Origin: a virus
DNA: 55,748 nt
Strand: one strand, 5' to 3'
IMG/VR virus record: IMGVR_UViG_3300047163_000066
Span: 1-55,748 of that record
A program made the translations under genes and the position numbers. Positions within the stretch are counted from its first letter, which is position 1; each line of letters starts with the position of its first letter. The notes beneath the pieces were generated by a model. That model made no database searches. It was given only the letters and a program-made list of their open reading frames with translations, and was not told the DNA's origin. Positions 1-55,748 of this stretch are shown piece after piece.

Positions 1-228
1 CAGCTCGACTCGCAGCTCTACTCGCAGCTCCGCTCGCAGCTCGACTCGCAGCTCGACTCGCAGCTCGACTCGCAGCTCCGCTCGCAGCTCCACTCGCAGC
101 TCTACTCGCAGCTCCGCTCGCAGCTCTCCTCGCAGCTCTCCTCGCAGCTCTACTCGCAGCTCCGCTCGCAGCTCGACTCGCAGCTCTACTCGCAGCTCCG
201 CTCGCAGCTCCGCTCGCAGCTCCGCTCG
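1..228 (+). repeat. 12-nt tandem repeat, left part of the Q-L-x-S array
   Basis: Nineteen perfect-length units of CAGCTC-NNC-TCG. The order of the variable residue is D Y R D D D R H Y R S S Y R D Y R R R. Only the first two bases of the third codon change. The array starts at the contig edge, so its true left boundary lies at the other end of the window. Confidence 0.97.
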
Positions 229-954
229 ATCTGGGGGAAGCAATGGTCATGGGGGCAGGCCGACGGCTTCTGGATTGCCTGGTACCGATTCGCCATCAGC
301 ATCGGCGTTAAGGTGACCGACGAGCAGGAGCGTCGACTGGCACTTCAAGAGCGGATGGCGGCGTCGTTCTTCTCGGCGCTGTCCATCGGGCAGATCTGCA
401 TCCTCGTCGAGCATCCAACCGTTGCGCAGTTCGACGAACGCTATCGCCTGCATCGCACTGACGGTCCTGCGCTCGCGTGGAGTGACGGCTACGCGGTCTA
501 CGCGGTGCATGGCGTGCGCCTGTCGCCCGAGCTCGGCGCCACGATGGCCGACCGCTCGTTCACGCCGCAGCAGATCCGAGACCACAGCAACGCCGAGGTG
601 CGCCGCGTGCTGGTCGACGTCTACAACGCCGGCGACGGCGGCCGCTATCTGCGAGACATCGGTGCGCAGGTTATCCACGAGGACATCGACGCGCTCGGCC
701 ATCCTCGCCGACTTCTTCGTGTCGACATGCCCGGCGACGAACCCATCGTCGCTATCGAGCTGAAGAACTCGACGCTCGAGCCCGATGGCGAACGCAAGAC
801 GTACACGCTCCGCGTACATCCTGAGCTTCGGCCGCTACCCGTGCCCGGCATCCGCGATGGCCTCGGCGCGGCGCAGTCGATGACCTGCCAGAACGCGGTG
901 GCCTCGACCTTTGGCCTCACCGGCGAGCAGTACCGACCGCAGTTCCAGACGTAG
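1..954 (+). CDS. C-terminal part of Q-L-x-S repeat protein (DUF6745-like), continues from right edge
   Basis: Open from the first base, in frame with the repeat. Nineteen Q-L-x-S tetrapeptides are followed by a Trp-rich linker and a globular C-terminus with LHRTDGPALAWSDGY, YAVHGV, and later PGDEPIV and TFGLTGEQYRP. From memory these match a bacterial family catalogued as DUF6745, in which a low-complexity Q/L/V/W repeat precedes an H-x-x-DGPA domain. The N-terminus is at 55187-55748 across the contig join, so the full protein is at least about 500 residues. No catalytic function is established. It ends the early operon started at 53576 and lies 52 nt before the next small gene. Confidence 0.85.
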   Translation, partial: QLDSQLYSQLRSQLDSQLDSQLDSQLRSQLHSQLYSQLRSQLSSQLSSQLYSQLRSQLDSQLYSQLRSQLRSQLRSIWGKQWSWGQADGFWIAWYRFAISIGVKVTDEQERRLALQERMAASFFSALSIGQICILVEHPTVAQFDERYRLHRTDGPALAWSDGYAVYAVHGVRLSPELGATMADRSFTPQQIRDHSNAEVRRVLVDVYNAGDGGRYLRDIGAQVIHEDIDALGHPRRLLRVDMPGDEPIVAIELKNSTLEPDGERKTYTLRVHPELRPLPVPGIRDGLGAAQSMTCQNAVASTFGLTGEQYRPQFQT

Positions 955-1006
955 ACGCGACCGCGCGAAGGGAGGCCTGGCGCCGTTCGAGTCGGCGACG
1001 CGCACG

Positions 1007-1186
1007 ATGGGTGACACCACAACGAGAGACGCTCTCGAGCGCAGCATCTGCGCTCGGCTTCCACTGTGCGATGAGGCGGAACTCCGCGCGATCGCGCGCG
1101 TGCTGGTCTCGGTCGAGAAGCGCCGCAACCATGCCGACCTCATCGAGCGGATGCGCCAACGCCAACCAGAGATCGCGGCGGCCTAG
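1007..1186 (+). CDS. Small hypothetical protein (59 aa)
   Basis: ATG at 1007 opens a 59-residue protein rich in Arg, Glu and Leu. It is predicted to be mostly helical (ALERSICARLPLCDEAELRA). A GGGAGG-like element lies about 30 nt upstream, so the start is not certain; a TTG at 911 would overlap the repeat gene. Its stop overlaps the GTG start of the replication initiator, so it is translationally coupled to the replication genes. No family recognised. Confidence 0.55.
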   Translation: MGDTTTRDALERSICARLPLCDEAELRAIARVLVSVEKRRNHADLIERMRQRQPEIAAA

Positions 1187-2121
1187 TGGCGAACGCGAGA
1201 GACAGGTACAGCCCCGTGCTTCGACGACTGTGGAACGATCGCAAGTTCCTCGCGCTCGGCGACCGCGGCCGCCTCCTGTGGCTGTACCTGCTCACCACGC
1301 CAAGCACGCTGCCCATCCCGGGCGTCATCGTCGAAGGGCCGGCTGGGATGGCCGAGCAGCTCGGCTGGAGCATCAAGACGCTTGATGCGGCGTTCGACGA
1401 GCTCCGCGCTGCGGACATGGCCTTCCACCGTGAAGGCCGGCTCGTGTGGCTCGTGAACGCGCTCCGCATCCAACCGCCCACCAGCCCGACCATTGTGCGG
1501 CAGTGGGCGACGCACTGGGACAACGTCCCCGAGGGCGACATCAAGCCGGTCCTGTTGGCCGCGATGCGAGCCGCCGGACAGCGCTGGAGCCACGCGTTTC
1601 GAAGCGAGTTTGGCCCTGAGGGTCACGGCTACCCTTCTGGGGTAGCCTCGCCGGTACCCTACCGGCATACCCTACCCCCTGGGGGTACCAGCGACCCTAG
1701 TTCCCAGGAACAGGAACAGGAACAGGAACAGGAACAGGAACAGGAACAGGAAAGAGAGAGAGGCGCTGACGCGCCCCAGCTCTCGCTGGTTCCTGAATTA
1801 GCCTCTGCTCCCCGGAAGCCTCCGAGGGCAGCTGGTATCCCGGAGGACTGGAAGCCGTCGCGAAGCGAGGCGAACGTCGCCGCCGAAGCTACGGAGCGCG
1901 CGCGCGGCGTAGACCTCGCGCTCGAGCTCGCGAAGTTGCATGACTGGGCGCGCGCAAAGGGCGCCGTCGGCAAGGACTGGGATGCGCGCTGGCGGAATTG
2001 GATCCGCGAGGCTCGACCGCGATCCGGCACCGCGAGTACGCCGTCGCAGCGCGCGCCTTTCGCGACGCCGCGAACAGCGCGGCAGCTGCAGAACCTCGCT
2101 GACCTACCCGAGGAGCGATAG
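1186..2121 (+). CDS. Replication initiator / replisome organizer protein
   Basis: A 311-aa protein directly upstream of DnaB. The N-terminal ~120 residues look like the winged-helix of phage replisome organizers (WNDRKFLALGDRGRLLWLYL). The C-terminal part has the pattern of helicase-loader or DnaD-like proteins (KDWDARWRNWIREA). The middle, about residues 150-200, is low-complexity and contains eight QE pairs followed by RERG. The start is GTG 1186, overlapping the previous TAG. By analogy with lambda O it would bind the dyad cluster inside its own gene (1627-1752) and recruit DnaB. That role is inferred from position and domain layout. Confidence 0.75.
   Translation: MANARDRYSPVLRRLWNDRKFLALGDRGRLLWLYLLTTPSTLPIPGVIVEGPAGMAEQLGWSIKTLDAAFDELRAADMAFHREGRLVWLVNALRIQPPTSPTIVRQWATHWDNVPEGDIKPVLLAAMRAAGQRWSHAFRSEFGPEGHGYPSGVASPVPYRHTLPPGGTSDPSSQEQEQEQEQEQEQEQERERGADAPQLSLVPELASAPRKPPRAAGIPEDWKPSRSEANVAAEATERARGVDLALELAKLHDWARAKGAVGKDWDARWRNWIREARPRSGTASTPSQRAPFATPRTARQLQNLADLPEER
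1627..1752 (+). other. Candidate replication origin: dyad cluster plus hexanucleotide repeat
   Basis: Three perfect dyads stand close together: GGCTACCC-N5-GGGTAGCC (1627-1647), CCGGTA-CCC-TACCGG (1651-1665) and TACCCCC-T-GGGGGTA (1673-1687). All share the TACCC/GGGTA core. Eight CAGGAA repeats follow immediately. The site is in the linker-coding part of the initiator gene, as the lambda origin is in gene O. No replication data are available; the origin role is inferred. Confidence 0.5.
1705..1752 (+). repeat. CAGGAA x8 in-frame microsatellite
   Basis: Eight perfect CAGGAA units encode eight Gln-Glu pairs in the initiator linker. Being hexanucleotide, gain or loss of a unit keeps the reading frame and changes the linker by two residues. 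Confidence 0.95.
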
Positions 2122-2123
2122 CC

Positions 2124-3593
2124 ATGGTGCAGCCGGTTCGCACGTTGCCGCACAGCCTGAACCTCGAGGCCTCGATCCTCGGCGGGATTCTCCTGCGCCC
2201 GTCGCTGCTCAGCGAGATGCGAGAGCTCGACGACCTCGAGACCGACGCGTTCTACGACAACCGGCACAAGGTCGTCTTTGTCGCGATGCGAGACCTCGTC
2301 GCGAAGGGCGCGCCGATCGACGTCGTCACGCTCGAGAACGAGATCGAACGCCAGGGCAAGCTCGACGCGGTTGGCGGCATCGCGTTCCTCGGCGAGCTCG
2401 CGCTGCGCGTGCCGACGACCGAGAACGTCGCCGCGTACACGGCGATCGTGATGGCGAAGTACGCCGCGCGTCGGCTCGCGCTCGTCGCCAGCGACCTCGT
2501 GCAGCGCGTCCAGGCGTGGGACGAGGACGACGCCGGCGAGATCATCGGCGAGGCGCTGACGGCGATCGCCGCGCTCGACCGCGCGCGCCCGGACGACGTC
2601 GAGACCATCGGCCAGCTGCTCAAGAAGCGTGCGCGCGAGCTCGAGGACGCGGCCGCGGCACGCGAGCGCGGCGAGACGCTGATGCTCGGCGTGCCGACCG
2701 GCATCGCTGAGCTCGACAGCTTCCTCGGCGGCTATCCGCTCGGCGTCGTCACGCTGCTCGTGGGACGGCCGGCGATGGGGAAGTCGAGCGTCACGCAGGC
2801 CGCGGCCGACGCAACCGCGCACGCAGGTCACGGCGTGCACGTGTTCTCGCAGGAGGACAGCTGGCGGATGATCGCCGACAAGTTCATCGCGAGGCACTCG
2901 AAGATCGGCGGCGCCCCCGAGAGCGGCATCGGTGTATCGCGGCTCCGCAAGGGCAACGTGACAGCGGAAGACGCGCGAGGCATCGCCACCGCGCTCGCGC
3001 GCGCGACCGCGCTTCCCCACTGGCTCATCGACGCCCGCGCCGGCCTCACCGCCGACGAGATCATCCGCAGCGTTCGCCGCCACGCGAAGAAGAACAAGAC
3101 GAAGCTCGTCATCGTCGACTACTGGCAGATCATGGGCCGCCGCCGCGGCGTGCCCGAGCACGAAGCGCTCGACGAGAACATCACGAAGCTCTCGCACGCC
3201 GCGAAGACCGACGACATCGCGTATGTGCTCGCGTCGCAGCTCAATCGCGACGTGGAGAAGCGCGACGACAAGCATCCGCAGCTGAGCGACATCCGAGGCA
3301 GCGGCGCCGGCGAGGAGCGCGCGAAGGTGGTGATCGCGCCGTACCGCGGCTCGTACTACAGCCAGCTGCCCGTTCACGGTTCGGACTGCGATTGCAACCC
3401 CGACGTTGCGCCAGCGCACAAGCCCGGCTGTCCATTCGACGTCGACGTCGATGGGCTCGACGAGTCGCGCGCGCGAGCGGCTCGCATCGCGAGGTACGCC
3501 GAGACGATGCAGATGCTGATCTTGAAGGACAACAACGGGCGCGAGGGCAGGGTCTACGCGAACTGGCGGGGAAGGACCACCGAATGCTGGTGA
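2124..3593 (+). CDS. dnaB: Replicative DNA helicase, DnaB family
   Basis: 489 aa. The N-terminal DnaB domain is residues 1-105 (LPHSLNLEASILGG, VPTTENVAAY). The RecA-like ATPase has Walker A GRPAMGKSS at 214-222, Walker B LVIVDY at 328-333 and SQLNR at 371-375. The usual arginine-containing RESGSIEQDAD stretch is replaced by DIRGSGAGEERA. A C-terminal insertion carries three Cys (422, 424, 436) and His 432, possibly metal-binding. It follows the initiator by 2 nt and should unwind the phage fork as a hexamer. Identification is firm; the role of the Cys insertion is unknown. Confidence 0.93.
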   Translation: MVQPVRTLPHSLNLEASILGGILLRPSLLSEMRELDDLETDAFYDNRHKVVFVAMRDLVAKGAPIDVVTLENEIERQGKLDAVGGIAFLGELALRVPTTENVAAYTAIVMAKYAARRLALVASDLVQRVQAWDEDDAGEIIGEALTAIAALDRARPDDVETIGQLLKKRARELEDAAAARERGETLMLGVPTGIAELDSFLGGYPLGVVTLLVGRPAMGKSSVTQAAADATAHAGHGVHVFSQEDSWRMIADKFIARHSKIGGAPESGIGVSRLRKGNVTAEDARGIATALARATALPHWLIDARAGLTADEIIRSVRRHAKKNKTKLVIVDYWQIMGRRRGVPEHEALDENITKLSHAAKTDDIAYVLASQLNRDVEKRDDKHPQLSDIRGSGAGEERAKVVIAPYRGSYYSQLPVHGSDCDCNPDVAPAHKPGCPFDVDVDGLDESRARAARIARYAETMQMLILKDNNGREGRVYANWRGRTTECW

Positions 3594-4168
3594 TCCATCT
3601 CGAAGGCCAGTCGGAACTCAGTGCGGGAACCAAGTCAGACCGCGAAGAACTGGCGCCCCTGCCAGCAGGGAGAGATCAGGCGCGGCTGCAGGGCCGGCCG
3701 GATCGCGACAGCTGGTGCACCCCGAAGTGGTTCGCGGACGCGCTCGGGCCGTGGGATCTCGATCCCTGCTCGAACGCGCGGTCGCACATCCAGGCCGTTC
3801 GCACGTTCGACCTCGCACGCGGCGAGGATGGGATCGCGCTGGCGTACACCGTGGTCGACGCGACCCGGGTGTTCCTCAACACGCCGTACAGCCGCGGCAT
3901 GGTCGCGAAGTTCTTCGCGGCGTACCGACACACGCGGTGGTGCTTCCTGCTGCGCTTCGACCCGAGCACTGAGTGGTTCCAGAACGTCTACAACGCCGCC
4001 TCGCTGATCGCGGTGCCGGTCGGCCGGCGCGTGAACTTCGAGCCGCCACCCGGCGCGAAGTCCGGATCGAACCCCTATCCGCACGCGCTGTTCTACGCGC
4101 GCGCCGAAGACGCCACGCCCGAGATCCTCGCGGCGTGCATTGCCTGGAAGAAAAGGACGCGACCATGA
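3584..4168 (+). CDS. Phage-type DNA N6-adenine methyltransferase (Dam family)
   Basis: 194 aa from ATG 3584, which overlaps the helicase stop by 10 nt and has a GGGGAAGGA Shine-Dalgarno (3567-3575). The core shows WCTPKWFADALGPWDLDPCS and the catalytic-type FLNTPYS (an NPPY-like motif). These are characteristic of the small phage Dam family that methylates adenine using S-adenosylmethionine. It probably protects the phage from restriction or times replication. Its companion C5-methylase is on the other strand at 44136-45488. Confidence 0.85.
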   Translation: MLVIHLEGQSELSAGTKSDREELAPLPAGRDQARLQGRPDRDSWCTPKWFADALGPWDLDPCSNARSHIQAVRTFDLARGEDGIALAYTVVDATRVFLNTPYSRGMVAKFFAAYRHTRWCFLLRFDPSTEWFQNVYNAASLIAVPVGRRVNFEPPPGAKSGSNPYPHALFYARAEDATPEILAACIAWKKRTRP

Positions 4169-4665
4169 GCCAGCAGACCTACCTGCCCGGAACCGAGCCC
4201 CCGCACCACGATCCCGACATCGAGAAGGCGCTCGACGCGTGGTTCGAGGCGCGCCATCAGCAGAAGAACGCCGCCGCAGACACGAAGATGCGGCACAGCG
4301 CGCTGCTGCTCCAACTGCAGCACGCCGGGCGCGAGTCGTATCCGTACGTCGATCCGTCGTCGGGCAAGAAGCGCACAGTCACCGTGTCTCGCGAACCGAA
4401 GGTGAAGACCGCCGCAGCGCCGCGGTGGCAACGCCGCGAGAAGGACGCGGAGATCGGTGAGGAGGTCGAGCCCAAGGAGGATCGCAAGGTCGAGAAGCGG
4501 CGCGTGTCGCGGGCGAGCGTCGAGAAGGAGATCGATCCGTTCGCCGGCGTGCGCGCGCGCATGGAGATCGACGGCGACAAGCCGCTCACGGCGACGATCG
4601 AGCAGATCGACAAGGCGAAGAAGCCGCGCTCGAAGGTCAACGTCAAGGCGAAGAGGCCGCGCTGA
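4165..4665 (+). CDS. Hypothetical charged protein (166 aa)
   Basis: The start ATG at 4165 overlaps the Dam stop (ATGA). The N-terminus starts [13 protein letters not shown], followed by a helical stretch with many Gln ([12 protein letters not shown]). The second half is very rich in Lys, Arg and Glu and ends in a basic tail ([10 protein letters not shown]), consistent with nucleic-acid contact. No family recognised. It lies between DNA-modifying and nuclease genes. Confidence 0.65.
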
Positions 4666-5018
4666 TGGGGCTGATGCAGCGCGAGAAGGGCAAGCGGTTC
4701 GAGCGCGAGATCGCGATGGTGATTCGTACACGCTGGCCGCTCGTGCTCGTGCGCCGGGCGTCACAGGCCGAGCGCGCCGATAACCCGGACGTCTTCGTAC
4801 CCGGACGTCTTCGTGGAAGGCCACGAGATCCTCGAGCGCTGCTGGCTCGAGCTGCAGGATGCGCGCCGAATTTCCTGAGCGACATGGGGCGTCGCCCGCC
4901 CGAGTGCACGTCGATCGATCGCATCGACAACGACGGCAACTACGAGCCGGGGAACTGCCTGTGGGCGACGGCGGCTCAGCAGCAGAACAACACCCGCCGT
5001 ACCACAGAGGTCTGGTGA
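4665..5018 (+). pseudogene. Chimeric remnant: truncated PD-(D/E)XK-type nuclease joined to HNH fragment
   Basis: 117 aa from ATG 4665 (TGATG overlap). Residues 1-43 look like the start of a phage endonuclease or resolvase ([26 protein letters not shown]). The frame is then shifted by a 16-bp tandem duplication (4783-4814). Without it the family-like sequence would continue [17 protein letters not shown] and stop at 4876. The C-terminal ~55 residues in the present frame are the second half of an HNH homing-type nuclease ([36 protein letters not shown]). Neither domain is complete, so activity is doubtful. Confidence 0.7.
4783..4814 (+). repeat. 16-bp tandem duplication causing a frameshift
   Basis: ACCCGGACGTCTTCGT occurs twice back to back (4783-4798 and 4799-4814). 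Sixteen is not a multiple of three, so the duplication moves the nuclease N-terminus into the HNH reading frame. Confidence 0.95.
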
Positions 5019-5305
5019 TGGTGACGCCGCCGATCACGCTCGACGCCGCCGAGCTCCGCCTCCACGCGGCCGCGCGCGTCGTAGCAGACGTCCAGCACGA
5101 AGGAGAGCGCGAGCCGACGCGCGCCGAGGACCAGGAACTGCTCGACGCCATCGCGCTCTACGGCGCCATCGCTCGCGCCGAGCGAGCAGCGGTACAGCGC
5201 GAGGGACTCGCGAACGCAGCAGACAACGATGGCCGAGCGACGCACACCGCGGCGACGGCAGAGACCACGACGCGCGCGGGACGCGCAGGAGGACGGAACG
5301 GATGA
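5018..5305 (+). CDS. Hypothetical protein (95 aa)
   Basis: ATG 5018 overlaps the preceding stop. The first 70 residues are a likely helix (TLDAAELRLHAAARVVADV, DQELLDAIALYGAIARAERA). The tail is Ala/Thr/Arg-rich. Its stop overlaps the RuvC-like start (ATGA at 5302). No family recognised. Confidence 0.6.
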   Translation: MVTPPITLDAAELRLHAAARVVADVQHEGEREPTRAEDQELLDAIALYGAIARAERAAVQREGLANAADNDGRATHTAATAETTTRAGRAGGRNG

Positions 5306-5823
5306 CGAAGAAGGGCTCGAAGACGAAGGCAAAGAGGACCATGCTCGTGCTCGCCATCGATCCCGGCAACATCGAGAGCGCCATCGTGCGCTACGACACC
5401 GCGAGCCGGCGCCCGCGCAGCTTCGCGACCTTGCCCAACGACGAGGTGCTCGGCGAGGTGAAGCGCGCGCGCGCCAGCGGTGTCGAGCACGTCGCCGTCG
5501 AGATGATCGCGTCGTACGGCATGGCCGTCGGACGCGAGGTGTTCGACACGTGCGTGTGGATTGGCCGCTTCATCGAAGCGTGGGATGGCCCCCACACGCG
5601 CGTGTACCGCGCCGAGGTGAAGCTCCACCTGTGCGGCGTGACACGCGCGAAGGACACCAACGTGCGCCAGGCGCTGCTAGATCGCTTCGGTCCCGGCAAG
5701 GACGTCGCGGTGGGCACGAAGGCGAAGCCCGGTCCGCTGTATGGGATCTCGGGCGACGCCTGGGCGGCGCTCGCGGTGGCGGTCACGTGGGGCGACAAGC
5801 CGTACGGACGGCTGAGCACGTGA
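5302..5823 (+). CDS. RuvC-like Holliday junction nuclease (RNase H fold)
   Basis: 173 aa, a typical phage RuvC-like length. The first strand carries the catalytic aspartate (LVLAIDPGNIESAI, residues 15-28). A second acidic residue lies in HVAVEMIAS. A C-terminal aspartate is in GISGDAWAALAVA. Together these give the D-E-D pattern of RuvC-type resolvases. It probably resolves branched DNA before packaging. It is the more credible resolvase here, because the preceding nuclease gene is broken. Confidence 0.75.
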   Translation: MTKKGSKTKAKRTMLVLAIDPGNIESAIVRYDTASRRPRSFATLPNDEVLGEVKRARASGVEHVAVEMIASYGMAVGREVFDTCVWIGRFIEAWDGPHTRVYRAEVKLHLCGVTRAKDTNVRQALLDRFGPGKDVAVGTKAKPGPLYGISGDAWAALAVAVTWGDKPYGRLST

Positions 5824-5996
5824 GGCGAAGCCAGCTGCGGCACGAGCGCGATCAGGCGCTGAAGCTCGCGGCCGAGCTGCTCGCCGCCCTCACGGCGCGC
5901 GATAGGGAGTACTCGTCTCCGCAGGATCAGAGGCTCGTCGCTCGCGCGCAGGCGTTCATCTCGCGCGCAGGCGCTCGCCGCAACGAGGACGGATAG
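5820..5996 (+). CDS. Small helical hypothetical protein (58 aa)
   Basis: The GTG start at 5820 overlaps the RuvC-like stop (GTGA). The product has one long Leu/Ala/Arg helix (ALKLAAELLAALTARDREY) and ends RAGARRNEDG. Compact placement and coupling are the main support. No family recognised. Confidence 0.55.
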   Translation: MRRSQLRHERDQALKLAAELLAALTARDREYSSPQDQRLVARAQAFISRAGARRNEDG

Positions 5997-5999
5997 CCG

Positions 6000-6242
6000 A
6001 TGCGCGTGCGCCGCGTGCGCGTGGTCGAACGCGAGCTGACGCCGCTGGCGATCACGCCGAAGGTCGCCCGGCGGCTCGAGGCCATCTCGCCATCGCCGCT
6101 CGCGCAGCGCATGGTGCTCGAGCGGGCTATCCATCGGTGGATCGACGCCGAGTCAGCTCGCATCCAGGCCGCGTGGGACGAGCACGTGCGGAAGCAGGCG
6201 CAGCGGTTCGGGTGGCGCTGGCAGGTTGATCGATATCGCTGA
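6000..6242 (+). CDS. Small basic hypothetical protein (80 aa)
   Basis: ATG 6000, 3 nt after the previous stop. The basic N-terminus (MRVRRVRVVERELTP) is followed by a helical segment with several Trp (HRWIDAESARIQAAWDEHV). No family recognised. A 106-nt spacer follows. It shows no clear signal apart from a possible 11-codon ATG ORF at 6317-6352. Confidence 0.5.
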   Translation: MRVRRVRVVERELTPLAITPKVARRLEAISPSPLAQRMVLERAIHRWIDAESARIQAAWDEHVRKQAQRFGWRWQVDRYR

Positions 6243-6348
6243 TTCCGCGTAGTTGTCGCGCGTCGCCCGAAGCGACGGCTAGACGCATCTCGCCGCGGCG
6301 TGTCACGCGTATCTCGATGACCGCCGGTATCCCTGGGGTGGGGGCTGC

Positions 6349-6591
6349 GTGAGGCTCTCCGTGAAGCGGCTCGGCATACGCCAAGTCGCGCTCGATGCGC
6401 TCGGCCCCCGGCCACCGTGGTATCGGCTGTCCGCTCGCCGCGCATGGAACCGTCGACGCGCCGCCATCATGGCGATGGACGTCTCCAAGTACGCGGAGAT
6501 GATCGCCATCCACTACTCGCCGGAGCACGTCGAGCTCGCCGCCCAGGCCGAACGCCCCCTATTCCGTCAGCTCACGAAGAGCAGACCGTGA
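6349..6591 (+). CDS. Small protein with capsid-N-terminus-like motif (80 aa)
   Basis: A GTG start at 6349 is possible; ATG codons at 6469 and 6475 are alternatives. The C-terminal 34 residues (6478-6579) follow D-x3-Y-x2-M-I-x2-HY-x4-V and end in LTK. This is the same pattern as the first 38 residues of the major capsid protein (16104) and of the protein at 7638. The upstream half is basic and unremarkable. The function is unknown. The shared motif suggests it binds a capsid partner or was copied from the capsid gene. Confidence 0.6.
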   Translation: MRLSVKRLGIRQVALDALGPRPPWYRLSARRAWNRRRAAIMAMDVSKYAEMIAIHYSPEHVELAAQAERPLFRQLTKSRP

Positions 6592-7010
6592 CCGCAGCCG
6601 CGTCGCTGAACATCACGCCGCGGCTCGCGGCTGAGACCGAGCGCCACATGGCGCTGCTCGAGAAGCTCGGCCAGAAGCTCCACGCCACCATGGACGTCGA
6701 GGTCTGTACCGACAACAACGGCTCGAAGACGAGCGATACGCCGAACCGCGACTGGTGCCGTAGCTACGGCCGCTACCAGACCGGCATGGCGTCGCTGCTT
6801 GTAGAGGAACGCGAGCGCTCGAAGCTGCGCCTGCTCGCCGAGCGCAACGGCGGCCAGCGCGCGCTGACGGACGAGGAATACGACGCAGAGATGCGCGTTC
6901 TCGCCATCGAAGCGCTGCGCGCGATGCCGCCCGGCGAGCTCGAGGCGGAGGTCGAGCGGCGCGGGCTGGTCGTGCAGGTGCCGGACGAGCGCGAGGACGA
7001 CGACGCGTGA
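6588..7010 (+). CDS. Hypothetical protein (140 aa)
   Basis: GTG 6588 overlaps the preceding TGA. The product is acidic and helical (LAAETERHMALLEKLGQKL, AIEALRAMPPGELEAEVERR) and ends in EREDDDA. A central DTPNRDWCRSYGRYQTG stretch is distinctive. No family recognised. Confidence 0.6.
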   Translation: MTAAASLNITPRLAAETERHMALLEKLGQKLHATMDVEVCTDNNGSKTSDTPNRDWCRSYGRYQTGMASLLVEERERSKLRLLAERNGGQRALTDEEYDAEMRVLAIEALRAMPPGELEAEVERRGLVVQVPDEREDDDA

Positions 7011-7093
7011 GCTACGTGTCCTGCATTGGCTGGGCGTGCGCTCGGCGCGAGCGGCAGTCCGCTCGCGCGGGGCGATGGCCGGTGCGCACGTGA
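7007..7093 (+). CDS. Possible mini-protein (28 aa)
   Basis: The GTG at 7007 overlaps the previous stop and its own stop (7091-7093) overlaps the GTG of the next gene. This is the coupling pattern used all through this operon. The peptide is Arg/Ser-rich with two Cys. Only this arrangement supports it. Confidence 0.3.
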   Translation: MSYVSCIGWACARRERQSARAGRWPVRT

Positions 7094-7641
7094 GCCGCGA
7101 GCGATGCATCACGTGTGGCGCCTCGGTGCGCGACTTCGACTACCCGGAGCACGACGACAACGGCGACCAGATCCCCGGACTGCCCGGCCACCTCGCACTC
7201 GGCGGCAACGAGCCCTGCGGCGATCCGCGCGGCGGCGACATGCCGCACTACCCGGGGCCGGGTGCATTCGACTGCGCTCGCTGCGGCTGGCCGATGCCGG
7301 TGTGGCGAGTTGGCGTCGGCACGATGGAGTGCCTCGCGTGCACGCAGTGCTCGGGGTGTGACGCGCCAATGGCCGGCGGCGGTCGCTGTGACGCATGCAA
7401 GGTCGTCGACGCCGAGCGAGTCCTGGCCGCGCAGGCTGAGGCGCGCGAGAGGGAGGCCGAGCGCGTAGCGCGCCGCGTGGCGATGCGGCCCGCGCTCGAC
7501 GCGTGGATCGCGGAGCGGCGTGCGCATGGCGCCGCGTGGCTCGCCGAGCGTGAACTGGTCCTCGCCGTCGCACGCGACGCAGCTGAAGAAGGCCGCGTCG
7601 TCGAGATGCGCGCCATCCTCGGAGAGACCGGGGACGCGTGA
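7090..7641 (+). CDS. Zinc-ribbon protein (183 aa)
   Basis: GTG 7090 keeps the operon's GTGA coupling; ATG 7075 is an alternative. There are four CxxC-type pairs: CITC near the N-terminus, CARC, CTQCSGC and CDAC. These indicate at least two structural zinc sites. A charged helix follows (AEAREREAERVARRVAMR). It is likely a nucleic-acid or protein-binding adaptor. No specific family recognised. Confidence 0.65.
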   Translation: MSRERCITCGASVRDFDYPEHDDNGDQIPGLPGHLALGGNEPCGDPRGGDMPHYPGPGAFDCARCGWPMPVWRVGVGTMECLACTQCSGCDAPMAGGGRCDACKVVDAERVLAAQAEAREREAERVARRVAMRPALDAWIAERRAHGAAWLAERELVLAVARDAAEEGRVVEMRAILGETGDA

Positions 7642-8207
7642 GCCGCTGGTCCGACATCCGCGACACGCTCGCGGTCGCGCGCGACGCCGCCGAGGACCGC
7701 AAGCCGTGGCTCGCGGTCAAGCTGGTGTGCGACGTCGCGCCGGACTTTCGCTACGTCAAGCGTCGAGCGCGCAAGGAGCATCCGAGGCCGCACTTCGAGA
7801 CCGAGGGGGACTACGACGAGTACGACGAAGACGGCGACGAGCGCTACGTCGAGCCCGAGCCGCTCGTCGACCAGCGCCGTCGCATCGCCGCCGAGTGGAA
7901 GCGCATCGACTGGCACGCGTGGATCCGCGGTTGGTCCGGCACCGGCATCGGCATTCTCGACATCGCCTCGTACAGCGACATCCTCCGTGACCACTATTCG
8001 AGCGAGACAGTCGAGGCTCTTGCCACGCGACCCTCCTTTGCTGCGCAGCTAACGAAGGCCACCGAGCTCGCTCGTGCCGGCTTGCCTGCAGTCCCCGGCG
8101 GTGACGGCTACGAGATGCGCGTCGGCTCCTACGCGAACCTCATGCGCCGCGCATGGAAGGTTGTACTCCCCGCGGACGTCGAGGACGACGCCGAGGTGCA
8201 GCCGTGA
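7638..8207 (+). CDS. Hypothetical protein with capsid-N-terminus-like motif (189 aa)
   Basis: GTG 7638 (GTGA overlap). It has an acidic linker (GDYDEYDEDGDE). Residues 108-140 (nt 7959-8057) follow D-x3-Y-x2-I-L-x2-HY-x4-V and end LTK, matching the start of the major capsid protein and of the protein at 6349. After it come GLPAVPGGDGYEM and a short C-terminus. The function is unknown. A capsid- or scaffold-interacting role is possible. Confidence 0.65.
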   Translation: MSRWSDIRDTLAVARDAAEDRKPWLAVKLVCDVAPDFRYVKRRARKEHPRPHFETEGDYDEYDEDGDERYVEPEPLVDQRRRIAAEWKRIDWHAWIRGWSGTGIGILDIASYSDILRDHYSSETVEALATRPSFAAQLTKATELARAGLPAVPGGDGYEMRVGSYANLMRRAWKVVLPADVEDDAEVQP

Positions 8208-8620
8208 TCCGCTCACCGCGCGCCACCGATCAGAGCTTCGTCGCGGCGACATGGACGCGCACGATGCAGCGCGTGCGCGGCGAGGGCCGCGCCATCGGCA
8301 AGCTCGTCGACCGCGTGCTCGAGCGCGCCGACACTCGCTGCCTCGTGCTGTCGCCAGCGCACGATCCTGACCGCATCCACGCGTGGATCGTCTACGCCGA
8401 AGGACCGAAGGTGCCGCTCGTCCATTACGTGTTCACCCGCCCCGAGCATCGCCGCAAGGGCTACGCGCGCGAGCTGCTTGCTCGTGCAGGCGTCCGCATC
8501 GACGCCGCGAGCGTGTTCACGCAGCAGTCGCGCGACACCGTGAAGCTCACCACCGCGTTCCCGATGGCGGCACACCTGCCGCTGCCCGAGTTCCTCAAGC
8601 CGTCGAAGGAGATCACGTGA
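8204..8620 (+). CDS. GNAT-family acetyltransferase-like protein (138 aa)
   Basis: GTG 8204 (GTGA overlap). The segment VHYVFTRPEHRRKGYARELL has the R-R-x-G-x-A/G acyl-CoA loop and following helix of GNAT enzymes, preceded by strands HAWIVYAEG and PLVHYVF. It is short for the family but complete in layout. The substrate is unknown. It stands just upstream of the GroES gene. Confidence 0.65.
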   Translation: MIRSPRATDQSFVAATWTRTMQRVRGEGRAIGKLVDRVLERADTRCLVLSPAHDPDRIHAWIVYAEGPKVPLVHYVFTRPEHRRKGYARELLARAGVRIDAASVFTQQSRDTVKLTTAFPMAAHLPLPEFLKPSKEIT

Positions 8621-9000
8621 AGGCGAACATGATTTACGACCGCATCCTGGTGCGCGTCATCCCCGCCGAGGGCAAGACGAAGGGCGGTCTCTTCGTCCCC
8701 GCATCGGTGCACGAGAACGCTCACCAGTGGCGCGGCGAGGTGCTCGCGGTCGGTCGCGGACGACAGTCCGAGATTTCCGCCGAGTGGGTCAAGCCGCAGG
8801 TCAAGGCCGGCGACGTCATCACGTTCATTCGCGCGCCGCAGTCGGGCGAGCAGGCCGTGCTCTCCATCGACCTCGGCGATGGCCAGGGCGACGAGGAGCT
8901 TCTCGTCATTCGCGAGGCGCACATCCTCTGCGTGCTCACCGAGCTGCCGCGCGCGACCGGATTGCGCGGCGTCGACGGCAAGGAGCTGCTCGTCCAGTGA
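8617..9000 (+). CDS. groES: Phage-encoded co-chaperonin, GroES/Cpn10 family
   Basis: 127 aa from GTG 8617. The first strand is IYDRILVRVIPAE, where GroES has a similar sequence. The mobile-loop region TKGGLFVP (residues 21-28) keeps the hydrophobic GG-L-F-V element that binds GroEL. GEVLAVGRGR, VKAGDVITF and the final strand REAHILCVL complete the beta-barrel. The length exceeds bacterial GroES (~97 aa) because of an insertion around residues 75-92 and a C-terminal tail. It probably replaces host GroES during capsid folding, as T4 gp31 does. Confidence 0.88.
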   Translation: MKANMIYDRILVRVIPAEGKTKGGLFVPASVHENAHQWRGEVLAVGRGRQSEISAEWVKPQVKAGDVITFIRAPQSGEQAVLSIDLGDGQGDEELLVIREAHILCVLTELPRATGLRGVDGKELLVQ

Positions 9001-9209
9001 GCGAGCCCGTCGCCACGTTCGCGATCATGCGTCGCGAGTACGGCTTTCCCGACGCGATCGTCGCCGTCACAGACGACGACACCATCGCCGCGCGCGTGAT
9101 GTTCGACGCCGCCATCAAGGCCGCTCCGCTCGCGTCACGTCCGGTCTCGTTCTACGTCGTGCGCACGCTGCGGCACGACGCGCCCTCCACCGCTCAGAAA
9201 GAGAACTAG
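8997..9209 (+). CDS. Small hypothetical protein (70 aa)
   Basis: GTG 8997 overlaps the GroES stop. It contains TFAIMRREYGFPDAIVAV and an Asp-rich turn (TDDDTIAA). No family recognised. It is supported by tight coupling and intact frame. Confidence 0.55.
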   Translation: MSEPVATFAIMRREYGFPDAIVAVTDDDTIAARVMFDAAIKAAPLASRPVSFYVVRTLRHDAPSTAQKEN

Positions 9210-9211
9210 CC

Positions 9212-9427
9212 ATGGCCACCGCACCCGCTGCCCCCACCGCTCTCGGCGACACCGTCCTCGCGCTCAGCGACGAGGGCACTAGCTGTCCGGCGCTCGTCGT
9301 CGGCCTCAACAGCGACGGCACTGTCAATCTCCACCGCTTCGTGGGCGCCGGCATCTCGCCGCAGCTCAACGCGTCGCTCGCGACCTCGGGTCCGGCGGCC
9401 GCGGGGCAGTACACGGCCAAGCCGTGA
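9212..9427 (+). CDS. Small hypothetical protein (71 aa)
   Basis: ATG 9212 follows an AGAAAGAGAA purine stretch. The product is a small beta-rich protein with low-complexity Ala/Pro ends (GDTVLALSDEGTSCPALVVG, DGTVNLHRFVG). No family recognised; possibly a small virion or decoration protein. Confidence 0.55.
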   Translation: MATAPAAPTALGDTVLALSDEGTSCPALVVGLNSDGTVNLHRFVGAGISPQLNASLATSGPAAAGQYTAKP

Positions 9428-9525
9428 GCGACGGCATCCTGTTGATGGTGCTGGCCATGGTCGGGTTCCTGTTCGGCCGCGAGGTGCGCCGGATGACCGA
9501 CGAGCGGACGGAGCAGAAGCCATGA
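9424..9525 (+). CDS. Single-span membrane mini-protein (33 aa)
   Basis: GTG 9424 overlaps the preceding stop and its TGA overlaps the next ATG (9522). One hydrophobic helix (ILLMVLAMVGFLFG) precedes a charged tail (REVRRMTDERTEQKP). Both ends fit the operon coupling, which makes the short gene credible. Function unknown. Confidence 0.5.
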   Translation: MSDGILLMVLAMVGFLFGREVRRMTDERTEQKP

Positions 9526-9806
9526 TCGTCGCCGTCTACTTCCACCGTTCGATCACCGCGTTCGAGCACGAGCCCGACGTCGACGAGTGGATCATCGGCG
9601 CCGAGCGCGTGAAGAACTACGGCGTCGTCTGCATCGAGAAGGGCAACGCGTACATCTTCGAGTGGATTTCGCGCGCCGAGAAGACGAAGGGCCAGCGCAA
9701 GCGGGTCCGCGTGCCGCTCACGAACGTGAGCGCGGTGCTCGAGGTGGACGAGATCGAGAAGCCGAAGACCGAGGCCGAGAAGCCCAAGACGGCGGTGACG
9801 CCGTGA
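9522..9806 (+). CDS. Hypothetical protein (94 aa)
   Basis: ATG 9522 (ATGA). The globular start (MIVAVYFHRSITAFEH, GVVCIEKGNAYIFEWI) is followed by a Lys/Glu/Pro repeat tail (EKPKTEAEKPKTAVTP). No family recognised. Confidence 0.6.
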   Translation: MIVAVYFHRSITAFEHEPDVDEWIIGAERVKNYGVVCIEKGNAYIFEWISRAEKTKGQRKRVRVPLTNVSAVLEVDEIEKPKTEAEKPKTAVTP

Positions 9807-10345
9807 AGGTCGAGAAGCCGCCGGCGCTCACCATCGCGCAGTTCGCCACAGACAACAGCGCGCCGTCGACGTGGCGACGCGAGGCACGAGAGGCCACGCT
9901 GCAAGGCCGCGGTGCGGACCCGTGGAACACGCTGCCCTCCACGCGCGAGTACGGCCCGCGCGACGCCGAGGACCACGTCGCGCAGCAGAGTGAAGCGGAA
10001 GGCGGCTCCATCGCGGTGGCGATGACGCTGCCCGGTCGGCCGGACGAGTCCGTGATGCGCCAGGGCTTCTGGCCGGCCACGCCGCGCGCGGCCGAGCTCG
10101 CCAGCGACGCCGCTCTGCCCGCGGCGCCGGACCCGTTCCCGGATCCTCCTCCGCTGCCGCCCGTCGTTCCGCTGCCACCCCAACCGATCACGCTCGAAGG
10201 CGAGCACGCCGCGGCGTACGACGAGTTCCAGCTCGCCGCGGCCGCGCTCGAAGCTGCCACGCGCGCGATGCTCGCGGCGCAGCAGCGTTACCAGGCGGCG
10301 ATCGCCAAGCTCTCGCCGCTCGCGGCGAAGACGCAGCGCGCATGA
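9803..10345 (+). CDS. Proline-rich hypothetical protein (180 aa)
   Basis: GTG 9803 (GTGA). The N-terminal half is polar. The middle is a long Pro stretch (PDPFPDPPPLPPVVPLPPQP). The C-terminus is a coiled-coil-like Ala/Gln helix (ALEAATRAMLAAQQRYQAAI). The layout could fit a capsid-associated or small-terminase-like protein, since it precedes TerL by two genes, but no signature confirms that. Confidence 0.55.
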   Translation: MKVEKPPALTIAQFATDNSAPSTWRREAREATLQGRGADPWNTLPSTREYGPRDAEDHVAQQSEAEGGSIAVAMTLPGRPDESVMRQGFWPATPRAAELASDAALPAAPDPFPDPPPLPPVVPLPPQPITLEGEHAAAYDEFQLAAAALEAATRAMLAAQQRYQAAIAKLSPLAAKTQRA

Positions 10346-10560
10346 GCAGCGATGCCGATCGACTCGAGCGCGCGCGTGTCGAAGTGAAGCGCTATGACAC
10401 GCCGCGCCTCGTGCGAGAGTTCCGCGACTGGTGCGGCGCTTGCTCGTCGGATCGCAGCATTGCGTACACGCAAGCCATCCAGGATGAACTGCTGGGCCGC
10501 ATCATGATCTTGCAGAACATCGCCGAGTCGGTCGGGCTTGCGCCACCACCGTGCGGGTGA
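10342..10560 (+). CDS. Small hypothetical protein upstream of TerL (72 aa)
   Basis: ATG 10342 (ATGA overlap). It is helical, with RLERARVEVKRYDTPRLVRE, two close Cys (WCGACS) and IQDELLGRIMILQNI. It sits in the usual position of a small terminase subunit, but at 72 aa it is short and has no clear HTH. The role is unassigned. Confidence 0.55.
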   Translation: MSSDADRLERARVEVKRYDTPRLVREFRDWCGACSSDRSIAYTQAIQDELLGRIMILQNIAESVGLAPPPCG

Positions 10561-10566
10561 GCGCGC

Positions 10567-12282
10567 ATGGACCGCGCCCGCGCAGCGCAGCTCCTCGCTG
10601 AACATCGCCGGCGCCGCAAGGCGGCCGAGCAGGCGAAGACCGACGCCGCGGCCGCGCTTGAGACGCCTAAGCGCGTAGCGGCGCTCGCCGCCGACCTCCG
10701 CGCCATCTACCACCCCAAGCAGCGGGCGTTCTTCCGCTCGCTGGCCAAGCTGCGCGCCACCACGAAGACGCGGCGCGCCGGCGCGACCTCGGGCGGATGC
10801 CGCGAGCTCATCGCACGCGCCATCGAACTGCCCGGCTTCCGCGCGGTGTACGTCACGACAACGCGCATCGAGGCCCGCGCGCGTGCGTGGGAGAACGACA
10901 CGAAGAGCGGCTTCGTCGACATCCTGCGGATGTACGGCCGCGACATTCCGGGCGTCGCGCTCGAGACGCTCGACCTCGCCGGCATCACGGTGCAGGTGCG
11001 CCAGCAGGACATGGCGCTCGAGTTCTCGAACGGCTCTCGCCTCGAGCTGTTCGGCGCCGACGACAAGCGAGCGATCAACAAGCTCCGCGGCATCACGAAG
11101 CACGTCTTCTGGTTCGACGAGGCGCAGGACTTCCAGTGGCTCGAGCGCATCTACAAGAGCGTCGTCGTCCCCGCGCGCTCCGACTTCAAGGGCGAGTGCT
11201 GGCTCACCGGCACGCCCGGCGAGGACTGCTCGGGCATGTTCTGGGAAGTCACGCGCGACGACGGACAACCGCGCCTCAAGGGTTGGGAGGTGCACGCGTT
11301 CTCGCTCGTCGACAACCCGTACTTCGGCTGCGTTGTGTGGCGCGACAGCGAGTGGTACGTCGTCGACCACACCGCCGCGGAGGTCGGCCCGTTCGCGACG
11401 GAAGCCGAGGCCGAAGCGAAGGCCATCGAGGTGCGATGGACCGGCGTGGCGCTCGACGCGCTCGAAGAGAACGGATGGACCACCGACGATCCCGACTTCC
11501 AGCGCGAGTATCTCGGCAAGTGGGTCAAGAGCGACGCGCGCTTCGTCTACGCGGCGAACGCGGTGCCGTTGCATCAGCTCACGTTCGCGCCCGTGCGCGT
11601 CGACGCCGATGGGGCGCCCGACCTTGCTGCGGCGCTCGCCGACCTGCCCGAGTACAGCAACGGGCGCGAGTACTTCCTCGTGCTCGGCGCCGATCTCGGC
11701 ACGCGAGACGACTTCGCCGAGGTCGTGTGGGCATGGTCGCTCGCCGACGACGTGCTCTACGAGGTCTGCAGCTGGAAGCGGCCCGGGCTCGACTACGACG
11801 AGATGGCGGCGAACCTCGTCGCGCTGCGCGAGCAGGCGTACATCGGGCTCGTCACCGCAGACGCTGGCGGCGGCGGCAAGCCGGCGGTGATGGGCTGGTC
11901 GAAGAAGTGGGTCGAGCGCTACGAGATTCCAATCGTCGAGGCGACGAAGGAGAACAAGGAGGTTGCGATCAAGCAGCTCAATACGGACATCCGCAAGGGC
12001 CGCATCAAGCTACGCGCGGGCGGCGCACTGCTCGGCGAGTGGCTCACGCACCGGTGGGCGCGCGTTCGCAGCGCGACCGGAAAGAAAGTCGAAGACGCAA
12101 CGACCGCGAACCATTGCGCCGACGCAGCGCTTTACGCCCACCGCGAGAGCTACCACCACCGTCACCGCAAACCGGACTTGAAACTCGAACCCGGATCATC
12201 AGAATGGGTCGAGCGTCAAGAGCAAGCGATGCTCGAAAACGCACTCGACAATGCCGGACACGGGAACCCCTTCGGATGGTGA
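10567..12282 (+). CDS. terL: Terminase large subunit
   Basis: 571 aa. A Walker A-type loop RRAGATSG (about 69-76), Walker B VFWFDEAQD (180-188) and coupling motif LTGTPG (213-218) form the packaging ATPase. The C-terminal RNase H-like nuclease has acidic residues near 376 (LGADLGTRDD), 432 (TADAGGGGK) and 519 (NHCADAALY). It translocates and cuts phage DNA at the portal. A following gene starts 32 nt inside its 3' end. Identification is firm; the packaging mode cannot be read from the sequence. Confidence 0.92.
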   Translation: MDRARAAQLLAEHRRRRKAAEQAKTDAAAALETPKRVAALAADLRAIYHPKQRAFFRSLAKLRATTKTRRAGATSGGCRELIARAIELPGFRAVYVTTTRIEARARAWENDTKSGFVDILRMYGRDIPGVALETLDLAGITVQVRQQDMALEFSNGSRLELFGADDKRAINKLRGITKHVFWFDEAQDFQWLERIYKSVVVPARSDFKGECWLTGTPGEDCSGMFWEVTRDDGQPRLKGWEVHAFSLVDNPYFGCVVWRDSEWYVVDHTAAEVGPFATEAEAEAKAIEVRWTGVALDALEENGWTTDDPDFQREYLGKWVKSDARFVYAANAVPLHQLTFAPVRVDADGAPDLAAALADLPEYSNGREYFLVLGADLGTRDDFAEVVWAWSLADDVLYEVCSWKRPGLDYDEMAANLVALREQAYIGLVTADAGGGGKPAVMGWSKKWVERYEIPIVEATKENKEVAIKQLNTDIRKGRIKLRAGGALLGEWLTHRWARVRSATGKKVEDATTANHCADAALYAHRESYHHRHRKPDLKLEPGSSEWVERQEQAMLENALDNAGHGNPFGW

Positions 12283-12541
12283 TCAGCTCGGTCGCGCGGA
12301 CTATCGCGAAGCCAAGAGCCTGCTCACGCACTGCCACGCGCACGGCGTCGTCCCGTTGGTGATCTCCGTCGGTAGCGTTCGCATCGAGCTGTCCGAGGCG
12401 CCTTACATCAAGCCGACCTCGTCGCGCCACGCGCCGCCCACTGCCGAAGATGGCAATCGCCTCATCCGCGAGTACGGCGGCTCCGTACTCGCGGACGCGC
12501 TCGGCGAGCACGAGTCGCTGAGCATGGAGCCGACGAAGTGA
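12251..12541 (+). CDS. Hypothetical protein (96 aa)
   Basis: ATG 12251 lies inside the end of terL in another frame (32-nt overlap). It contains ADYREAKSLLTHCHAHGV and LVISVGSVRIELSE. Its stop overlaps the next GTG. No family recognised. The position between terminase and portal suggests a head-assembly role. Confidence 0.6.
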   Translation: MPDTGTPSDGDQLGRADYREAKSLLTHCHAHGVVPLVISVGSVRIELSEAPYIKPTSSRHAPPTAEDGNRLIREYGGSVLADALGEHESLSMEPTK

Positions 12542-12888
12542 CCGAGCTGCGCGATCGCTACGATGTCGAGAGCGCGTGGTTCGCGGACCAGCAGGCGCGC
12601 TATGCCGCGTTCCAGCTCTCTATGTCGCGCGTGCTGATCGACGTGCTCGAGGAGTGGCGCCTCGCGGGGCCCGACAACGCGGCCCGGCACACGATCCACG
12701 TCATCGAGCCCTCGTTCGCCATCCGTGAGGCGCGCGCGCGTCGCGACTGGTGGCATGAGTTCTACGCCGGCGATCCCGACGACGAAGAGGACCAGCGCTG
12801 GCACGCCGGTCGTGAGCGCTTCTTCCATTCCGAACCGTCGCCGGGAAGCGCGCGAGGCACCATGAGTGCCTGCCGTCCTCACCGATAG
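12538..12888 (+). CDS. Hypothetical protein (116 aa)
   Basis: GTG 12538. It is helical and Trp/Arg-rich (DVESAWFADQQARYAAFQLS, DEEDQRWHAGRERF). It overlaps the portal gene start (GTG 12866) by 23 nt. No family recognised. Confidence 0.55.
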   Translation: MTELRDRYDVESAWFADQQARYAAFQLSMSRVLIDVLEEWRLAGPDNAARHTIHVIEPSFAIREARARRDWWHEFYAGDPDDEEDQRWHAGRERFFHSEPSPGSARGTMSACRPHR

Positions 12889-14842
12889 TTCCGTAGCCGC
12901 CGAGAAGCTCGGCACGTCGCGATGGTGGACGCTGAAAGACAGCGCCGCGCCCGCGGCGTTGTGGGGGTGGATCGACCGCCTCCGCTCGAGCCACCACGCG
13001 CACGCCCTCATGGACCTCGTCCACGAGGCCATCTACGAAGACCGCCCGCTCGGCACTTCGAGCGACGTCTCCGGCGCCGCATACCTCCGCCGCGAGGCCT
13101 CGGCGCCCGCGACGCTCAACATCACGCGCTCGATGGTGGACACCGTCGTCGCTCGCCTCGGCAAGCGACGCCCGATGCCATGCATCTCCGCCGACGACGC
13201 GGGTTGGAGCGAGAAGCGCTTCGCGCAGCGCGCGAGCCGCGTGCTGCGCCGCAAGATGGGCCAGAGCGCTGTCGAGCGCATGTGCCCGGTCGCGCTGCGC
13301 AGCGCCGTCATCCGCGGCACCGGCGTCGCGAAGGTCTACTCGCGCAACGGCGATGTCGCGGTCGAAGAGGTCCCGCGCTACGAGATCGTCGTCGACCCTC
13401 GCGACGCCCGCTACGGCGCGCCGCGCACGATGGCGCAGGTCAAGCTCGCCAGCCGTGACGTGCTCGCCAGCCGCTTCCCGAAGGCGGCCAAGGACATCCG
13501 TGAGGCGCCCGTCGCGACGCGCGAGTTCTGGGAGTTCGGCGTCGGCGAGGACATCGCCGCGGCGCCCGACCAGATCGAAGTCGCCGAGTCGTGGCATCTG
13601 CCGAGCTCGTACAACGCGGATGACGGCGGCCACATCATCTCCATCCGCGGGAAGGTCCTGTTCCGCGAGAAGTGGAAGCGCGAGCGCTACCCGTTCGCGT
13701 TCATGCACTGGTCCGCGCCGACGCGCGGCTTCTGGGGCCACGGGCTCGTCGAGGACCTCCGCGGCATCCAGGCCAAGGTCAACGACCTTGCGCGCGACGC
13801 CCAGCAGGCGCTGTGGTTCGCGAGCGCGCTCAAGATCTTCGCGCAGCGCGGCTCGAACCTCGTCAAGCAGCACCTGCGCTCGCGCGACTTCTCGGTCGTC
13901 GAGACCGATGGCGCCGTGCCGCAGTACATCGCGCCGTCGCCCATCTCGCCGCAGACCATCCAGTTCCTCGAGTGGCTGCTCCAGCAGGCCTATCAGATTA
14001 GCGGCATCTCGCAGGCCTCCGCCGCCAGCAAGAACCCGCTCGGCTCGAACGCGTCGGGCAAGGCGCTCGACACGATGTACGACCTCGAGAGCGACCGCTT
14101 CTCGCACGTCGAGCTGCAGTACGCGATGTTCCGCGTCGACATCGGGCACTGCATGCTCGATGAAGCGCGGGCGATCGCGAACGACAACGAAGATCCGAAG
14201 GCCCGCAAGGCCGCGTGGATCAGCGAAATCGACTGGGACAAGGTCGACGTCGACTGCGGCGACTACCACCTCATCCTCGAGCCCGTGAACTTCCTGACCG
14301 ACTCGCGGTCCGGGAAGCTCGATCAGGTCAACGACCTCGCGAAGGCCGGACTCCTCAACGACCCGATGCAGACGGCCGCGCTCTTCGACGAGCCCGACCT
14401 CGTCCGCGCGAACCGACACCTCCTCGGACCGTACCGCTTGCTCGAGCGGATCATGGAGGACCTCGCGAACGTCGACGCCGACCTCGAGCCGCTCACGCCG
14501 ACGCCGTACCTGCTCGCTTTCGCGCCGCTCGCGAAGTCGATGGCGCTCGGCGAGCTCTGCAACGTCGAGGCGGAAGCGAAGAACGACAACGACGACAAGG
14601 TCGCCGACCGCTTCCGCTGGTTCCTCGACATGCTCAAGGCCGCCGGCGACGCCGCGACCGCGCAGGCCACCGCCGCGCCGCCGCCCGGCGCGCTCGGCGC
14701 AGATCCGAATGCTCCACCGATGCCGGGTCCGCCCGGCGCACCGCCGCCCGGCATGCCGATGATTCCGGCTGATGCGATGGGCGGCATGGCGAGTCAAGCG
14801 GCCGCGGGGATGCCCGTGCCGATGCAAGGGATGGCCGCGTAA
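12866..14842 (+). CDS. Portal (head-tail connector) protein
   Basis: 658 aa, in the size range of large podovirus-type portals, between TerL and scaffold. Characteristic stretches include EVPRYEIVVDPRDARYGAPR, RGFWGHGLVEDLRGIQAKVN and QQAYQISGISQASAASKNP. The C-terminus is Pro/Gly/Met-rich and disordered. It forms the dodecameric ring for DNA entry and tail attachment. The start GTG 12866 was chosen because it gives a continuous portal N-terminus; it overlaps the previous gene. Confidence 0.88.
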   Translation: MPAVLTDSSVAAEKLGTSRWWTLKDSAAPAALWGWIDRLRSSHHAHALMDLVHEAIYEDRPLGTSSDVSGAAYLRREASAPATLNITRSMVDTVVARLGKRRPMPCISADDAGWSEKRFAQRASRVLRRKMGQSAVERMCPVALRSAVIRGTGVAKVYSRNGDVAVEEVPRYEIVVDPRDARYGAPRTMAQVKLASRDVLASRFPKAAKDIREAPVATREFWEFGVGEDIAAAPDQIEVAESWHLPSSYNADDGGHIISIRGKVLFREKWKRERYPFAFMHWSAPTRGFWGHGLVEDLRGIQAKVNDLARDAQQALWFASALKIFAQRGSNLVKQHLRSRDFSVVETDGAVPQYIAPSPISPQTIQFLEWLLQQAYQISGISQASAASKNPLGSNASGKALDTMYDLESDRFSHVELQYAMFRVDIGHCMLDEARAIANDNEDPKARKAAWISEIDWDKVDVDCGDYHLILEPVNFLTDSRSGKLDQVNDLAKAGLLNDPMQTAALFDEPDLVRANRHLLGPYRLLERIMEDLANVDADLEPLTPTPYLLAFAPLAKSMALGELCNVEAEAKNDNDDKVADRFRWFLDMLKAAGDAATAQATAAPPPGALGADPNAPPMPGPPGAPPPGMPMIPADAMGGMASQAAAGMPVPMQGMAA

Positions 14843-16032
14843 TGGAAGACATCATCGAGATCCCGACCGAGAGCCAGGCTGTCATTCTGCCGACCGAGAA
14901 GGGCGGCGCCGCCGACATCCTCTCGACCGAGCATCGCATCAGCGACAACACGCGTCGCGTCTTCAAAGAGAAGATGGCGGAGCGCCGCGCGAAGGAAGCC
15001 GAGCTCGCGCGCACCGCGGTCTCGCTCTACCCCGAAGATGCTCCGGCGGCCGCTGCTGCGCCGACAGCCGCCATTCCGGCGGCCACGCCGGGAGCCTCGC
15101 CAGCGGCGGCCGCCGAGGCTCCTGCGCAGGTCGAGCCCGAGCAGCCGATCGCCGCTCCGTCGGGCCCGAACATCGCCGACATCGTCGCGCAGCAGCACGC
15201 CGCAGCCCTCGAGCTGCGCGAGCAAGCACTCATCCAGCGTGAGCAGGAGATCGACGCCCGCGCCGCCGCGATCGCTGCCAAGGAGCACGGCCGCTCCTCG
15301 TACGCGCAGAAGCCAGCCGACACCATCCGTGCGCTCGTGAAGGAGTGGACCGGCGCCGACGGCGACGAGCTCCGCGACGAGATCGCCGACCTCATCACCG
15401 ACCTCTCGGCGACCATGCTCAACGTCCCCGTGCCCGAGGCCTTCAAGGCCCGCGCGGAAGGCCGCAAGGCGCTGCGCTCGGTGAACGCGTGGAAGGCGGA
15501 GGCGGCCGAGCAAGAGGCCAAGGCCACCGCGGCGCGCGAGGCCGCCGACCAGCAAGCGCGCGAGCAGAACGCCGTGCGCGTGATCGGCGGCTTCATCGGC
15601 ACCGCGAAGGACAAGTACCCGCACCTCGCGGCCGAGGACAACGCGGCGGCGATCGTGTTCGACCTCATCAAGCGCGAGGCCGCGGCGAGCCCGAACCCGG
15701 CGACGTTCCGCCCCGACTGGGAATCCGCTGCGAAGCGCGCGAACGAGTACTTCAAGAAACGCAACGACGAGTGGTTCGCCGCTCGTCAACCTCTGCTCGT
15801 ACCGCCGGCGACCAAGCCCGCGCCCGCAGCTGCGCCCGCCGTGCAACAGGGAGAGCGACAGGGAGTTCGCTCGAGCACGCTGACGCATCAGGACGCCTCG
15901 GTCACGGTCGCGCCCTCGGAGCCTGCAGCCGCTGTCGTCGATGAAGACGCCAACGCGCCGTACGACCGAGACGCGGCAACGAAGCGGCTGTTCGCGCGAT
16001 GGCGCGAAAAGATCAAAGTCGCGCGCCAGTAA
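14842..16032 (+). CDS. Capsid scaffolding protein
   Basis: 396 aa, starting at ATG 14842 overlapping the portal stop and followed by the capsid gene. It is very Ala/Glu-rich with an Ala/Pro linker (residues 65-110) and long coiled-coil-like helices (LELREQALIQREQEIDARAA, AAEQEAKATAAREAADQQAR). The C-terminus is basic (FARWREKIKVARQ), as needed for capsid binding by scaffolds. The assignment rests on position and composition. Confidence 0.8.
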   Translation: MEDIIEIPTESQAVILPTEKGGAADILSTEHRISDNTRRVFKEKMAERRAKEAELARTAVSLYPEDAPAAAAAPTAAIPAATPGASPAAAAEAPAQVEPEQPIAAPSGPNIADIVAQQHAAALELREQALIQREQEIDARAAAIAAKEHGRSSYAQKPADTIRALVKEWTGADGDELRDEIADLITDLSATMLNVPVPEAFKARAEGRKALRSVNAWKAEAAEQEAKATAAREAADQQAREQNAVRVIGGFIGTAKDKYPHLAAEDNAAAIVFDLIKREAAASPNPATFRPDWESAAKRANEYFKKRNDEWFAARQPLLVPPATKPAPAAAPAVQQGERQGVRSSTLTHQDASVTVAPSEPAAAVVDEDANAPYDRDAATKRLFARWREKIKVARQ

Positions 16033-16073
16033 CGCGCGGCCACGAAGACGAGCAGGGAGCTCGCAATCCACAC

Positions 16074-16088
16074 GTCCGGTAACCGGAC
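16074..16088 (+). promoter_or_regulatory. Perfect dyad upstream of the capsid gene
   Basis: GTCCGGT-A-ACCGGAC lies in the 71-nt gap before the capsid start. As RNA it can form a 6-bp stem with a TAA loop. There is no U-tract, so it is not a classical terminator. It could be an operator, an RNase processing hairpin or a translation control element for the most abundant protein. Confidence 0.4.
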
Positions 16089-16103
16089 AGAAACGGACTC
16101 CCT

Positions 16104-17351
16104 GTGTCAGTTCTCGACTCAACCGTATACGCAGCGATGATCAAGGAGCACTACGCCGACGGCGTCGTGCAGAAGATGGCGATGCAGAAGAACATCGCCT
16201 ACGGCCTGCTCATGAAGCAGGACCGCGCCACCGTGGCGGGCGGTGCTCACTGGAATCAACCGGTCGGCATCGCGCTTCCGTCGGGTGGCTCGTCGACGTT
16301 CTCCGTCGCGATCACCAACGCCAACAACAACACGTCGAAGTGGGGCAACTGGCAAATCCCCCGCGCGACGCACTACCGCCTCGCGCAGATCAAGAACGAG
16401 ACGATCGAAGCCACCGAGACCGGCGACATCGACGCGTTCGAGCCGGCGCTGAAGGAGTTCGACCGCGCCATGAAGGCGGAGGTCAACTACATCAACTTCC
16501 GCTTCTTCCGCGGCTCCTCCGGGTCGATCGCGAAGATGACGAACACCGCGTTCGCCACGACCGCGCTCACGCTCGACGATGCGTCGGGCACGTGGGGCGT
16601 GACGAAGGGCGACGTGTTGCAGCTGTCGGCCGACGGCATCAACGCGAAGGCCGGCACGCTGACCATCGGGTCGGTCGCGCGAACCGGCGCGCTCGCCGGC
16701 ACGATCACGACGACGGCGAACATCTCGACCGGCGTCGCGACCGCAGCGAACCTCGACTTCGTCTGCCTCAACGGCGACGTGGGGCTCGCGGCAAGCGGAC
16801 TCGCGGACTGGATTCCGGACAGCCCGCCGACGAGCACGCCGTTCTTCGGCCAGGACCGCACGGCGGACATCGACTACCTCGGCGGCGTTCGCGTCGACGG
16901 CTCGGACGGTCGCTCGGTCGCGAACGTCATCATCGACATGGTCGCGAACCTCGACACGATCGGCGGTGACCCCGACATCGTGTTCATGCACCCGATCACC
17001 TTCGGCACGCTGTCGAAGCAGCTCGAGGGCAAGTGGGTCATCAACTCGGCCGCCGGCTACGACGGCAAGAAGGTCGCGGGCCTCGGCTTCAGCGGCTTCC
17101 AGGTGAACCTCAACGGTCACGCGCTGACCATCTACACGGACCGCTGCTGCCCCATCAAGCGCATCTACATGCTGCAGTGGGACGCCGTCGCGATGTTCTC
17201 GGCGGGCAAGGCGCCGATGTTCCTGCAGGAGCGCGTTGGCCAGTACTTCAAGGTCTCGGAGTCGTTCGACGGCTACGAGTCGCGCATCGGCGAGTACCTC
17301 AACTTCTGCGTGGCCACGCCCGGTTGGTGCGCGGTCGGTCTCCTCGCGTAA
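16104..17351 (+). CDS. Major capsid protein
   Basis: 415 aa from GTG 16104. The N-terminus (DSTVYAAMIKEHYADGVV) and the central QPVGIALPSGGSSTFS, plus the C-terminal RIYMLQWDAVAMFSAGKAPM, fit phage capsid proteins of the HK97-fold class. It directly follows the scaffold. No strong Shine-Dalgarno precedes the GTG (CGGACTCCCT), which is odd for the most expressed virion protein. Its first 38 residues recur as a motif in two small early proteins. Confidence 0.85.
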   Translation: MSVLDSTVYAAMIKEHYADGVVQKMAMQKNIAYGLLMKQDRATVAGGAHWNQPVGIALPSGGSSTFSVAITNANNNTSKWGNWQIPRATHYRLAQIKNETIEATETGDIDAFEPALKEFDRAMKAEVNYINFRFFRGSSGSIAKMTNTAFATTALTLDDASGTWGVTKGDVLQLSADGINAKAGTLTIGSVARTGALAGTITTTANISTGVATAANLDFVCLNGDVGLAASGLADWIPDSPPTSTPFFGQDRTADIDYLGGVRVDGSDGRSVANVIIDMVANLDTIGGDPDIVFMHPITFGTLSKQLEGKWVINSAAGYDGKKVAGLGFSGFQVNLNGHALTIYTDRCCPIKRIYMLQWDAVAMFSAGKAPMFLQERVGQYFKVSESFDGYESRIGEYLNFCVATPGWCAVGLLA

Positions 17352-17375
17352 GCGCGGCGAAAGGAGACCAAGAAC

Positions 17376-17789
17376 ATGCAGCGATCTCCATATGCAGAGG
17401 GCTACAACATGTCGCCCGAGACGTGCGCCTTCGTGGCGTGCGTGCAGGGCGCGGGCGCAGCGGCGCCGGTGATCCCGACGACCGCGCACAGCAGCACGTC
17501 GTCGAAGGGCTACATGACGGCGGCGAACAACTTCGCGCTCGCCGGTGGCATCGTGCGCTCGGCCGTTGGCGTCTACAACATCACGCTCAAGGATGGGCTG
17601 CCCGAGGTCTTCGACATCGGGCCGAACATCTGGGGGCCGAACGGCACGTGGGCGACCATCGCCGACTACAACCAGACGACGAAGGTCGTCTCGGTGCTCG
17701 TCTGGGCGCCGGGCGGCGCGGCGGCTGACCTCGCGGCGACCGAGTTCCTGCGGCTCGACATCTCGGGGCAGCTAACGGTGCTTCCGTGA
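17376..17789 (+). CDS. Head decoration-like structural protein (137 aa)
   Basis: ATG 17376 with a good GAAAGGAGA ribosome site. The product is Gly/Ala/Thr-rich and beta-like (NFALAGGIVRSAVGVYNITL, TKVVSVLVWAPGG). Position after the capsid and size fit a decoration or head-stabilising protein. No family signature. Confidence 0.55.
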   Translation: MQRSPYAEGYNMSPETCAFVACVQGAGAAAPVIPTTAHSSTSSKGYMTAANNFALAGGIVRSAVGVYNITLKDGLPEVFDIGPNIWGPNGTWATIADYNQTTKVVSVLVWAPGGAAADLAATEFLRLDISGQLTVLP

Positions 17790-19990
17790 AGCGCGGCCGC
17801 TCGCTTCTCGCTCTCGCTGCCGTCGTTGGCTGCGTGTTTCTTGCCGTGTGGGCGGGCGATACGAGCGTGGATGCGGGCGGCCTCTCTCCTCAAGGCGGGA
17901 CCATCACCTCGGTCGCAGCGGGCTCCGGCCTGACCGGCGGCGGTAGCGGTGGCCCCGTCACCATTTCTGCGAACTTCCAGCTCATCCAGCACACGCCGAT
18001 CAACGCGTGTATCGCTGGCAGCGCCATCAACGCGCTCGGGTCGGACGGAACGCTCACGTGCATCGCTGCGGGCGGCTCGGGCGGCGGCGGCTCGGGCGGC
18101 GGCACGGTCACGAACATCACGACGACGGCACCGATCAGCGGCGGCCCGATCAATACCTCGGGCGCCATCTCGCTGCTCACCGGCACCGGGCTCACGCTCT
18201 CGGGATCGAACCTGATCGCCGACATCGCGACCGGCCTGACCCTGTCCGGCAACCACGTGACCGCCGACCTCGGCACCGGCGTCACGCTCAGCGGCAACCA
18301 CATCATCGCGGATATCTCGACGGGGCTCACCCTGTCGGGGAATCACATCATCGTCGACTCGACGGTGGTGCAGACGCGCGTGAGCGGATCGTGCACGGCG
18401 CCGCAATCGATCCGCGTCGTCAACAGCGTCGGCACCGTGACGTGCACGACCGCGAGCGCGACGACGAGCGTCGGCACCGCGAACTTCATGTCGAAGTACT
18501 CGACCGCGAGCAACTTCACGCCCTCGCTGTGGTTCGACGACGGCACGAACACGAACTACAACTCGATCTTCACGATCGCGGCGGCGACGGGCAACGTCAC
18601 CGACCCAGGCGTCTTCGCGATCGGCCAGACGCTGATCGCCGTGCCGTCCGCTGGCAGCGGCCTCGTGGTCACCGACACGGGCAGCGCGCAGGCCGCTAGC
18701 CACGATCTCGCTGAGGTCATCGCAACGGGCAGCGTCAACAACGGGACGAGCCTGATCTATCGCGGCGTGCACATCGTGCTCAGCGAGGTCATCGGCGGCG
18801 GCAGCGGGGCGACCGCGACGCATATCGGGCTCGACGTCGACACGAGCGGAATCACGACGAGCGGCAGCGCGACGCCGGGGCCGATCATCGGGGTGCGTGC
18901 GAACGCCCCAAGTGCGAAGGCTGCTTTCGAGGCGACGACCGGTGACGTCAACGTTGACACGGGCAACGTCAATGCGTTCAGCGGCAACGGCAACTTCTCG
19001 GAGGTGTTCGCGACGTCTGGCGTATTCGCTACCGGGCTGTTCGACGGCGGAAATCGCGCGTTTTCGATCGCGGGGACCGGCATCAGGAGCTCAGGGGCCA
19101 CGGCTTCGATCGATACGTCGGTGGTGCAGGAGACGAGTTCGGCCCTCGTGACCGGATGCGGAGCGGGCTCGGCGCTCGGCGCGATCTCGCAGGCAGGCGC
19201 TCCAACGTGCGTCGCGACCGGAGGCCTTTCGGGCGGCACGGCGAACCTGCTCACGGCATGGAGTAGCTCGACCGGCGTCGTTCCGACCGTCACGACCGAC
19301 GACACGACGACCACGGGCACGTGCAACGACTACGCGCTGCCCGCGAACACGCTCGTGCTTCGGAGCAACTGCTCGACGCTCACGGGCGTCACGGGCGGTG
19401 TGGAGGGTCGGCTCCTGCTCGTCGAGAACGAGAGCGCGACAACGAACCTCACGATCTCCAACGAAGCCGCGGGCAGCACGACCGCCGGCGATCGATTCAC
19501 GATGTCCAGCTCCTCGAACTGGGTGCTGAACAACAACACGCGCGCATACGCGATGTTTGTCTACAACGGCTCGGCCGCGCGCTGGCAGCAGTTCACAATG
19601 TCGCCGGGCAACGGCACGACAGCCCCGGGCACGCAGACCTTCACCAACGTCTCCGCGACGACGCAGGTGTCGGCGCCCACGGTCACCGCGAGCAGCGTCC
19701 TGTCGCTGACGGGCACGGGCCACTACAAGGCGACCGGAACGGCACCGGCACTTACCAGCTGCGGGACCTCGCCGACGGTGACCGGCGCGGATCCGGGCGG
19801 CACCGTCGTGGAGGGATCGACGGCCACCGGCTGCACAGTCACGTTCGCGGCCACCTACACCACGGCGCCGACCTGCGCGGTCACCCCTCGCGGCGTCCAG
19901 GCGGCCTTCACCTACTCGACCTCGGCGACCGCGCTGACCGTCACCAACACGAGCGCCGAGACGTTCGATTACGTCTGCGTGGGGCACTAG
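17786..19990 (+). CDS. Large fibre-like protein with N-terminal signal/anchor
   Basis: 734 aa from GTG 17786. A basic start and hydrophobic stretch (MKRGRSLLALAAVVGCVFLA) look like a Sec signal or membrane anchor, unusual in a virion gene. Glycine loops follow, then four imperfect ~16-residue repeats of TGLTLSGNHIIADI type (nt ~18185-18360), as in trimeric fibre shafts. The C-terminus has paired Cys and beta-rich Thr/Ser sequence. Likely a tail fibre or surface adhesin. A moron-type secreted product is the alternative. Confidence 0.6.
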   Translation: MKRGRSLLALAAVVGCVFLAVWAGDTSVDAGGLSPQGGTITSVAAGSGLTGGGSGGPVTISANFQLIQHTPINACIAGSAINALGSDGTLTCIAAGGSGGGGSGGGTVTNITTTAPISGGPINTSGAISLLTGTGLTLSGSNLIADIATGLTLSGNHVTADLGTGVTLSGNHIIADISTGLTLSGNHIIVDSTVVQTRVSGSCTAPQSIRVVNSVGTVTCTTASATTSVGTANFMSKYSTASNFTPSLWFDDGTNTNYNSIFTIAAATGNVTDPGVFAIGQTLIAVPSAGSGLVVTDTGSAQAASHDLAEVIATGSVNNGTSLIYRGVHIVLSEVIGGGSGATATHIGLDVDTSGITTSGSATPGPIIGVRANAPSAKAAFEATTGDVNVDTGNVNAFSGNGNFSEVFATSGVFATGLFDGGNRAFSIAGTGIRSSGATASIDTSVVQETSSALVTGCGAGSALGAISQAGAPTCVATGGLSGGTANLLTAWSSSTGVVPTVTTDDTTTTGTCNDYALPANTLVLRSNCSTLTGVTGGVEGRLLLVENESATTNLTISNEAAGSTTAGDRFTMSSSSNWVLNNNTRAYAMFVYNGSAARWQQFTMSPGNGTTAPGTQTFTNVSATTQVSAPTVTASSVLSLTGTGHYKATGTAPALTSCGTSPTVTGADPGGTVVEGSTATGCTVTFAATYTTAPTCAVTPRGVQAAFTYSTSATALTVTNTSAETFDYVCVGH

Positions 19991-19991
19991 G

Positions 19992-20456
19992 ATGGGCAAC
20001 ACGCTCCCCATCGCAGTGGCGACCGCGACCGCAACGGGCATCGCGATCGCCGTCGCCGTCTTCGCGAGCGGCAGCGATGCGCCCGGCACGAGCGCCGGCT
20101 CCGATATCTCAGCATCGCCGCTGTCGAGCGACCTGCTCTCGCCCATCGTGCAGCCCGGCGCATCGGTGACGACCGGCGTCACGCTGCCGCCCGGATTCGC
20201 GGCTGCGGTCGTCGTCCCGAAGGGGCCAGCCGCGGGCTCCTTCGTCATCGACAGCATCACGCACACGCTGACCCAGGACAACCCGCCGCTCGTGTGGCTC
20301 GAGGTCACGGCGCACAACACGGGCTCGTCGCCGGTTCGCTTCGTCGCGGACTTCGGCTACGGCAGCGCGGCGGCGGTGCAGTCACTCCAACTTGTGCCGC
20401 CCGTCGATGCCGGCTTGTCACTCGGCGACGCCGGATCCGTTCAGGTGGGCCCGTGA
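19992..20456 (+). CDS. Anchored beta-rich protein (154 aa)
   Basis: ATG 19992, 1 nt after the fibre stop. The N-terminus is one hydrophobic helix (LPIAVATATATGIAIAVAV). The rest is polar and beta-like (AAAVVVPKGPAAGSFVIDSI, PPLVWLEVTAHNTGSSPV), reminiscent of a small immunoglobulin-like or fibre-accessory fold. No family recognised. Confidence 0.55.
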   Translation: MGNTLPIAVATATATGIAIAVAVFASGSDAPGTSAGSDISASPLSSDLLSPIVQPGASVTTGVTLPPGFAAAVVVPKGPAAGSFVIDSITHTLTQDNPPLVWLEVTAHNTGSSPVRFVADFGYGSAAAVQSLQLVPPVDAGLSLGDAGSVQVGP

Positions 20457-20593
20457 AGCGGCGCTGCCTGTTCTCGGTCGCGATCGCCGCGTGGTGCGTC
20501 GTCACCGGTACCGAGCTCGGTGTATTCGCAGCGGCCGCCGAGTACGTCGTGCGCTCGTCGGTTGACGTCGGCGCGGGGAGCGCTTCGCCATGA
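20453..20593 (+). CDS. Small signal-bearing peptide (46 aa)
   Basis: GTG 20453 overlaps the preceding stop and its TGA overlaps the next ATG (20590). Basic start plus hydrophobic core (MKRRCLFSVAIAAWCVV) suggests export or anchoring. It is the third consecutive gene with such an N-terminus. Confidence 0.5.
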   Translation: MKRRCLFSVAIAAWCVVTGTELGVFAAAAEYVVRSSVDVGAGSASP

Positions 20594-21639
20594 TCCTCAA
20601 GGGCGAATCAGCCGCGCTACGGCTCTACGTGCCGTTTCACTTGCCGCAGACGAGCAATCCGCTCCTCGGGCTGACCGGGCACGTGTTCACGCTCGGCGAG
20701 GTGCAGGTCGTCACGCCCGGCGGCGCGCTGACGAGCGTCGCGGTCGACCACATCCACGAGATCGCCAACGGCGACTACGCCGCCGAGCTCACGCCAGCGC
20801 AGGCCACCGTCGCCGGCAAGGTGTTCATCTACGCGAACGTCACCGGCGCGCAGCCGTGGTCGAGCGCCGAGGACATCATCGACCCGGCCGAGCTCGGCGG
20901 CTTCGCCGGCACCATCGGGCCGGGCACGTCGACCGGCGCCGGCGGTTCTCGCGCGCAGACCCTCGCGCAGCTCCGCGCCGACGTTCAGCGCCGCGGCGCG
21001 TACGAGGGCAGCCGCGACATCACGCCCGTCGTCCTCAACGACTACATCAACGAGGCCGTGGCCGAGTGCTACGACATCCTCGTCGAGAAGTGGCAGGACT
21101 ACTACACGACGATCGCCGGCTTCGCGTTCATCGTCGGCACCGACACCTACGCGCTCCCCGTCGACTTCTACAAGCTCCGCAAGATCGAGCTGCAGTGGGA
21201 CACGACGCCGCGCTGGGCGCGCGTGATGCCGCACGACCTCGAGGTCTCGCACGAATACCGCCAGAACTCATCGCGCCACTATCGCTACCGCATCCAGGGC
21301 GGCGCGCTCGTGTTCGTGCCCGTGCCGCAGGTCGCAGAGACGCTGCGGATGTTCTACGTCCCGACCGCGCCGTTGCTCATCGCCGATACCGACGCCTTCG
21401 ACGGCATCAATGGCTACGAGGAGCTCGTCGTGCAGCTCGCGTTCATGCGATGCCGCCAACGCGAGGACCTCGACACGGGTGACATCGAGCGCGAGATCGC
21501 GCGCCTCACCGCGCGCGTGCGGACCGCGAGTGACGGCCGCGACGCGACCGAGCCGTTCACGCTCGACCCGCACCACAGCCGCTCGCGCGGCGACGGCCAC
21601 TGGGGAGAGCTCGGCATCGGCCGCGGGTGGGGCTGGTGA
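20590..21639 (+). CDS. Head-to-tail adaptor fused to N-terminal beta domain
   Basis: 349 aa. Residues 1-110 form a beta-rich domain (SAALRLYVPFHLPQT, KVFIYANVTGAQPW). Residues from about 120 have the helical start and later strand pattern of phage adaptor or gp4-like proteins (TLAQLRADVQRRGAYEGSRD, GTDTYALPVDFYKLRKIELQ, ALVFVPVPQVAETLRMFYVP). Such proteins extend the portal ring. The N-terminal addition is unusual and may contact the neighbouring fibre proteins. Confidence 0.65.
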   Translation: MILKGESAALRLYVPFHLPQTSNPLLGLTGHVFTLGEVQVVTPGGALTSVAVDHIHEIANGDYAAELTPAQATVAGKVFIYANVTGAQPWSSAEDIIDPAELGGFAGTIGPGTSTGAGGSRAQTLAQLRADVQRRGAYEGSRDITPVVLNDYINEAVAECYDILVEKWQDYYTTIAGFAFIVGTDTYALPVDFYKLRKIELQWDTTPRWARVMPHDLEVSHEYRQNSSRHYRYRIQGGALVFVPVPQVAETLRMFYVPTAPLLIADTDAFDGINGYEELVVQLAFMRCRQREDLDTGDIEREIARLTARVRTASDGRDATEPFTLDPHHSRSRGDGHWGELGIGRGWGW

Positions 21640-21980
21640 TGCCCGCCATCAAGCGCAAGCGCCCACCCGTGCGCGCGCAGCTCTCGACCGGCACGCCCAT
21701 CTCGGGCGACCCGATCATCAGCCGCCACCTCAGCGAGCTCGGCGACGCGCAGGAGCAGCAGCAGGGCCGGCTCGGAGACCGCAAGCAGGTCACCGCGTCG
21801 CTCGTGGTCGGCTCTAACCGCGTCAACCACGGCCTCGGGCGACCCGCCCGCACCTGCCACGTCACGCCGTCGGTCGCCGACGCCTCGTTCTCGTACGCGC
21901 TGACGAGCAGCGATTCGCGCACCGCGACCATCACGGTCGTTGGCGTCGCGCAGCCCTCCTGCGCCGTGGAGTTCGCATGA
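21639..21980 (+). CDS. Hypothetical structural protein (113 aa)
   Basis: ATG 21639 (TGATG). The polar, basic N-terminus (MPAIKRKRPPVRAQLSTGTP) and beta-like C-terminus (DSRTATITVVGVAQPSCAVE) suggest a small tail accessory protein. No family recognised. Confidence 0.55.
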   Translation: MPAIKRKRPPVRAQLSTGTPISGDPIISRHLSELGDAQEQQQGRLGDRKQVTASLVVGSNRVNHGLGRPARTCHVTPSVADASFSYALTSSDSRTATITVVGVAQPSCAVEFA

Positions 21981-23083
21981 GCAACATCACCACGCCGAAC
22001 ATGGGGATGGTGCTCCCCTCCGATCACGACCCGTCGTCGTCGGACCTGTGGGGCCTGCTGCTCAACGCGGCGCTCACGGTCGCCGACGGCCACAACCACA
22101 CCGCCGGGCAAGGCGTAGCGATTCCGGTCGGCGCCCTGAACTGGAACGCGAACCTGCAGGCCGCAAGCGGCGGCTCGAACTTCGGCATCTACGACGCCGC
22201 GTTCTTCGACTTCATCCCGGTTCTCCCTGCGTCGATGGCGACGTTCGCGGGCGCGCTGTTCGTCTCGAGCGTCGACAACAACCTCTACTACCGCACGACG
22301 TCGGGTTCGAACGTCCAGGTGACGAATGGCGCCGCGCTGAACTTCTCAGCGTTCGTCGGCGGCATCGGCGGCGACTACTCGGCCGTCGGCGCGCTCGAGA
22401 GCTTCGACGACGCGACGCACCGCTACCTGTTCCAGCAGGAGGGCTCGCCGAGGCCGTGGGCCGGGCTGGCCGCCGGTAACATCGACATCTACCAGCAGGC
22501 CGCGAGCATCGCGAACAAGGTGACGCTCAAGTCGCCGAACGCGCTCGCCGCGAGCTACGCGCTCACGTTGCCGGCCGCGCTGCCAGGCTCGCAGGCGACG
22601 CTTCGAGTCGACGGATCTGGCAACGTGACCGCCGCGACCGTTTCGCCGACGTTCACGCTGTCCATTCCGCCGTCCGCCGCCGACCTCAACTCGAACGCGC
22701 GGGTCAACGATGCCGGTGGTCTCATCGCGATCACGCTGTCGGGCGGGACCGGGAACGCCGGGCAGTCCGCATTTCCAGTCGAGCTACAAATCGGCGACAC
22801 CATCACGTCGGTCAAGGTCTACGTGAACAAGGCGAGCAGCGCCTCGAGCACGATCAGCGCATCACTGCGCGGCTTCCTCGCGGCCATCGGCGCGAACGCC
22901 ACGGCCGACACCGCCACCCTCGCGACGAACGCCCCGGGCAACACCTCGTTCACGATCACCGGGCTATCGCGGACGCTCGTCGCCGGCGTCGTCTACTCCG
23001 TGAGCGTAGGCATGTCGGTCGGCGCCGCCGTGACCGATACCGTCGTGGGCATCGAGGTGACGTTCACGAGGCCGATTGCGTGA
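21977..23083 (+). CDS. Putative tail fibre/structural protein (368 aa)
   Basis: ATG 21977 (ATGA). The N-terminus TPNMGMVLPSDHDPSSSDLW is of the type found at the base of many phage fibre proteins. ALPGSQATLRVDGSGNVTAA is a common fibre-shaft motif. The C-terminal half is a Thr/Ser/Val beta domain. Probably a receptor-contact fibre. Confidence 0.65.
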   Translation: MSNITTPNMGMVLPSDHDPSSSDLWGLLLNAALTVADGHNHTAGQGVAIPVGALNWNANLQAASGGSNFGIYDAAFFDFIPVLPASMATFAGALFVSSVDNNLYYRTTSGSNVQVTNGAALNFSAFVGGIGGDYSAVGALESFDDATHRYLFQQEGSPRPWAGLAAGNIDIYQQAASIANKVTLKSPNALAASYALTLPAALPGSQATLRVDGSGNVTAATVSPTFTLSIPPSAADLNSNARVNDAGGLIAITLSGGTGNAGQSAFPVELQIGDTITSVKVYVNKASSASSTISASLRGFLAAIGANATADTATLATNAPGNTSFTITGLSRTLVAGVVYSVSVGMSVGAAVTDTVVGIEVTFTRPIA

Positions 23084-26000
23084 GCCTTCGCAAGAAGCCC
23101 ATCCCCGTCGTCTTCCAGGGCGGCGTCGATACGAAGACGGACAGCAAGGCCGTGCTGCCCGTGAAGCTGCTCGACCTGCAGAACGCGGTCTTCACCAAGC
23201 AGACCTCGCTCGCGAAGCGGAACGGATATCGCGCGCTCGGGCGCTCGGTCGATGGCATGTCGGGCACGTACGGCAACCCGCGTGGGCTCGGCGCGCTCGG
23301 TCGTGAGCTGCTCCTGTTCGACGACAAGCACTGCTATAGCCAGCGCCCGAGCTCGAACTCGTGGGCGCTAGCTGGCGACGTCGCGGTGGCCTCCGCGACG
23401 GACGAGCCGATCGCGCGCACCGGTACTGCGCAGACGCAACCCGACATCGCTACGCGTCACGGCATCACGCTCGTCGCGTGGGAGGACAACCGCGGCGGCG
23501 TGTGGTGCTCGGTGATCGAGGACGCCACCGGCCGCGCGCTCGTCAACCAAAAGCAGCTCGACGCCGGTGGATCGATCCCGCGTTGCGTGCCCGTCGGGGA
23601 AGTACTTCACGTCATCTGGGCGAACGGACAGCGCCTGTGGCTGGCCATCTGCAACCCAGCGGTCCCCGAGGCCGCGCTCGTGCCGCGCATCCTCACCGAG
23701 GACCTCGACCCCGCATATCCGACGTTCGACGCGGAGCCGACGCTCGCGGCGTTCAGCGGCGATCGCCCGGCCGTCATCGCGTGGAGCATCGCCGGCGGCT
23801 ATCGCGTTGGCTATCTCGTCGCGCCAGGTGTGCTCGGCTCGCCGCTCACCGGCACGCCGAGCGTGGGAACGAACCTCGTCGGCACGATGGCCGCGGGGCT
23901 CTCGGTCACGTTCGACCGCTCGGGCGCGAGCGGCATCTGGGTCGGCGTCGCTTTGCTGGTCGGGTTCGGCAACACCGACGTGTTCTGGAACGCGCACAGC
24001 ATCGCCGCCCCCAACACGGTGGCGCGGTCCGTCCTCGTCGACTTCGCGGCTATCCCCGTCGCTCGCCTCGCTGCGGAGATTGTCGGCGGCGCGTTGTGGT
24101 GGGCAGCCGAGCGCTGGACCCTCGCCACGCAATCAACCGACACGCAGCAGCTGCACTCGGGGGCGTTCGCCGTCGCGACCGGCGTGACGATCACCTCAGC
24201 GCAAACGCTGCACGGCCATTCGCTGAGCTCGCGCGCGTTCGTCGACGCGAGCGACGTCTACGTCTGCATCACGAACGGCGCGCGCTTCTCGCCCTATGTT
24301 GCGGTCGTGCGCCTCAGCGCCGCGACATTCGGCGGCGCGGGCACCACGTGCGTCGCGCGCCTCTTGCCGGGCGAGTCGACGGGGATGCTGCTTCGCAACC
24401 ACCTGCCATCGGTCGTCGCGCAGGACATCGCCGACACCGACATCGCGAGCCGAGAGCACGGCCTCATCCTCGGCTATCGCATCCAGCTCGACAGCGCGAA
24501 CAACGATCAGTTCGGCGAGGAGGGCTTTCGCTATGTCTCGCTCGACCTTGGCAGCGAGAGCTATCGCAGCGTGCCGCTCGGCCGCGGGCTCTACCTCGCT
24601 GGCGCGATGCCGCTGCACTACGACGGCGCGCGTTGGGCCGAGGCGGACTTCCACGCCGCGCCCGACTTCGGATTCGCGTTCACGCTCGCGCTCGTCGCTG
24701 GCGTGCCGCCGCTCTACTCGCTGACGCCGGTCGTGCCGGGTGCGGCGTTCGTCGTGCAAGCCGCGGGCGGCGGCCTCAACGCGACGCAGACCTACCTCTA
24801 CGCGTACGTGTACGAGGAAATCGACGCGCAGGGCGAGCTCCACCCGTCGGGCGTGAGCGTGAGCGTCGAGGTCGTGCTCACCGGCGGCAACCAGCAGACC
24901 ATCCTCGGCATCCCGATGCTGCGGCTCACCGGCAAGCGCCGCGTGCGCATCGGCGTGTTCCGCACGCTCGGTAACGAGACCGGCGAGCCATCACAGCTCG
25001 AGTTCTTCCGCGTGTCGTCAACTGACCCGAACGTCAGCGGCACGAACGGCTACGTCCTCAACGATCCGACGACGGACTTCGCGACGTTCAACGATGCGAT
25101 GACCGACGCGAACTGCGCGCTGAAGGAGCCGCTCTACACGAATGGCGGCATCCTCAGCGACGACCCGACCACGCTCGCGGGTGGCGTCATCGCGGGCGGC
25201 AAGTCGCGGCTGTTCTTCACGGTGCCCGACGATCCGAATCTCGTCGGCTTCTCGCAGCAGCTGCGCGACGACACGGCGACCGAGTTCGCTCCGTCGCTGA
25301 CGATGCGCATCGATCCGCTCGGCGGCGCCATCACGGGCATCGGTATCATGGACGACGCGGTGATCGTGTTCCGCGAGACCGCCATCCACGCGTTCGTCGG
25401 TCCCGGCCCCGATGCCGACGGCGACCTCTCCGGCTCGACCGATGCGTTCAGTCCGCCGCAGCTCATCACGAGCGACGTCGGCTGCATCTCTCCGGGCTCG
25501 ATCTGCCAGTCGCCGGTCGGCATCGTGTTCCAGAGCGCGAAGGGCATCATGCTCCTCGGCCGCGATCGCCAGGTGCAGCGCATCGGCAATGACGTCTACG
25601 CCTACAACGGCCAGACCATCACGCGCGCTGTGCTGCTCCCAGACCGCACGCAGGTCGTGTTTCTCACCGCCGATCCGACCGGCCGCACGCTCATGTGGGA
25701 CTACGACCCGCAACGCAACCAGTGGAGCACATACACGAATCACCTCGGCCTCGATGGGGTGGTCGTCGACGGCTCGTTCTACTACCTCCGCACCGACGGG
25801 CGCGTGTTCGTCGAGACGCCGGGCGAATACGCCGACGACAACTCGCATATCCCGATGCGCATCGACACCGCGTTCATCAAGGCCGCGGGCTACCTGCAGG
25901 GCTGGCAGAAGATTCTCGTCGCGCAGTTCCTCGGCACGTACAAATCGAGCCACACGCTCAACATCAGCTACCGCATCGACTATCAGGACGCTTGGTCGGC

Positions 26001-26271
26001 CGCCGATCCGCTCGCCGTCGACGCGAACTACGCGCCCGAGCTCTACGGTGCGGGCCTCTACGGCGCGGGCGCGTACGGCGGTGCCGGCGGCCCGAACACG
26101 GTCTACCAGGAATCGCTGCACCTCAATCTGCGGTGTCAGTCCATCGCGTTCCGCATCGAGGATGTCGAGCCGACCGGCAAGTTCGGCGCGTCGTTCGAGT
26201 TGTCCGAGATGCTTCTCGTCGGCGGCGTGCTCGGCGCCCGCTTCTTCCCCGGAGCAGCCCGTCAGGGCTGA
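23080..26271 (+). CDS. Large tail tube/stabilisation-type protein (1063 aa)
   Basis: GTG 23080. The start KKPIPVVFQGGVDTKTDSKA, followed by LDLQNAVFTKQTSLAKRNGY, is typical of long podovirus tail proteins of the tail-hub or stabilisation class. Later RLFFTVPDDPNLVGFSQQLR and LMWDYDPQRNQWSTYTNHLG give a beta-propeller-like impression. It is probably the main short-tail component attached to the adaptor. The exact class is inferred. Confidence 0.7.
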   Translation: MSLRKKPIPVVFQGGVDTKTDSKAVLPVKLLDLQNAVFTKQTSLAKRNGYRALGRSVDGMSGTYGNPRGLGALGRELLLFDDKHCYSQRPSSNSWALAGDVAVASATDEPIARTGTAQTQPDIATRHGITLVAWEDNRGGVWCSVIEDATGRALVNQKQLDAGGSIPRCVPVGEVLHVIWANGQRLWLAICNPAVPEAALVPRILTEDLDPAYPTFDAEPTLAAFSGDRPAVIAWSIAGGYRVGYLVAPGVLGSPLTGTPSVGTNLVGTMAAGLSVTFDRSGASGIWVGVALLVGFGNTDVFWNAHSIAAPNTVARSVLVDFAAIPVARLAAEIVGGALWWAAERWTLATQSTDTQQLHSGAFAVATGVTITSAQTLHGHSLSSRAFVDASDVYVCITNGARFSPYVAVVRLSAATFGGAGTTCVARLLPGESTGMLLRNHLPSVVAQDIADTDIASREHGLILGYRIQLDSANNDQFGEEGFRYVSLDLGSESYRSVPLGRGLYLAGAMPLHYDGARWAEADFHAAPDFGFAFTLALVAGVPPLYSLTPVVPGAAFVVQAAGGGLNATQTYLYAYVYEEIDAQGELHPSGVSVSVEVVLTGGNQQTILGIPMLRLTGKRRVRIGVFRTLGNETGEPSQLEFFRVSSTDPNVSGTNGYVLNDPTTDFATFNDAMTDANCALKEPLYTNGGILSDDPTTLAGGVIAGGKSRLFFTVPDDPNLVGFSQQLRDDTATEFAPSLTMRIDPLGGAITGIGIMDDAVIVFRETAIHAFVGPGPDADGDLSGSTDAFSPPQLITSDVGCISPGSICQSPVGIVFQSAKGIMLLGRDRQVQRIGNDVYAYNGQTITRAVLLPDRTQVVFLTADPTGRTLMWDYDPQRNQWSTYTNHLGLDGVVVDGSFYYLRTDGRVFVETPGEYADDNSHIPMRIDTAFIKAAGYLQGWQKILVAQFLGTYKSSHTLNISYRIDYQDAWSAADPLAVDANYAPELYGAGLYGAGAYGGAGGPNTVYQESLHLNLRCQSIAFRIEDVEPTGKFGASFELSEMLLVGGVLGARFFPGAARQG

Positions 26272-26283
26272 GAGGAGACCACC

Positions 26284-27219
26284 GTGGCCTGGTATGACTA
26301 CTTGAACCCCGTCTACGACATGCAGCAGCTCGCCGGCGGCACCGCGTTGCCGACGACGTACGCGAACCAGCCGCAGATCATGGGCGCGATCAACGCCGGC
26401 CTCGCGCAGAAAGCGCCCGTCGCGAACCAGTCGCAGAGCGACCAGTTCCGACAGGGACAGATGCAGCAGGTCGGACAGCTGCAGGGCATCGCGAGCGGCC
26501 AGCAGGAGGGCGCCGGCGAGCTCGCGGCGCAGCGCCAGACGCTCAACGCGGATGCGAATCAGCAGGCGATGGCGCGAATGGCGCGCGGCCCGAACGCGTC
26601 GATGGCGTATCGCAACGCGGCGAACAACACCGCGGGACTCGGTATCAACGGCGCCGGACAGGCGCAGCAGGCCGCGTTGCAAGACCAGATGAACGCGCAA
26701 GGGCTGCTCTCGTCGGCGCTCGGGCAAGGGCGCTCGCAAGATCAACAGCTCTCGCTCGCGAATCAGCAGGCGCAGCTGCAGCAGGGCAATTTGAACCTCG
26801 GCTACCTCAGCCAGCTCACCGGCATGGATCAGGCGCAGCTCGCCGCCGCAGTCGCCGCGAAGCAGTCGTCGAACCAGCTCGCTGGCGGCCTGATGAACAC
26901 CGCAGGACAGCTCGCGGGCGCCGGCATCATGTACAGCGACGAGCGGCTCAAGACCGGCGTGCGCGACGCCGGCGGCGAGATGGACGCGCTGCTCGATGCG
27001 CTCCACCCCAAGACGTACCGCTACAAGGACAAGCGCCACGGCGCGGGACCGCGCGCGGGCATCCTGGCGCAGGATCTCGAGCGGAGCGTCGCCGGCCGCC
27101 GCATCGTCAAGGACGGCCCGGAGGGCAAGGCACTCGACGTCCACATGGCGGTGTCCGCGGCCCTCGCCGGCGCGGCGCGGCTCAACGAGCGCGTGCGCAA
27201 GCTCGAGGGCGCGCGCTGA
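26284..27219 (+). CDS. Gln-rich virion protein ending in S74-type chaperone domain
   Basis: 311 aa from GTG 26284 with a GAGGAGA ribosome site. Residues 1-210 are Gln/Ala-rich helices, as in ejection proteins. From about residue 217, SDERLKTGVRDAGGEMDALL and GAGPRAGILAQDLERSV match the intramolecular chaperone domain (Peptidase_S74), which has a Ser-Asp self-cleavage pair. In fibres it trimerises and cuts itself off. Here it caps a non-fibre-like protein. A short-fibre identity is the alternative. Confidence 0.72.
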   Translation: MAWYDYLNPVYDMQQLAGGTALPTTYANQPQIMGAINAGLAQKAPVANQSQSDQFRQGQMQQVGQLQGIASGQQEGAGELAAQRQTLNADANQQAMARMARGPNASMAYRNAANNTAGLGINGAGQAQQAALQDQMNAQGLLSSALGQGRSQDQQLSLANQQAQLQQGNLNLGYLSQLTGMDQAQLAAAVAAKQSSNQLAGGLMNTAGQLAGAGIMYSDERLKTGVRDAGGEMDALLDALHPKTYRYKDKRHGAGPRAGILAQDLERSVAGRRIVKDGPEGKALDVHMAVSAALAGAARLNERVRKLEGAR

Positions 27220-27221
27220 TC

Positions 27222-29708
27222 ATGGCGGACTACGGTGACCTCGCGCCTCAGACGTCGCCGTACGGACAGACGTTCTTTGCGCCGAGCGGCCTGCTCGCGC
27301 CGCCGATCGATCCTTCGGCGCCGACAGGCGCCCCGATGCCGAGCTCGCCGGCCGACCAGGGATGGCAGCCGCCGACCGGCTACGCGGACCTGTGGTCGCA
27401 AGCCGCGGGCGTCCCGCTCGGATCGCCGACCGGCGCGCCGGCCGCTGGTGCCATCGCGCCGCCGCTGCAGTCGCCCGCGCAGCCTTCGGCCGGCGTCACG
27501 CCGCAGACCGCGGCCGCGCTCGCTACGAACTCGCCGAGTGGCCCGGCGGCGATTCCGTTGCAGCCGTCGCCCGCGATGGGAGCGGCGCTCGCGAAGATCA
27601 ACGGCGCGCCAGCGGCCGCAGCAACCAGCACGTCGCTCGCGGGCGCCGTCCCGCCGCTGCCCTCGCTCGCGCAGACGTCTGCGCTCGCGCAGGACGCCAT
27701 CAAGGACCAGTCGAAGGCGAACGAGCTCCAAACGCAGGCCCAGGTCGACGCAGCGAACGCCGAGCAAGCGGCGCGCGTGCAGGGTTCCGCCGAGCAAGAC
27801 CGGCTCGTCGCGCAGCAGCAGGCCGACCAGGCCGAGCGCCTTCGTCAGCGCGCGATCGTCGACGCGCACGTGCAGCAACTGCAGAAGGAAGCCGACGACT
27901 ACCGCATCGACCCGAACAAGGACTTCAGCGGTAGCGCGAAGGTCGGCTCACTGATCGCGATGGCGCTATCGGGCATCGGCAACTCGATCGCCGGTCGCGG
28001 CGACCAGCCGAATCCCGTGCTGCAGATGATCCAGCAGCACATCAAGGACAGCGTCGACCGCCAGATGGACCAGCGCGCGCAGCTGCAGAAGAAAGCGGAC
28101 CGCGGCGTCACCGCGCTCGATCGCTTCGACCAGTTCAGCAAGGACCGCGACGCTCAGTCGCTCGCGATGCAGGGCCAAGCGCTCCAGCGCACCGCGCGCC
28201 AGGTCGAGCTCGCGGCCGGACAATACGTCGCGCCGCAAGCGCGCGCGAACGGCATGAAGACGGCCGCCGACCTGAAGGCGCTCTCGGCGCAAAAGTTCCA
28301 AGAGGCCGGCGACAAGGCGTTCGACCAGAAGATCAAGCAGCAGGAGCAGGACACCGCGCGCGCGCACGTTGGCGTCGCCTATGCCGGCCTCGCTGAAACG
28401 AAGCGGCACGCACTCGTCGAGGAAAAGCACTCCGAGGACGTTCTCGCCTACCAGAAGCAGAAGGACGCGGACGACAACGCGACGAAGCTGCTCGAGCATC
28501 AGCTCACGGGCAAGGGCGGCGCCGCCGCGCAGCAGCTCGCAGCCGAGAAGGACGTGCGCGAGACCGGCATCCACGACCCTACGACCGGCGCGTACCTGCA
28601 GACGCCCGAAGCGAAGGCCTACGCCGACAAGGCGACAGCATACGCGACGCAAGCCGCGACGACGACGGACCCGAAGGCGAAGCAGGCGCTGCTCGACCAA
28701 GCGCAGCAGTACAAGGACGCGTCGACGCAGGCCATCGCGAAGGCGGCTGACAAGGAGGACCGTCCGAAGATCGAAGAGAAGATGGCGGGCGCGCAGCAGA
28801 TGGTGGACGCCGTCGGCGAGATGAAGCGCCTCATCAACCGTGACCCGTCGGGTTCGGATCGCGACGCGTGGCAGCGCATCGGCACGATGTGGAACCAGGC
28901 GAAGATCACGTACGGCAAGTCCGAGGGCGGCCGGCTCAACGACAAAGAGCAGGAGCTACTCGACAAGGTCTTTGGCCCGGACCCCGGCGACCTCACCACG
29001 CGCGAGTTCAGCAAGGAGAAGCTGCTCACCGCGCTCGACACCGTGCAGAACGACACGACGAGCCAGACCTCGACGTACCTCAAGGGCAAGGGCATCCACT
29101 GGATGCCGCGCACGCTCGCCGTCGACGAGAAGGGCCTCGCGCCGATTGACGAGCTTCAGCAGGAGAAGACGCCCCTCGAGCGCGCCGCGGGCACCGAGCG
29201 CGGCGCGGCCGGCAAGATCATCAGCGGCGACCTCATCCCGGGGCCGGGTGGCAACACGGCAGAGGACAACCGCAAGCAGCGCGCCGAGAACACGGGCACG
29301 CCGAGCGGCCTCTCGACGACGCAGCAGCAGGTGCTGGACGGGATGATCGCGCGCGCGCGCAAGAACGGGCCGACGAGCGACGACTACCAGCAGCTGGTGC
29401 TTGCTGCGACCGACCAGAGCCGCCCGACGCTCGCGAGCGGTGTGCTCTCGACCCTGCGCGGCGACGCGCCGGACATCTACGCGGACGCGGTCAAGCAGCT
29501 CCCATCGGAGCAGCAGCAGCTCGCGACCACCGCAGGCAAGCTCGCGGCGCACGTGACCGCCGAGCACGCGCCCATCTCGGCGCTCGCGCGAGGCGCCATC
29601 CACGGCGACCAGGAATCCATCGACGAAATCTCGAGGCGCGCGATCGCCGGCGATCGTGATGCGCAGGTCGCGATCGCACATATCGCCGCGCTCCATCGGG
29701 GGCAGTGA
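27222..29708 (+). CDS. Internal virion / DNA ejection protein 1 (828 aa)
   Basis: ATG 27222. The N-terminus is Pro/Ala-rich and disordered. Long Gln/Ala/Lys coiled coils follow (DQAERLRQRAIVDAHVQQLQ, QQLAAEKDVRETGIHDPTTG). Low conservation, large size and position before the lysis genes fit an ejection protein delivered into the host envelope. No enzymatic motif seen. Confidence 0.6.
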   Translation: MADYGDLAPQTSPYGQTFFAPSGLLAPPIDPSAPTGAPMPSSPADQGWQPPTGYADLWSQAAGVPLGSPTGAPAAGAIAPPLQSPAQPSAGVTPQTAAALATNSPSGPAAIPLQPSPAMGAALAKINGAPAAAATSTSLAGAVPPLPSLAQTSALAQDAIKDQSKANELQTQAQVDAANAEQAARVQGSAEQDRLVAQQQADQAERLRQRAIVDAHVQQLQKEADDYRIDPNKDFSGSAKVGSLIAMALSGIGNSIAGRGDQPNPVLQMIQQHIKDSVDRQMDQRAQLQKKADRGVTALDRFDQFSKDRDAQSLAMQGQALQRTARQVELAAGQYVAPQARANGMKTAADLKALSAQKFQEAGDKAFDQKIKQQEQDTARAHVGVAYAGLAETKRHALVEEKHSEDVLAYQKQKDADDNATKLLEHQLTGKGGAAAQQLAAEKDVRETGIHDPTTGAYLQTPEAKAYADKATAYATQAATTTDPKAKQALLDQAQQYKDASTQAIAKAADKEDRPKIEEKMAGAQQMVDAVGEMKRLINRDPSGSDRDAWQRIGTMWNQAKITYGKSEGGRLNDKEQELLDKVFGPDPGDLTTREFSKEKLLTALDTVQNDTTSQTSTYLKGKGIHWMPRTLAVDEKGLAPIDELQQEKTPLERAAGTERGAAGKIISGDLIPGPGGNTAEDNRKQRAENTGTPSGLSTTQQQVLDGMIARARKNGPTSDDYQQLVLAATDQSRPTLASGVLSTLRGDAPDIYADAVKQLPSEQQQLATTAGKLAAHVTAEHAPISALARGAIHGDQESIDEISRRAIAGDRDAQVAIAHIAALHRGQ

Positions 29709-32700
29709 GTGGGCGTTACCCTTCGCACGCCGGACGGCAAGGTCGTCACGGTCGCCGACGAGGACGCGGACCGCGCCGTCGCGCAGGGCTACAAGCCCAT
29801 GGACGCGGCCGCGCAGTACGACCAGGCCGCCGTCGACGCGACAGCTGCGCAAGGGCACGCTGGCGCGAGCGGCGCCGTCAACTCGGCGCTCGGCGGCACG
29901 CTGTCAGGGCTCACGCTTGGGCTATCGGACCGAGCGATCCGCTCGCTGACGACGAAGGAAACCGCTGACACGATCGCCGCGGACCGAGCGAGCCATCCGT
30001 GGGCCGGCGGCGTCGGGACGATCGCCGGCGCGCTCGCGCCCACGCTCCTCACGGGCGGAGCGAGCGCGGGCGAATCCGCCGCGAGCGCCGGCGAGTCGCT
30101 CCTCGCGAACAGTCCGAGCGGACTGCTCTCGCGCGCGGGCGCGCACGTCACTGCGCTCGGAGAGGAGGGCGGCGCCATCAGCAAAGCGCTCGCGGGCGCG
30201 GCAGGTGGCGCCGTCGAGGGCGCCGGGCAGGCCGGCGGCGCGTACCTCTCGCAGACCGCCCTCGAGGACAAGCCCCTCAGCGCGGAGGGCTTCCTCGGCG
30301 CGATGGGTAATGGCGCGATGTTCGGCGGCGCGGCGGGCGGCGCGTTGTCCATCGGCGAGTCGACGCTGCTCAAGGCGCGCTCGCTGTTCCCGCGCTCGCA
30401 GGTGACGCGCGAGGCAGCGGACCAAGCCGAGCGTGACGCGACGTCCGCGGTCAGCGACGCACTCGACAACGGCGACGCGCTCGATCTCGCCGCGAAGCGG
30501 ACGCTCCGCGAGAACCGCGCAGCGAAGGCGGCGAGCGATCTCGAGACCGCGCAGAAGCTGAACGCGCTGAAGCTCTCGCATCAGGAGGCACTCGGCGCGA
30601 CCGACGTCGCCGCGCAGAAGGCGATCGCCGAGGCGAAGGCGGCGCAGATCAGCGCGAAGACCGACGCGCAGAAGAAGCTGGCCGACATCCAGATTCAGAA
30701 GGCCGAGGCCCAGCTCGCGAAGGCCAAGGCGCCGCGCCCGACGCGGAAGGCATTCGGCGGCGACAACGAGGCACCTCCGAAGCTACCCGTCAGCACGCGA
30801 CGCGCGATCGACGAGCAGCTCGGCGGCGCGGCCCCAGAGGCGGCATCGGCCGCGCCCGCTGCGGAGCCGGTGAGCACTGGCAACCTCGACGACCTCAACA
30901 AGGTCGCGGCCGGCGGCCCGCTGCCGGCGCCGACGGAATCGGCGGCCTCGAGTGCACCGGACGCGCTGCCAATAACACTCATGGACCCGAGCGACGAAAG
31001 CATCACAAAATGGAATGAGCCAACGAGCGAGGCGCAGGTTGATCGTCTTGCCGATGACATGAAGGACCAGGGGTGGGTTGGAGATCCACTCGTCGTCGTA
31101 AAAGATAGATATGGCGGATACCGGGCGCTCACCGGATCCCATCGCCTCGCGGCAGCAGAGACCGCGGGCATCAAGGTCCCAGTTGTTGAAATGGATTTGC
31201 CTGAAGGATGGAAGTCAACGCACGAGGGGTTGTTCAGAGATCACGAACTAATGCACAGCGCCCACGAGACGCTCGAAGCGCTCAAGGAGGACGGGGTTCC
31301 TCGTCGATACCTCGATCTAATCGACGAGGAAGTGAGCAATCGTCCGCGCACGGTCGCCGCGCCTGGCGACGACGCCCGCATCCAGCAGCTGCAGGGCACG
31401 AAGGCGGCCGTCGACAACGGCTCGTCTATCTCGGCTTTGAGCGGCGGCCGCGAGGCACGCCAGGCGCAGCAGGCGCTCGAAGATGCGCAGGACCAGGTCG
31501 TGGGCGCTGTCGACCCGCAGCACGCCAAGCTCGTCGACGCCACGAAGGAGCTCGCGGCGAGCCGCAAGGATCTCGTGCAGGCGTGGATCAAGAATGCGCG
31601 CAAGGGCGCCGCACAGGACGCCGAGGATCTCGGCTACACGACGCGCTACGAGGACTCGTTTACCGGCGGCAAGCTCGGCGAGCGCGGCATCATGCCGCGA
31701 CGCACCGACCGCATCGTCGAGCCGACCGCGGTCGAATCGCAGACGGCAGCCGCTGCGCGCGAGAAGTTCCTCGCCGACTATCAGAATGAGCCCACGCTTG
31801 CCGAGAAGATCGTCAACGGCGAGGCCATCCCACCCAAGCGCATCATCAGCCAGGGAGAGACGCCGCAGGGCGAGCTCGAGGCATACACGCGCTCGGACCC
31901 GGACTCGATCATGGAGACGTCGCGCATGCAGGCGGCCGACCGCGGTCGCGACCTCGACGAGTCGATTCGCGAGGCGCTCGGCCAGAAGATCGCCGAGCCG
32001 CGCCCGTTCACCATCCGCGTCAAGGGCAAGAGCGTGCCGACCGGGCTGTCGCTCGTCGACGAGGGCGCGCAACGCGAATTCGAAGCGCTCGGCGGCACGG
32101 ACGCCATCAGCGTCGCGCTGCGCAAGCGCGTCGGCGAGCATGGCTCGCTCGCGGAGGACGTCGCGATGCTCGCGCCGAAGATCTCGCGCTTCGAGAAGGC
32201 GAGCGCGGACGTGGCGGAGCTCGTGGGGCCGAACGCGCCACCCGGCGCCGTGAAGCAGGCGGCCGAATACCGCGCGGCGGTCGAAGAGCAGGCGCAACAG
32301 TCGGCGGCGACGTCGGCGCAGCACGCAGCAAGCCTCGACCGCGGACCGGCCGAGGTGCCGCAACCGGAGCCGCTGGTGAAACCGGCCGGCGCACCGAAGC
32401 TGAACAAGCCGGTCGCGTCTCCACCGCGCGGAGGCGCGCTCGAGACCGCGAAGAACATCGGCTCGGTGCTCGAGCTGATGCACAGCCTCGGCGTTCCGGG
32501 CGTGCCGAGCGTGCACGACATCCCGGTGATCGGTCCGCTCTTGTCGATGTACCTGAAGGCACGCGCGGCGTCGGCGGTGTTCCGCAAGCTCGGCGGCAAG
32601 CTGCCCGCGTCGACCGAGGCGATCGTCGCGAGCAAGGCGGCCGCGACGCGCGATCGCATGCAGGCGGCGGTCATGAAGATGCTTGACGTCGGCGCGGCCG

Positions 32701-33440
32701 GCGCGCGCGCGGCGCAGAAGATCGCGCCGACATCTTCCGCGCTCGCCGTTCAGCTCTTCGACGGCAAGACGCTTGCGCGCACCGCGACCGATACGCCACC
32801 GCCGAAGAACGACGACCAGCGCGAGTATCAGGACCGCATGCACGAGCTCGCGGCCGCGCAGCAGCCGGGCGCGATCGCGGATACCGTGCGCGCGCGCGTG
32901 CCGACCGGCGACGCCGCGCTACAGCAGGCCATCATCGACGCGCAGACCAGGAGGCTCGCCTTCCTGCAGGACAAGGCACCGAAGGCCACGCTGCCCCCGA
33001 CCCTGCTCCGCGCCGGAGCGACGTGGACGCCGACGAAGGCGCAGCTCGATACGTGGGGGCGTTACATCGCCGCCGCCGAAGACCCCGCGAGCGTGCTCGA
33101 GCAGCTCGCCGACGGCGGCCGCGTGACGATGGAGGGCGCGGAGACGCTGCGCACGGTCTATCCGACGCTCTATCGCGAGGCGCAGATGACGCTGCTCAAG
33201 GCCGCGCCCGAGATGCAGGCGCAGCTGCCCTACGCGCGCCGCGTTTCGCTGTCCATCATGTTCCAGGTGCCTGTCGACGGCACGATGACGCCGAGCTTCG
33301 TTTCGTTCCTGCGCGCGGGCCAACCGCCCGCGCCTCAAGCGCCGCAGGGAGCAGCGCCGCCACCACCGACGATTTCCGGCGCCGGTGTGATGACGGGGAC
33401 GCGCACCCAAACCGGGCTGGATCGAAGAGCAGGAGCATAG
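29709..33440 (+). CDS. Giant internal virion protein with inserted ParB-like domain (1243 aa)
   Basis: GTG 29709 follows directly after the previous stop. The N-terminus (LRTPDGKVVTVADEDADRAV) and Gly/Ala helices (GGVGTIAGALAPTLLTGGAS) are membrane-active-like, as in ejection proteins. About residues 419-546 form a ParB/sulfiredoxin-like domain with RYGGYRALTGSHRLAAAETA and a preceding PLVVVKD strand. Its DNA is visibly less GC-rich than the flanks. The C-terminal third is helical with a hydrophobic PSVHDIPVIGPLLSMYL stretch. It is probably injected with the DNA. Confidence 0.7.
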   Translation: MGVTLRTPDGKVVTVADEDADRAVAQGYKPMDAAAQYDQAAVDATAAQGHAGASGAVNSALGGTLSGLTLGLSDRAIRSLTTKETADTIAADRASHPWAGGVGTIAGALAPTLLTGGASAGESAASAGESLLANSPSGLLSRAGAHVTALGEEGGAISKALAGAAGGAVEGAGQAGGAYLSQTALEDKPLSAEGFLGAMGNGAMFGGAAGGALSIGESTLLKARSLFPRSQVTREAADQAERDATSAVSDALDNGDALDLAAKRTLRENRAAKAASDLETAQKLNALKLSHQEALGATDVAAQKAIAEAKAAQISAKTDAQKKLADIQIQKAEAQLAKAKAPRPTRKAFGGDNEAPPKLPVSTRRAIDEQLGGAAPEAASAAPAAEPVSTGNLDDLNKVAAGGPLPAPTESAASSAPDALPITLMDPSDESITKWNEPTSEAQVDRLADDMKDQGWVGDPLVVVKDRYGGYRALTGSHRLAAAETAGIKVPVVEMDLPEGWKSTHEGLFRDHELMHSAHETLEALKEDGVPRRYLDLIDEEVSNRPRTVAAPGDDARIQQLQGTKAAVDNGSSISALSGGREARQAQQALEDAQDQVVGAVDPQHAKLVDATKELAASRKDLVQAWIKNARKGAAQDAEDLGYTTRYEDSFTGGKLGERGIMPRRTDRIVEPTAVESQTAAAAREKFLADYQNEPTLAEKIVNGEAIPPKRIISQGETPQGELEAYTRSDPDSIMETSRMQAADRGRDLDESIREALGQKIAEPRPFTIRVKGKSVPTGLSLVDEGAQREFEALGGTDAISVALRKRVGEHGSLAEDVAMLAPKISRFEKASADVAELVGPNAPPGAVKQAAEYRAAVEEQAQQSAATSAQHAASLDRGPAEVPQPEPLVKPAGAPKLNKPVASPPRGGALETAKNIGSVLELMHSLGVPGVPSVHDIPVIGPLLSMYLKARAASAVFRKLGGKLPASTEAIVASKAAATRDRMQAAVMKMLDVGAAGARAAQKIAPTSSALAVQLFDGKTLARTATDTPPPKNDDQREYQDRMHELAAAQQPGAIADTVRARVPTGDAALQQAIIDAQTRRLAFLQDKAPKATLPPTLLRAGATWTPTKAQLDTWGRYIAAAEDPASVLEQLADGGRVTMEGAETLRTVYPTLYREAQMTLLKAAPEMQAQLPYARRVSLSIMFQVPVDGTMTPSFVSFLRAGQPPAPQAPQGAAPPPPTISGAGVMTGTRTQTGLDRRAGA
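30964..31345 (+). other. Compositionally distinct segment encoding the ParB-like domain
   Basis: From about 30964 to 31345 the codons change from almost exclusive G/C third positions to many A/T ones (CCAATAACACTC, AAAGATAGATATGG, GTTGTTGAAATGG). The segment coincides with the ParB-like domain, which suggests recent insertion from a less GC-rich donor. Edges are approximate. Confidence 0.7.
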
Positions 33441-33442
33441 CC

Positions 33443-33901
33443 ATGGAACTTCCACACCCGGGCAACAGACTCGCGCCGGCCAAAACCGCGACCACGGGCG
33501 TCCGCATCGAGACCGAGCCGACGGGCTGCCTGCTCGCCGCGAACACCACCTACTTCTTTACCGGCGACGCGCGGGGCGCGCTCATCACGAGCTTCGGCAT
33601 CAAGTGGGACGCCGCGCTCATCGCCGTCATCTCGATCGAAGACACGAACTTCGACGTCGACATCGTGACGGACTACGACGCGACGGCTGGCAACGGTTGG
33701 GTCGGCGAGGTCCCGGCCCCGTATCCGATCGCGCCCGGTGGCAGCGGCGCGCTCGCGTCCGGTGTCATCACGCTTGCCGGCGGCAACGCCGGCGCGGCGC
33801 TCGCCCATCTCTCAGGGCTCGGTAGCCGTCGGCAGCGCGTCAAGGTCGTGGTCGGCGGCACTGGCGGCCGGCTGGCGATCGCGCCGCACGGCAAGGCATG
33901 A
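33443..33901 (+). CDS. Hypothetical beta-rich virion-associated protein (152 aa)
   Basis: ATG 33443. It has repeated short strands and Gly turns (TTYFFTGDARGALITSFGIK, ALASGVITLAGGNAGAALAH). The size and location after the ejection proteins suggest a small structural or spike-accessory protein. No family recognised. Confidence 0.55.
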   Translation: MELPHPGNRLAPAKTATTGVRIETEPTGCLLAANTTYFFTGDARGALITSFGIKWDAALIAVISIEDTNFDVDIVTDYDATAGNGWVGEVPAPYPIAPGGSGALASGVITLAGGNAGAALAHLSGLGSRRQRVKVVVGGTGGRLAIAPHGKA

Positions 33902-34026
33902 GCTTGGCGCGTCTGGCCACGTCGGCGCCGTTGCAGCCTCGCACGACGCGTCTATACCCTCGCCTCGTCGTGGGCAGCTTCCACCTCCTTTCGCTCGTCG
34001 GAGACGGTCTCGCCATGCGCGAGTGA
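33898..34026 (+). CDS. Possible small protein (42 aa)
   Basis: ATG 33898 overlaps the preceding TGA and its own TGA (34024-34026) overlaps the GTG of the next gene. This coupling supports a real gene filling an otherwise empty 120 nt. The sequence is Leu/Arg-rich (LYPRLVVGSFHLLSLVGDGL), possibly amphipathic or membrane-associated. Confidence 0.45.
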   Translation: MSLARLATSAPLQPRTTRLYPRLVVGSFHLLSLVGDGLAMRE

Positions 34027-34769
34027 CCGACGACAAGCCGCCGCGCCCGTATCGGAGCGCTACCGCCCTTGGCCTCGAGAGCCGGAAGCCGGACCGCGCG
34101 GGTACGCAGAGCGACGGCACGCCGCGCGCGGTCGACAACGACAAGACGCCGCCGCCGGCGCGCGTGCCCGATGACGTCAGCGCGATGACCCTCGCCGAGC
34201 GAGTAACCACGGCGCTCGAAGTCGGCGCGCAGAACTCGCGCGCCATCGCCTACGAGCAGGACCAGCGCAACGAGGCACGGCGACACGGCGAGGCCATCGC
34301 GACGCTGACGAAGACGATGGAACGCATCGAGCCCGCGCTTGTCAAGGCGCACGAGACCGCTGCGCTCGCTGACGACATGCGTCGCGATGTCCGCGACACC
34401 AAGGCGAACGTCATGTCGCTGATCGAATCGCAGGCGCGCGACGACGAGCGCCACAAGGCTTCCGTCGAGCAGTTCGATCGTGTGCTCAAGAGCATCGGCG
34501 CGGTCGACGCCAGCGCGCGCAAGAGCGAAGCGGCCGTCGGCGTGCTCGCGGCGCGCGCTGACGGGTACGACAAGCTTCACGCCGAATCGCAGGCGAAGCA
34601 CGCGTCGACCGACACGAAGCTCGCCGCGCTCGACAAGCGCCACGCGATTACGCGCGCGCGTCTCGGCCGCGGCGACAAGGCGCTCGTCGGCGGCCTCGGC
34701 GCCACCGCCGGCGTCATCGGCCACTACGTCTCCGACCTCTTCACCTGGCTCGCTTCCCACTTCCACTGA
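34023..34769 (+). CDS. Coiled-coil protein with C-terminal hydrophobic segment (248 aa)
   Basis: GTG 34023 (GTGA). The disordered start is followed by a long charged coiled coil (DQRNEARRHGEAIATLTKTM through SQARDDERHKASVEQFD). A Gly-rich hydrophobic C-terminus (ALVGGLGATAGVIGHYVSDL) may insert in a membrane. At the head of the lysis region it could be a spanin- or holin-associated factor; unproven. Confidence 0.55.
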   Translation: MTDDKPPRPYRSATALGLESRKPDRAGTQSDGTPRAVDNDKTPPPARVPDDVSAMTLAERVTTALEVGAQNSRAIAYEQDQRNEARRHGEAIATLTKTMERIEPALVKAHETAALADDMRRDVRDTKANVMSLIESQARDDERHKASVEQFDRVLKSIGAVDASARKSEAAVGVLAARADGYDKLHAESQAKHASTDTKLAALDKRHAITRARLGRGDKALVGGLGATAGVIGHYVSDLFTWLASHFH

Positions 34770-34777
34770 GGACCACC

Positions 34778-35263
34778 ATGCTCAAGTCGCAGCTCCGCTT
34801 CGCCATCATCATCGGTTTCTTCATCGGCCTCGTATTCCCGACGCGCATGCTCACCGACGCGCTCGCGGACGACGCTGGCGTCACGTCGGCGGCCGTAGGC
34901 AGCGGCATCAGTGCGAGCGGCTCAGCGGCGGCGCCAGTCATCGTCGTTCCCGTGCCACCTGCCCTCGTGGACCCCGTCGCCCGGCCCACGCAGGCGCTCT
35001 CGCAGGTCGAGGACCTCTACCACTCGGGGCTCCTCGTCGACGCCGGCATCTTACTCGCGTTCTTCGCGCTGACCATCGCCGCGAAGAAGGTGCCGTGGCT
35101 CGAGCAGGACCACCGAGCGGTGTACGTAACAGCGCTCCTCGGAGGCCTCGCGCTGCTCGCGGTGCCGGCGGCGAGCGGACAGACGCCGAACCTGACGATG
35201 GACCTGACGGCGCTCACGACCGTCATCAGCCTCGCGATCAACCCGAAGCCCAAGGCGTCGTGA
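34778..35263 (+). CDS. Multi-span membrane protein, holin candidate (161 aa)
   Basis: ATG 34778 with GAGGACCACC upstream. The N-terminal signal-like helix is FAIIIGFFIGLVFP. Two further hydrophobic segments are near AGILLAFFALTIAA and VTALLGGLALLAVP. The position between a coiled-coil protein and the endolysin, with three spans, fits a holin. It could also be another envelope protein. Confidence 0.55.
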   Translation: MLKSQLRFAIIIGFFIGLVFPTRMLTDALADDAGVTSAAVGSGISASGSAAAPVIVVPVPPALVDPVARPTQALSQVEDLYHSGLLVDAGILLAFFALTIAAKKVPWLEQDHRAVYVTALLGGLALLAVPAASGQTPNLTMDLTALTTVISLAINPKPKAS

Positions 35264-35352
35264 TCGTCCGCGCCCTCATCAAGCTCGTCCTCGTCCTCGC
35301 GGTCATCCGCTGGACGTTCCGCCGTCGTCACCCCTCTCCACGAAAGGTCTGA
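35260..35352 (+). CDS. Single-span membrane mini-protein (30 aa)
   Basis: GTG 35260 overlaps the previous TGA. One hydrophobic helix (ALIKLVLVLAVIRWTF) is followed by a basic tail. The CACGAAAGGT purine stretch at its 3' end may serve the next gene. Supported by coupling and its lysis-cassette location. Confidence 0.45.
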   Translation: MIVRALIKLVLVLAVIRWTFRRRHPSPRKV

Positions 35353-35356
35353 TCCC

Positions 35357-35734
35357 ATGCGCTCCGTCGTCTCTCGAATCGCTGTTCTTTTCCTCGTCGT
35401 GCTCGTCGCGTGCGGCTCGTCCGCATCGCAACGCGCTTCCACCATCTCGGCCGCGCTCGTCACGGTCGACGCCGCGCGCGATGGCTTCGTGGCGTACGAC
35501 GCCGCGCACCAGGCGCAGATCGTCGATGCCGCCACGAGCGGCTCCGGCGCGCGCGCCGAGCTCGCGACGTACCGCCAGGCGCGCGACGCCGCGACCGGCC
35601 CGACCGGGCTGCTCACGACCGCCTACCGCGCGATCGCCGCGGCCGCGACGGTCAGCGACGCGCCTTCGCTCACCACCATGCAGAGCGCGATCGCGCAGCT
35701 GCTCACCGCCATCAAGCCCTACCTCGGAAAGTGA
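35357..35734 (+). CDS. Predicted lipoprotein, spanin-like candidate (125 aa)
   Basis: ATG 35357. The signal peptide ends in a lipobox (VVLVAC, Cys at about residue 19), followed by GSSASQ. The mature part is Ala/Thr-rich and helical. A lipoprotein next to a holin candidate and endolysin suggests an outer-membrane spanin component, which would imply a diderm host. Other lipoprotein roles are possible. Confidence 0.6.
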   Translation: MRSVVSRIAVLFLVVLVACGSSASQRASTISAALVTVDAARDGFVAYDAAHQAQIVDAATSGSGARAELATYRQARDAATGPTGLLTTAYRAIAAAATVSDAPSLTTMQSAIAQLLTAIKPYLGK

Positions 35735-35745
35735 AGGAGCCCGTC

Positions 35746-35982
35746 ATGTCCATCCGCTGCAAGTTTCAGCTCTCGTCGATCACCGAGTCCGCGTGGAGCC
35801 CGACGTCCAAGCAGCTCAAGTTCACCACGCAGTACGACCAGACGATCCCCGAGGACCAGCGGTTCGCGAAGGCGACACCGACCGGGACGTTCGAGATGAC
35901 CGTCGACAACCCGGCCGCGCTCGAGCAGCTGAAGCTCGGCGACTCCTACTACTTCGACCTCACGCCGGTGGTGGCGAAGTGA
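35746..35982 (+). CDS. Small hypothetical protein (78 aa)
   Basis: ATG 35746 is preferred to GTG 35731 because AAGGAG lies 7 nt upstream. It is polar and globular (FTTQYDQTIPEDQRFAKATP, QLKLGDSYYFDLTPV). It resembles small conserved proteins in phage tail/lysis regions, but no family is assigned. Confidence 0.6.
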   Translation: MSIRCKFQLSSITESAWSPTSKQLKFTTQYDQTIPEDQRFAKATPTGTFEMTVDNPAALEQLKLGDSYYFDLTPVVAK

Positions 35983-36251
35983 CCACGTTCGCCACGCTGG
36001 AGGCGGACGCCGTCAAGTACGGCCCGACCGCCCTCCAGGCCGCGAGCATCGCGCTCGCCATCATCGGCGTGGGCGGCGCACCCGCCGCGGTGCTCGCCGG
36101 CGTCGAGGCCGTGCTCAAGGCGCTGACCGCCGGCGTCGCCGCGGGCACGTCGCCGAGCGACATCTCGACCGAGCTCGGCAAGCTCGGGCCCGACCTCGGC
36201 ATGAACGACAACGCGGCCGACAAGGCCGTCGACGACAAGTTCGGCGTATGA
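35979..36251 (+). CDS. Small hydrophobic protein, possible second holin/antiholin (90 aa)
   Basis: GTG 35979. A hydrophobic stretch (ASIALAIIGVGGAPAAVLAG) continues into an Ala/Gly helix, followed by a polar tail (NDNAADKAVDDKFGV). It immediately precedes and overlaps the endolysin (ATGA), the typical place of a holin. Confidence 0.5.
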   Translation: MTTFATLEADAVKYGPTALQAASIALAIIGVGGAPAAVLAGVEAVLKALTAGVAAGTSPSDISTELGKLGPDLGMNDNAADKAVDDKFGV

Positions 36252-36949
36252 CAGACCCGCTCTTCGTCGACTGCTACCAGGGCGACGGCCCGAAGGACTG
36301 GACGGCGCTCGCCGTAGCCGGCGCGCCGTGGCACGGCGTCATCCTCAAGGCAACGCAGGGCACCTACTACAACCCGCGCGCCTGGTACCTCGGCGAGATG
36401 GCCAAGGTCGCTGCGGTGCCTTCGGAGCGCAAAGGCGTCGATTGGTTCTTCGGCGCGTACCACTACCTCGACATGAGCCAGGACGGCGCCGCGCAAGCGG
36501 ACTTCTACCTTTCCTGCGCTGGCGACGATTTCTCGCAGCCCGGCGCACTGTGGCCGATCGTGGACGTCGAGCGCGGCGGCCAGCGCGCGCCGTCGCTGAC
36601 GAAGCAGCGGGTCATCGACACGACGAGCGCATTCGCGGCGCGCATCCTCGCGGTGACCGGCAAGACGCCGACGCTCTACGGCGGCTCGCTGCTCGCCGAC
36701 CTCGGCATCACCGACCACATGGGCTGCGGCCGGCTGTGGATCGCCCGCTACACGCCCACGCTGCCGCACGACGTGATCTCGCGCATCGGCTGGAGCGAGC
36801 CGTGGCTGTGGCAGTACTGCGGCGACGGCGAGGCCTCGCTCGCGGGCTACCCGAACCAGGCGCCCGGCTGCGGCAAGGTCGACATCAGCGTGCTCACGCG
36901 CGCCGGCGGGATCGCGGGCCTCGTGCATGACCTCGCGAGCAGTGCGTGA
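36248..36949 (+). CDS. Endolysin: GH25-family muramidase
   Basis: 233 aa. GH25 features in order: LFVDCYQG with Asp8, VILKATQGTYYNP, WFFGAYHYL, the catalytic PIVDVE with Asp106 and Glu108, TLYGGS, LWIARYTP, and WLWQYCGDGE followed by VDISV. It hydrolyses the beta-1,4 bond between N-acetylmuramic acid and N-acetylglucosamine. There is no signal peptide, so it depends on a holin for release. A single catalytic domain with no wall-binding module fits a Gram-negative target. Confidence 0.9.
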   Translation: MTDPLFVDCYQGDGPKDWTALAVAGAPWHGVILKATQGTYYNPRAWYLGEMAKVAAVPSERKGVDWFFGAYHYLDMSQDGAAQADFYLSCAGDDFSQPGALWPIVDVERGGQRAPSLTKQRVIDTTSAFAARILAVTGKTPTLYGGSLLADLGITDHMGCGRLWIARYTPTLPHDVISRIGWSEPWLWQYCGDGEASLAGYPNQAPGCGKVDISVLTRAGGIAGLVHDLASSA

Positions 36950-37101
36950 GTTTCGAGACAACCGAGACCGAGCGCCTGGAAGCGTTGATCGATCGAGAGG
37001 TCGCTCGCGTCGACAGTTTGGAGCGCCAGGTCGCCGAGATGCGCGTCGCGATCCTCGACCTCGCGATGCGACTAGAGCGCTCACTCACGAGGCGACCGTG
37101 A
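36946..37101 (+). CDS. Small coiled-coil protein (51 aa)
   Basis: GTG 36946 overlaps the endolysin stop. It has one heptad-like helix (ETERLEALIDREVARVDSLE, VAEMRVAILDLAMRLERSLT). Its stop overlaps the GTG at 37098. No family recognised. Confidence 0.5.
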   Translation: MSFETTETERLEALIDREVARVDSLERQVAEMRVAILDLAMRLERSLTRRP

Positions 37102-37334
37102 GCGAGCGCCGCTTCCGTATCATGGACGGCAGTCCGTCTGTCCCGTGGCGGCTCGTCGAGCCGCACGAAGCGCAGGCCATCAAGAACCACGACCAGTCAC
37201 TCGAACGCCTGAACGAGCGCGGCGGTCTCTCGGCTGGCGAGTTGTGGTGCGTCGTACACGGGCTCAACTGGCGCGAACAACCAGGCACCGAAGCGTTGGC
37301 TGCACGCATCCGCAGCGGCGAGTGGCAGCGCTGA
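37098..37334 (+). CDS. Hypothetical protein (78 aa)
   Basis: GTG 37098. Contains PWRLVEPHEAQAIKNHDQSL and LWCVVHGLNWREQPG. No family recognised. It is placed after the lysis genes in an accessory stretch. Confidence 0.55.
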   Translation: MSERRFRIMDGSPSVPWRLVEPHEAQAIKNHDQSLERLNERGGLSAGELWCVVHGLNWREQPGTEALAARIRSGEWQR

Positions 37335-37335
37335 C

Positions 37336-37518
37336 GTGTGCCCGCACGGCCTGCATAGCGTCGCCGCGTCGTGCAGCCAGTGCATGGGCGCCACGCCGCG
37401 TCGCGTGACGCTCGCCGACGGCCTCGCGACGATCGACGGCGGCGAGCAGCGGGCCGCGCAGCCGCAGACGTGGAGTCCGGCAACGAGGCGTCAGCAGGCG
37501 AAGGGTGGGCGACGATGA
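37336..37518 (+). CDS. Small Cys/His-rich protein (60 aa)
   Basis: GTG 37336. The N-terminus CPHGLHSVAASCSQC supplies possible Zn ligands. The rest is basic and disordered. Its stop overlaps ATG 37515. No family recognised. Confidence 0.45.
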   Translation: MCPHGLHSVAASCSQCMGATPRRVTLADGLATIDGGEQRAAQPQTWSPATRRQQAKGGRR

Positions 37519-37790
37519 CATCAGACGGCGCACTGCTAGCACTGATCGTAGATGACGGATATGCGATGAGGCTGCTCGCCGCATGGGGCGCGCTCGCGCC
37601 CAGACTCTCCGACATCGACGACCCTATTACCTTGGCGGCGCTCGCCGAGCTCGCGCCTGGCAATGTCGCGAAGACTCTCATTAGATTGCGTGCGGCGCGG
37701 GCGATCGTGGACGGTGGCATTTCCGATCTCGCCGACAAGGCGCTGCAGGCGCGCGTTTCCATTTCTCTCGGTCAAAAGAAGAAAAAATGA
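37515..37790 (+). CDS. Small helical protein upstream of ParB-like gene (91 aa)
   Basis: ATG 37515 (ATGA). It is helical and well formed (PITLAALAELAPGNVAKTLI, ARAIVDGGISDLADKALQ), with a basic end (GQKKKK). From memory, similar small proteins precede ParB/terminase-type cassettes in other phages and may be DNA-recognition subunits. Here TerL is 27 kb away, so this is inference. Codon use is less GC-biased than in the structural genes. Confidence 0.6.
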   Translation: MTSDGALLALIVDDGYAMRLLAAWGALAPRLSDIDDPITLAALAELAPGNVAKTLIRLRAARAIVDGGISDLADKALQARVSISLGQKKKK

Positions 37791-38308
37791 TCCGCTACGA
37801 ACGTCGCGATATTTCCGACCTGCGTCCTGATCCGGCAAATCCGCGCACGATCACGCAGGCGGCCAGCAAGGCGTTGCGCGCATCGCTGAAGCGCTTCGGT
37901 CTTGTTCAGCCCGTGATCGTCAACGAGCGCACAGGAAATGTGGTCGGCGGGCACCAACGCGTAGCGGCCGCTCGCGCCAATGGCGAGACGGAGATCGATG
38001 TCGCGGTAGGAGATTGGTCGCCAGCTGACGAGAGGGCGCTCAACGTGACGCTCAACAACCTCGCAGCGCAAGGTACGTTCGAGGGCGTCGCGAGTTATCT
38101 GAGCGGCGTCGACATGGGGCTCGCGACGCTGAAGGAGTTGCGTCTCGATGTGCTCGTGCTCGGCGATGATGGTGACGAGAAGAAATCGACGAGCGATCGT
38201 CAACTCGAATACCGCGTGGTCATCTCGTGCGTCGACGAAACGCATCAGGCGGAGTTGCTGGAACGATTCGACGCAGAGGGCCTTAGCGCGAAGCCGCTGA
38301 TCGTATGA
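37787..38308 (+). CDS. ParB-like N-terminal domain protein (173 aa)
   Basis: ATG 37787 (ATGA). The ParB/sulfiredoxin-like fold has DLRPDPANPRTITQA, LVQPVIVNERTGNVVGGHQR (GGHQR at about 54-58) and ALNVTLNNLAAQG. It lacks the C-terminal HTH and dimerisation domains of partition ParB. Phage versions often accompany DNA-modification enzymes and may use nucleotides or nick DNA. It overlaps the downstream ABC-GNAT gene (ATGA), so they are probably functionally linked. Confidence 0.8.
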   Translation: MIRYERRDISDLRPDPANPRTITQAASKALRASLKRFGLVQPVIVNERTGNVVGGHQRVAAARANGETEIDVAVGDWSPADERALNVTLNNLAAQGTFEGVASYLSGVDMGLATLKELRLDVLVLGDDGDEKKSTSDRQLEYRVVISCVDETHQAELLERFDAEGLSAKPLIV

Positions 38309-39417
38309 GAGTTGATGTCACGGTCAGCGTCGAGCAGTCGGCGACGGCGCGCATGCGTCAGGTGTCGGCCATGTTCGATGCTCCTATCGCCAAGAAAGCG
38401 GCTCGAACGTGGTCCGGCGAAGTGCCGATCGAAGATCGGCCGTGGTCGATCGGTCTCGTCGTTGGTCCGAGCGGCGCAGGCAAGAGCACGGTGGCGCGAC
38501 AGATGTTCGGCGAGTCGCACACGACCGCATGGGATCAGCGAAGCGTTGTCGACAACTTCCCTCGCGAGATGTCGATTGAGACGATAAGCACGGCGCTTTC
38601 AGCGGTCGGCTTCAATACGATCCCAGCATGGGTTCGTCCGTACGGCACGCTGTCCAACGGCGAGAAGTTCCGCTGTGACCTGGCGCGGACAATCGTCGCC
38701 GAGCAATCTCTCGTATGGGTTGACGAATTCACGAGCGTCGTCGATCGACAAGTCGCCAAGATTGGCTCCCACGCACTCGCGCGCTACGTCCGATCGCAGC
38801 CGGGCCGGCGTTTCGTCGCGGTCGGCTGTCACTACGACGTGATCGATTGGTTGCAGCCAGACTGGATCCTAGAGCCGGCGGACATGGCGTTCGCATGGAG
38901 GTCGGTTCAACGTCGACCCGAGATCCGAGGCGATATCCGACGAGCGCCCCGGTCGCTCTGGCGTCTGTTCGCTCCCTATCACTATATGAGCGCGGACTTG
39001 TCAGCGAGCGCGAGATGCTTCGCGGTCTACGTCGATGATCGACCGATCGCGTTCTGCGGCGTGCTGCCATTGCCGGTATCTCGCGGATCACGAGCAGGAA
39101 CGGCGATCGATCGCGTGTCTCGCGTCGTCGTGCTGCCCGACTGGCAAGGCTGCGGCGTCGTGTTTCGACTGCTCGAATCTCTCGGCGCCGCCTATCTGGC
39201 CGTCGGGCGTCGCTTCCGCAACTATCCAGCGCACCCAGCGTTCATTCGCGCGCACCAACGCAAGGCGTGCTGGCGTGAGACAAACACGGCAAGTCAAGGC
39301 AGCAGCAGCAGCAGCAGCGGAATCGGATCGGCTGGGGGGCGCAACTGCGCCGTCTTCGAGTACGTCGGCGCTGCGATGGATCGACGTCAGGCGGAGCGAC
39401 TGCTCGCGCTAGGCTGA
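38305..39417 (+). CDS. ABC-type ATPase fused to GNAT domain (370 aa)
   Basis: Walker A GPSGAGKST (54-62), ABC signature LSNGEKFR (116-123), Walker B LVWVDEF (136-142) and switch His in VGCHYD (~176) form one ABC cassette without a transmembrane part. Residues ~220-370 are GNAT-like (IAFCGVLPLP, VVVLPDWQGCGVVFRLLESL). A Ser stretch from six AGC codons is near residue 335. Coupled to ParB-like 37787. The pair probably acts on DNA or another macromolecule, not in transport. The substrate is unknown. Confidence 0.78.
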   Translation: MRVDVTVSVEQSATARMRQVSAMFDAPIAKKAARTWSGEVPIEDRPWSIGLVVGPSGAGKSTVARQMFGESHTTAWDQRSVVDNFPREMSIETISTALSAVGFNTIPAWVRPYGTLSNGEKFRCDLARTIVAEQSLVWVDEFTSVVDRQVAKIGSHALARYVRSQPGRRFVAVGCHYDVIDWLQPDWILEPADMAFAWRSVQRRPEIRGDIRRAPRSLWRLFAPYHYMSADLSASARCFAVYVDDRPIAFCGVLPLPVSRGSRAGTAIDRVSRVVVLPDWQGCGVVFRLLESLGAAYLAVGRRFRNYPAHPAFIRAHQRKACWRETNTASQGSSSSSSGIGSAGGRNCAVFEYVGAAMDRRQAERLLALG

Positions 39418-39722
39418 AAGTCAGCCCATCGAATCCGCCACAGGAGTTTCGGCGCCTTCATCTTGCGGAGCCGCAGACGCAGATCGCCGAGCGTCGCGAA
39501 GCCGTCGAGCACGGCGTCCTCGTGGGTTAGGTCGCAAGCGGCTACATGATCAATCGCAACGATCTGCGAGTGTCCGAATACAGCGCCCGGCGAATAGCCG
39601 TTTTGCAACGTGAGTCGCGAGCCGATCGTCGCTCCGCGAGCGAGCTTCGCGCGCAGCGTCTGAGACTTGCGTCCGGCGAGGATCGCGTCGCGAAGATCGC
39701 GCGTGAATTGTAGGGCCGGCAT
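39387..39722 (-). CDS. ASCH-domain protein (111 aa)
   Basis: ATG 39722, chosen because the family begins MPALQFTRDLRDAILAGRKS. QTLRAKLARGATIGSRLTLQ and GHSQIVAIDHVAACDLTHED follow the ASCH/PUA-like beta-barrel pattern, with the conserved G-x-K-x-x-T/Q-x-R-x-K region. ASCH proteins bind RNA or modified nucleosides. Some are deacetylases of modified cytidine. It is the last gene of the leftward cluster promoted at 40629. Confidence 0.72.
   Translation of the reverse strand: MPALQFTRDLRDAILAGRKSQTLRAKLARGATIGSRLTLQNGYSPGAVFGHSQIVAIDHVAACDLTHEDAVLDGFATLGDLRLRLRKMKAPKLLWRIRWADFQPSASSRSA
39412..39426. terminator. Hairpin between convergent operons
   Basis: GGCTGA-AAG-TCAGCC forms a perfect 6-bp stem at the 3' ends of the rightward ABC-GNAT gene and the leftward ASCH gene, which overlap by 31 nt. 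There is no T-tract on either side, so intrinsic termination would be weak. Its position is the main support. Confidence 0.35.
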
Positions 39723-39931
39723 CAAATTGTCACCTTGCGCGCCGCGACCAATTCGCCACGCTTGTCGATGCTGTCGTCGTAGTCGATTTCGATCGTGTCG
39801 CCGCGCGCGCACTCGGACAGATCGGCGCCGACGCGGCCGAGGTATCGGATCTCGCCGATCGGCGTGTGGCCGTAGACCTGGTCGCCGTCACCGCGGACGC
39901 TCGTGACGAGGTAGCGGACGGTCGCGGTCAT
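39722..39931 (-). CDS. Small hypothetical protein (69 aa)
   Basis: ATG 39931 overlaps the wHTH stop, and its own stop overlaps the ASCH start. A compact beta protein (VGADLSECARGDTIEIDYDD). No family recognised. Confidence 0.55.
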   Translation of the reverse strand: MTATVRYLVTSVRGDGDQVYGHTPIGEIRYLGRVGADLSECARGDTIEIDYDDSIDKRGELVAARKVTI

Positions 39932-40191
39932 CCGAGCCACTCCCTCAGGCCGTCGACCGTCAGCGCGTACGCGGTCGGCGCGCGACGCGATGGGTTGATC
40001 CGGTCGCCCTCGCTCTCCTTGAGCGGCGCCCCGAGCACGTCAAGGTCGTGGACGATCCGATAGACCTTGCGCCAGTGGATTCCGGTCGACTCCGCGACCT
40101 GCAGCACGGTCACCGGACCGCGACGGAGCGCGCGCAGCACGGCGATCGTGTCTCCAACGCGCGAGTCGGAGTGCGAGGTGTTGATCGGCAC
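39928..40191 (-). CDS. Winged-helix DNA-binding protein (87 aa)
   Basis: GTG 40191. Helix-turn-helix and wing: TIAVLRALRRGPVTVLQVAE, STGIHWRKVYRIVHDLDVLG, then YALTVDGLREWLG. This is IclR/MarR-like in style. It could control the TTGTC-N7-GACAA operators upstream of its own operon (40620-40687); that is inference. Confidence 0.65.
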   Translation of the reverse strand: MPINTSHSDSRVGDTIAVLRALRRGPVTVLQVAESTGIHWRKVYRIVHDLDVLGAPLKESEGDRINPSRRAPTAYALTVDGLREWLG

Positions 40192-40629
40192 CTAGCGCGC
40201 CGCGTCCCGTCCGTCGGCGTACCACTGACCGTCGCGAGCGAAGCCAGCGCCGCCGATCGTGCACGGCCAGCGGAGCGAAAGCCACGTTGCGAGTTCTGCG
40301 GCGGAGACCACGCACGCGCCGACCTCGCCGGGGCGATCGAGCTTGGCGTCCCACGCCACGTGCACGTCGTCGCTGTAGTAGTCCTCGTCCTCGCTGTCGG
40401 GGTTACCAACGACCGTGGAGACGAGGATCGTGCCGCCGTCGTAGACGTAGCTATCGGTCTCGATTACCTCAGCGCCGTCGAGCAGACGCTCCAAGCGGTT
40501 GACCGCGGCGTCCGCTGGAGTAGCGATCGTCGCGATGTCGGCGTTCGGGTGCTCGGCGCACACGTTATCGCCTTCGACCTGGGCTCCGCATTCCGAGCAG
40601 TGGCTAGACACGGTGTTGATTGTCGACAT
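40192..40629 (-). CDS. Zn-ribbon-start hypothetical protein (145 aa)
   Basis: ATG 40629 lies 6 nt after a TATACT -10 element, which suggests a leaderless mRNA. The N-terminus has HCSECGAQVEGDNVCAEHPN (possible Zn site). The body is acidic (VVGNPDSEDEDYYSDDVHV). The C-terminus has WLSLRWPCTIGGAGFARDGQ. No family recognised. It is the first gene of the 40629-39387 operon. Confidence 0.6.
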   Translation of the reverse strand: MSTINTVSSHCSECGAQVEGDNVCAEHPNADIATIATPADAAVNRLERLLDGAEVIETDSYVYDGGTILVSTVVGNPDSEDEDYYSDDVHVAWDAKLDRPGEVGACVVSAAELATWLSLRWPCTIGGAGFARDGQWYADGRDAAR

Positions 40630-40687
40630 GTGACAAGTATAAGCATCGCGGGGACGGGCGCAAGGGTTATTTGTCTGAATTCGACAA
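40620..40687 (-). promoter_or_regulatory. Leftward promoter flanked by two TTGTC-N7-GACAA operators
   Basis: On the minus strand, TTGCGC (40663-40658), 16 nt, TATACT (40641-40636), then ATG at 40629. Two identical palindromic half-site pairs, TTGTC-N7-GACAA, lie at 40620-40636 (covering start codon and edge of -10) and 40671-40687 (upstream of -35). A dimeric repressor at both would shut the promoter, perhaps by looping. Confidence 0.65.
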
Positions 40688-40769
40688 GAATAGTAAGTGC
40701 AGGCCGGCCCGGGCATCAGCGCTGCTCCGACTTTTCAATGGGGCCGGCCGAGGGCGAGGTGCTAGGGAT

Positions 40770-40891
40770 TTGAACCGCCGACTGTCACACCGGCGGCACA
40801 CGCATTCAGACCGCGCGCAGCAACCTCTTGCGTGGACTCGGCTTTGGAGCACGAGACGCCAGGCCTGAAAATCCGCGTGTCGGCGGTTCAA
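40770..40891. repeat. Inverted 13-mer pair around the attP region
   Basis: TTGAACCGCCGAC at 40770-40782 is the exact inverse complement of GTCGGCGGTTCAA in the tRNA-Phe T-arm at 40879-40891. Next to the left copy a GCCGCCG...CGGCGG-type hairpin can form. It may be an integrase arm site or a second tRNA fragment. Confidence 0.5.
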
Positions 40892-42071
40892 CTCCGTCCC
40901 TGGGCACTTCTTTCTCCGTCGAAGCGAACGATTCTTCGACGGAATTCCGGATCGATGGCGGCGAGGCGCTCGTGCCACCAGCGCCACCAGCGCCAGCGTT
41001 TGGTACAGCGCGCGACACACCGGCGTCACAGGGCAGGGCTTCGACGCCGGGCAGCCGCAAGATCGCCCGCGACAGCGTGCTCTCGTCGAGCTGTCCGTAC
41101 ACGAGGTCGACCATCCGCGTCGACGAGTGCCCGAGCAAGCGGGACACCACGAGCAGCGACTCGCCGGCCTGCACGAGCCACGAGGCGAACGTGCGGCGCA
41201 GGTCGTTCGGCGTGCACCGCGGCACGCCAGCGCGCTTGCACGCGGCGGGCATGTCGCGCCCGACGTTGGCCCACGGCTCGAGCACGCGGCCATCCCAGCC
41301 CGCGCGCTCGCCGAACGATTCGAGCCACGGGCGCAGCACGGGGTGGATCGCGATGGCTCGCGGCTTGGTCTTGCCCTTGGGCACGCGCAGGGCGCCACGG
41401 CCGAGATCCACATCCGTCCATGCCAGCGCCTCGAGCTCGCCACGGCGCGGGCTCGCGAGGGCGATCAGGAGGCAGTACAGCGTACGGCGGGCGAGACGTT
41501 CCTCGCGGTCAGCGAGCGTCTTGGCCTTCGCGCGAATGGGCGCGGGGGGCAACAGGTGGTCGATCATCCGCACGAACTGGTCGGGAGTCAGATATTCGGC
41601 GCGCGGTGTGTAGCCCGCGTGGAACTTCGGCACGACGCTCGGATCTCCTCCACGCTCGCGCTCCTTTGCACTCGCCAGCGCGCCACGGAGCACGACCAAC
41701 TCCTTGTGGACCGAGTGCCGGTGCGAGCCCTCGCCGAGCCGCGTCGCGATGTAGCGCTCGATCGATTCGAGCTTGAGAGCGCCGATCGGCGTCGCGCCGA
41801 GAAGCCGCGAAACGTGCCGCGACTTCTGGCGGTAGCAGCTGATCGTGCCGTCGGGCTTCCCAGCGCACGCGACGTCGACGAAGTAGGTCAGGGCAGCGTC
41901 GAGCGCTTCGGTTTCGTGCGCGGGACGATCGGTCGTAGCCATTTCGAGCTCGCGGAGCCGAACGCGGGCAACCTTGCTGTCGCTGGTGCGGGTCGAGCAG
42001 CGGCGCCTCCGCCCAGCGCGATCGAAGTAGTCCGCGTACCAGGTCCCGCCGCGGTTGTAGAGCTTTCCCAT
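40806..42071 (-). CDS. int: Tyrosine recombinase / phage integrase
   Basis: 421 aa from ATG 42071. The N-terminal arm/SAM-like domain is up to ~160. The catalytic part has Arg in SPRRGEL (~210), Lys in PKGKTKPR, box II TPNDLRRTF (first position Asn289 instead of His, Arg292), LLGHSS (His315) and Tyr325 in LVYGQL. The C-terminal ~35 residues are encoded by the attP tRNA segment and its flank (VPRDGVEPPTRGFSG), so they are likely non-catalytic and would change on integration. Confidence 0.92.
   Translation of the reverse strand: MGKLYNRGGTWYADYFDRAGRRRRCSTRTSDSKVARVRLRELEMATTDRPAHETEALDAALTYFVDVACAGKPDGTISCYRQKSRHVSRLLGATPIGALKLESIERYIATRLGEGSHRHSVHKELVVLRGALASAKERERGGDPSVVPKFHAGYTPRAEYLTPDQFVRMIDHLLPPAPIRAKAKTLADREERLARRTLYCLLIALASPRRGELEALAWTDVDLGRGALRVPKGKTKPRAIAIHPVLRPWLESFGERAGWDGRVLEPWANVGRDMPAACKRAGVPRCTPNDLRRTFASWLVQAGESLLVVSRLLGHSSTRMVDLVYGQLDESTLSRAILRLPGVEALPCDAGVSRAVPNAGAGGAGGTSASPPSIRNSVEESFASTEKEVPRDGVEPPTRGFSGLASRAPKPSPRKRLLRAV
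40863..40907 (+). other. attP core: 3' half of a tRNA-Phe gene
   Basis: Reading plus: anticodon loop CTGAAAA (40865-40871, anticodon GAA), 3' anticodon stem TCCGC, variable loop, T-arm GGCGG-TTCAACT-CCGTC, and acceptor CCTGGGC-A. The 5' half is absent, so this is not a functional tRNA. It lies in the integrase 3' end, the usual place for attP, and predicts integration into a host tRNA-Phe(GAA) gene. No CCA is encoded after the discriminator. Confidence 0.82.
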
Positions 42072-42253
42072 GTTGGCTCCTGCATTTTGCTCTCGACGTA
42101 GCGATCCACGGCCGGCTCGGGCACGAGAATGCGACCGGCGATCTCGACGTGCATCATTTCGCGCGCGACGCGGTAGGCGGATCGCTTCGAGATGCGGAGG
42201 CGGTCCGCGAGCTCGGCGATCGTCAGCAGCTTGGCTTTCGAGATCGGGCTCAC
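41888..42253 (-). CDS. Excisionase-like MerR/HTH_17 protein (121 aa)
   Basis: GTG 42253. The N-terminal ~60 residues are a small winged HTH of the excisionase type (KLLTIAELADRLRISKRSAY, RILVPEPAVDRYVES). The frame stays open 184 nt into the integrase gene, giving a Pro/Ala/Thr tail of no evident fold. It is likely the directionality factor for Int. The long overlap couples both genes. Confidence 0.7.
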   Translation of the reverse strand: MSPISKAKLLTIAELADRLRISKRSAYRVAREMMHVEIAGRILVPEPAVDRYVESKMQEPTWESSTTAAGPGTRTTSIALGGGAAARPAPATARLPAFGSASSKWLRPIVPRTKPKRSTLP

Positions 42254-42739
42254 GCAGCGGTCTCCACGTCGACCGACCACTCCCACCGCATCTTGGTCTG
42301 TGTCGGCGCGCGATCGACCCGCGGCCTCGCGGTGCGCGACCACGAGCCGCCACCAGCCTCGCCGACGAGCCGAGCGTTGCTAGCCCGCAATGACACCCCC
42401 CCCCTCCGAAGGAAGAGTGTACGTGACGAGGCGTCGGTAGCCCATCGCGCGCGCGGCGCGCCAGCACGCGCCGTAGAGCAGCGAGCAGCCGTTGCCGATC
42501 GCGGGCAGCACGCACACGCGCGTGATCTCAGCGGTCCATCCGTCGGCGAGGTTGCGCGCGACCGGCCGACCGACGGTGGCCACGCCGACGATGCGCACAG
42601 GATCGATCGCGGGGAACTCACCGCACGCTAGCGCGAAGATGGCGCCGCGCGGCGCTGGATGGTGACGGTGGTGCAGCGCGACGAACGCCGATGCGTCTCG
42701 AATCGAGACAGGGACGACTTCGAGAATCGGGCGCGTCAC
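42250..42739 (-). pseudogene. GNAT-like XF1762-family protein, frameshifted at a G9 tract
   Basis: From GTG 42739 the protein reads ASAFVALHHRHHPAPRGAIF, IVGVATVGRPVARN, WTAEITRVCVLPAIGNGCSL and AMGYRRLVTYTLPSEGG, a GNAT-like fold known from bacteria and phages as XF1762. At nine G (plus C9 42396-42404) it runs to an early stop at 42380. With eight G it continues VSLRASNARLVGEAGGGSWS and RPRVDRAPTQTKMRWEW to 42250, giving 162 aa. Either a phase-variable switch or a sequencing error. Confidence 0.75.
42396..42404 (-). repeat. Poly-G (G9) tract in coding sequence
   Basis: Nine consecutive C on the plus strand (G9 in the gene) sit exactly where the reading frame of the XF1762-like gene breaks. 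Deleting one base restores the full-length frame. Confidence 0.95.
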
Positions 42740-42993
42740 GGCGCTACCCTCGCGGCGCGCTTGCGCACCTGTTCGTGCTTGCGCCATCGGATCCACTGCG
42801 CGGCGTGTGCGCGTGCCGGGAACGACGCCATCAGCAGCGCCGAGCCCTGGCCGCTCCGGTCGGATGACTCGACGCGCCATACGTCGAACGTCGTCCACGA
42901 TCCGTACGCATGACCGTCACGCACGACCTCGCGGCGCTCGACGAAGTACTCGCCTCGCGCACACGGCATGCGACCGTGCTTCCAACGCGTCAT
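42736..42993 (-). CDS. Hypothetical protein (85 aa)
   Basis: ATG 42993. Its TGA overlaps the next GTG (42739). Basic and Trp-rich (WKHGRMPCARGEYFVERREV, AHAAQWIRWRKHEQVRKRAA). No family recognised. Confidence 0.55.
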   Translation of the reverse strand: MTRWKHGRMPCARGEYFVERREVVRDGHAYGSWTTFDVWRVESSDRSGQGSALLMASFPARAHAAQWIRWRKHEQVRKRAARVAP

Positions 42994-43283
42994 CCGCCAC
43001 CATCCTCTGCGCGCCGGCGCTCGATGCAGTCACCACACAGATCGCCAACCGGCTCACCGGCCAGCGCATGGAAGTACCGCAGCCCCGCGCGCGCGTCGGG
43101 CTCGCACACGACGCGCATCGAGTGAAAGACCGCCTGCCTGCCGCAGCACTGGCAGGTGAGGAGCGTGCCCGAGCGGTAGCGCAGGAACTCGCCGGGCTGC
43201 GTTCGCACGCGCTCGCCGTCGACGGTCACGAAGCCTGCGCGATCGACGGCGTGATCGACCGTCGGAATCTCGGCGTACATCAT
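42990..43283 (-). CDS. Zn-finger-like hypothetical protein (97 aa)
   Basis: ATG 43283 (an adjacent ATG at 43280 is possible). It contains two CxxC pairs, CQCCG and CGDC, around TLLTCQCCGRQAVFHSMRVV. Possibly a small Zn-ribbon. It is coupled at both ends. Confidence 0.6.
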   Translation of the reverse strand: MMYAEIPTVDHAVDRAGFVTVDGERVRTQPGEFLRYRSGTLLTCQCCGRQAVFHSMRVVCEPDARAGLRYFHALAGEPVGDLCGDCIERRRAEDGGG

Positions 43284-43561
43284 GGCTCGTCCTTGACGAC
43301 CGTCAGCCGCGGCGGATGCCTGAGCGGCGCGTCCTTGCTGTCTTCGCCGCGCGACAGCCGATCGACCACCCCGAGCACCCGGTGCGCGAGCGCATCGCCC
43401 GACTCGCGCAACTGCCGCTCGTCGCGAGCCGCTTCGAGATCGAGGCGTGCGCGAGCGACAGCGGTAGCAAGCTCGGCCTGGCGCTCGCGCAGTTCGCGCG
43501 CGGCGATGCACGCGTCGCAGTAGACGAGCTTGCCCTCGCAGGTACAGAGCGACGCGGTCAC
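43280..43561 (-). CDS. Small Cys/coiled-coil protein (93 aa)
   Basis: GTG 43561. CTCEGKLVYCDACIAA gives a Zn-binding start, followed by a helix ELRERQAELATAVARARLDL. No family recognised. Confidence 0.55.
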   Translation of the reverse strand: MTASLCTCEGKLVYCDACIAARELRERQAELATAVARARLDLEAARDERQLRESGDALAHRVLGVVDRLSRGEDSKDAPLRHPPRLTVVKDEP

Positions 43562-44139
43562 GAGACCTCCGATGTCTGCTCGTGCCCGGCGCGCGCGAAC
43601 CACGTCTTGTGCGGCACGACCTCGCCGTCGACGAGGAATCCCCAGTCCTGCACGCGCTCGCCGACGATGCCGACGGTCCACGTGTCGGGGAAGACGGTGC
43701 GCACGCGATGGAACGTCGACGCTTCGATCGCGTTGACGTCGCCCGGCGCGAGCACGCGCGTGACGATACGTCCGCCGACGAGCCGCTCCTCGACGTAGCC
43801 GCCGCTGACGATGAGGAACTTCGCCCAAGCCCACGGGTGGTTGTGCATGTGGCGGTCGGCGTCCTCGCGCCAGATGCGGTGCACGAGCGGACGAGCGCCA
43901 AGCATGCGCGGCAAGATCGTGCGGCTCAGGTAGAGCGAATCGTCGAGTCCGCGGATGTGGTAGGTCCACGCGTTCGAGTTCTGCGGCAGCTCGGCGCAGA
44001 ACGCGGAGAGTGCGGCGAGCAGTGGGCGGGCGATGCGCGGCTCGTAGCGGATCGTCATCAGCGCCGCGCGCGCGACCGCCTTGGCCAGCTGCGGCGGCAC
44101 GCTGTTCCCGACGCACTTGGTCTGCGCGGTCTTCGTCAT
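43558..44139 (-). CDS. Cupin-like protein, with methylase C-terminal remnant at its N-terminus
   Basis: The frame from ATG 44139 first encodes TKCVGNSVPPQLAKAVARAA, which is motif X of C5-cytosine methylases. From ATG 44058 follows the cupin-like body (HRIWREDADRHMHNHPWAWA, LIVSGGYVEERLVGG, LAPGDVNAIEASTFHRVRTV, DWGFLVDGE). The His pattern HMHNHP could bind a metal. True translation may begin at 44058 (166 aa). The first 27 residues would then be leftover of a deleted methylase. Confidence 0.65.
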   Translation of the reverse strand: MTKTAQTKCVGNSVPPQLAKAVARAALMTIRYEPRIARPLLAALSAFCAELPQNSNAWTYHIRGLDDSLYLSRTILPRMLGARPLVHRIWREDADRHMHNHPWAWAKFLIVSGGYVEERLVGGRIVTRVLAPGDVNAIEASTFHRVRTVFPDTWTVGIVGERVQDWGFLVDGEVVPHKTWFARAGHEQTSEVS

Positions 44140-45488
44140 TTCAGCGCTCCATGCGCGGCGATCGCCGCCTTGATGAACTCGGCCGCGACTTGCGGGACGA
44201 TGGCGTTGCCGAATCCGGCGAGCGCGCCGGTTCGGTTGTACCAATGCTCTTCTTCGACCTCGGCGCCGGCCTGTTCGACGGCGCGGCGAACAACCACTCG
44301 ACCGGATACCCCATGAGCCAACGGGAATGCGCCGGGTTCAACTGGCCGCGAGACTCCGTCGGTGCACGGGAGCCAGTCGCAGGGCTGCCAAGGATCGAGT
44401 GCGCCTTGCGAAGCATCTCGTTCCCCTCGTGTCCGCGTCGATGGCCGCCGCTCGTCGTCTTGGTTGCGCTGTTCGCGTCGTACCCGGACGCTGCCTGACC
44501 GGCCTGCGGCGTCGGCCATGGCGCTGTCGTCGAGAAGGAAGTTGGGGTGAGGTTCGTCGAATGGGACGTCACGATCGTCGATTCGTTCCGGGCTGCGTGT
44601 GCCTGGTCTCCCAGGTTCGACCGTCGTCCGTCCATGTGAGCCACTCCTCCACCCCTCGTTGCGTCGTTGCTCTTCGGCGTTGCCCAACCGCTCGCGGTGC
44701 TCGTCGGTCCAATCGCATCCGGGATCGGTGCAGTAGTCTCCACCTTCGCAGCCACAGCGAGGCTCGCTTGCAATGACAGGCTCGTCAGCGACTCGCCGAG
44801 GTTCGCGCCCTTCGCCTTCGCGCGACGCTTGCGCATCAGGAAGCCCTCCGCAGTCCCGCCAGCTTCGCGAGCTGCTGGAGTGCTCCAACTGGATCGTGAG
44901 CTTGGCTGCCCCCCCAATTTCAGGGCCGGACGATCGTGATTGCCCTGGCTGTACGCGTAGTCGCTCCCCTTCGCGTCGTTCACCACCGGCGAAGGCCACG
45001 AAGAAAAGGCGCTGACGGATGTGCGGCGCGCCGACGCTCGCAGCGCACAGATCCGATGCCCCGAAGGCGTAACCGCGTCCTTCCAGATCAGATCGAACAA
45101 GATCGAGCCAGTCGAGGCCAAGGCGACTCGCAACCTGCTCTCCAAAGATGACTGGAGGCATGCACTCGCGGATGAGCTCGAACCATGCTGGCCAAAGATG
45201 TCGAGGGTCGCGTGCTCCGAGCCTCTTCCCGGCGTCGCTGAGCCCTTGGCACGGACAAGACCCGGTCCAGACGTCGGCATCGTCGGGAACGCCGGCGAGA
45301 CGGAGCGCGAGGCTCCATCCGCCGATGCCGGCAAAGAAATGGCGCTGCCCGCGACCGCGAACGTCAGCTGGCTTGAGGTCGACGACGCTTCGGCGGTCGA
45401 CCGCGCCGCTCGCGATGCTGCGCTGGCGGATGAGGTTCTCGAGCCATGCGGAGGCGTACGGATCGATTTCGTTGTAGAGCGCATTCAC
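44136..45488 (-). CDS. DNA C5-cytosine methyltransferase
   Basis: 450 aa from GTG 45488 (GTGA). Motif I FAGIGGW (52-58), motif IV GSCPCQG with catalytic Cys80, a motif VI variant FGEQV (115-119), motif VIII PHIRQRLFF (~155-163) and motif X GFGNAIVPQVAAEFI near the end. The middle (175-400) is a long Arg/Glu/Gly-rich target-recognition region. It modifies cytosine C5 with S-adenosylmethionine, likely for anti-restriction. A second long frame overlaps almost its whole length. Confidence 0.88.
   Translation of the reverse strand: MNALYNEIDPYASAWLENLIRQRSIASGAVDRRSVVDLKPADVRGRGQRHFFAGIGGWSLALRLAGVPDDADVWTGSCPCQGLSDAGKRLGARDPRHLWPAWFELIRECMPPVIFGEQVASRLGLDWLDLVRSDLEGRGYAFGASDLCAASVGAPHIRQRLFFVAFAGGERREGERLRVQPGQSRSSGPEIGGAAKLTIQLEHSSSSRSWRDCGGLPDAQASREGEGREPRRVADEPVIASEPRCGCEGGDYCTDPGCDWTDEHRERLGNAEEQRRNEGWRSGSHGRTTVEPGRPGTRSPERIDDRDVPFDEPHPNFLLDDSAMADAAGRSGSVRVRREQRNQDDERRPSTRTRGERDASQGALDPWQPCDWLPCTDGVSRPVEPGAFPLAHGVSGRVVVRRAVEQAGAEVEEEHWYNRTGALAGFGNAIVPQVAAEFIKAAIAAHGALK
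44141..45484 (-). CDS. Overlapping frame inside the C5-methylase: protein-like 447-aa ORF
   Basis: ATG 45484 opens a 447-codon frame inside the methylase gene on the same strand. Its sequence is not random. It has LRVALASTGSILFDLIWKDA, TPSGHRICALRASARRTSVS, and several W-x-TP boxes (SSWPSPVVNDA, WSTPAARE, GWATPKSND, PWPTPQAG). It ends RGQLNPAHSRWLMGYPVEWL. From memory, phage proteins with this TPSG-ICALRAS...WPTP...LNP-WLMGYP architecture are widespread. This makes dual coding plausible. Translation is not proven. Confidence 0.5.
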   Translation of the reverse strand: MRSTTKSIRTPPHGSRTSSASAASRAARSTAEASSTSSQLTFAVAGSAISLPASADGASRSVSPAFPTMPTSGPGLVRAKGSATPGRGSEHATLDIFGQHGSSSSASACLQSSLESRLRVALASTGSILFDLIWKDAVTPSGHRICALRASARRTSVSAFSSWPSPVVNDAKGSDYAYSQGNHDRPALKLGGQPSSRSSWSTPAAREAGGTAEGFLMRKRRAKAKGANLGESLTSLSLQASLAVAAKVETTAPIPDAIGPTSTASGWATPKSNDATRGGGVAHMDGRRSNLGDQAHAARNESTIVTSHSTNLTPTSFSTTAPWPTPQAGQAASGYDANSATKTTSGGHRRGHEGNEMLRKAHSILGSPATGSRAPTESRGQLNPAHSRWLMGYPVEWLFAAPSNRPAPRSKKSIGTTEPARSPDSATPSSRKSRPSSSRRRSPRMER

Positions 45489-45862
45489 GCGACTCCCCAC
45501 TGCGCAGCGTTCATCTCGCTGCGATGTTCTTCGGCATGCGCCGCGCGCGTCATCGCCTGCAAGTTGTCGAGCGCGTCGTTCTCGCTGTTGCGGTCCTTGT
45601 GGTGCACGACGGAACCACGCGGCAACGAGCCGTTCGCCTCGACGCCGGGTCCCTTGCCGGTCGCGTCATGGCGAAGCCCCCACCACACGCCCATCGGATC
45701 GATGACGGCGAAGCGGAGGCCGGCCGTCGCGAACTCCTCGACGAGCACGCTCGCGAAGTTCGTCTTGCCCATGCCCTTGCCGCCGTACACGACGAGCGTC
45801 GAGGTAACGGCGTCGACAGGCAGTGTCAGCGTCGCGGAGACGTGGAGCCCCTTCGCTCTCAT
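45485..45862 (-). pseudogene. Truncated HerA/FtsK-type ATPase fused to HNH fragment (125 aa)
   Basis: ATG 45862. Residues 1-70 match the start of an ATPase (LPVDAVTSTLVVYGGKGMGK, Walker A GGKGMGKTN, LRFAVIDPMGVWWGLRHDAT). Walker B and the remaining ~400 residues are gone. From about residue 75 the frame is an HNH C-terminal half (SVVHHKDRNSENDALDNLQ, THAEEH-like AAHAEEHRSEM). Both parts are partial. Not expected to be an active ATPase; nuclease activity uncertain. Confidence 0.68.
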
Positions 45863-46131
45863 CGGCTCTTCCGCCACTGCGCGGCCTGCGGGCACTTCGC
45901 GAAGTGCGACGTGTAGCGCTGCTCGGGCTCGGCAAACATGTCGGCCTGTCCGCCCTTCTCGACGCGAACCGCGGCGCCGTTGCGGAGCACCCAGTCGCCC
46001 GCGTCGTCGACTTCGTACGGCGCGAGCTTGCCGGTCGTCGGGTTGCCCGCGAACACAATAAGCGCCTTGCACGACTTGCACGCGACGGGCGCGCCGACGC
46101 CGCGATGGAGAACGTGCGCCGAATCAACCAC
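45859..46131 (-). CDS. Zn-ribbon-like protein (90 aa)
   Basis: GTG 46131. C-K-S-C near the N-terminus and SHFAKCPQAA near the C-terminus give a CxxC...HxxxC metal site. Between them are ALIVFAGNPTTGKLAPYEVD and WVLRNGAAVRVEKGG. Small phage proteins of this layout are common next to recombination genes. Function unknown. Overlaps its neighbours. Confidence 0.6.
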   Translation of the reverse strand: MVDSAHVLHRGVGAPVACKSCKALIVFAGNPTTGKLAPYEVDDAGDWVLRNGAAVRVEKGGQADMFAEPEQRYTSHFAKCPQAAQWRKSR

Positions 46132-46387
46132 GGCTCGCCTCCAGCCACGCGCCGAGCTGCTCGTGCAGCTGCTTGACCTCTTGCTCGCCAAGCATGAATC
46201 CGCCATCGATCGGCAGATGCATCACGAGCCCGACGCCGCGGATGCGCAGTCCCATCGCGCGCCCTGCGTTGAGCTCGGCGCCGATCTCGTCAGGAAGCAA
46301 GGCCACCTCGAGCGCAACGTGGTCGGGGCCGAGGCCGTCGCGGTCGAAGTAGAGCGCTGGGATCGGCGCGTTCTTGGTGGTGGTCAT
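46124..46387 (-). CDS. Hypothetical protein (87 aa)
   Basis: ATG 46387 with GGAAGGACATCC upstream. It starts MTTTKNAPIPALYFDRDGLG and has VKQLHEQLGAWLEA at the end. No family recognised. First gene after the structured 233-nt spacer. Confidence 0.55.
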   Translation of the reverse strand: MTTTKNAPIPALYFDRDGLGPDHVALEVALLPDEIGAELNAGRAMGLRIRGVGLVMHLPIDGGFMLGEQEVKQLHEQLGAWLEASRG

Positions 46388-46620
46388 GGATGTCCTTCCG
46401 CCGCGGCACCGGGGCTCGAACCCGTCGACCCCGACCTTCACGGGGTGCTGCGAAGGCCACCGCATCCGGGTACGAATCGGATGCGAGGGCTGATTTCGTT
46501 TGGTCTAACGAACGTGTCTTGGTGCGCTGGCCGGATCGCGGGGAAGCGAGAGCGGCTGCGGGCGTTACCCGCTGGCGCGCATAGGCCGCCTCCTTGGTTG
46601 TCCTTGCGGAAGCGCGGCGA
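46388..46620 (-). other. Structured non-coding spacer with tRNA-like and other hairpins
   Basis: On the minus strand this 233-nt gap holds AAGGAGG followed by a 5-codon ORF (MRASG, ATG at about 46580), hairpin TTCGTT-N6-AACGAA (~46495-46512), hairpin GCATCCG-N9-CGGATGC (~46461-46483), then ACCCC-N9-GGGGT and a canonical-looking T-arm ACGGG-TTCGAGC-CCCGG just before the next gene. No complete tRNA can be folded. It may be an attenuating leader or a tRNA relic. Confidence 0.45.
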
Positions 46621-47205
46621 TCAGAACGGGATGTCGTCGTCCGGCGGCGCGTTCGGATGACGCTGCTGCGCTCGGCCGCCGTTCGGCTGTTGCGGTTGCG
46701 GCTGCGACCACTGCGGCTGCGCCTGGCGCTGCTGCGCGGGCGGCTGGCGCGGCGCGCCGCCGCTCTGCTGTGCCGCTCGGATGGTGCCGCGCATCTGCGC
46801 CGCGAAGGCCTTGAGCCCCTGGCCGGTGAGCGGCTGCCTGAACGTCAGCCGCCCGGCGCCCGGCTTGTTGACCCACTTCACGCGGAGACGCATGTTGCCG
46901 TTGTACTCCTCGGGCTCGCACACGATCGAGACCTGCTCGGGCAGCACGCGTGCGCACGCCACATCGTCGAGCTCCTCGAGTTCGCAGAGGTCATCGCCCT
47001 TCCAGCCGAGGTGCTGGAGCGATTCGATCGTGCGCTCGGTCGTCTTGTCGGTGAAGAAGCCGAGCCACGAGATGGTCTCGCCGGCGTGCTCGGCGGGCTC
47101 GACGATCTCGAAGGCGATCGCCATCTGGTTGTTGTTGTTCTCGGAGATGCCGAAGCTGCAGAAGACGGCCTTGGCGAGGTACTTGGCGTTGACGAGCGGC
47201 AACAT
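46621..47205 (-). CDS. Single-strand DNA-binding protein-like (194 aa)
   Basis: The globular N-terminus (AFEIVEPAEHAGETISWLGF, QHLGWKGDDLCELEELDD) resembles the DUF669-type phage SSB analogues. It is followed by a Gln/Pro/Arg linker and the acidic tip APPDDDIPF. Such D-D-D-I-P-F tails are the protein-interaction signature of SSBs. It works with the Sak4-like ATPase and exonuclease encoded upstream in the same operon. Confidence 0.78.
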   Translation of the reverse strand: MLPLVNAKYLAKAVFCSFGISENNNNQMAIAFEIVEPAEHAGETISWLGFFTDKTTERTIESLQHLGWKGDDLCELEELDDVACARVLPEQVSIVCEPEEYNGNMRLRVKWVNKPGAGRLTFRQPLTGQGLKAFAAQMRGTIRAAQQSGGAPRQPPAQQRQAQPQWSQPQPQQPNGGRAQQRHPNAPPDDDIPF

Positions 47206-47208
47206 GAA

Positions 47209-48288
47209 CTAGCTCTCCTTCGATTCGATGATTGCGGTGGTGGCGCGCAGTCCGGCGAGGACGCGCGTGAGCACGGAGGGGTCCGCGCTCTTGATGAGGT
47301 CGCTGATGGCGGCCCACGAGGTCGCGCGGCCGGCGGCGGTGAGGAATGGCGTGTCGCGGCTGCCCTCGGTGATGCGGTCGACTTCGGTGGCGATCCGCGC
47401 CGCCATCATCTCGACCGTCGCTTCGCGTGCGACCTCCTTGGCCTCGGCAAAGGGGCGCCACGGGTTCTCGGCGCCGAGTTCGAGCTCGCTCGGCAGCGAG
47501 AGGCGCGACTTCGCGTCCCATGCCGCCTCGCGCGCGAGCTGCACGAGACGGCGACCGCTGGTCCATCCGCGCGCGCGCTTCGTCTGCGCGGTATCGCCCT
47601 TGAGCTTTGCGGCGCCGCCGTCGAAGTGGATGAACCCGACGACGTCCGACCACTCTTTGATCTGACCCGACGCGAGGTCGTGCACGCGGAGCACGTAGCG
47701 GTCGAAGTCCTCGCCCTCGGGGTTCTTGAACGTCTTGACGTACGAGTGGCCGAGCAGCACGACCTGCACCCCGGTAGCTCGCAGCGCATCGAGCCGCGAC
47801 AGGAAGCGGCGCCACTCGTCGAGCGCCGCGCGGTAGCCCTTGCCGAATCCGAAGGCCTCGATGTCGGCCTTCCCATTCTGATCGCAGACGTAGCGCTGGA
47901 GCAGGACCTCGAGCGCGTCGATGGTATCGATAACGAGCGTCGCGTAGCCGTGCGCGGGGTTCGCGATGAGGTCGTCGATCGCCGCGAGCACCTCCTCGTA
48001 CGCGCGCGGGACGTGCCCGGTCGCGGCATCCTCGGGCCGGAACGGATAGCGCGCGGCCTCGATGTTGTCGGAGCCGCCCTCGACGTCGAGGAAGATCGGC
48101 GCCGGCGCATCCGCCGCGAGGCTCGACTTTCCGACGCCTTCGGGCCCGTAGAACAGGTGCCGCAGCGGGTTGCGCAGCTGGCCGCGCTTGACGAGGCCGA
48201 GCTTCGACTTCGGCGCGGCCGGCGCGCTGTTCGGTTTCGCGCCGACGGGCTTCGGGGTGGGAGTAGATGCGGACGATGCAGTAGCCAT
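47209..48288 (-). CDS. Sak4-like RecA-fold ATPase (phage recombinase, 359 aa)
   Basis: ATG 48288. After a Pro/Ala/Lys tail comes RNPLRHLFYGPEGVGKSSLA with Walker A GPEGVGKSS, IFLDVEGGSDNIEA, Walker B YATLVIDTIDALE, and VQVVLLGHSYVKTFKNPEG. This is the AAA_24/Sak4 nucleotide-binding family that promotes single-strand annealing with a phage SSB. The gene order exonuclease, ATPase, SSB supports a recombination module. An extended C-terminus of ~150 aa is uncharacterised. Confidence 0.78.
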   Translation of the reverse strand: MATASSASTPTPKPVGAKPNSAPAAPKSKLGLVKRGQLRNPLRHLFYGPEGVGKSSLAADAPAPIFLDVEGGSDNIEAARYPFRPEDAATGHVPRAYEEVLAAIDDLIANPAHGYATLVIDTIDALEVLLQRYVCDQNGKADIEAFGFGKGYRAALDEWRRFLSRLDALRATGVQVVLLGHSYVKTFKNPEGEDFDRYVLRVHDLASGQIKEWSDVVGFIHFDGGAAKLKGDTAQTKRARGWTSGRRLVQLAREAAWDAKSRLSLPSELELGAENPWRPFAEAKEVAREATVEMMAARIATEVDRITEGSRDTPFLTAAGRATSWAAISDLIKSADPSVLTRVLAGLRATTAIIESKES

Positions 48289-48331
48289 GGTGACGGTTCC
48301 TCTGGCGCCTCTTTCGCGCCGTTCGGGAGTG

Positions 48332-49423
48332 CTACGCGGCCAGCTCGGGGTGAGCCGGACCACGGGGGAAACGGATTTCGTCGTCGGCGCTGGCCTGGCC
48401 GGCGCAGATCGGGAAGAACGGGCAGAGCGAGCCATACGACGCGCACGCATCGGGATTGGCCGGTCTCAACCCAACGAGGTTCGCCAGCCGCTCGAGCTTG
48501 ATCGTCTCGAGCAACGACGCGCGCATCTTGACGAGCTCGTCGTCGAGTCGCTGCACGTCGCCGCGGCGGTAGAAGTCGTCGGGCGCGTCGGCGATCGCGG
48601 AGGTGACACGTTCCGCAAACGCCTCGATGGTCTCGTCCTCGGCGCGCTGGTTCGCGTAGAGCTTCGGCGCCTCGGGCTTGCCGTCGGCGAGCCGCCATCC
48701 CGTACCCTGGCAGACCGAGCAATCAGCGGTGGGATCCGCGATGGACTTGCCCGTGCCCTGCTTGCCCTGGAGCGAGCCGCCGCAGATCTTGCAGCCCTTG
48801 CCGACGGTGTACTTGCGATCGGCGTCGGGCGTGGCGAGCTTGCGCTCGTGCGAGGGCCGCGTGAGGACGTCGTAGATGACGCCGGCGATCTCGTAGCCGA
48901 GCACGGTCGCGCCGTCGATGTAGATGCTGACCTGCGTATCGAGCGCGAGGCGCGCCCAGTACGCGGAACCCGGCGTCGCGTCGCTCGCGGTCGTCTTGTG
49001 CTCGAGGACGTAGACGCGGCCGTCGGTCGTGTCGCGGACGATCGCGTCGACCTTGCCGCCGATTTCATAGCCGCCGAGGTCGAAGCGGAACTCCTGCTCG
49101 ACCGCGATGACCTCCCACGGCGACGCGCCCCAGCGCGCGTGATAGCCGGTGACGAGCGTCGTCAGCTTCGCGCGCTCGACGTCATCGACGCAGACGCGGA
49201 GCGCCTGGAGCGCCGCGTTGAGGCGGCCATCGAACGCGCCCTGCGCATCCGCGCCGGCGAGCTGCCACATGCGGAAGTACGCCTCGAGCGCCGCGTGCGC
49301 GAGCGTGCCGAAGCGCATCGCATTCGTCTCGGGCCCACGCAGGCCGAGCTCGTAGCGAAGCCAGTGCTTGTGCATGCACTGGCGAAACACCTTGAGCCGG
49401 CTGGATGTGTAGAGCTCGCTCAC
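48332..49423 (-). CDS. PD-(D/E)XK exonuclease, RecB/Cas4-like (363 aa)
   Basis: GTG 49423. RLKVFRQCMHKHWLRYELG starts the family. The active site is IGGKVDAIV with a following VYVLEHKTT (Asp, Glu-x-Lys). A Zn knuckle is inserted (CKICGG and CSVCQGTGW). The C-terminus CASYGSLCPFFPIC, with the early Cys in RQC, could ligate an iron-sulphur cluster. It would resect DNA ends for the Sak4/SSB pair. Confidence 0.82.
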   Translation of the reverse strand: MSELYTSSRLKVFRQCMHKHWLRYELGLRGPETNAMRFGTLAHAALEAYFRMWQLAGADAQGAFDGRLNAALQALRVCVDDVERAKLTTLVTGYHARWGASPWEVIAVEQEFRFDLGGYEIGGKVDAIVRDTTDGRVYVLEHKTTASDATPGSAYWARLALDTQVSIYIDGATVLGYEIAGVIYDVLTRPSHERKLATPDADRKYTVGKGCKICGGSLQGKQGTGKSIADPTADCSVCQGTGWRLADGKPEAPKLYANQRAEDETIEAFAERVTSAIADAPDDFYRRGDVQRLDDELVKMRASLLETIKLERLANLVGLRPANPDACASYGSLCPFFPICAGQASADDEIRFPRGPAHPELAA

Positions 49424-49953
49424 GTCGTCGCTGCCTTCGCCTGAACAGCGAGCCGCTCGGTCTCGCGCCGGACATACGCGAGGTCGCGATAGAACGATGC
49501 CCACGACAAGCCGCCGCCGAACTTGAAGTCCGTCAAGTCGGAGCGATGCGCGTAGTCGGACAGCGAAAGGTCTCCGCTGTGGTTGCAGTCGAAGCCGAGC
49601 CACCACACGTCGTCGGACTCGCCCGCCTTCGGAACGTGACAGATGGCGCCGGCGCAGCTCTCGCTGTAGGTCAGGCCGCCGTGAACAGCGGGCCACTCGT
49701 CGCGGTCCTCAGTCGGCACGACGCGGACCTCGCCGTACGGCTTGCCGTGCCACGGATGACCGGGGGGCACCGCGACGTAGCCGCACCACGCGCCGAGTGG
49801 CCCGCGATGCAGGATGCACGGGACACCGTCGCTCTCGAAGTCGACGTGGTCCGGCTCGGCGCCCCATGGGCCACGCTCGAGAAGGACGCCCATATACGAC
49901 GTGCGGCCGTTCTCGCGAACAATGCGCGGATGCGTGTGCTCGTCGTCGCTCAT
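49420..49953 (-). CDS. Conserved phage hypothetical protein (177 aa)
   Basis: ATG 49953. Motifs WCGYVAVPPGHPWHGKPY, VHGGLTYSESC, ICHVPKAGESDDVWWLGFDC and HSGDLSLSDYA match a common phage protein of unknown function (recognised from memory). The His/Cys/Asp content could bind metal. Coupled to the exonuclease (GTGA). Confidence 0.7.
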   Translation of the reverse strand: MSDDEHTHPRIVRENGRTSYMGVLLERGPWGAEPDHVDFESDGVPCILHRGPLGAWCGYVAVPPGHPWHGKPYGEVRVVPTEDRDEWPAVHGGLTYSESCAGAICHVPKAGESDDVWWLGFDCNHSGDLSLSDYAHRSDLTDFKFGGGLSWASFYRDLAYVRRETERLAVQAKAATT

Positions 49954-50138
49954 GCGGCCCTCGCGGTCTCGGCGCGGCGCTCGGCCTGGTCGCGCGCAAT
50001 GGCGCTGCGAGCTTCGTCGCGCGCAAACTTCGCGTTCCCCGAGCGCCACGCGCGAGCGATCTCGACGCGCGCGGGGTTCGTGACGGCGTACCAGTGGCCG
50101 TCGCCGTCTTTCCAGATTCGGAAGCTGTAGTTCTTCAT
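49950..50138 (-). CDS. Small hypothetical protein (62 aa)
   Basis: ATG 50138, chosen at MKNYSFRIWKDGDGHWYAVT. It is a small beta start followed by an Arg/Ala helix. No family recognised. Confidence 0.6.
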   Translation of the reverse strand: MKNYSFRIWKDGDGHWYAVTNPARVEIARAWRSGNAKFARDEARSAIARDQAERRAETARAA

Positions 50139-50356
50139 CGCGAAGTCCTCGTGGTGTCGTCGACGTCGTCTGCGCCGCAATCGCGCGAGCAGGCGGTGAC
50201 GCCGATGGATTGGTGCCAGCCGCTTGCGTCGAGCGACATGGGGCAGGTGTTGCGCGGCGCGACGACCGCGCAGCGAAGGCCGTGCGTGGTCTCGACGATC
50301 TCAACGCAATGGCCGAGGTCGAGGACGCAGAGCAGCATGCGGATGAGCGCGGCCAT
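50135..50356 (-). CDS. Small Cys-rich hypothetical protein (73 aa)
   Basis: ATG 50356 (GTG 50359 is possible). Four Cys (MLLCVL, GHCVEI, NTCPMS, ACSRDCG) and a hydrophobic N-terminus. No family recognised. Confidence 0.5.
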   Translation of the reverse strand: MAALIRMLLCVLDLGHCVEIVETTHGLRCAVVAPRNTCPMSLDASGWHQSIGVTACSRDCGADDVDDTTRTSR

Positions 50357-50613
50357 CACGCGCTCTCCAGCACGGTGATGACGTTGGTGGCGGCGATCTC
50401 GGCCGCCTTCGTGGCGATGTCCTGCGCGCCGTCGCGGATTCCGCGCGTCTTGAGGACGGCGGACACGCCTGCGCCGGCGGCGATCTTGATCGCCTCGCGC
50501 GGGATTGCCTTCAGGATGGCGGCCGCGAGCGCGGCGCGGTCTTCGGCGCTGTCGAGCGAGAGTGATTCGCTGCGCGCGAGCACGTGGTCGAGCCACGGCG
50601 GCACGTTCTTCAT
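50356..50613 (-). CDS. Hypothetical helical protein (85 aa)
   Basis: ATG 50613. MKNVPPWLDHVLARSESLSL is followed by Ala/Ile helices (AALAAAILKAIPREAIKIAA). No family recognised. Confidence 0.55.
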   Translation of the reverse strand: MKNVPPWLDHVLARSESLSLDSAEDRAALAAAILKAIPREAIKIAAGAGVSAVLKTRGIRDGAQDIATKAAEIAATNVITVLESA

Positions 50614-50807
50614 GCGGCCCTCCGCGCGCGGTTCGGCATGCGGTCACCACGCTGCGTCTCTAGGCACAGCCAGCACTTCGTCGCGCCCTCGGCCGGCGCT
50701 GGATGCTTCGGGCCGTTGATGCACTGCTTCTTCGCGCGGAGGTCGTCGCGCCGATCCTTCGCCGCCTTGCGCTTCTCTGGCGTCGAGCGGTAGATGCGAC
50801 CGCTCAC
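50610..50807 (-). CDS. Basic small protein with Cys/His pairs (65 aa)
   Basis: GTG 50807. A basic helix (STPEKRKAAKDRRDDLRAKK) is followed by CINGPKHPAPAEGATKCWLC. This is a possible Zn site of the kind seen in small phage HNH-like or DNA-binding proteins. Confidence 0.55.
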   Translation of the reverse strand: MSGRIYRSTPEKRKAAKDRRDDLRAKKQCINGPKHPAPAEGATKCWLCLETQRGDRMPNRARRAA

Positions 50808-50980
50808 GACCGCCTCCGAAGGCGCGCGATCGCCGGCGCGAGGTCGAGCTTCTCGCCGGGATGCTTCGTCGCGATGCGGCGCGCGCTCGGCCCCTGCGCA
50901 TGCTCGAAGTGCGACCACAGCAACGTGCAGACGCCTGCAGCGAGCAGCGACATGAGCACGGTGACGAGCACGCCGATCAC
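50804..50980 (-). CDS. Single-span membrane protein (58 aa)
   Basis: GTG 50980. The N-terminal hydrophobic helix is IGVLVTVLMSLLAAGVCTLL, followed by a basic cytoplasmic tail. Function unknown; superinfection exclusion is one possibility. Confidence 0.55.
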   Translation of the reverse strand: MIGVLVTVLMSLLAAGVCTLLWSHFEHAQGPSARRIATKHPGEKLDLAPAIARLRRRS

Positions 50981-51429
50981 GACGCGGCCCTCGCAATGAC
51001 GTCGGCCGGCTCGACGATGCGCGGCCATCCGCGCTGCAGCCGCACACCCCGCGCGCGCAGCTCGTCCTCGATGCCGCGCCACACGGTAACGACGCCCTTG
51101 GCCATCGAGCGCTGGCCGATGGTGAGGTCCACGTCGTACGCGACGTCGAGCAGCACGGCGATGTCGCACGGCTTGCCATCGGCGTGCGAGAGCAGCCACT
51201 TGCGGAGCGCGCGCGCAGTCGCGGCGCCCTCGACTACCCACGGGCCCGGCGCGTCGAACCACATAGCGATCTCCGCGCTCGCCTCCGACCAGCCGCGGTG
51301 CGCTTCCGAGTCGGCGTGCATCGGCGCGTCGTACAGCTCGTGCGAGAGCGTCGTCTTGCCGACGCGCGGGCCGCCCGCGATGACCACACGTGCGCCTGCG
51401 GCGATGGCAGCCACGGTCGCCGCCTTCAC
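50977..51429 (-). CDS. P-loop NTPase/kinase-like protein (150 aa)
   Basis: GTG 51429. Walker A GGPRVGKTT after strand ARVVIAG, then helix LSHELYD. WVVEGAATARALRKWL and DIAVLLDVAYDVDLTIGQ complete a small AAA/kinase-like fold. The substrate is unknown. Confidence 0.7.
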   Translation of the reverse strand: MKAATVAAIAAGARVVIAGGPRVGKTTLSHELYDAPMHADSEAHRGWSEASAEIAMWFDAPGPWVVEGAATARALRKWLLSHADGKPCDIAVLLDVAYDVDLTIGQRSMAKGVVTVWRGIEDELRARGVRLQRGWPRIVEPADVIARAAS

Positions 51430-51629
51430 GACACGACTCCAGGCGCGGGCAGCGAGCACGCGTGGATGAGCGCCGTGCCGACGCTGCGGAAGATGTCCTT
51501 CGTGCCCGGGGGCGTCCGCTCGTCGCGCGCGAGGGTGCGCAGCGATTGCCCGACCTGGAGCGCCTCGAGCACGTCCAGCTCGACCATCACCTTCTGGCCG
51601 ACCTTCGCGATGCTGTGCGAGCCGCTCAC
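51426..51629 (-). CDS. Small hypothetical protein (67 aa)
   Basis: ATG 51629. Contains KVGQKVMVELDVLEALQVGQ, which resembles a short amphipathic helix. No family recognised. Coupled at both ends. Confidence 0.5.
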   Translation of the reverse strand: MSGSHSIAKVGQKVMVELDVLEALQVGQSLRTLARDERTPPGTKDIFRSVGTALIHACSLPAPGVVS

Positions 51630-52120
51630 GACGCGTACCCCTCGACGTAGATGCGAGCGAGCACTTCATCCGAGCCCGCATCCGTCACGTACACGCCGCA
51701 GTCGTCGCCGCTCTGCTCGGTGCCGAGCGCACGGTGCGGCCACACGTCCTGGCCGAGCCAGCTCAGCGCCGCGCGGAAGGTCATGTGGCCGCGGAGGTCA
51801 CCGTGCCCGTAGCGCTCGCGCGTCTCGCCATACAGCTCGATGCGGTAGCTCGTGACCTTGCGCGAGAGCGTCGTGCCGCACGAGCAGTTGCGCAGCTCCA
51901 GGTCGTACGCCGTCTCCGACGCGCGAGCGCCCGCTTCGACGTGCTGCGTGCCGCGGTGGGCGAGCGCGCGCCAGGCGGCGGCGCTGCGCGTGAGCGTGGC
52001 GTGATCCGCGATCGTGTGTCGTGCCAGCAGCGCGATGCCGAGTGGCGTGCGCTCATTGCCCACCGTCAGCGCGATCGTTGCGGCCGGCGTCGCGAGCGCC
52101 TCGTTGTTCGTGTCGACCAT
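51626..52120 (-). CDS. Hypothetical protein, early leftward gene (164 aa)
   Basis: ATG 52120 directly after a palindrome. Central CSCG and beta-rich C-terminus (SYRIELYGETRERYGHGDLR, DDCGVYVTDAGSDEVLARIY). No family recognised. The start codon lies at the predicted +1 of the promoter at 52127-52155. Confidence 0.6.
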   Translation of the reverse strand: MVDTNNEALATPAATIALTVGNERTPLGIALLARHTIADHATLTRSAAAWRALAHRGTQHVEAGARASETAYDLELRNCSCGTTLSRKVTSYRIELYGETRERYGHGDLRGHMTFRAALSWLGQDVWPHRALGTEQSGDDCGVYVTDAGSDEVLARIYVEGYAS

Positions 52121-52155
52121 GGTAGAGATTTACTCTACCCAACCCGCTTCGTCAA
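52121..52155 (-). promoter_or_regulatory. Leftward promoter with palindromic operator GGTAGAG-N5-CTCTACC
   Basis: Minus strand: TTGACG (52155-52150), 17 nt, TAAATC (52132-52127), then ATG 52120. The perfect 7-bp dyad 52121-52139 covers the -10 and directly abuts the start codon. It can also act as an RNA hairpin. Related half-sites occur at 52163-52182 and 52861-52880. Confidence 0.5.
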
Positions 52156-52305
52156 CTCCTTTGAAGACTTTTTCTCTACCGCATCTCTCCATCGACGAAG
52201 AAGCACGAGCACCGCGTCATAGGACGCACGATCCCGCCCCCGAAGCTCCACCATCAGCGCTCGCAGTTCGATCGCGATCGCAGCTTGCTTTGCCTTCGTG
52301 TCCAT
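52135..52305 (-). CDS. Small basic helical protein (56 aa)
   Basis: ATG 52305 to TAG 52135, with GGGGAGAAAG upstream. The helical product is MDTKAKQAAIAIELRALMVE, then LVLLRRWRDAVEKKSSKELT. Its last codons overlap the palindrome controlling the next gene, and an internal stretch repeats the sequence found at 52861. Codon usage is coding-like. Confidence 0.5.
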   Translation of the reverse strand: MDTKAKQAAIAIELRALMVELRGRDRASYDAVLVLLRRWRDAVEKKSSKELTKRVG

Positions 52306-52880
52306 CCGCGCCAGCAGCTTTCTCCCCGGAGCGATATCGGCTGGAGCGCCTACGTCGTCCGAGCAAGAGTTCTAGCAGCGTGGTCTGATGATCTGTTCAG
52401 TGATGGCCGGGAGTGAAATCACGACGCGGAGTTGCCGGCGTTTTTTGCGTGAATGCGAAGCATCACGAGGGCGTCGGCCTTCCCTTCCGGCGACAACCCG
52501 TCGAGGACTTCTGCGAGGGCCGCGTCGATCTCGCTGATCTCGCCACGCTCTTGAAGCGGCAAGAGCAACCCGAGCACATCGCAGATCGGCTGAACTAGTT
52601 TGCTCGCTTGCGCTTCTGGCTTGAGCATTTTTCCGATGGCCGTCTTGTGAACGCCGAGGCACCGAGCGAGTGCCGCCTGATCCATCGGGTCGATATGCGC
52701 GAGCTCGTTATCCGCGAGCTTCTTCACGACGGACTGCTTCCACGCTGCAGTCATCTGCAAGCGCTTCCCTGGCGGGTACTTCCGCTTGTGTCTCGCGTCG
52801 GCCATCCAAGTAGATGATATGTCTTCCATCAGTAGACTTGATCTCTTAGAGACTTGACGAGCGGTAGAGAAAATGTCATC
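52163..52880. repeat. 20-bp inverted near-repeat at the regulatory ends
   Basis: GCGGTAGAGAAAAAGTCTTC (minus, 52182-52163) and GCGGTAGAGAAAATGTCATC (plus, 52861-52880) match at 18 of 20 positions. Both contain the GGTAGAG half-site of the 52121 palindrome. They flank the repressor-type gene. Confidence 0.7.
52419..52829 (-). CDS. Repressor-type HTH regulator (136 aa; possibly 128 aa from 52805)
   Basis: The HTH is DQAALARCLGVHKTAIGKML (about 64-83), followed by a helical C-terminal part (GLLLPLQERGEISEIDAALA). ATG 52829 gives 136 aa. ATG 52805 is preceded 8 nt upstream by TATCAT, so a leaderless start there is possible. It lies divergent to the Cro-like gene, the classic arrangement of a lysogeny switch. 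It is the likely CI-like repressor, with no peptidase domain seen. Confidence 0.72.
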   Translation of the reverse strand: MEDISSTWMADARHKRKYPPGKRLQMTAAWKQSVVKKLADNELAHIDPMDQAALARCLGVHKTAIGKMLKPEAQASKLVQPICDVLGLLLPLQERGEISEIDAALAEVLDGLSPEGKADALVMLRIHAKNAGNSAS

Positions 52881-52885
52881 CGTGG
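52830..52885. promoter_or_regulatory. Divergent control region of the lysis-lysogeny switch
   Basis: This AT-richer 56-nt spacer holds direct repeats AGACTTGA (52834-52841 and 52850-52857, period 16), a palindrome TCTCT-T-AGAGA (52842-52852) and a GGTAGAG half-site (52863-52869). These are likely operator sites for one or both HTH proteins. A rightward promoter could not be defined with confidence. Confidence 0.6.
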
Positions 52886-53107
52886 TTGGTGAGCAAGCCG
52901 ACCCGTGTCACCCGCCTGCATCGCCGAATCAAGGAGCTGCGAGAGGCCGCCGGCTTGACCCAGGAAGCCCTTGCGATCGAACTGGGAATGCACAAGACCG
53001 CGATCTCGCATTGGGAGACTGGCCATTCAGCTCCGCGCGCTGGCGACATGGCGAGGGTCGCGAAGGCGCTCAAAGTGGAAATCGCAGCGCTGTACGAGGC
53101 AGCGTGA
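52886..53107 (+). CDS. Cro-like XRE-family HTH protein (73 aa)
   Basis: TTG 52886 or GTG 52889. A textbook XRE domain: LHRRIKELREAAGLTQEALA, IELGMHKTAISHWETGHSAP, then VAKALKVEIAALYEAA. Small size and divergence from 52829 point to a Cro-type lytic regulator acting on the shared spacer. Confidence 0.82.
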   Translation: MVSKPTRVTRLHRRIKELREAAGLTQEALAIELGMHKTAISHWETGHSAPRAGDMARVAKALKVEIAALYEAA

Positions 53108-53109
53108 CG

Positions 53110-53289
53110 TCATCGTTTTCGCAGCTCACGCATCGCGATACCGATGCAGATGATTGTTGCGGCCGCGATCGCGCCCCACTTCATCTCGTCGGCGTCGATC
53201 TCCGCGGTGATTCCGAGCTGGCGCGCGTTGAACGCGACGACGCAGAGAACGCCGAGCGCCAGACCCACGATTGCGGTGCGCCATGACAT
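53110..53289 (-). CDS. Two-span membrane protein (59 aa)
   Basis: ATG 53289 overlaps the stop of the upstream lipoprotein gene. Two hydrophobic helices: TAIVGLALGVLCVVAF and WGAIAAATIICIGIAM, with a basic end RELRKR. It lies opposite in strand to its surroundings, convergent with the Cro-like gene. Candidate holin-like or superinfection-exclusion protein. Confidence 0.6.
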   Translation of the reverse strand: MSWRTAIVGLALGVLCVVAFNARQLGITAEIDADEMKWGAIAAATIICIGIAMRELRKR

Positions 53290-53450
53290 CAGCGCTCGCT
53301 CGCATCGCCGCGCCCGCCGCCATCGACCGGCTGTCCGGTCTTGCACTGCGTAGCGTTGCCGATCGTCATGCAGCGCGTTTCGCCGGGCGCGAGCGGCCGA
53401 CGGCAGGCGCCCAGCACGACGATCAGCGCGAAGACTCGAACCCTGGTCAT
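53289..53450 (-). CDS. Small predicted lipoprotein (53 aa)
   Basis: ATG 53450. The signal helix VRVFALIVVLGAC has a lipobox LGAC (Cys at residue 15). The mature peptide has two further Cys (TRCMTI, TQCKTG). It is coupled to the two-span protein. The pair, alone on this strand, looks like an envelope-acting unit expressed in the lysogen. Confidence 0.6.
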   Translation of the reverse strand: MTRVRVFALIVVLGACRRPLAPGETRCMTIGNATQCKTGQPVDGGGRGDASER

Positions 53451-53504
53451 GGCGCGAGCGTATCGCGGCTCGCCTCGTCGTTGATCGTCCACACATCGAC
53501 TGTC

Positions 53505-53553
53505 TTTTTTTTGGCCTCGTGTGTCTCGGCGAAAACCGGCGAACACTTTTCGC
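53505..53553. promoter_or_regulatory. T8 tract and GCGAAAA-N11-TTTTCGC dyad before the rightward early operon
   Basis: Eight T (about 53505-53512) and a perfect 7-bp dyad (53529-53535 and 53547-53553) lie in the 125-nt gap between divergent genes starting at 53450 and 53576. An operator for the early promoter is likely; no -10/-35 pair was clear. Confidence 0.4.
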
Positions 53554-53575
53554 GTGACTTCGCCGGGCGGGCAGC

Positions 53576-54007
53576 ATGAGCGCGATCGCGACGACAAGGC
53601 CGGATCAGGGTGAGCAGTTCGAACTGCCGCTCGACCCGCCGTCGACGCGTGGTCGCTGCACGTGGCTGCTCGAGCTCGAGTGGGCGCGTCGCGTCGTCGC
53701 CACGGTGACACCGAAGGAGGTTTGCTACGCGCTGAACCTCAAGGCTTCGACGCTCAGCGAGGCGCTCGACGAGAAGCCGGGCGACGACCTCAAGGGCCGC
53801 AAGGCGCTGAAAGGCGAATGGATCGCCGTGCTGCGCGAGATGGCTACCGACGAGCAACGCGCCGAGTACCTGCGGATCATCGCCACGCCGCTGCACTTCG
53901 TGATCAGCCGCCCGGTCAAGACGCCTACCGAAGAGCTGCGCGAGCTGCGCGCCCACCTCAAGCGCGAGGCGCCGGGCGTCTTGCGGGACTTCGAGAAGAA
54001 CCGATGA
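53576..54007 (+). CDS. Putative HTH regulatory protein (143 aa)
   Basis: ATG 53576. VTPKEVCYALNLKASTLSEA reads as an HTH, followed by KALKGEWIAVLREMATDEQR and a charged coiled C-terminus. It resembles phage CII-like or replication-control proteins by layout. It is the first gene of the rightward early operon. Overlaps the next gene (ATGA). Confidence 0.6.
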   Translation: MSAIATTRPDQGEQFELPLDPPSTRGRCTWLLELEWARRVVATVTPKEVCYALNLKASTLSEALDEKPGDDLKGRKALKGEWIAVLREMATDEQRAEYLRIIATPLHFVISRPVKTPTEELRELRAHLKREAPGVLRDFEKNR

Positions 54008-54408
54008 GCCGTCGCATCTTGTACATGGCCCACCCCGTCGGCGGTGACGTGCCCGGCAACGTCCGCCGCGCGCTCGACTGGCTCGCGTCCCTGCGCCGCA
54101 GCGAGCCCAACGTCACCATCATCGCGCCGTGGCTGGCCTCTCTCGCGAGCGGCGAGAACGACGCCGACCCGGTTGCGCGCGAGCGCGGCATGATCGATTG
54201 CGAGACGGTCGTCGCACGCTGCGACGGGCTGATCTTGGTCGGCGGTCGCATCTCGGCCGGGATGCAGCGCGAGCTCGCGGCCGCCGTCGCCGCGGACATC
54301 GACGTCGACGACCTCACCAAGCTCGGCACGGTCGCACCTCACGGCACGCATCGCGCGCTGCTCGACAGTAACCTCAAGACCAAGCGCGGAAGCACGGGGC
54401 GGCTGTGA
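54004..54408 (+). CDS. Nucleoside deoxyribosyltransferase-like protein (DUF4406 type, 134 aa)
   Basis: ATG 54004. ILYMAHPVGGDVPGNVRRAL, DWLASLRR, TIIAPWLASLASGEND, then CETVVARCDGLILVGGRISA and GMQRELAAAV. This is the Rossmann-like pattern of DUF4406/nucleoside 2-deoxyribosyltransferases, which may salvage or modify nucleotides. Common in phage early regions. Confidence 0.72.
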   Translation: MSRRILYMAHPVGGDVPGNVRRALDWLASLRRSEPNVTIIAPWLASLASGENDADPVARERGMIDCETVVARCDGLILVGGRISAGMQRELAAAVAADIDVDDLTKLGTVAPHGTHRALLDSNLKTKRGSTGRL

Positions 54409-54812
54409 AGCGCACGCCGCTCCTCCGCCGCTTACCACTGCGCGCGCGCAAGCCGATGCGCCGTGGCCGCTCGCGTTCGCGCTATGCGGCGCGTGACCGC
54501 GAGACCGACTACATGCTCGCGGTCAAGCAGCTGCCCTGCATGTGGCCGGCGCTGATCCCGACGATTTGCGATGGCGTCGTCGAAGCAGATCATGCCGGTC
54601 GTCGCGCGCTGAGCCACAAGGCCGACGACCGCACGTGCGTCCCGGCGTGCACCAAGCATCACCGTCAGCGCACGGACTTCAGCGGTCCGTTCCGCGACTG
54701 GACCCGCGAGCAGATGCGCGAGGCACTCGCCGCCGCCATCGAGCGGACGCAGCGCGCGCTCGCACACCTATCGATTCACGACGACGTCCGCGAGCTCGCG
54801 GCGACGCCGTAA
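54405..54812 (+). CDS. HNH-type nuclease / recombination protein (135 aa)
   Basis: GTG 54405 (GTGA). The very basic N-terminus is followed by LPCMWPALIPTICDGVVEAD, HAGRRALSHKADDRTCVPAC and TKHHRQRTDFSG. Cys and His residues form a Zn-finger-type HNH core as in DUF968/Nin-like phage proteins. It may process recombination or packaging intermediates. Confidence 0.7.
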   Translation: MKRTPLLRRLPLRARKPMRRGRSRSRYAARDRETDYMLAVKQLPCMWPALIPTICDGVVEADHAGRRALSHKADDRTCVPACTKHHRQRTDFSGPFRDWTREQMREALAAAIERTQRALAHLSIHDDVRELAATP

Positions 54813-54851
54813 CAGCAACGACCGTTCACACAGGAAGAGGAGACAGGGAAG

Positions 54852-55184
54852 ATGCACAAGCTCAAGTTCGACGGGTTTCAGGCGCGACAAGGGGACGTTT
54901 TTGTCATCGAGGTGGACGACATCCCGTCGAAGACGACCGAGGTCGCGCGCGAGGACGAAAACATCGTGCTCGCGCATGGTGAAGTGACTGGCCATCGTCA
55001 TCGCATTCCTTCGCGCCACGCGACGCTCGTGCGCACGGAGATGGATTCGCGCTTCATGCGCGTAACGGCGCCGGTGAAGCTGTTCCACGAGGAACACAGC
55101 GCCATCGCGATTCCGGCCGGCAAGTACGTCGCGACGATTCAGCGCGAGTACCACCCCGAAGCCATCCGCGCCGTGGAGGACTGA
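54852..55184 (+). CDS. Conserved GEVTGH-motif protein (110 aa), partner of the repeat gene
   Basis: ATG 54852 with a strong GGAAGAGGAGACAGGGAAG leader. It contains ARQGDVFVIEVDDIPSKTTE, IVLAHGEVTGHRHRIPS, FMRVTAPVKLFHEEHSAIAI and YVATIQREYHPEAIRAVED. From memory, proteins with GEVTGHxHR...HEEH...QREY often neighbour DUF6745-type genes in bacteria. The paired His (GHRHR, HEEH) suggest a cupin-like metal site. Its stop is 2 nt before the repeat gene. Confidence 0.72.
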   Translation: MHKLKFDGFQARQGDVFVIEVDDIPSKTTEVAREDENIVLAHGEVTGHRHRIPSRHATLVRTEMDSRFMRVTAPVKLFHEEHSAIAIPAGKYVATIQREYHPEAIRAVED

Positions 55185-55186
55185 CC

Positions 55187-55748
55187 ATGACGCGCATCAC
55201 CAAGCTCACCTCCGAGCAAGAGACTGCGCTTGTGTCGTTCCGCGAGGAGTGGCGCGGCATCGGGACGCGAACCGGGCATGACAAGGACACTGCTGCGCTT
55301 GGGCGCGCGGCTGCGACGGATGCATACGCAGAGGTCGGCGCTCAACCGCCCCTCGTGCTGTGGGCGCAGTCGCCGTTGCAAGCGCTGTTGATGGGCTGGG
55401 TGATTCAGGAAGCGGCGAAGCGGGCGCCTGAGGCGCCCGCTTATGACGACTCGCAGCTCCGCTCGCAGCTCCGCTCGCAGCTCTCCTCGCAGCTCGACTC
55501 GCAGCTCCGCTCGCAGCTCTCCTCGCAGCTCGACTCGCAGCTCGACTCGCAGCTCGACTCGCAGCTCTACTCGCAGCTCGACTCGCAGCTCGACTCGCAG
55601 CTCCGCTCGCAGCTCCACTCGCAGCTCTACTCGCAGCTCTACTCGCAGCTCCGCTCGCAGCTCGACTCGCAGCTCTACTCGCAGCTCCGCTCGCAGCTCG
55701 CCTCGCAGCTCGACTCGCAGCTCGACTCGCAGCTCCGCTCGCAGCTCC
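55187..55748 (+). CDS. N-terminal part of Q-L-x-S repeat protein (DUF6745-like), runs off right edge
   Basis: ATG 55187. About 88 residues of globular start (EEWRGIGTRTGHDKDTAALG, PLVLWAQSPLQALLMGWVIQ) lead into the Q-L-x-S array and the frame is open at the last base. The left edge resumes the same array and adds the DUF6745-like C-terminus (1-954). The missing bridge must be 5+12n nt to keep frame and unit phase. The PP-hydrophobic-W-x-SP segment is typical of the family N-terminus. Confidence 0.85.
   Translation, partial: MTRITKLTSEQETALVSFREEWRGIGTRTGHDKDTAALGRAAATDAYAEVGAQPPLVLWAQSPLQALLMGWVIQEAAKRAPEAPAYDDSQLRSQLRSQLSSQLDSQLRSQLSSQLDSQLDSQLDSQLYSQLDSQLDSQLRSQLHSQLYSQLYSQLRSQLDSQLYSQLRSQLASQLDSQLDSQLRSQL
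55454..55748 (+). repeat. 12-nt tandem repeat, right part of the Q-L-x-S array
   Basis: Twenty-four complete CAGCTC-NNC-TCG units and a 7-nt partial. The variable residue order is R R S D R S D D D Y D D R H Y Y R D Y R A D D R. With the left edge at least 43 units exist. Confidence 0.97.

Follow-up and report, generated by a model that had tools for sequence, protein, structure and literature searches.

A homogenized short-unit array with one or two variable codons in a DUF6745 gene of uncultivated phages

The array gene and its neighborhood

The window analyzed here is the whole stretch of a virus record of 55,748 bp (IMGVR_UViG_3300047163_000066), and each of its ends lies within a short-period repeat. 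The program TRF finds a 12-nt array at 55447-55747 (25.1 copies), and a second part of the array at the opposite contig end, at 1-228 (19 copies). The two contig ends are read here as the halves of one gene, with an N-terminal domain and the start of the array at 55187-55748, and the end of the array and a DUF6745 domain at 1-954, because the relatives carry the N-domain, the array, and DUF6745 in a single open frame. The features of the locus are as follows:

54852..55184, + strand: partner gene, 110 aa, an "HEEH" protein with invariant GD, GExTGHxH, and HxxH motifs, matching phrog_27831 (unknown function, E 7e-15)
55187..55450, + strand: start of the array gene, with the ATG and the N-terminal domain (~88 aa), from the translation and its alignment with the N-domain of 24 relatives
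55451..55748, + strand: 5' part of the array, with 24 SQLx units in full (55451-55738), followed by a cut one; the order of x is RRSDRSDDDYDDRHYYRDYRADDR
1..225, + strand: 3' part of the array, with QLD (1-9), which is a cut unit, followed by 18 SQLx units in full (10-225)
226..954, + strand: end of the array gene, with a W-rich region (WGQADGFWIAWYRF) and DUF6745 (Pfam PF20530), stop codon at 952-954

Read in register, the unit is TCG-CAG-CTC-NNC, and its nine-base scaffold (TCGCAGCTC) is found in 42/42 complete units. All the variation falls in the x codon (CGC 14, GAC 13, TAC 8, TCC 4, CAC 2, and GCC 1; n = 42), with zero variation at the silent positions S3, Q3, L3, and x3, and the A of CAG is invariant throughout. 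The preliminary description had placed a 12-nt array of at least 43 units at 55454-55748, on a scaffold unchanged even at the synonymous positions and with only x varying, and this account holds: the array is found by TRF at that place and continues at the contig start, which gives 42 complete units, all with identical scaffolds, and a cut unit at each contig end. As the contig ends inside the array, the complete units cover only its two outer parts. The pattern is not due to chance, because unrelated minisatellites with the same DNA pattern have a near-invariant x and vary at the silent sites.

The C-terminal domain clearly belongs to the DUF6745 family, its profile score (E 1.6e-37, 129.2 bits) being well above the curated Pfam cut-off of 27 bits, over residues 127-277 of the 3' fragment (nucleotides ~379-831). 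The array lies outside the Pfam model, the family has no known function, and no paper on DUF6745 or on the repeat strings was found in the open-access literature. When the window protein and its relatives were scanned with Pfam, no nucleotide-binding oligomerization domain was recovered, nor was a Type I restriction S-subunit domain found in the Pfam scans. Low-complexity matches to DUF826, the trigger factor, and MSCRAMM proteins were dismissed as compositional, and those recovered by PADLOC were dismissed because they arise from the repeat regions.

The stop codon of the partner gene lies 2 nt upstream of the ATG of the array gene. In an alignment of 18 partner proteins (the window and 17 relatives), H48, H50, H79, H82, and E44 are invariant, and the motifs G-D, G-E-x-T-G-H-x-H, and H-x-x-H suggest that the partner may bind a metal. 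A gene with these motifs is present in 39 of the 50 relative loci that have flanks, and the partner also accompanies DUF6745 genes that lack the array, in Streptomyces, Nonomuraea, and the Microcystis phage Ma-LMM01, for example. In a Deinococcus relative, leucine-rich repeats precede DUF6745, and the partner gene is adjacent. This DUF6745 gene is carried by a plasmid (L124:2323-3324) and also adjoins genes of the STM4011-4013 families; in Streptomyces (L121), the pair adjoins genes of the STM4014/4015 families.

A DnaB-like helicase is encoded near the array gene in the window, at 2124-3593, a RepA-like initiator lies near its counterpart in prophiGD102-1, and a uracil-DNA glycosylase near the DUF6745 gene of Ma-LMM01. 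This proximity to genes of replication and nucleotide metabolism suggests that the array gene and its partner may act early, and inside the cell.

Other repeats occur elsewhere in the window, including a perfect (CAGGAA)8 tandem repeat at 1705-1752, within an open frame at 1186-2121, and two tandem repeats, at 18071-18103 (15-nt units of the Gly/Ser type) and 18213-18358 (45-nt units), within an open frame at 17786-19990, which may be a structural gene. The gene at 38305-39417 has a strong match to phrog_11143 (unknown function, E 1.8e-93), together with a weak match resembling an ABC transporter.

Relatives and the tempo of rearrangement

A degenerate SQLx DNA pattern recovered 110 stretches from IMG/VR, many of which encode the N-domain, array, and DUF6745 architecture, while the remainder are stand-alone short open reading frames or unrelated minisatellites. 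A similar scan of bacterial genomes returned 56 stretches, two of which have this architecture (in Muricauda sp. and a Dependentiae bin); L131, in Muricauda sp. CAU 1633, is a candidate prophage locus. Searching IMG/VR with the DUF6745 part yielded 344 relatives. Only two array-bearing records were found among 50,697 phage records, and the Microcystis phages have the DUF6745 gene and no array. This is, then, a widespread phage gene that is rare among cultivated phages, and in which one or two residues of a short repeat are kept diverse, while the rest is homogenized, including the silent DNA.

In the 80 loci retained from the DUF6745 scan, unit length was analyzed in 60 arrays, and is 12 nt in 52 of these and 9 nt in the other eight. 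The relatives share a common plan, in which a frozen frame carries a single variable codon or two neighboring ones, with scaffolds that differ among the phages (SQL, DQL, and DSV, as well as QL, SV, NL, QV, AV, AT, SL, GL, AA, and A). Most relatives have two variable codons, x being mostly R, G, or W, followed by y, which is mostly D, A, or G, and the SQLx array of the window follows the same plan, y being always Ser. The number of units varies widely, from roughly 5 to 80. Two of the arrays, L063 (45 units) and L070 (50), are very long or multiply repeated, and the repeats of L063 include larger blocks, with a linked SPL unit. Of the 79 relative loci inspected, approximately one quarter stop at the array or close to it, as the window does, which is a warning that arrays of this kind break short-read assemblies.

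The comparison of close relatives indicates how rapidly the arrays change. When the same phage was recovered in two samples, the arrays were identical (L208/L210 and L226/L255). In one pair with identical flanks, the arrays have 32 and 51 units and are one block apart (L219 and L221), and in another the flanks are identical and the arrays different (L113 and contig 3300025904_000004). At about 6% divergence, the order of the units is fully reshuffled: the two phages L233 and L237 differ at 25 of 206 C-domain codons, and their arrays (30 and 28 units) are wholly re-ordered, with the same set of codons and an AGC-GTC scaffold identical in 58/58 units, with zero silent change. The strains compared in these pairs are metagenome assemblies, in which repeats can be collapsed, and an assembly error is possible for any one pair. 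Residue order is common only to near-identical phages; the shared order in distant phages that the preliminary description had named as evidence against its reading was not seen.

Predicted structure, copying, and selection

In the AlphaFold model of a full-length relative (L079), the N-domain and DUF6745 are mostly predicted with a pLDDT of 80-95, and the array, with a pLDDT of 40-50, as two long helices and a connecting loop. Modeled alone, with 13 others aligned, the array forms one helix of 94 residues (pLDDT 84, pTM 0.38). A search for periodic ladders of x at lags of 1-16, by identity, charge, and aromatic residues, found none (the largest z was 2.5 among 64 tests). The Q-L-x-S solenoid envisaged in the preliminary description is not supported by these low-confidence and single-helix models, nor by the x residues, and an extended helix or a helical hairpin is the more probable form of the arm. 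For the DUF6745 model, the fold search of the PDB returned nothing below E 0.6, and the matches among viral models were limited to the DUF6745 proteins of Microcystis and uncultured phages, while the profiles of the partner and DUF6745 had no significant match to PDB sequences.

A helix of this kind might serve as a structural spacer or stalk, for which length and regularity would be important, and the variety at x and y would be selected on physical grounds only, to favor solubility, or prevent register lock or aggregation. The predicted helix is consistent with this, as are the weak matches of the arrays, confined to the repeat region, to Type I restriction S subunits (E ~1e-5 to 4e-5), in which the spacer is a helix encoded by 12-bp TAEL repeats (PMC3874165), and the non-repetitive region, apparently helical by eye, which the array-less relatives have in place of the array. 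However, Gly ranks with the most frequent residues at x, the number of units ranges widely, and a spacer requires neither the 3-7 different residues found per array nor their complete re-ordering between close relatives, all of which makes this explanation a rather unlikely one.

The composition of the arrays reflects the copying of whole units. Silent changes of the scaffold are linked to particular x codons, as in L065 (CTC-GGC) and L076 (CTC-AGT), and units must therefore be copied whole, with the silent change traveling with one x codon. The repeated strings of x exceed those of shuffled arrays (z 8-10, with a recurrence spacing of 1-37 units), which points to block duplication. Arg at x is encoded by more than one codon in 0/53 arrays, and two codons for one residue occur in 6/119 array-residue cases in the SQLx arrays. 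Inside each array, the codons for Q, L, and S do not vary, although they differ from phage to phage, and the unit of conservation is thus the array, rather than the codon. The unit amplification proposed in the preliminary description is borne out by these linked variants and duplications, and by the uniform scaffolds of the window, and the random synonymous changes in the Q, L, and S codons, which would have told against it, were not seen.

The 56 arrays assigned to this gene by context, a few of which may in fact stand alone, have heterozygosities of 0.59/0.41/0.15 across the codon positions of x, and of 0.02/0.01/0.03 for the silent S3/Q3/L3, and they hold 200 extra x residues and 19 silent scaffold variants. 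This relationship is reversed in the control minisatellites, unrelated sequences with the same DNA pattern, in which heterozygosity is 0.01-0.09 at x, 0.13 at S3, and 0.11 at Q3. Among the 2,932 units of 110 arrays, the variants present in at least two units comprise 375 non-silent and 25 silent changes, a per-site ratio of 4.9, while the single-copy variants comprise 67 non-silent and 24 silent changes, a per-site ratio of 0.92 (Fisher p 2e-7), in a within-array, non-phylogenetic test that leaves the copying process unmodeled and is powerless for any single array, including that of the window. The contrast persists after the trimming of two (p 0.008) or three units (p 0.001) from each end, and is non-significant in the SQLx arrays alone (p 0.28), in part because only exact SQL units were retained. 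The data support diversifying selection on defined codons. The singletons strike silent and non-silent sites equally, and the input of mutations thus appears to be untargeted. Of the "targeted or selected variation" suggested at the outset, then, the selected part is upheld, and the targeted part is not supported, given these unbiased singletons and the search of the record, in which no reverse transcriptase was found.

These ratios also bear on the interpretation of the array as a neutral minisatellite, in which the scaffold residues would be constrained, and x and y merely tolerant. Unit copying and homogenization would suffice to produce uniform scaffolds, and tolerance would account for the variation of x. 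Such an array should nevertheless vary at its silent sites as it does at x, whereas the multi-copy variants amount to 0.08 per silent site, in comparison with 0.38 over all non-silent sites, and higher still at x and y alone, with unbiased singletons. The alphabet of x is also narrow in the SQLx arrays (R 18%, K 0.5%, with T, P, and the aliphatic residues near absent), and neutrality is accordingly considered improbable.

A function of the 12-nt repeats as DNA, such as iterons or binding sites, with the protein incidental, would fit the identity of the units in DNA and the location of the gene near replication genes, including the DnaB-like helicase. It is highly improbable, given that the scaffold DNA is completely different between phages, while the reading frame and its openness, the multiple-of-3 unit length, and the residue alphabet are kept. 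Targeted mutagenesis of the x codon, by a diversity-generating retroelement, for example, is the least credible of these alternatives and was rejected: the variable codons of the window are all NNC, a class free of stop codons, as are the AAY codons mutated by retroelements, but no reverse transcriptase (PF00078) was found in the 55.7-kb record, which may be incomplete, the A of CAG is invariant, each amino acid has one codon per array, silent changes are linked to x codons, and the singletons are not confined to x and y. The targets of these retroelements share with the array the presence of variable codons in a phage protein, and differ in that variation here extends beyond adenine sites and is spread by whole-unit copying. 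A phase-variation locus was also rejected, given that units of 9 or 12 nt preserve the frame.

Possible role and comparison with known systems

The explanation favored here, and judged somewhat better than even overall, is that the array would serve as the hypervariable arm in a phage protein, composed of the N-domain, the short-period array, and DUF6745, and made beside a small partner protein. Whole units, with the scaffold and its variable codons, are copied and dispersed in blocks, which keeps the scaffold DNA of any one array uniform, while separate phages differ in theirs. Statistically, new mutations hit silent and non-silent sites alike, and variants become common only at a single residue, or two neighboring residues, of each unit, where they are drawn from a narrow set of amino acids (at x, these are D, Y, R, G, W, H, S, E, and N, and at y, they are D, A, G, or S). 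This evolutionary mechanism, of whole-unit copying and selected diversity at x and y, is well supported.

Selection would maintain the diversity of the arm through its contact with a changing partner, and we infer recognition in an arms race as the function. The contact of the arm and its target are guesses, the likeliest candidate being a molecule of the host or of a rival phage, encountered inside the cell and early in the infection. The leucine-rich repeats that precede DUF6745 in Deinococcus are counted in favor of this reading. The basic function of the protein does not require the array, given the existence of array-less relatives in the Microcystis phages and Streptomyces. If the arm does bind a host or rival molecule, the target would imply a long-running conflict that has not yet been described, and the arrays would represent a natural library of variants. 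A more ambitious proposal, which is only tentatively advanced, is that the two-gene module may define a previously undescribed kind of recognition protein in phages, in which short units with one or two variable residues would make up a combinatorial and rapidly re-ordered arm, whose binding would keep pace with a host defense or target. The module would then be the phage equivalent of the hypervariable repeats of immune receptors, and possibly have a readable code that relates units to targets.

The likeness to TALE repeats suggested in the preliminary description holds for the form of the array. These repeats are helical DNA-binding units of ~34 residues, with variable residues at positions 12 and 13 and a known base code. 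The shared features are an invariant scaffold, an adjacent pair of variable residues per unit (two adjacent codons in 54/54 of the relatives' arrays that have two), and differences carried by the order of the array. The unit length and the phage context differ, and membership of the TALE family was ruled out, given that the units, of four residues in the window and three or four in the relatives, are too short for the TALE fold. Pentapeptide repeats were likewise ruled out by the period of four residues (three in some relatives), rather than five.

The closest parallel in the mode of evolution, by analogy, is the WD40 sensor of the fungal incompatibility receptors. The NOD-like receptors het-d and het-e of Podospora have WD40 repeats with high internal conservation (PMC12222747), and the present arrays also consist of near-identical DNA repeats, in all 42 complete units of the window and all 58 of the re-ordered pair. 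The two systems share the concerted evolution of near-identical repeats with a few hypervariable codons under diversifying selection, as well as length polymorphism and the failure of short-read assemblies on the repeats (PMC12222747). They differ in that the fungal repeats are propeller units of ~40 aa in a eukaryotic immune receptor, whereas the phage units have 3-4 residues, and no receptor or nucleotide-binding domain was found in the array protein. The pattern of a homogenized repeat with diverse residues is, then, one known from fungal receptors for non-self recognition.

In unit size, the closest parallel, again as an analogy, is the helical TAEL spacer of the Type IC restriction S subunits, in which a 12-bp repeat encodes a tetrapeptide, as in the array, and forms a helix, as the array is predicted to do, and the number of repeats shifts by unequal crossing-over (PMC3874165). 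The spacer differs from the array in having two or three invariant copies and no hypervariable residue (PMC3874165), and the array protein lacks the target-recognition domains of an S subunit. The array protein belongs neither with the fungal WD40 receptors nor with the TAEL spacers, and no known system with such short variable-codon units was found in the open-access literature.

Stand-alone SQLx mini-proteins of ~70-126 aa, often of the form MKQIN-[SQLx]n, were also observed (L021, L028, L034, L036, L040, L064, L073, L108, L114, and others), with several paralogs per freshwater viral contig, which have conserved 5' flanks and a different order of x. L108, for example, differs from L064, L085, L099, and L117 by changes in x and a deletion of two units between identical flanks. 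Short open reading frames resembling SQLx are also present in a Pacearchaeota archaeon genome bin (L142 and L166).
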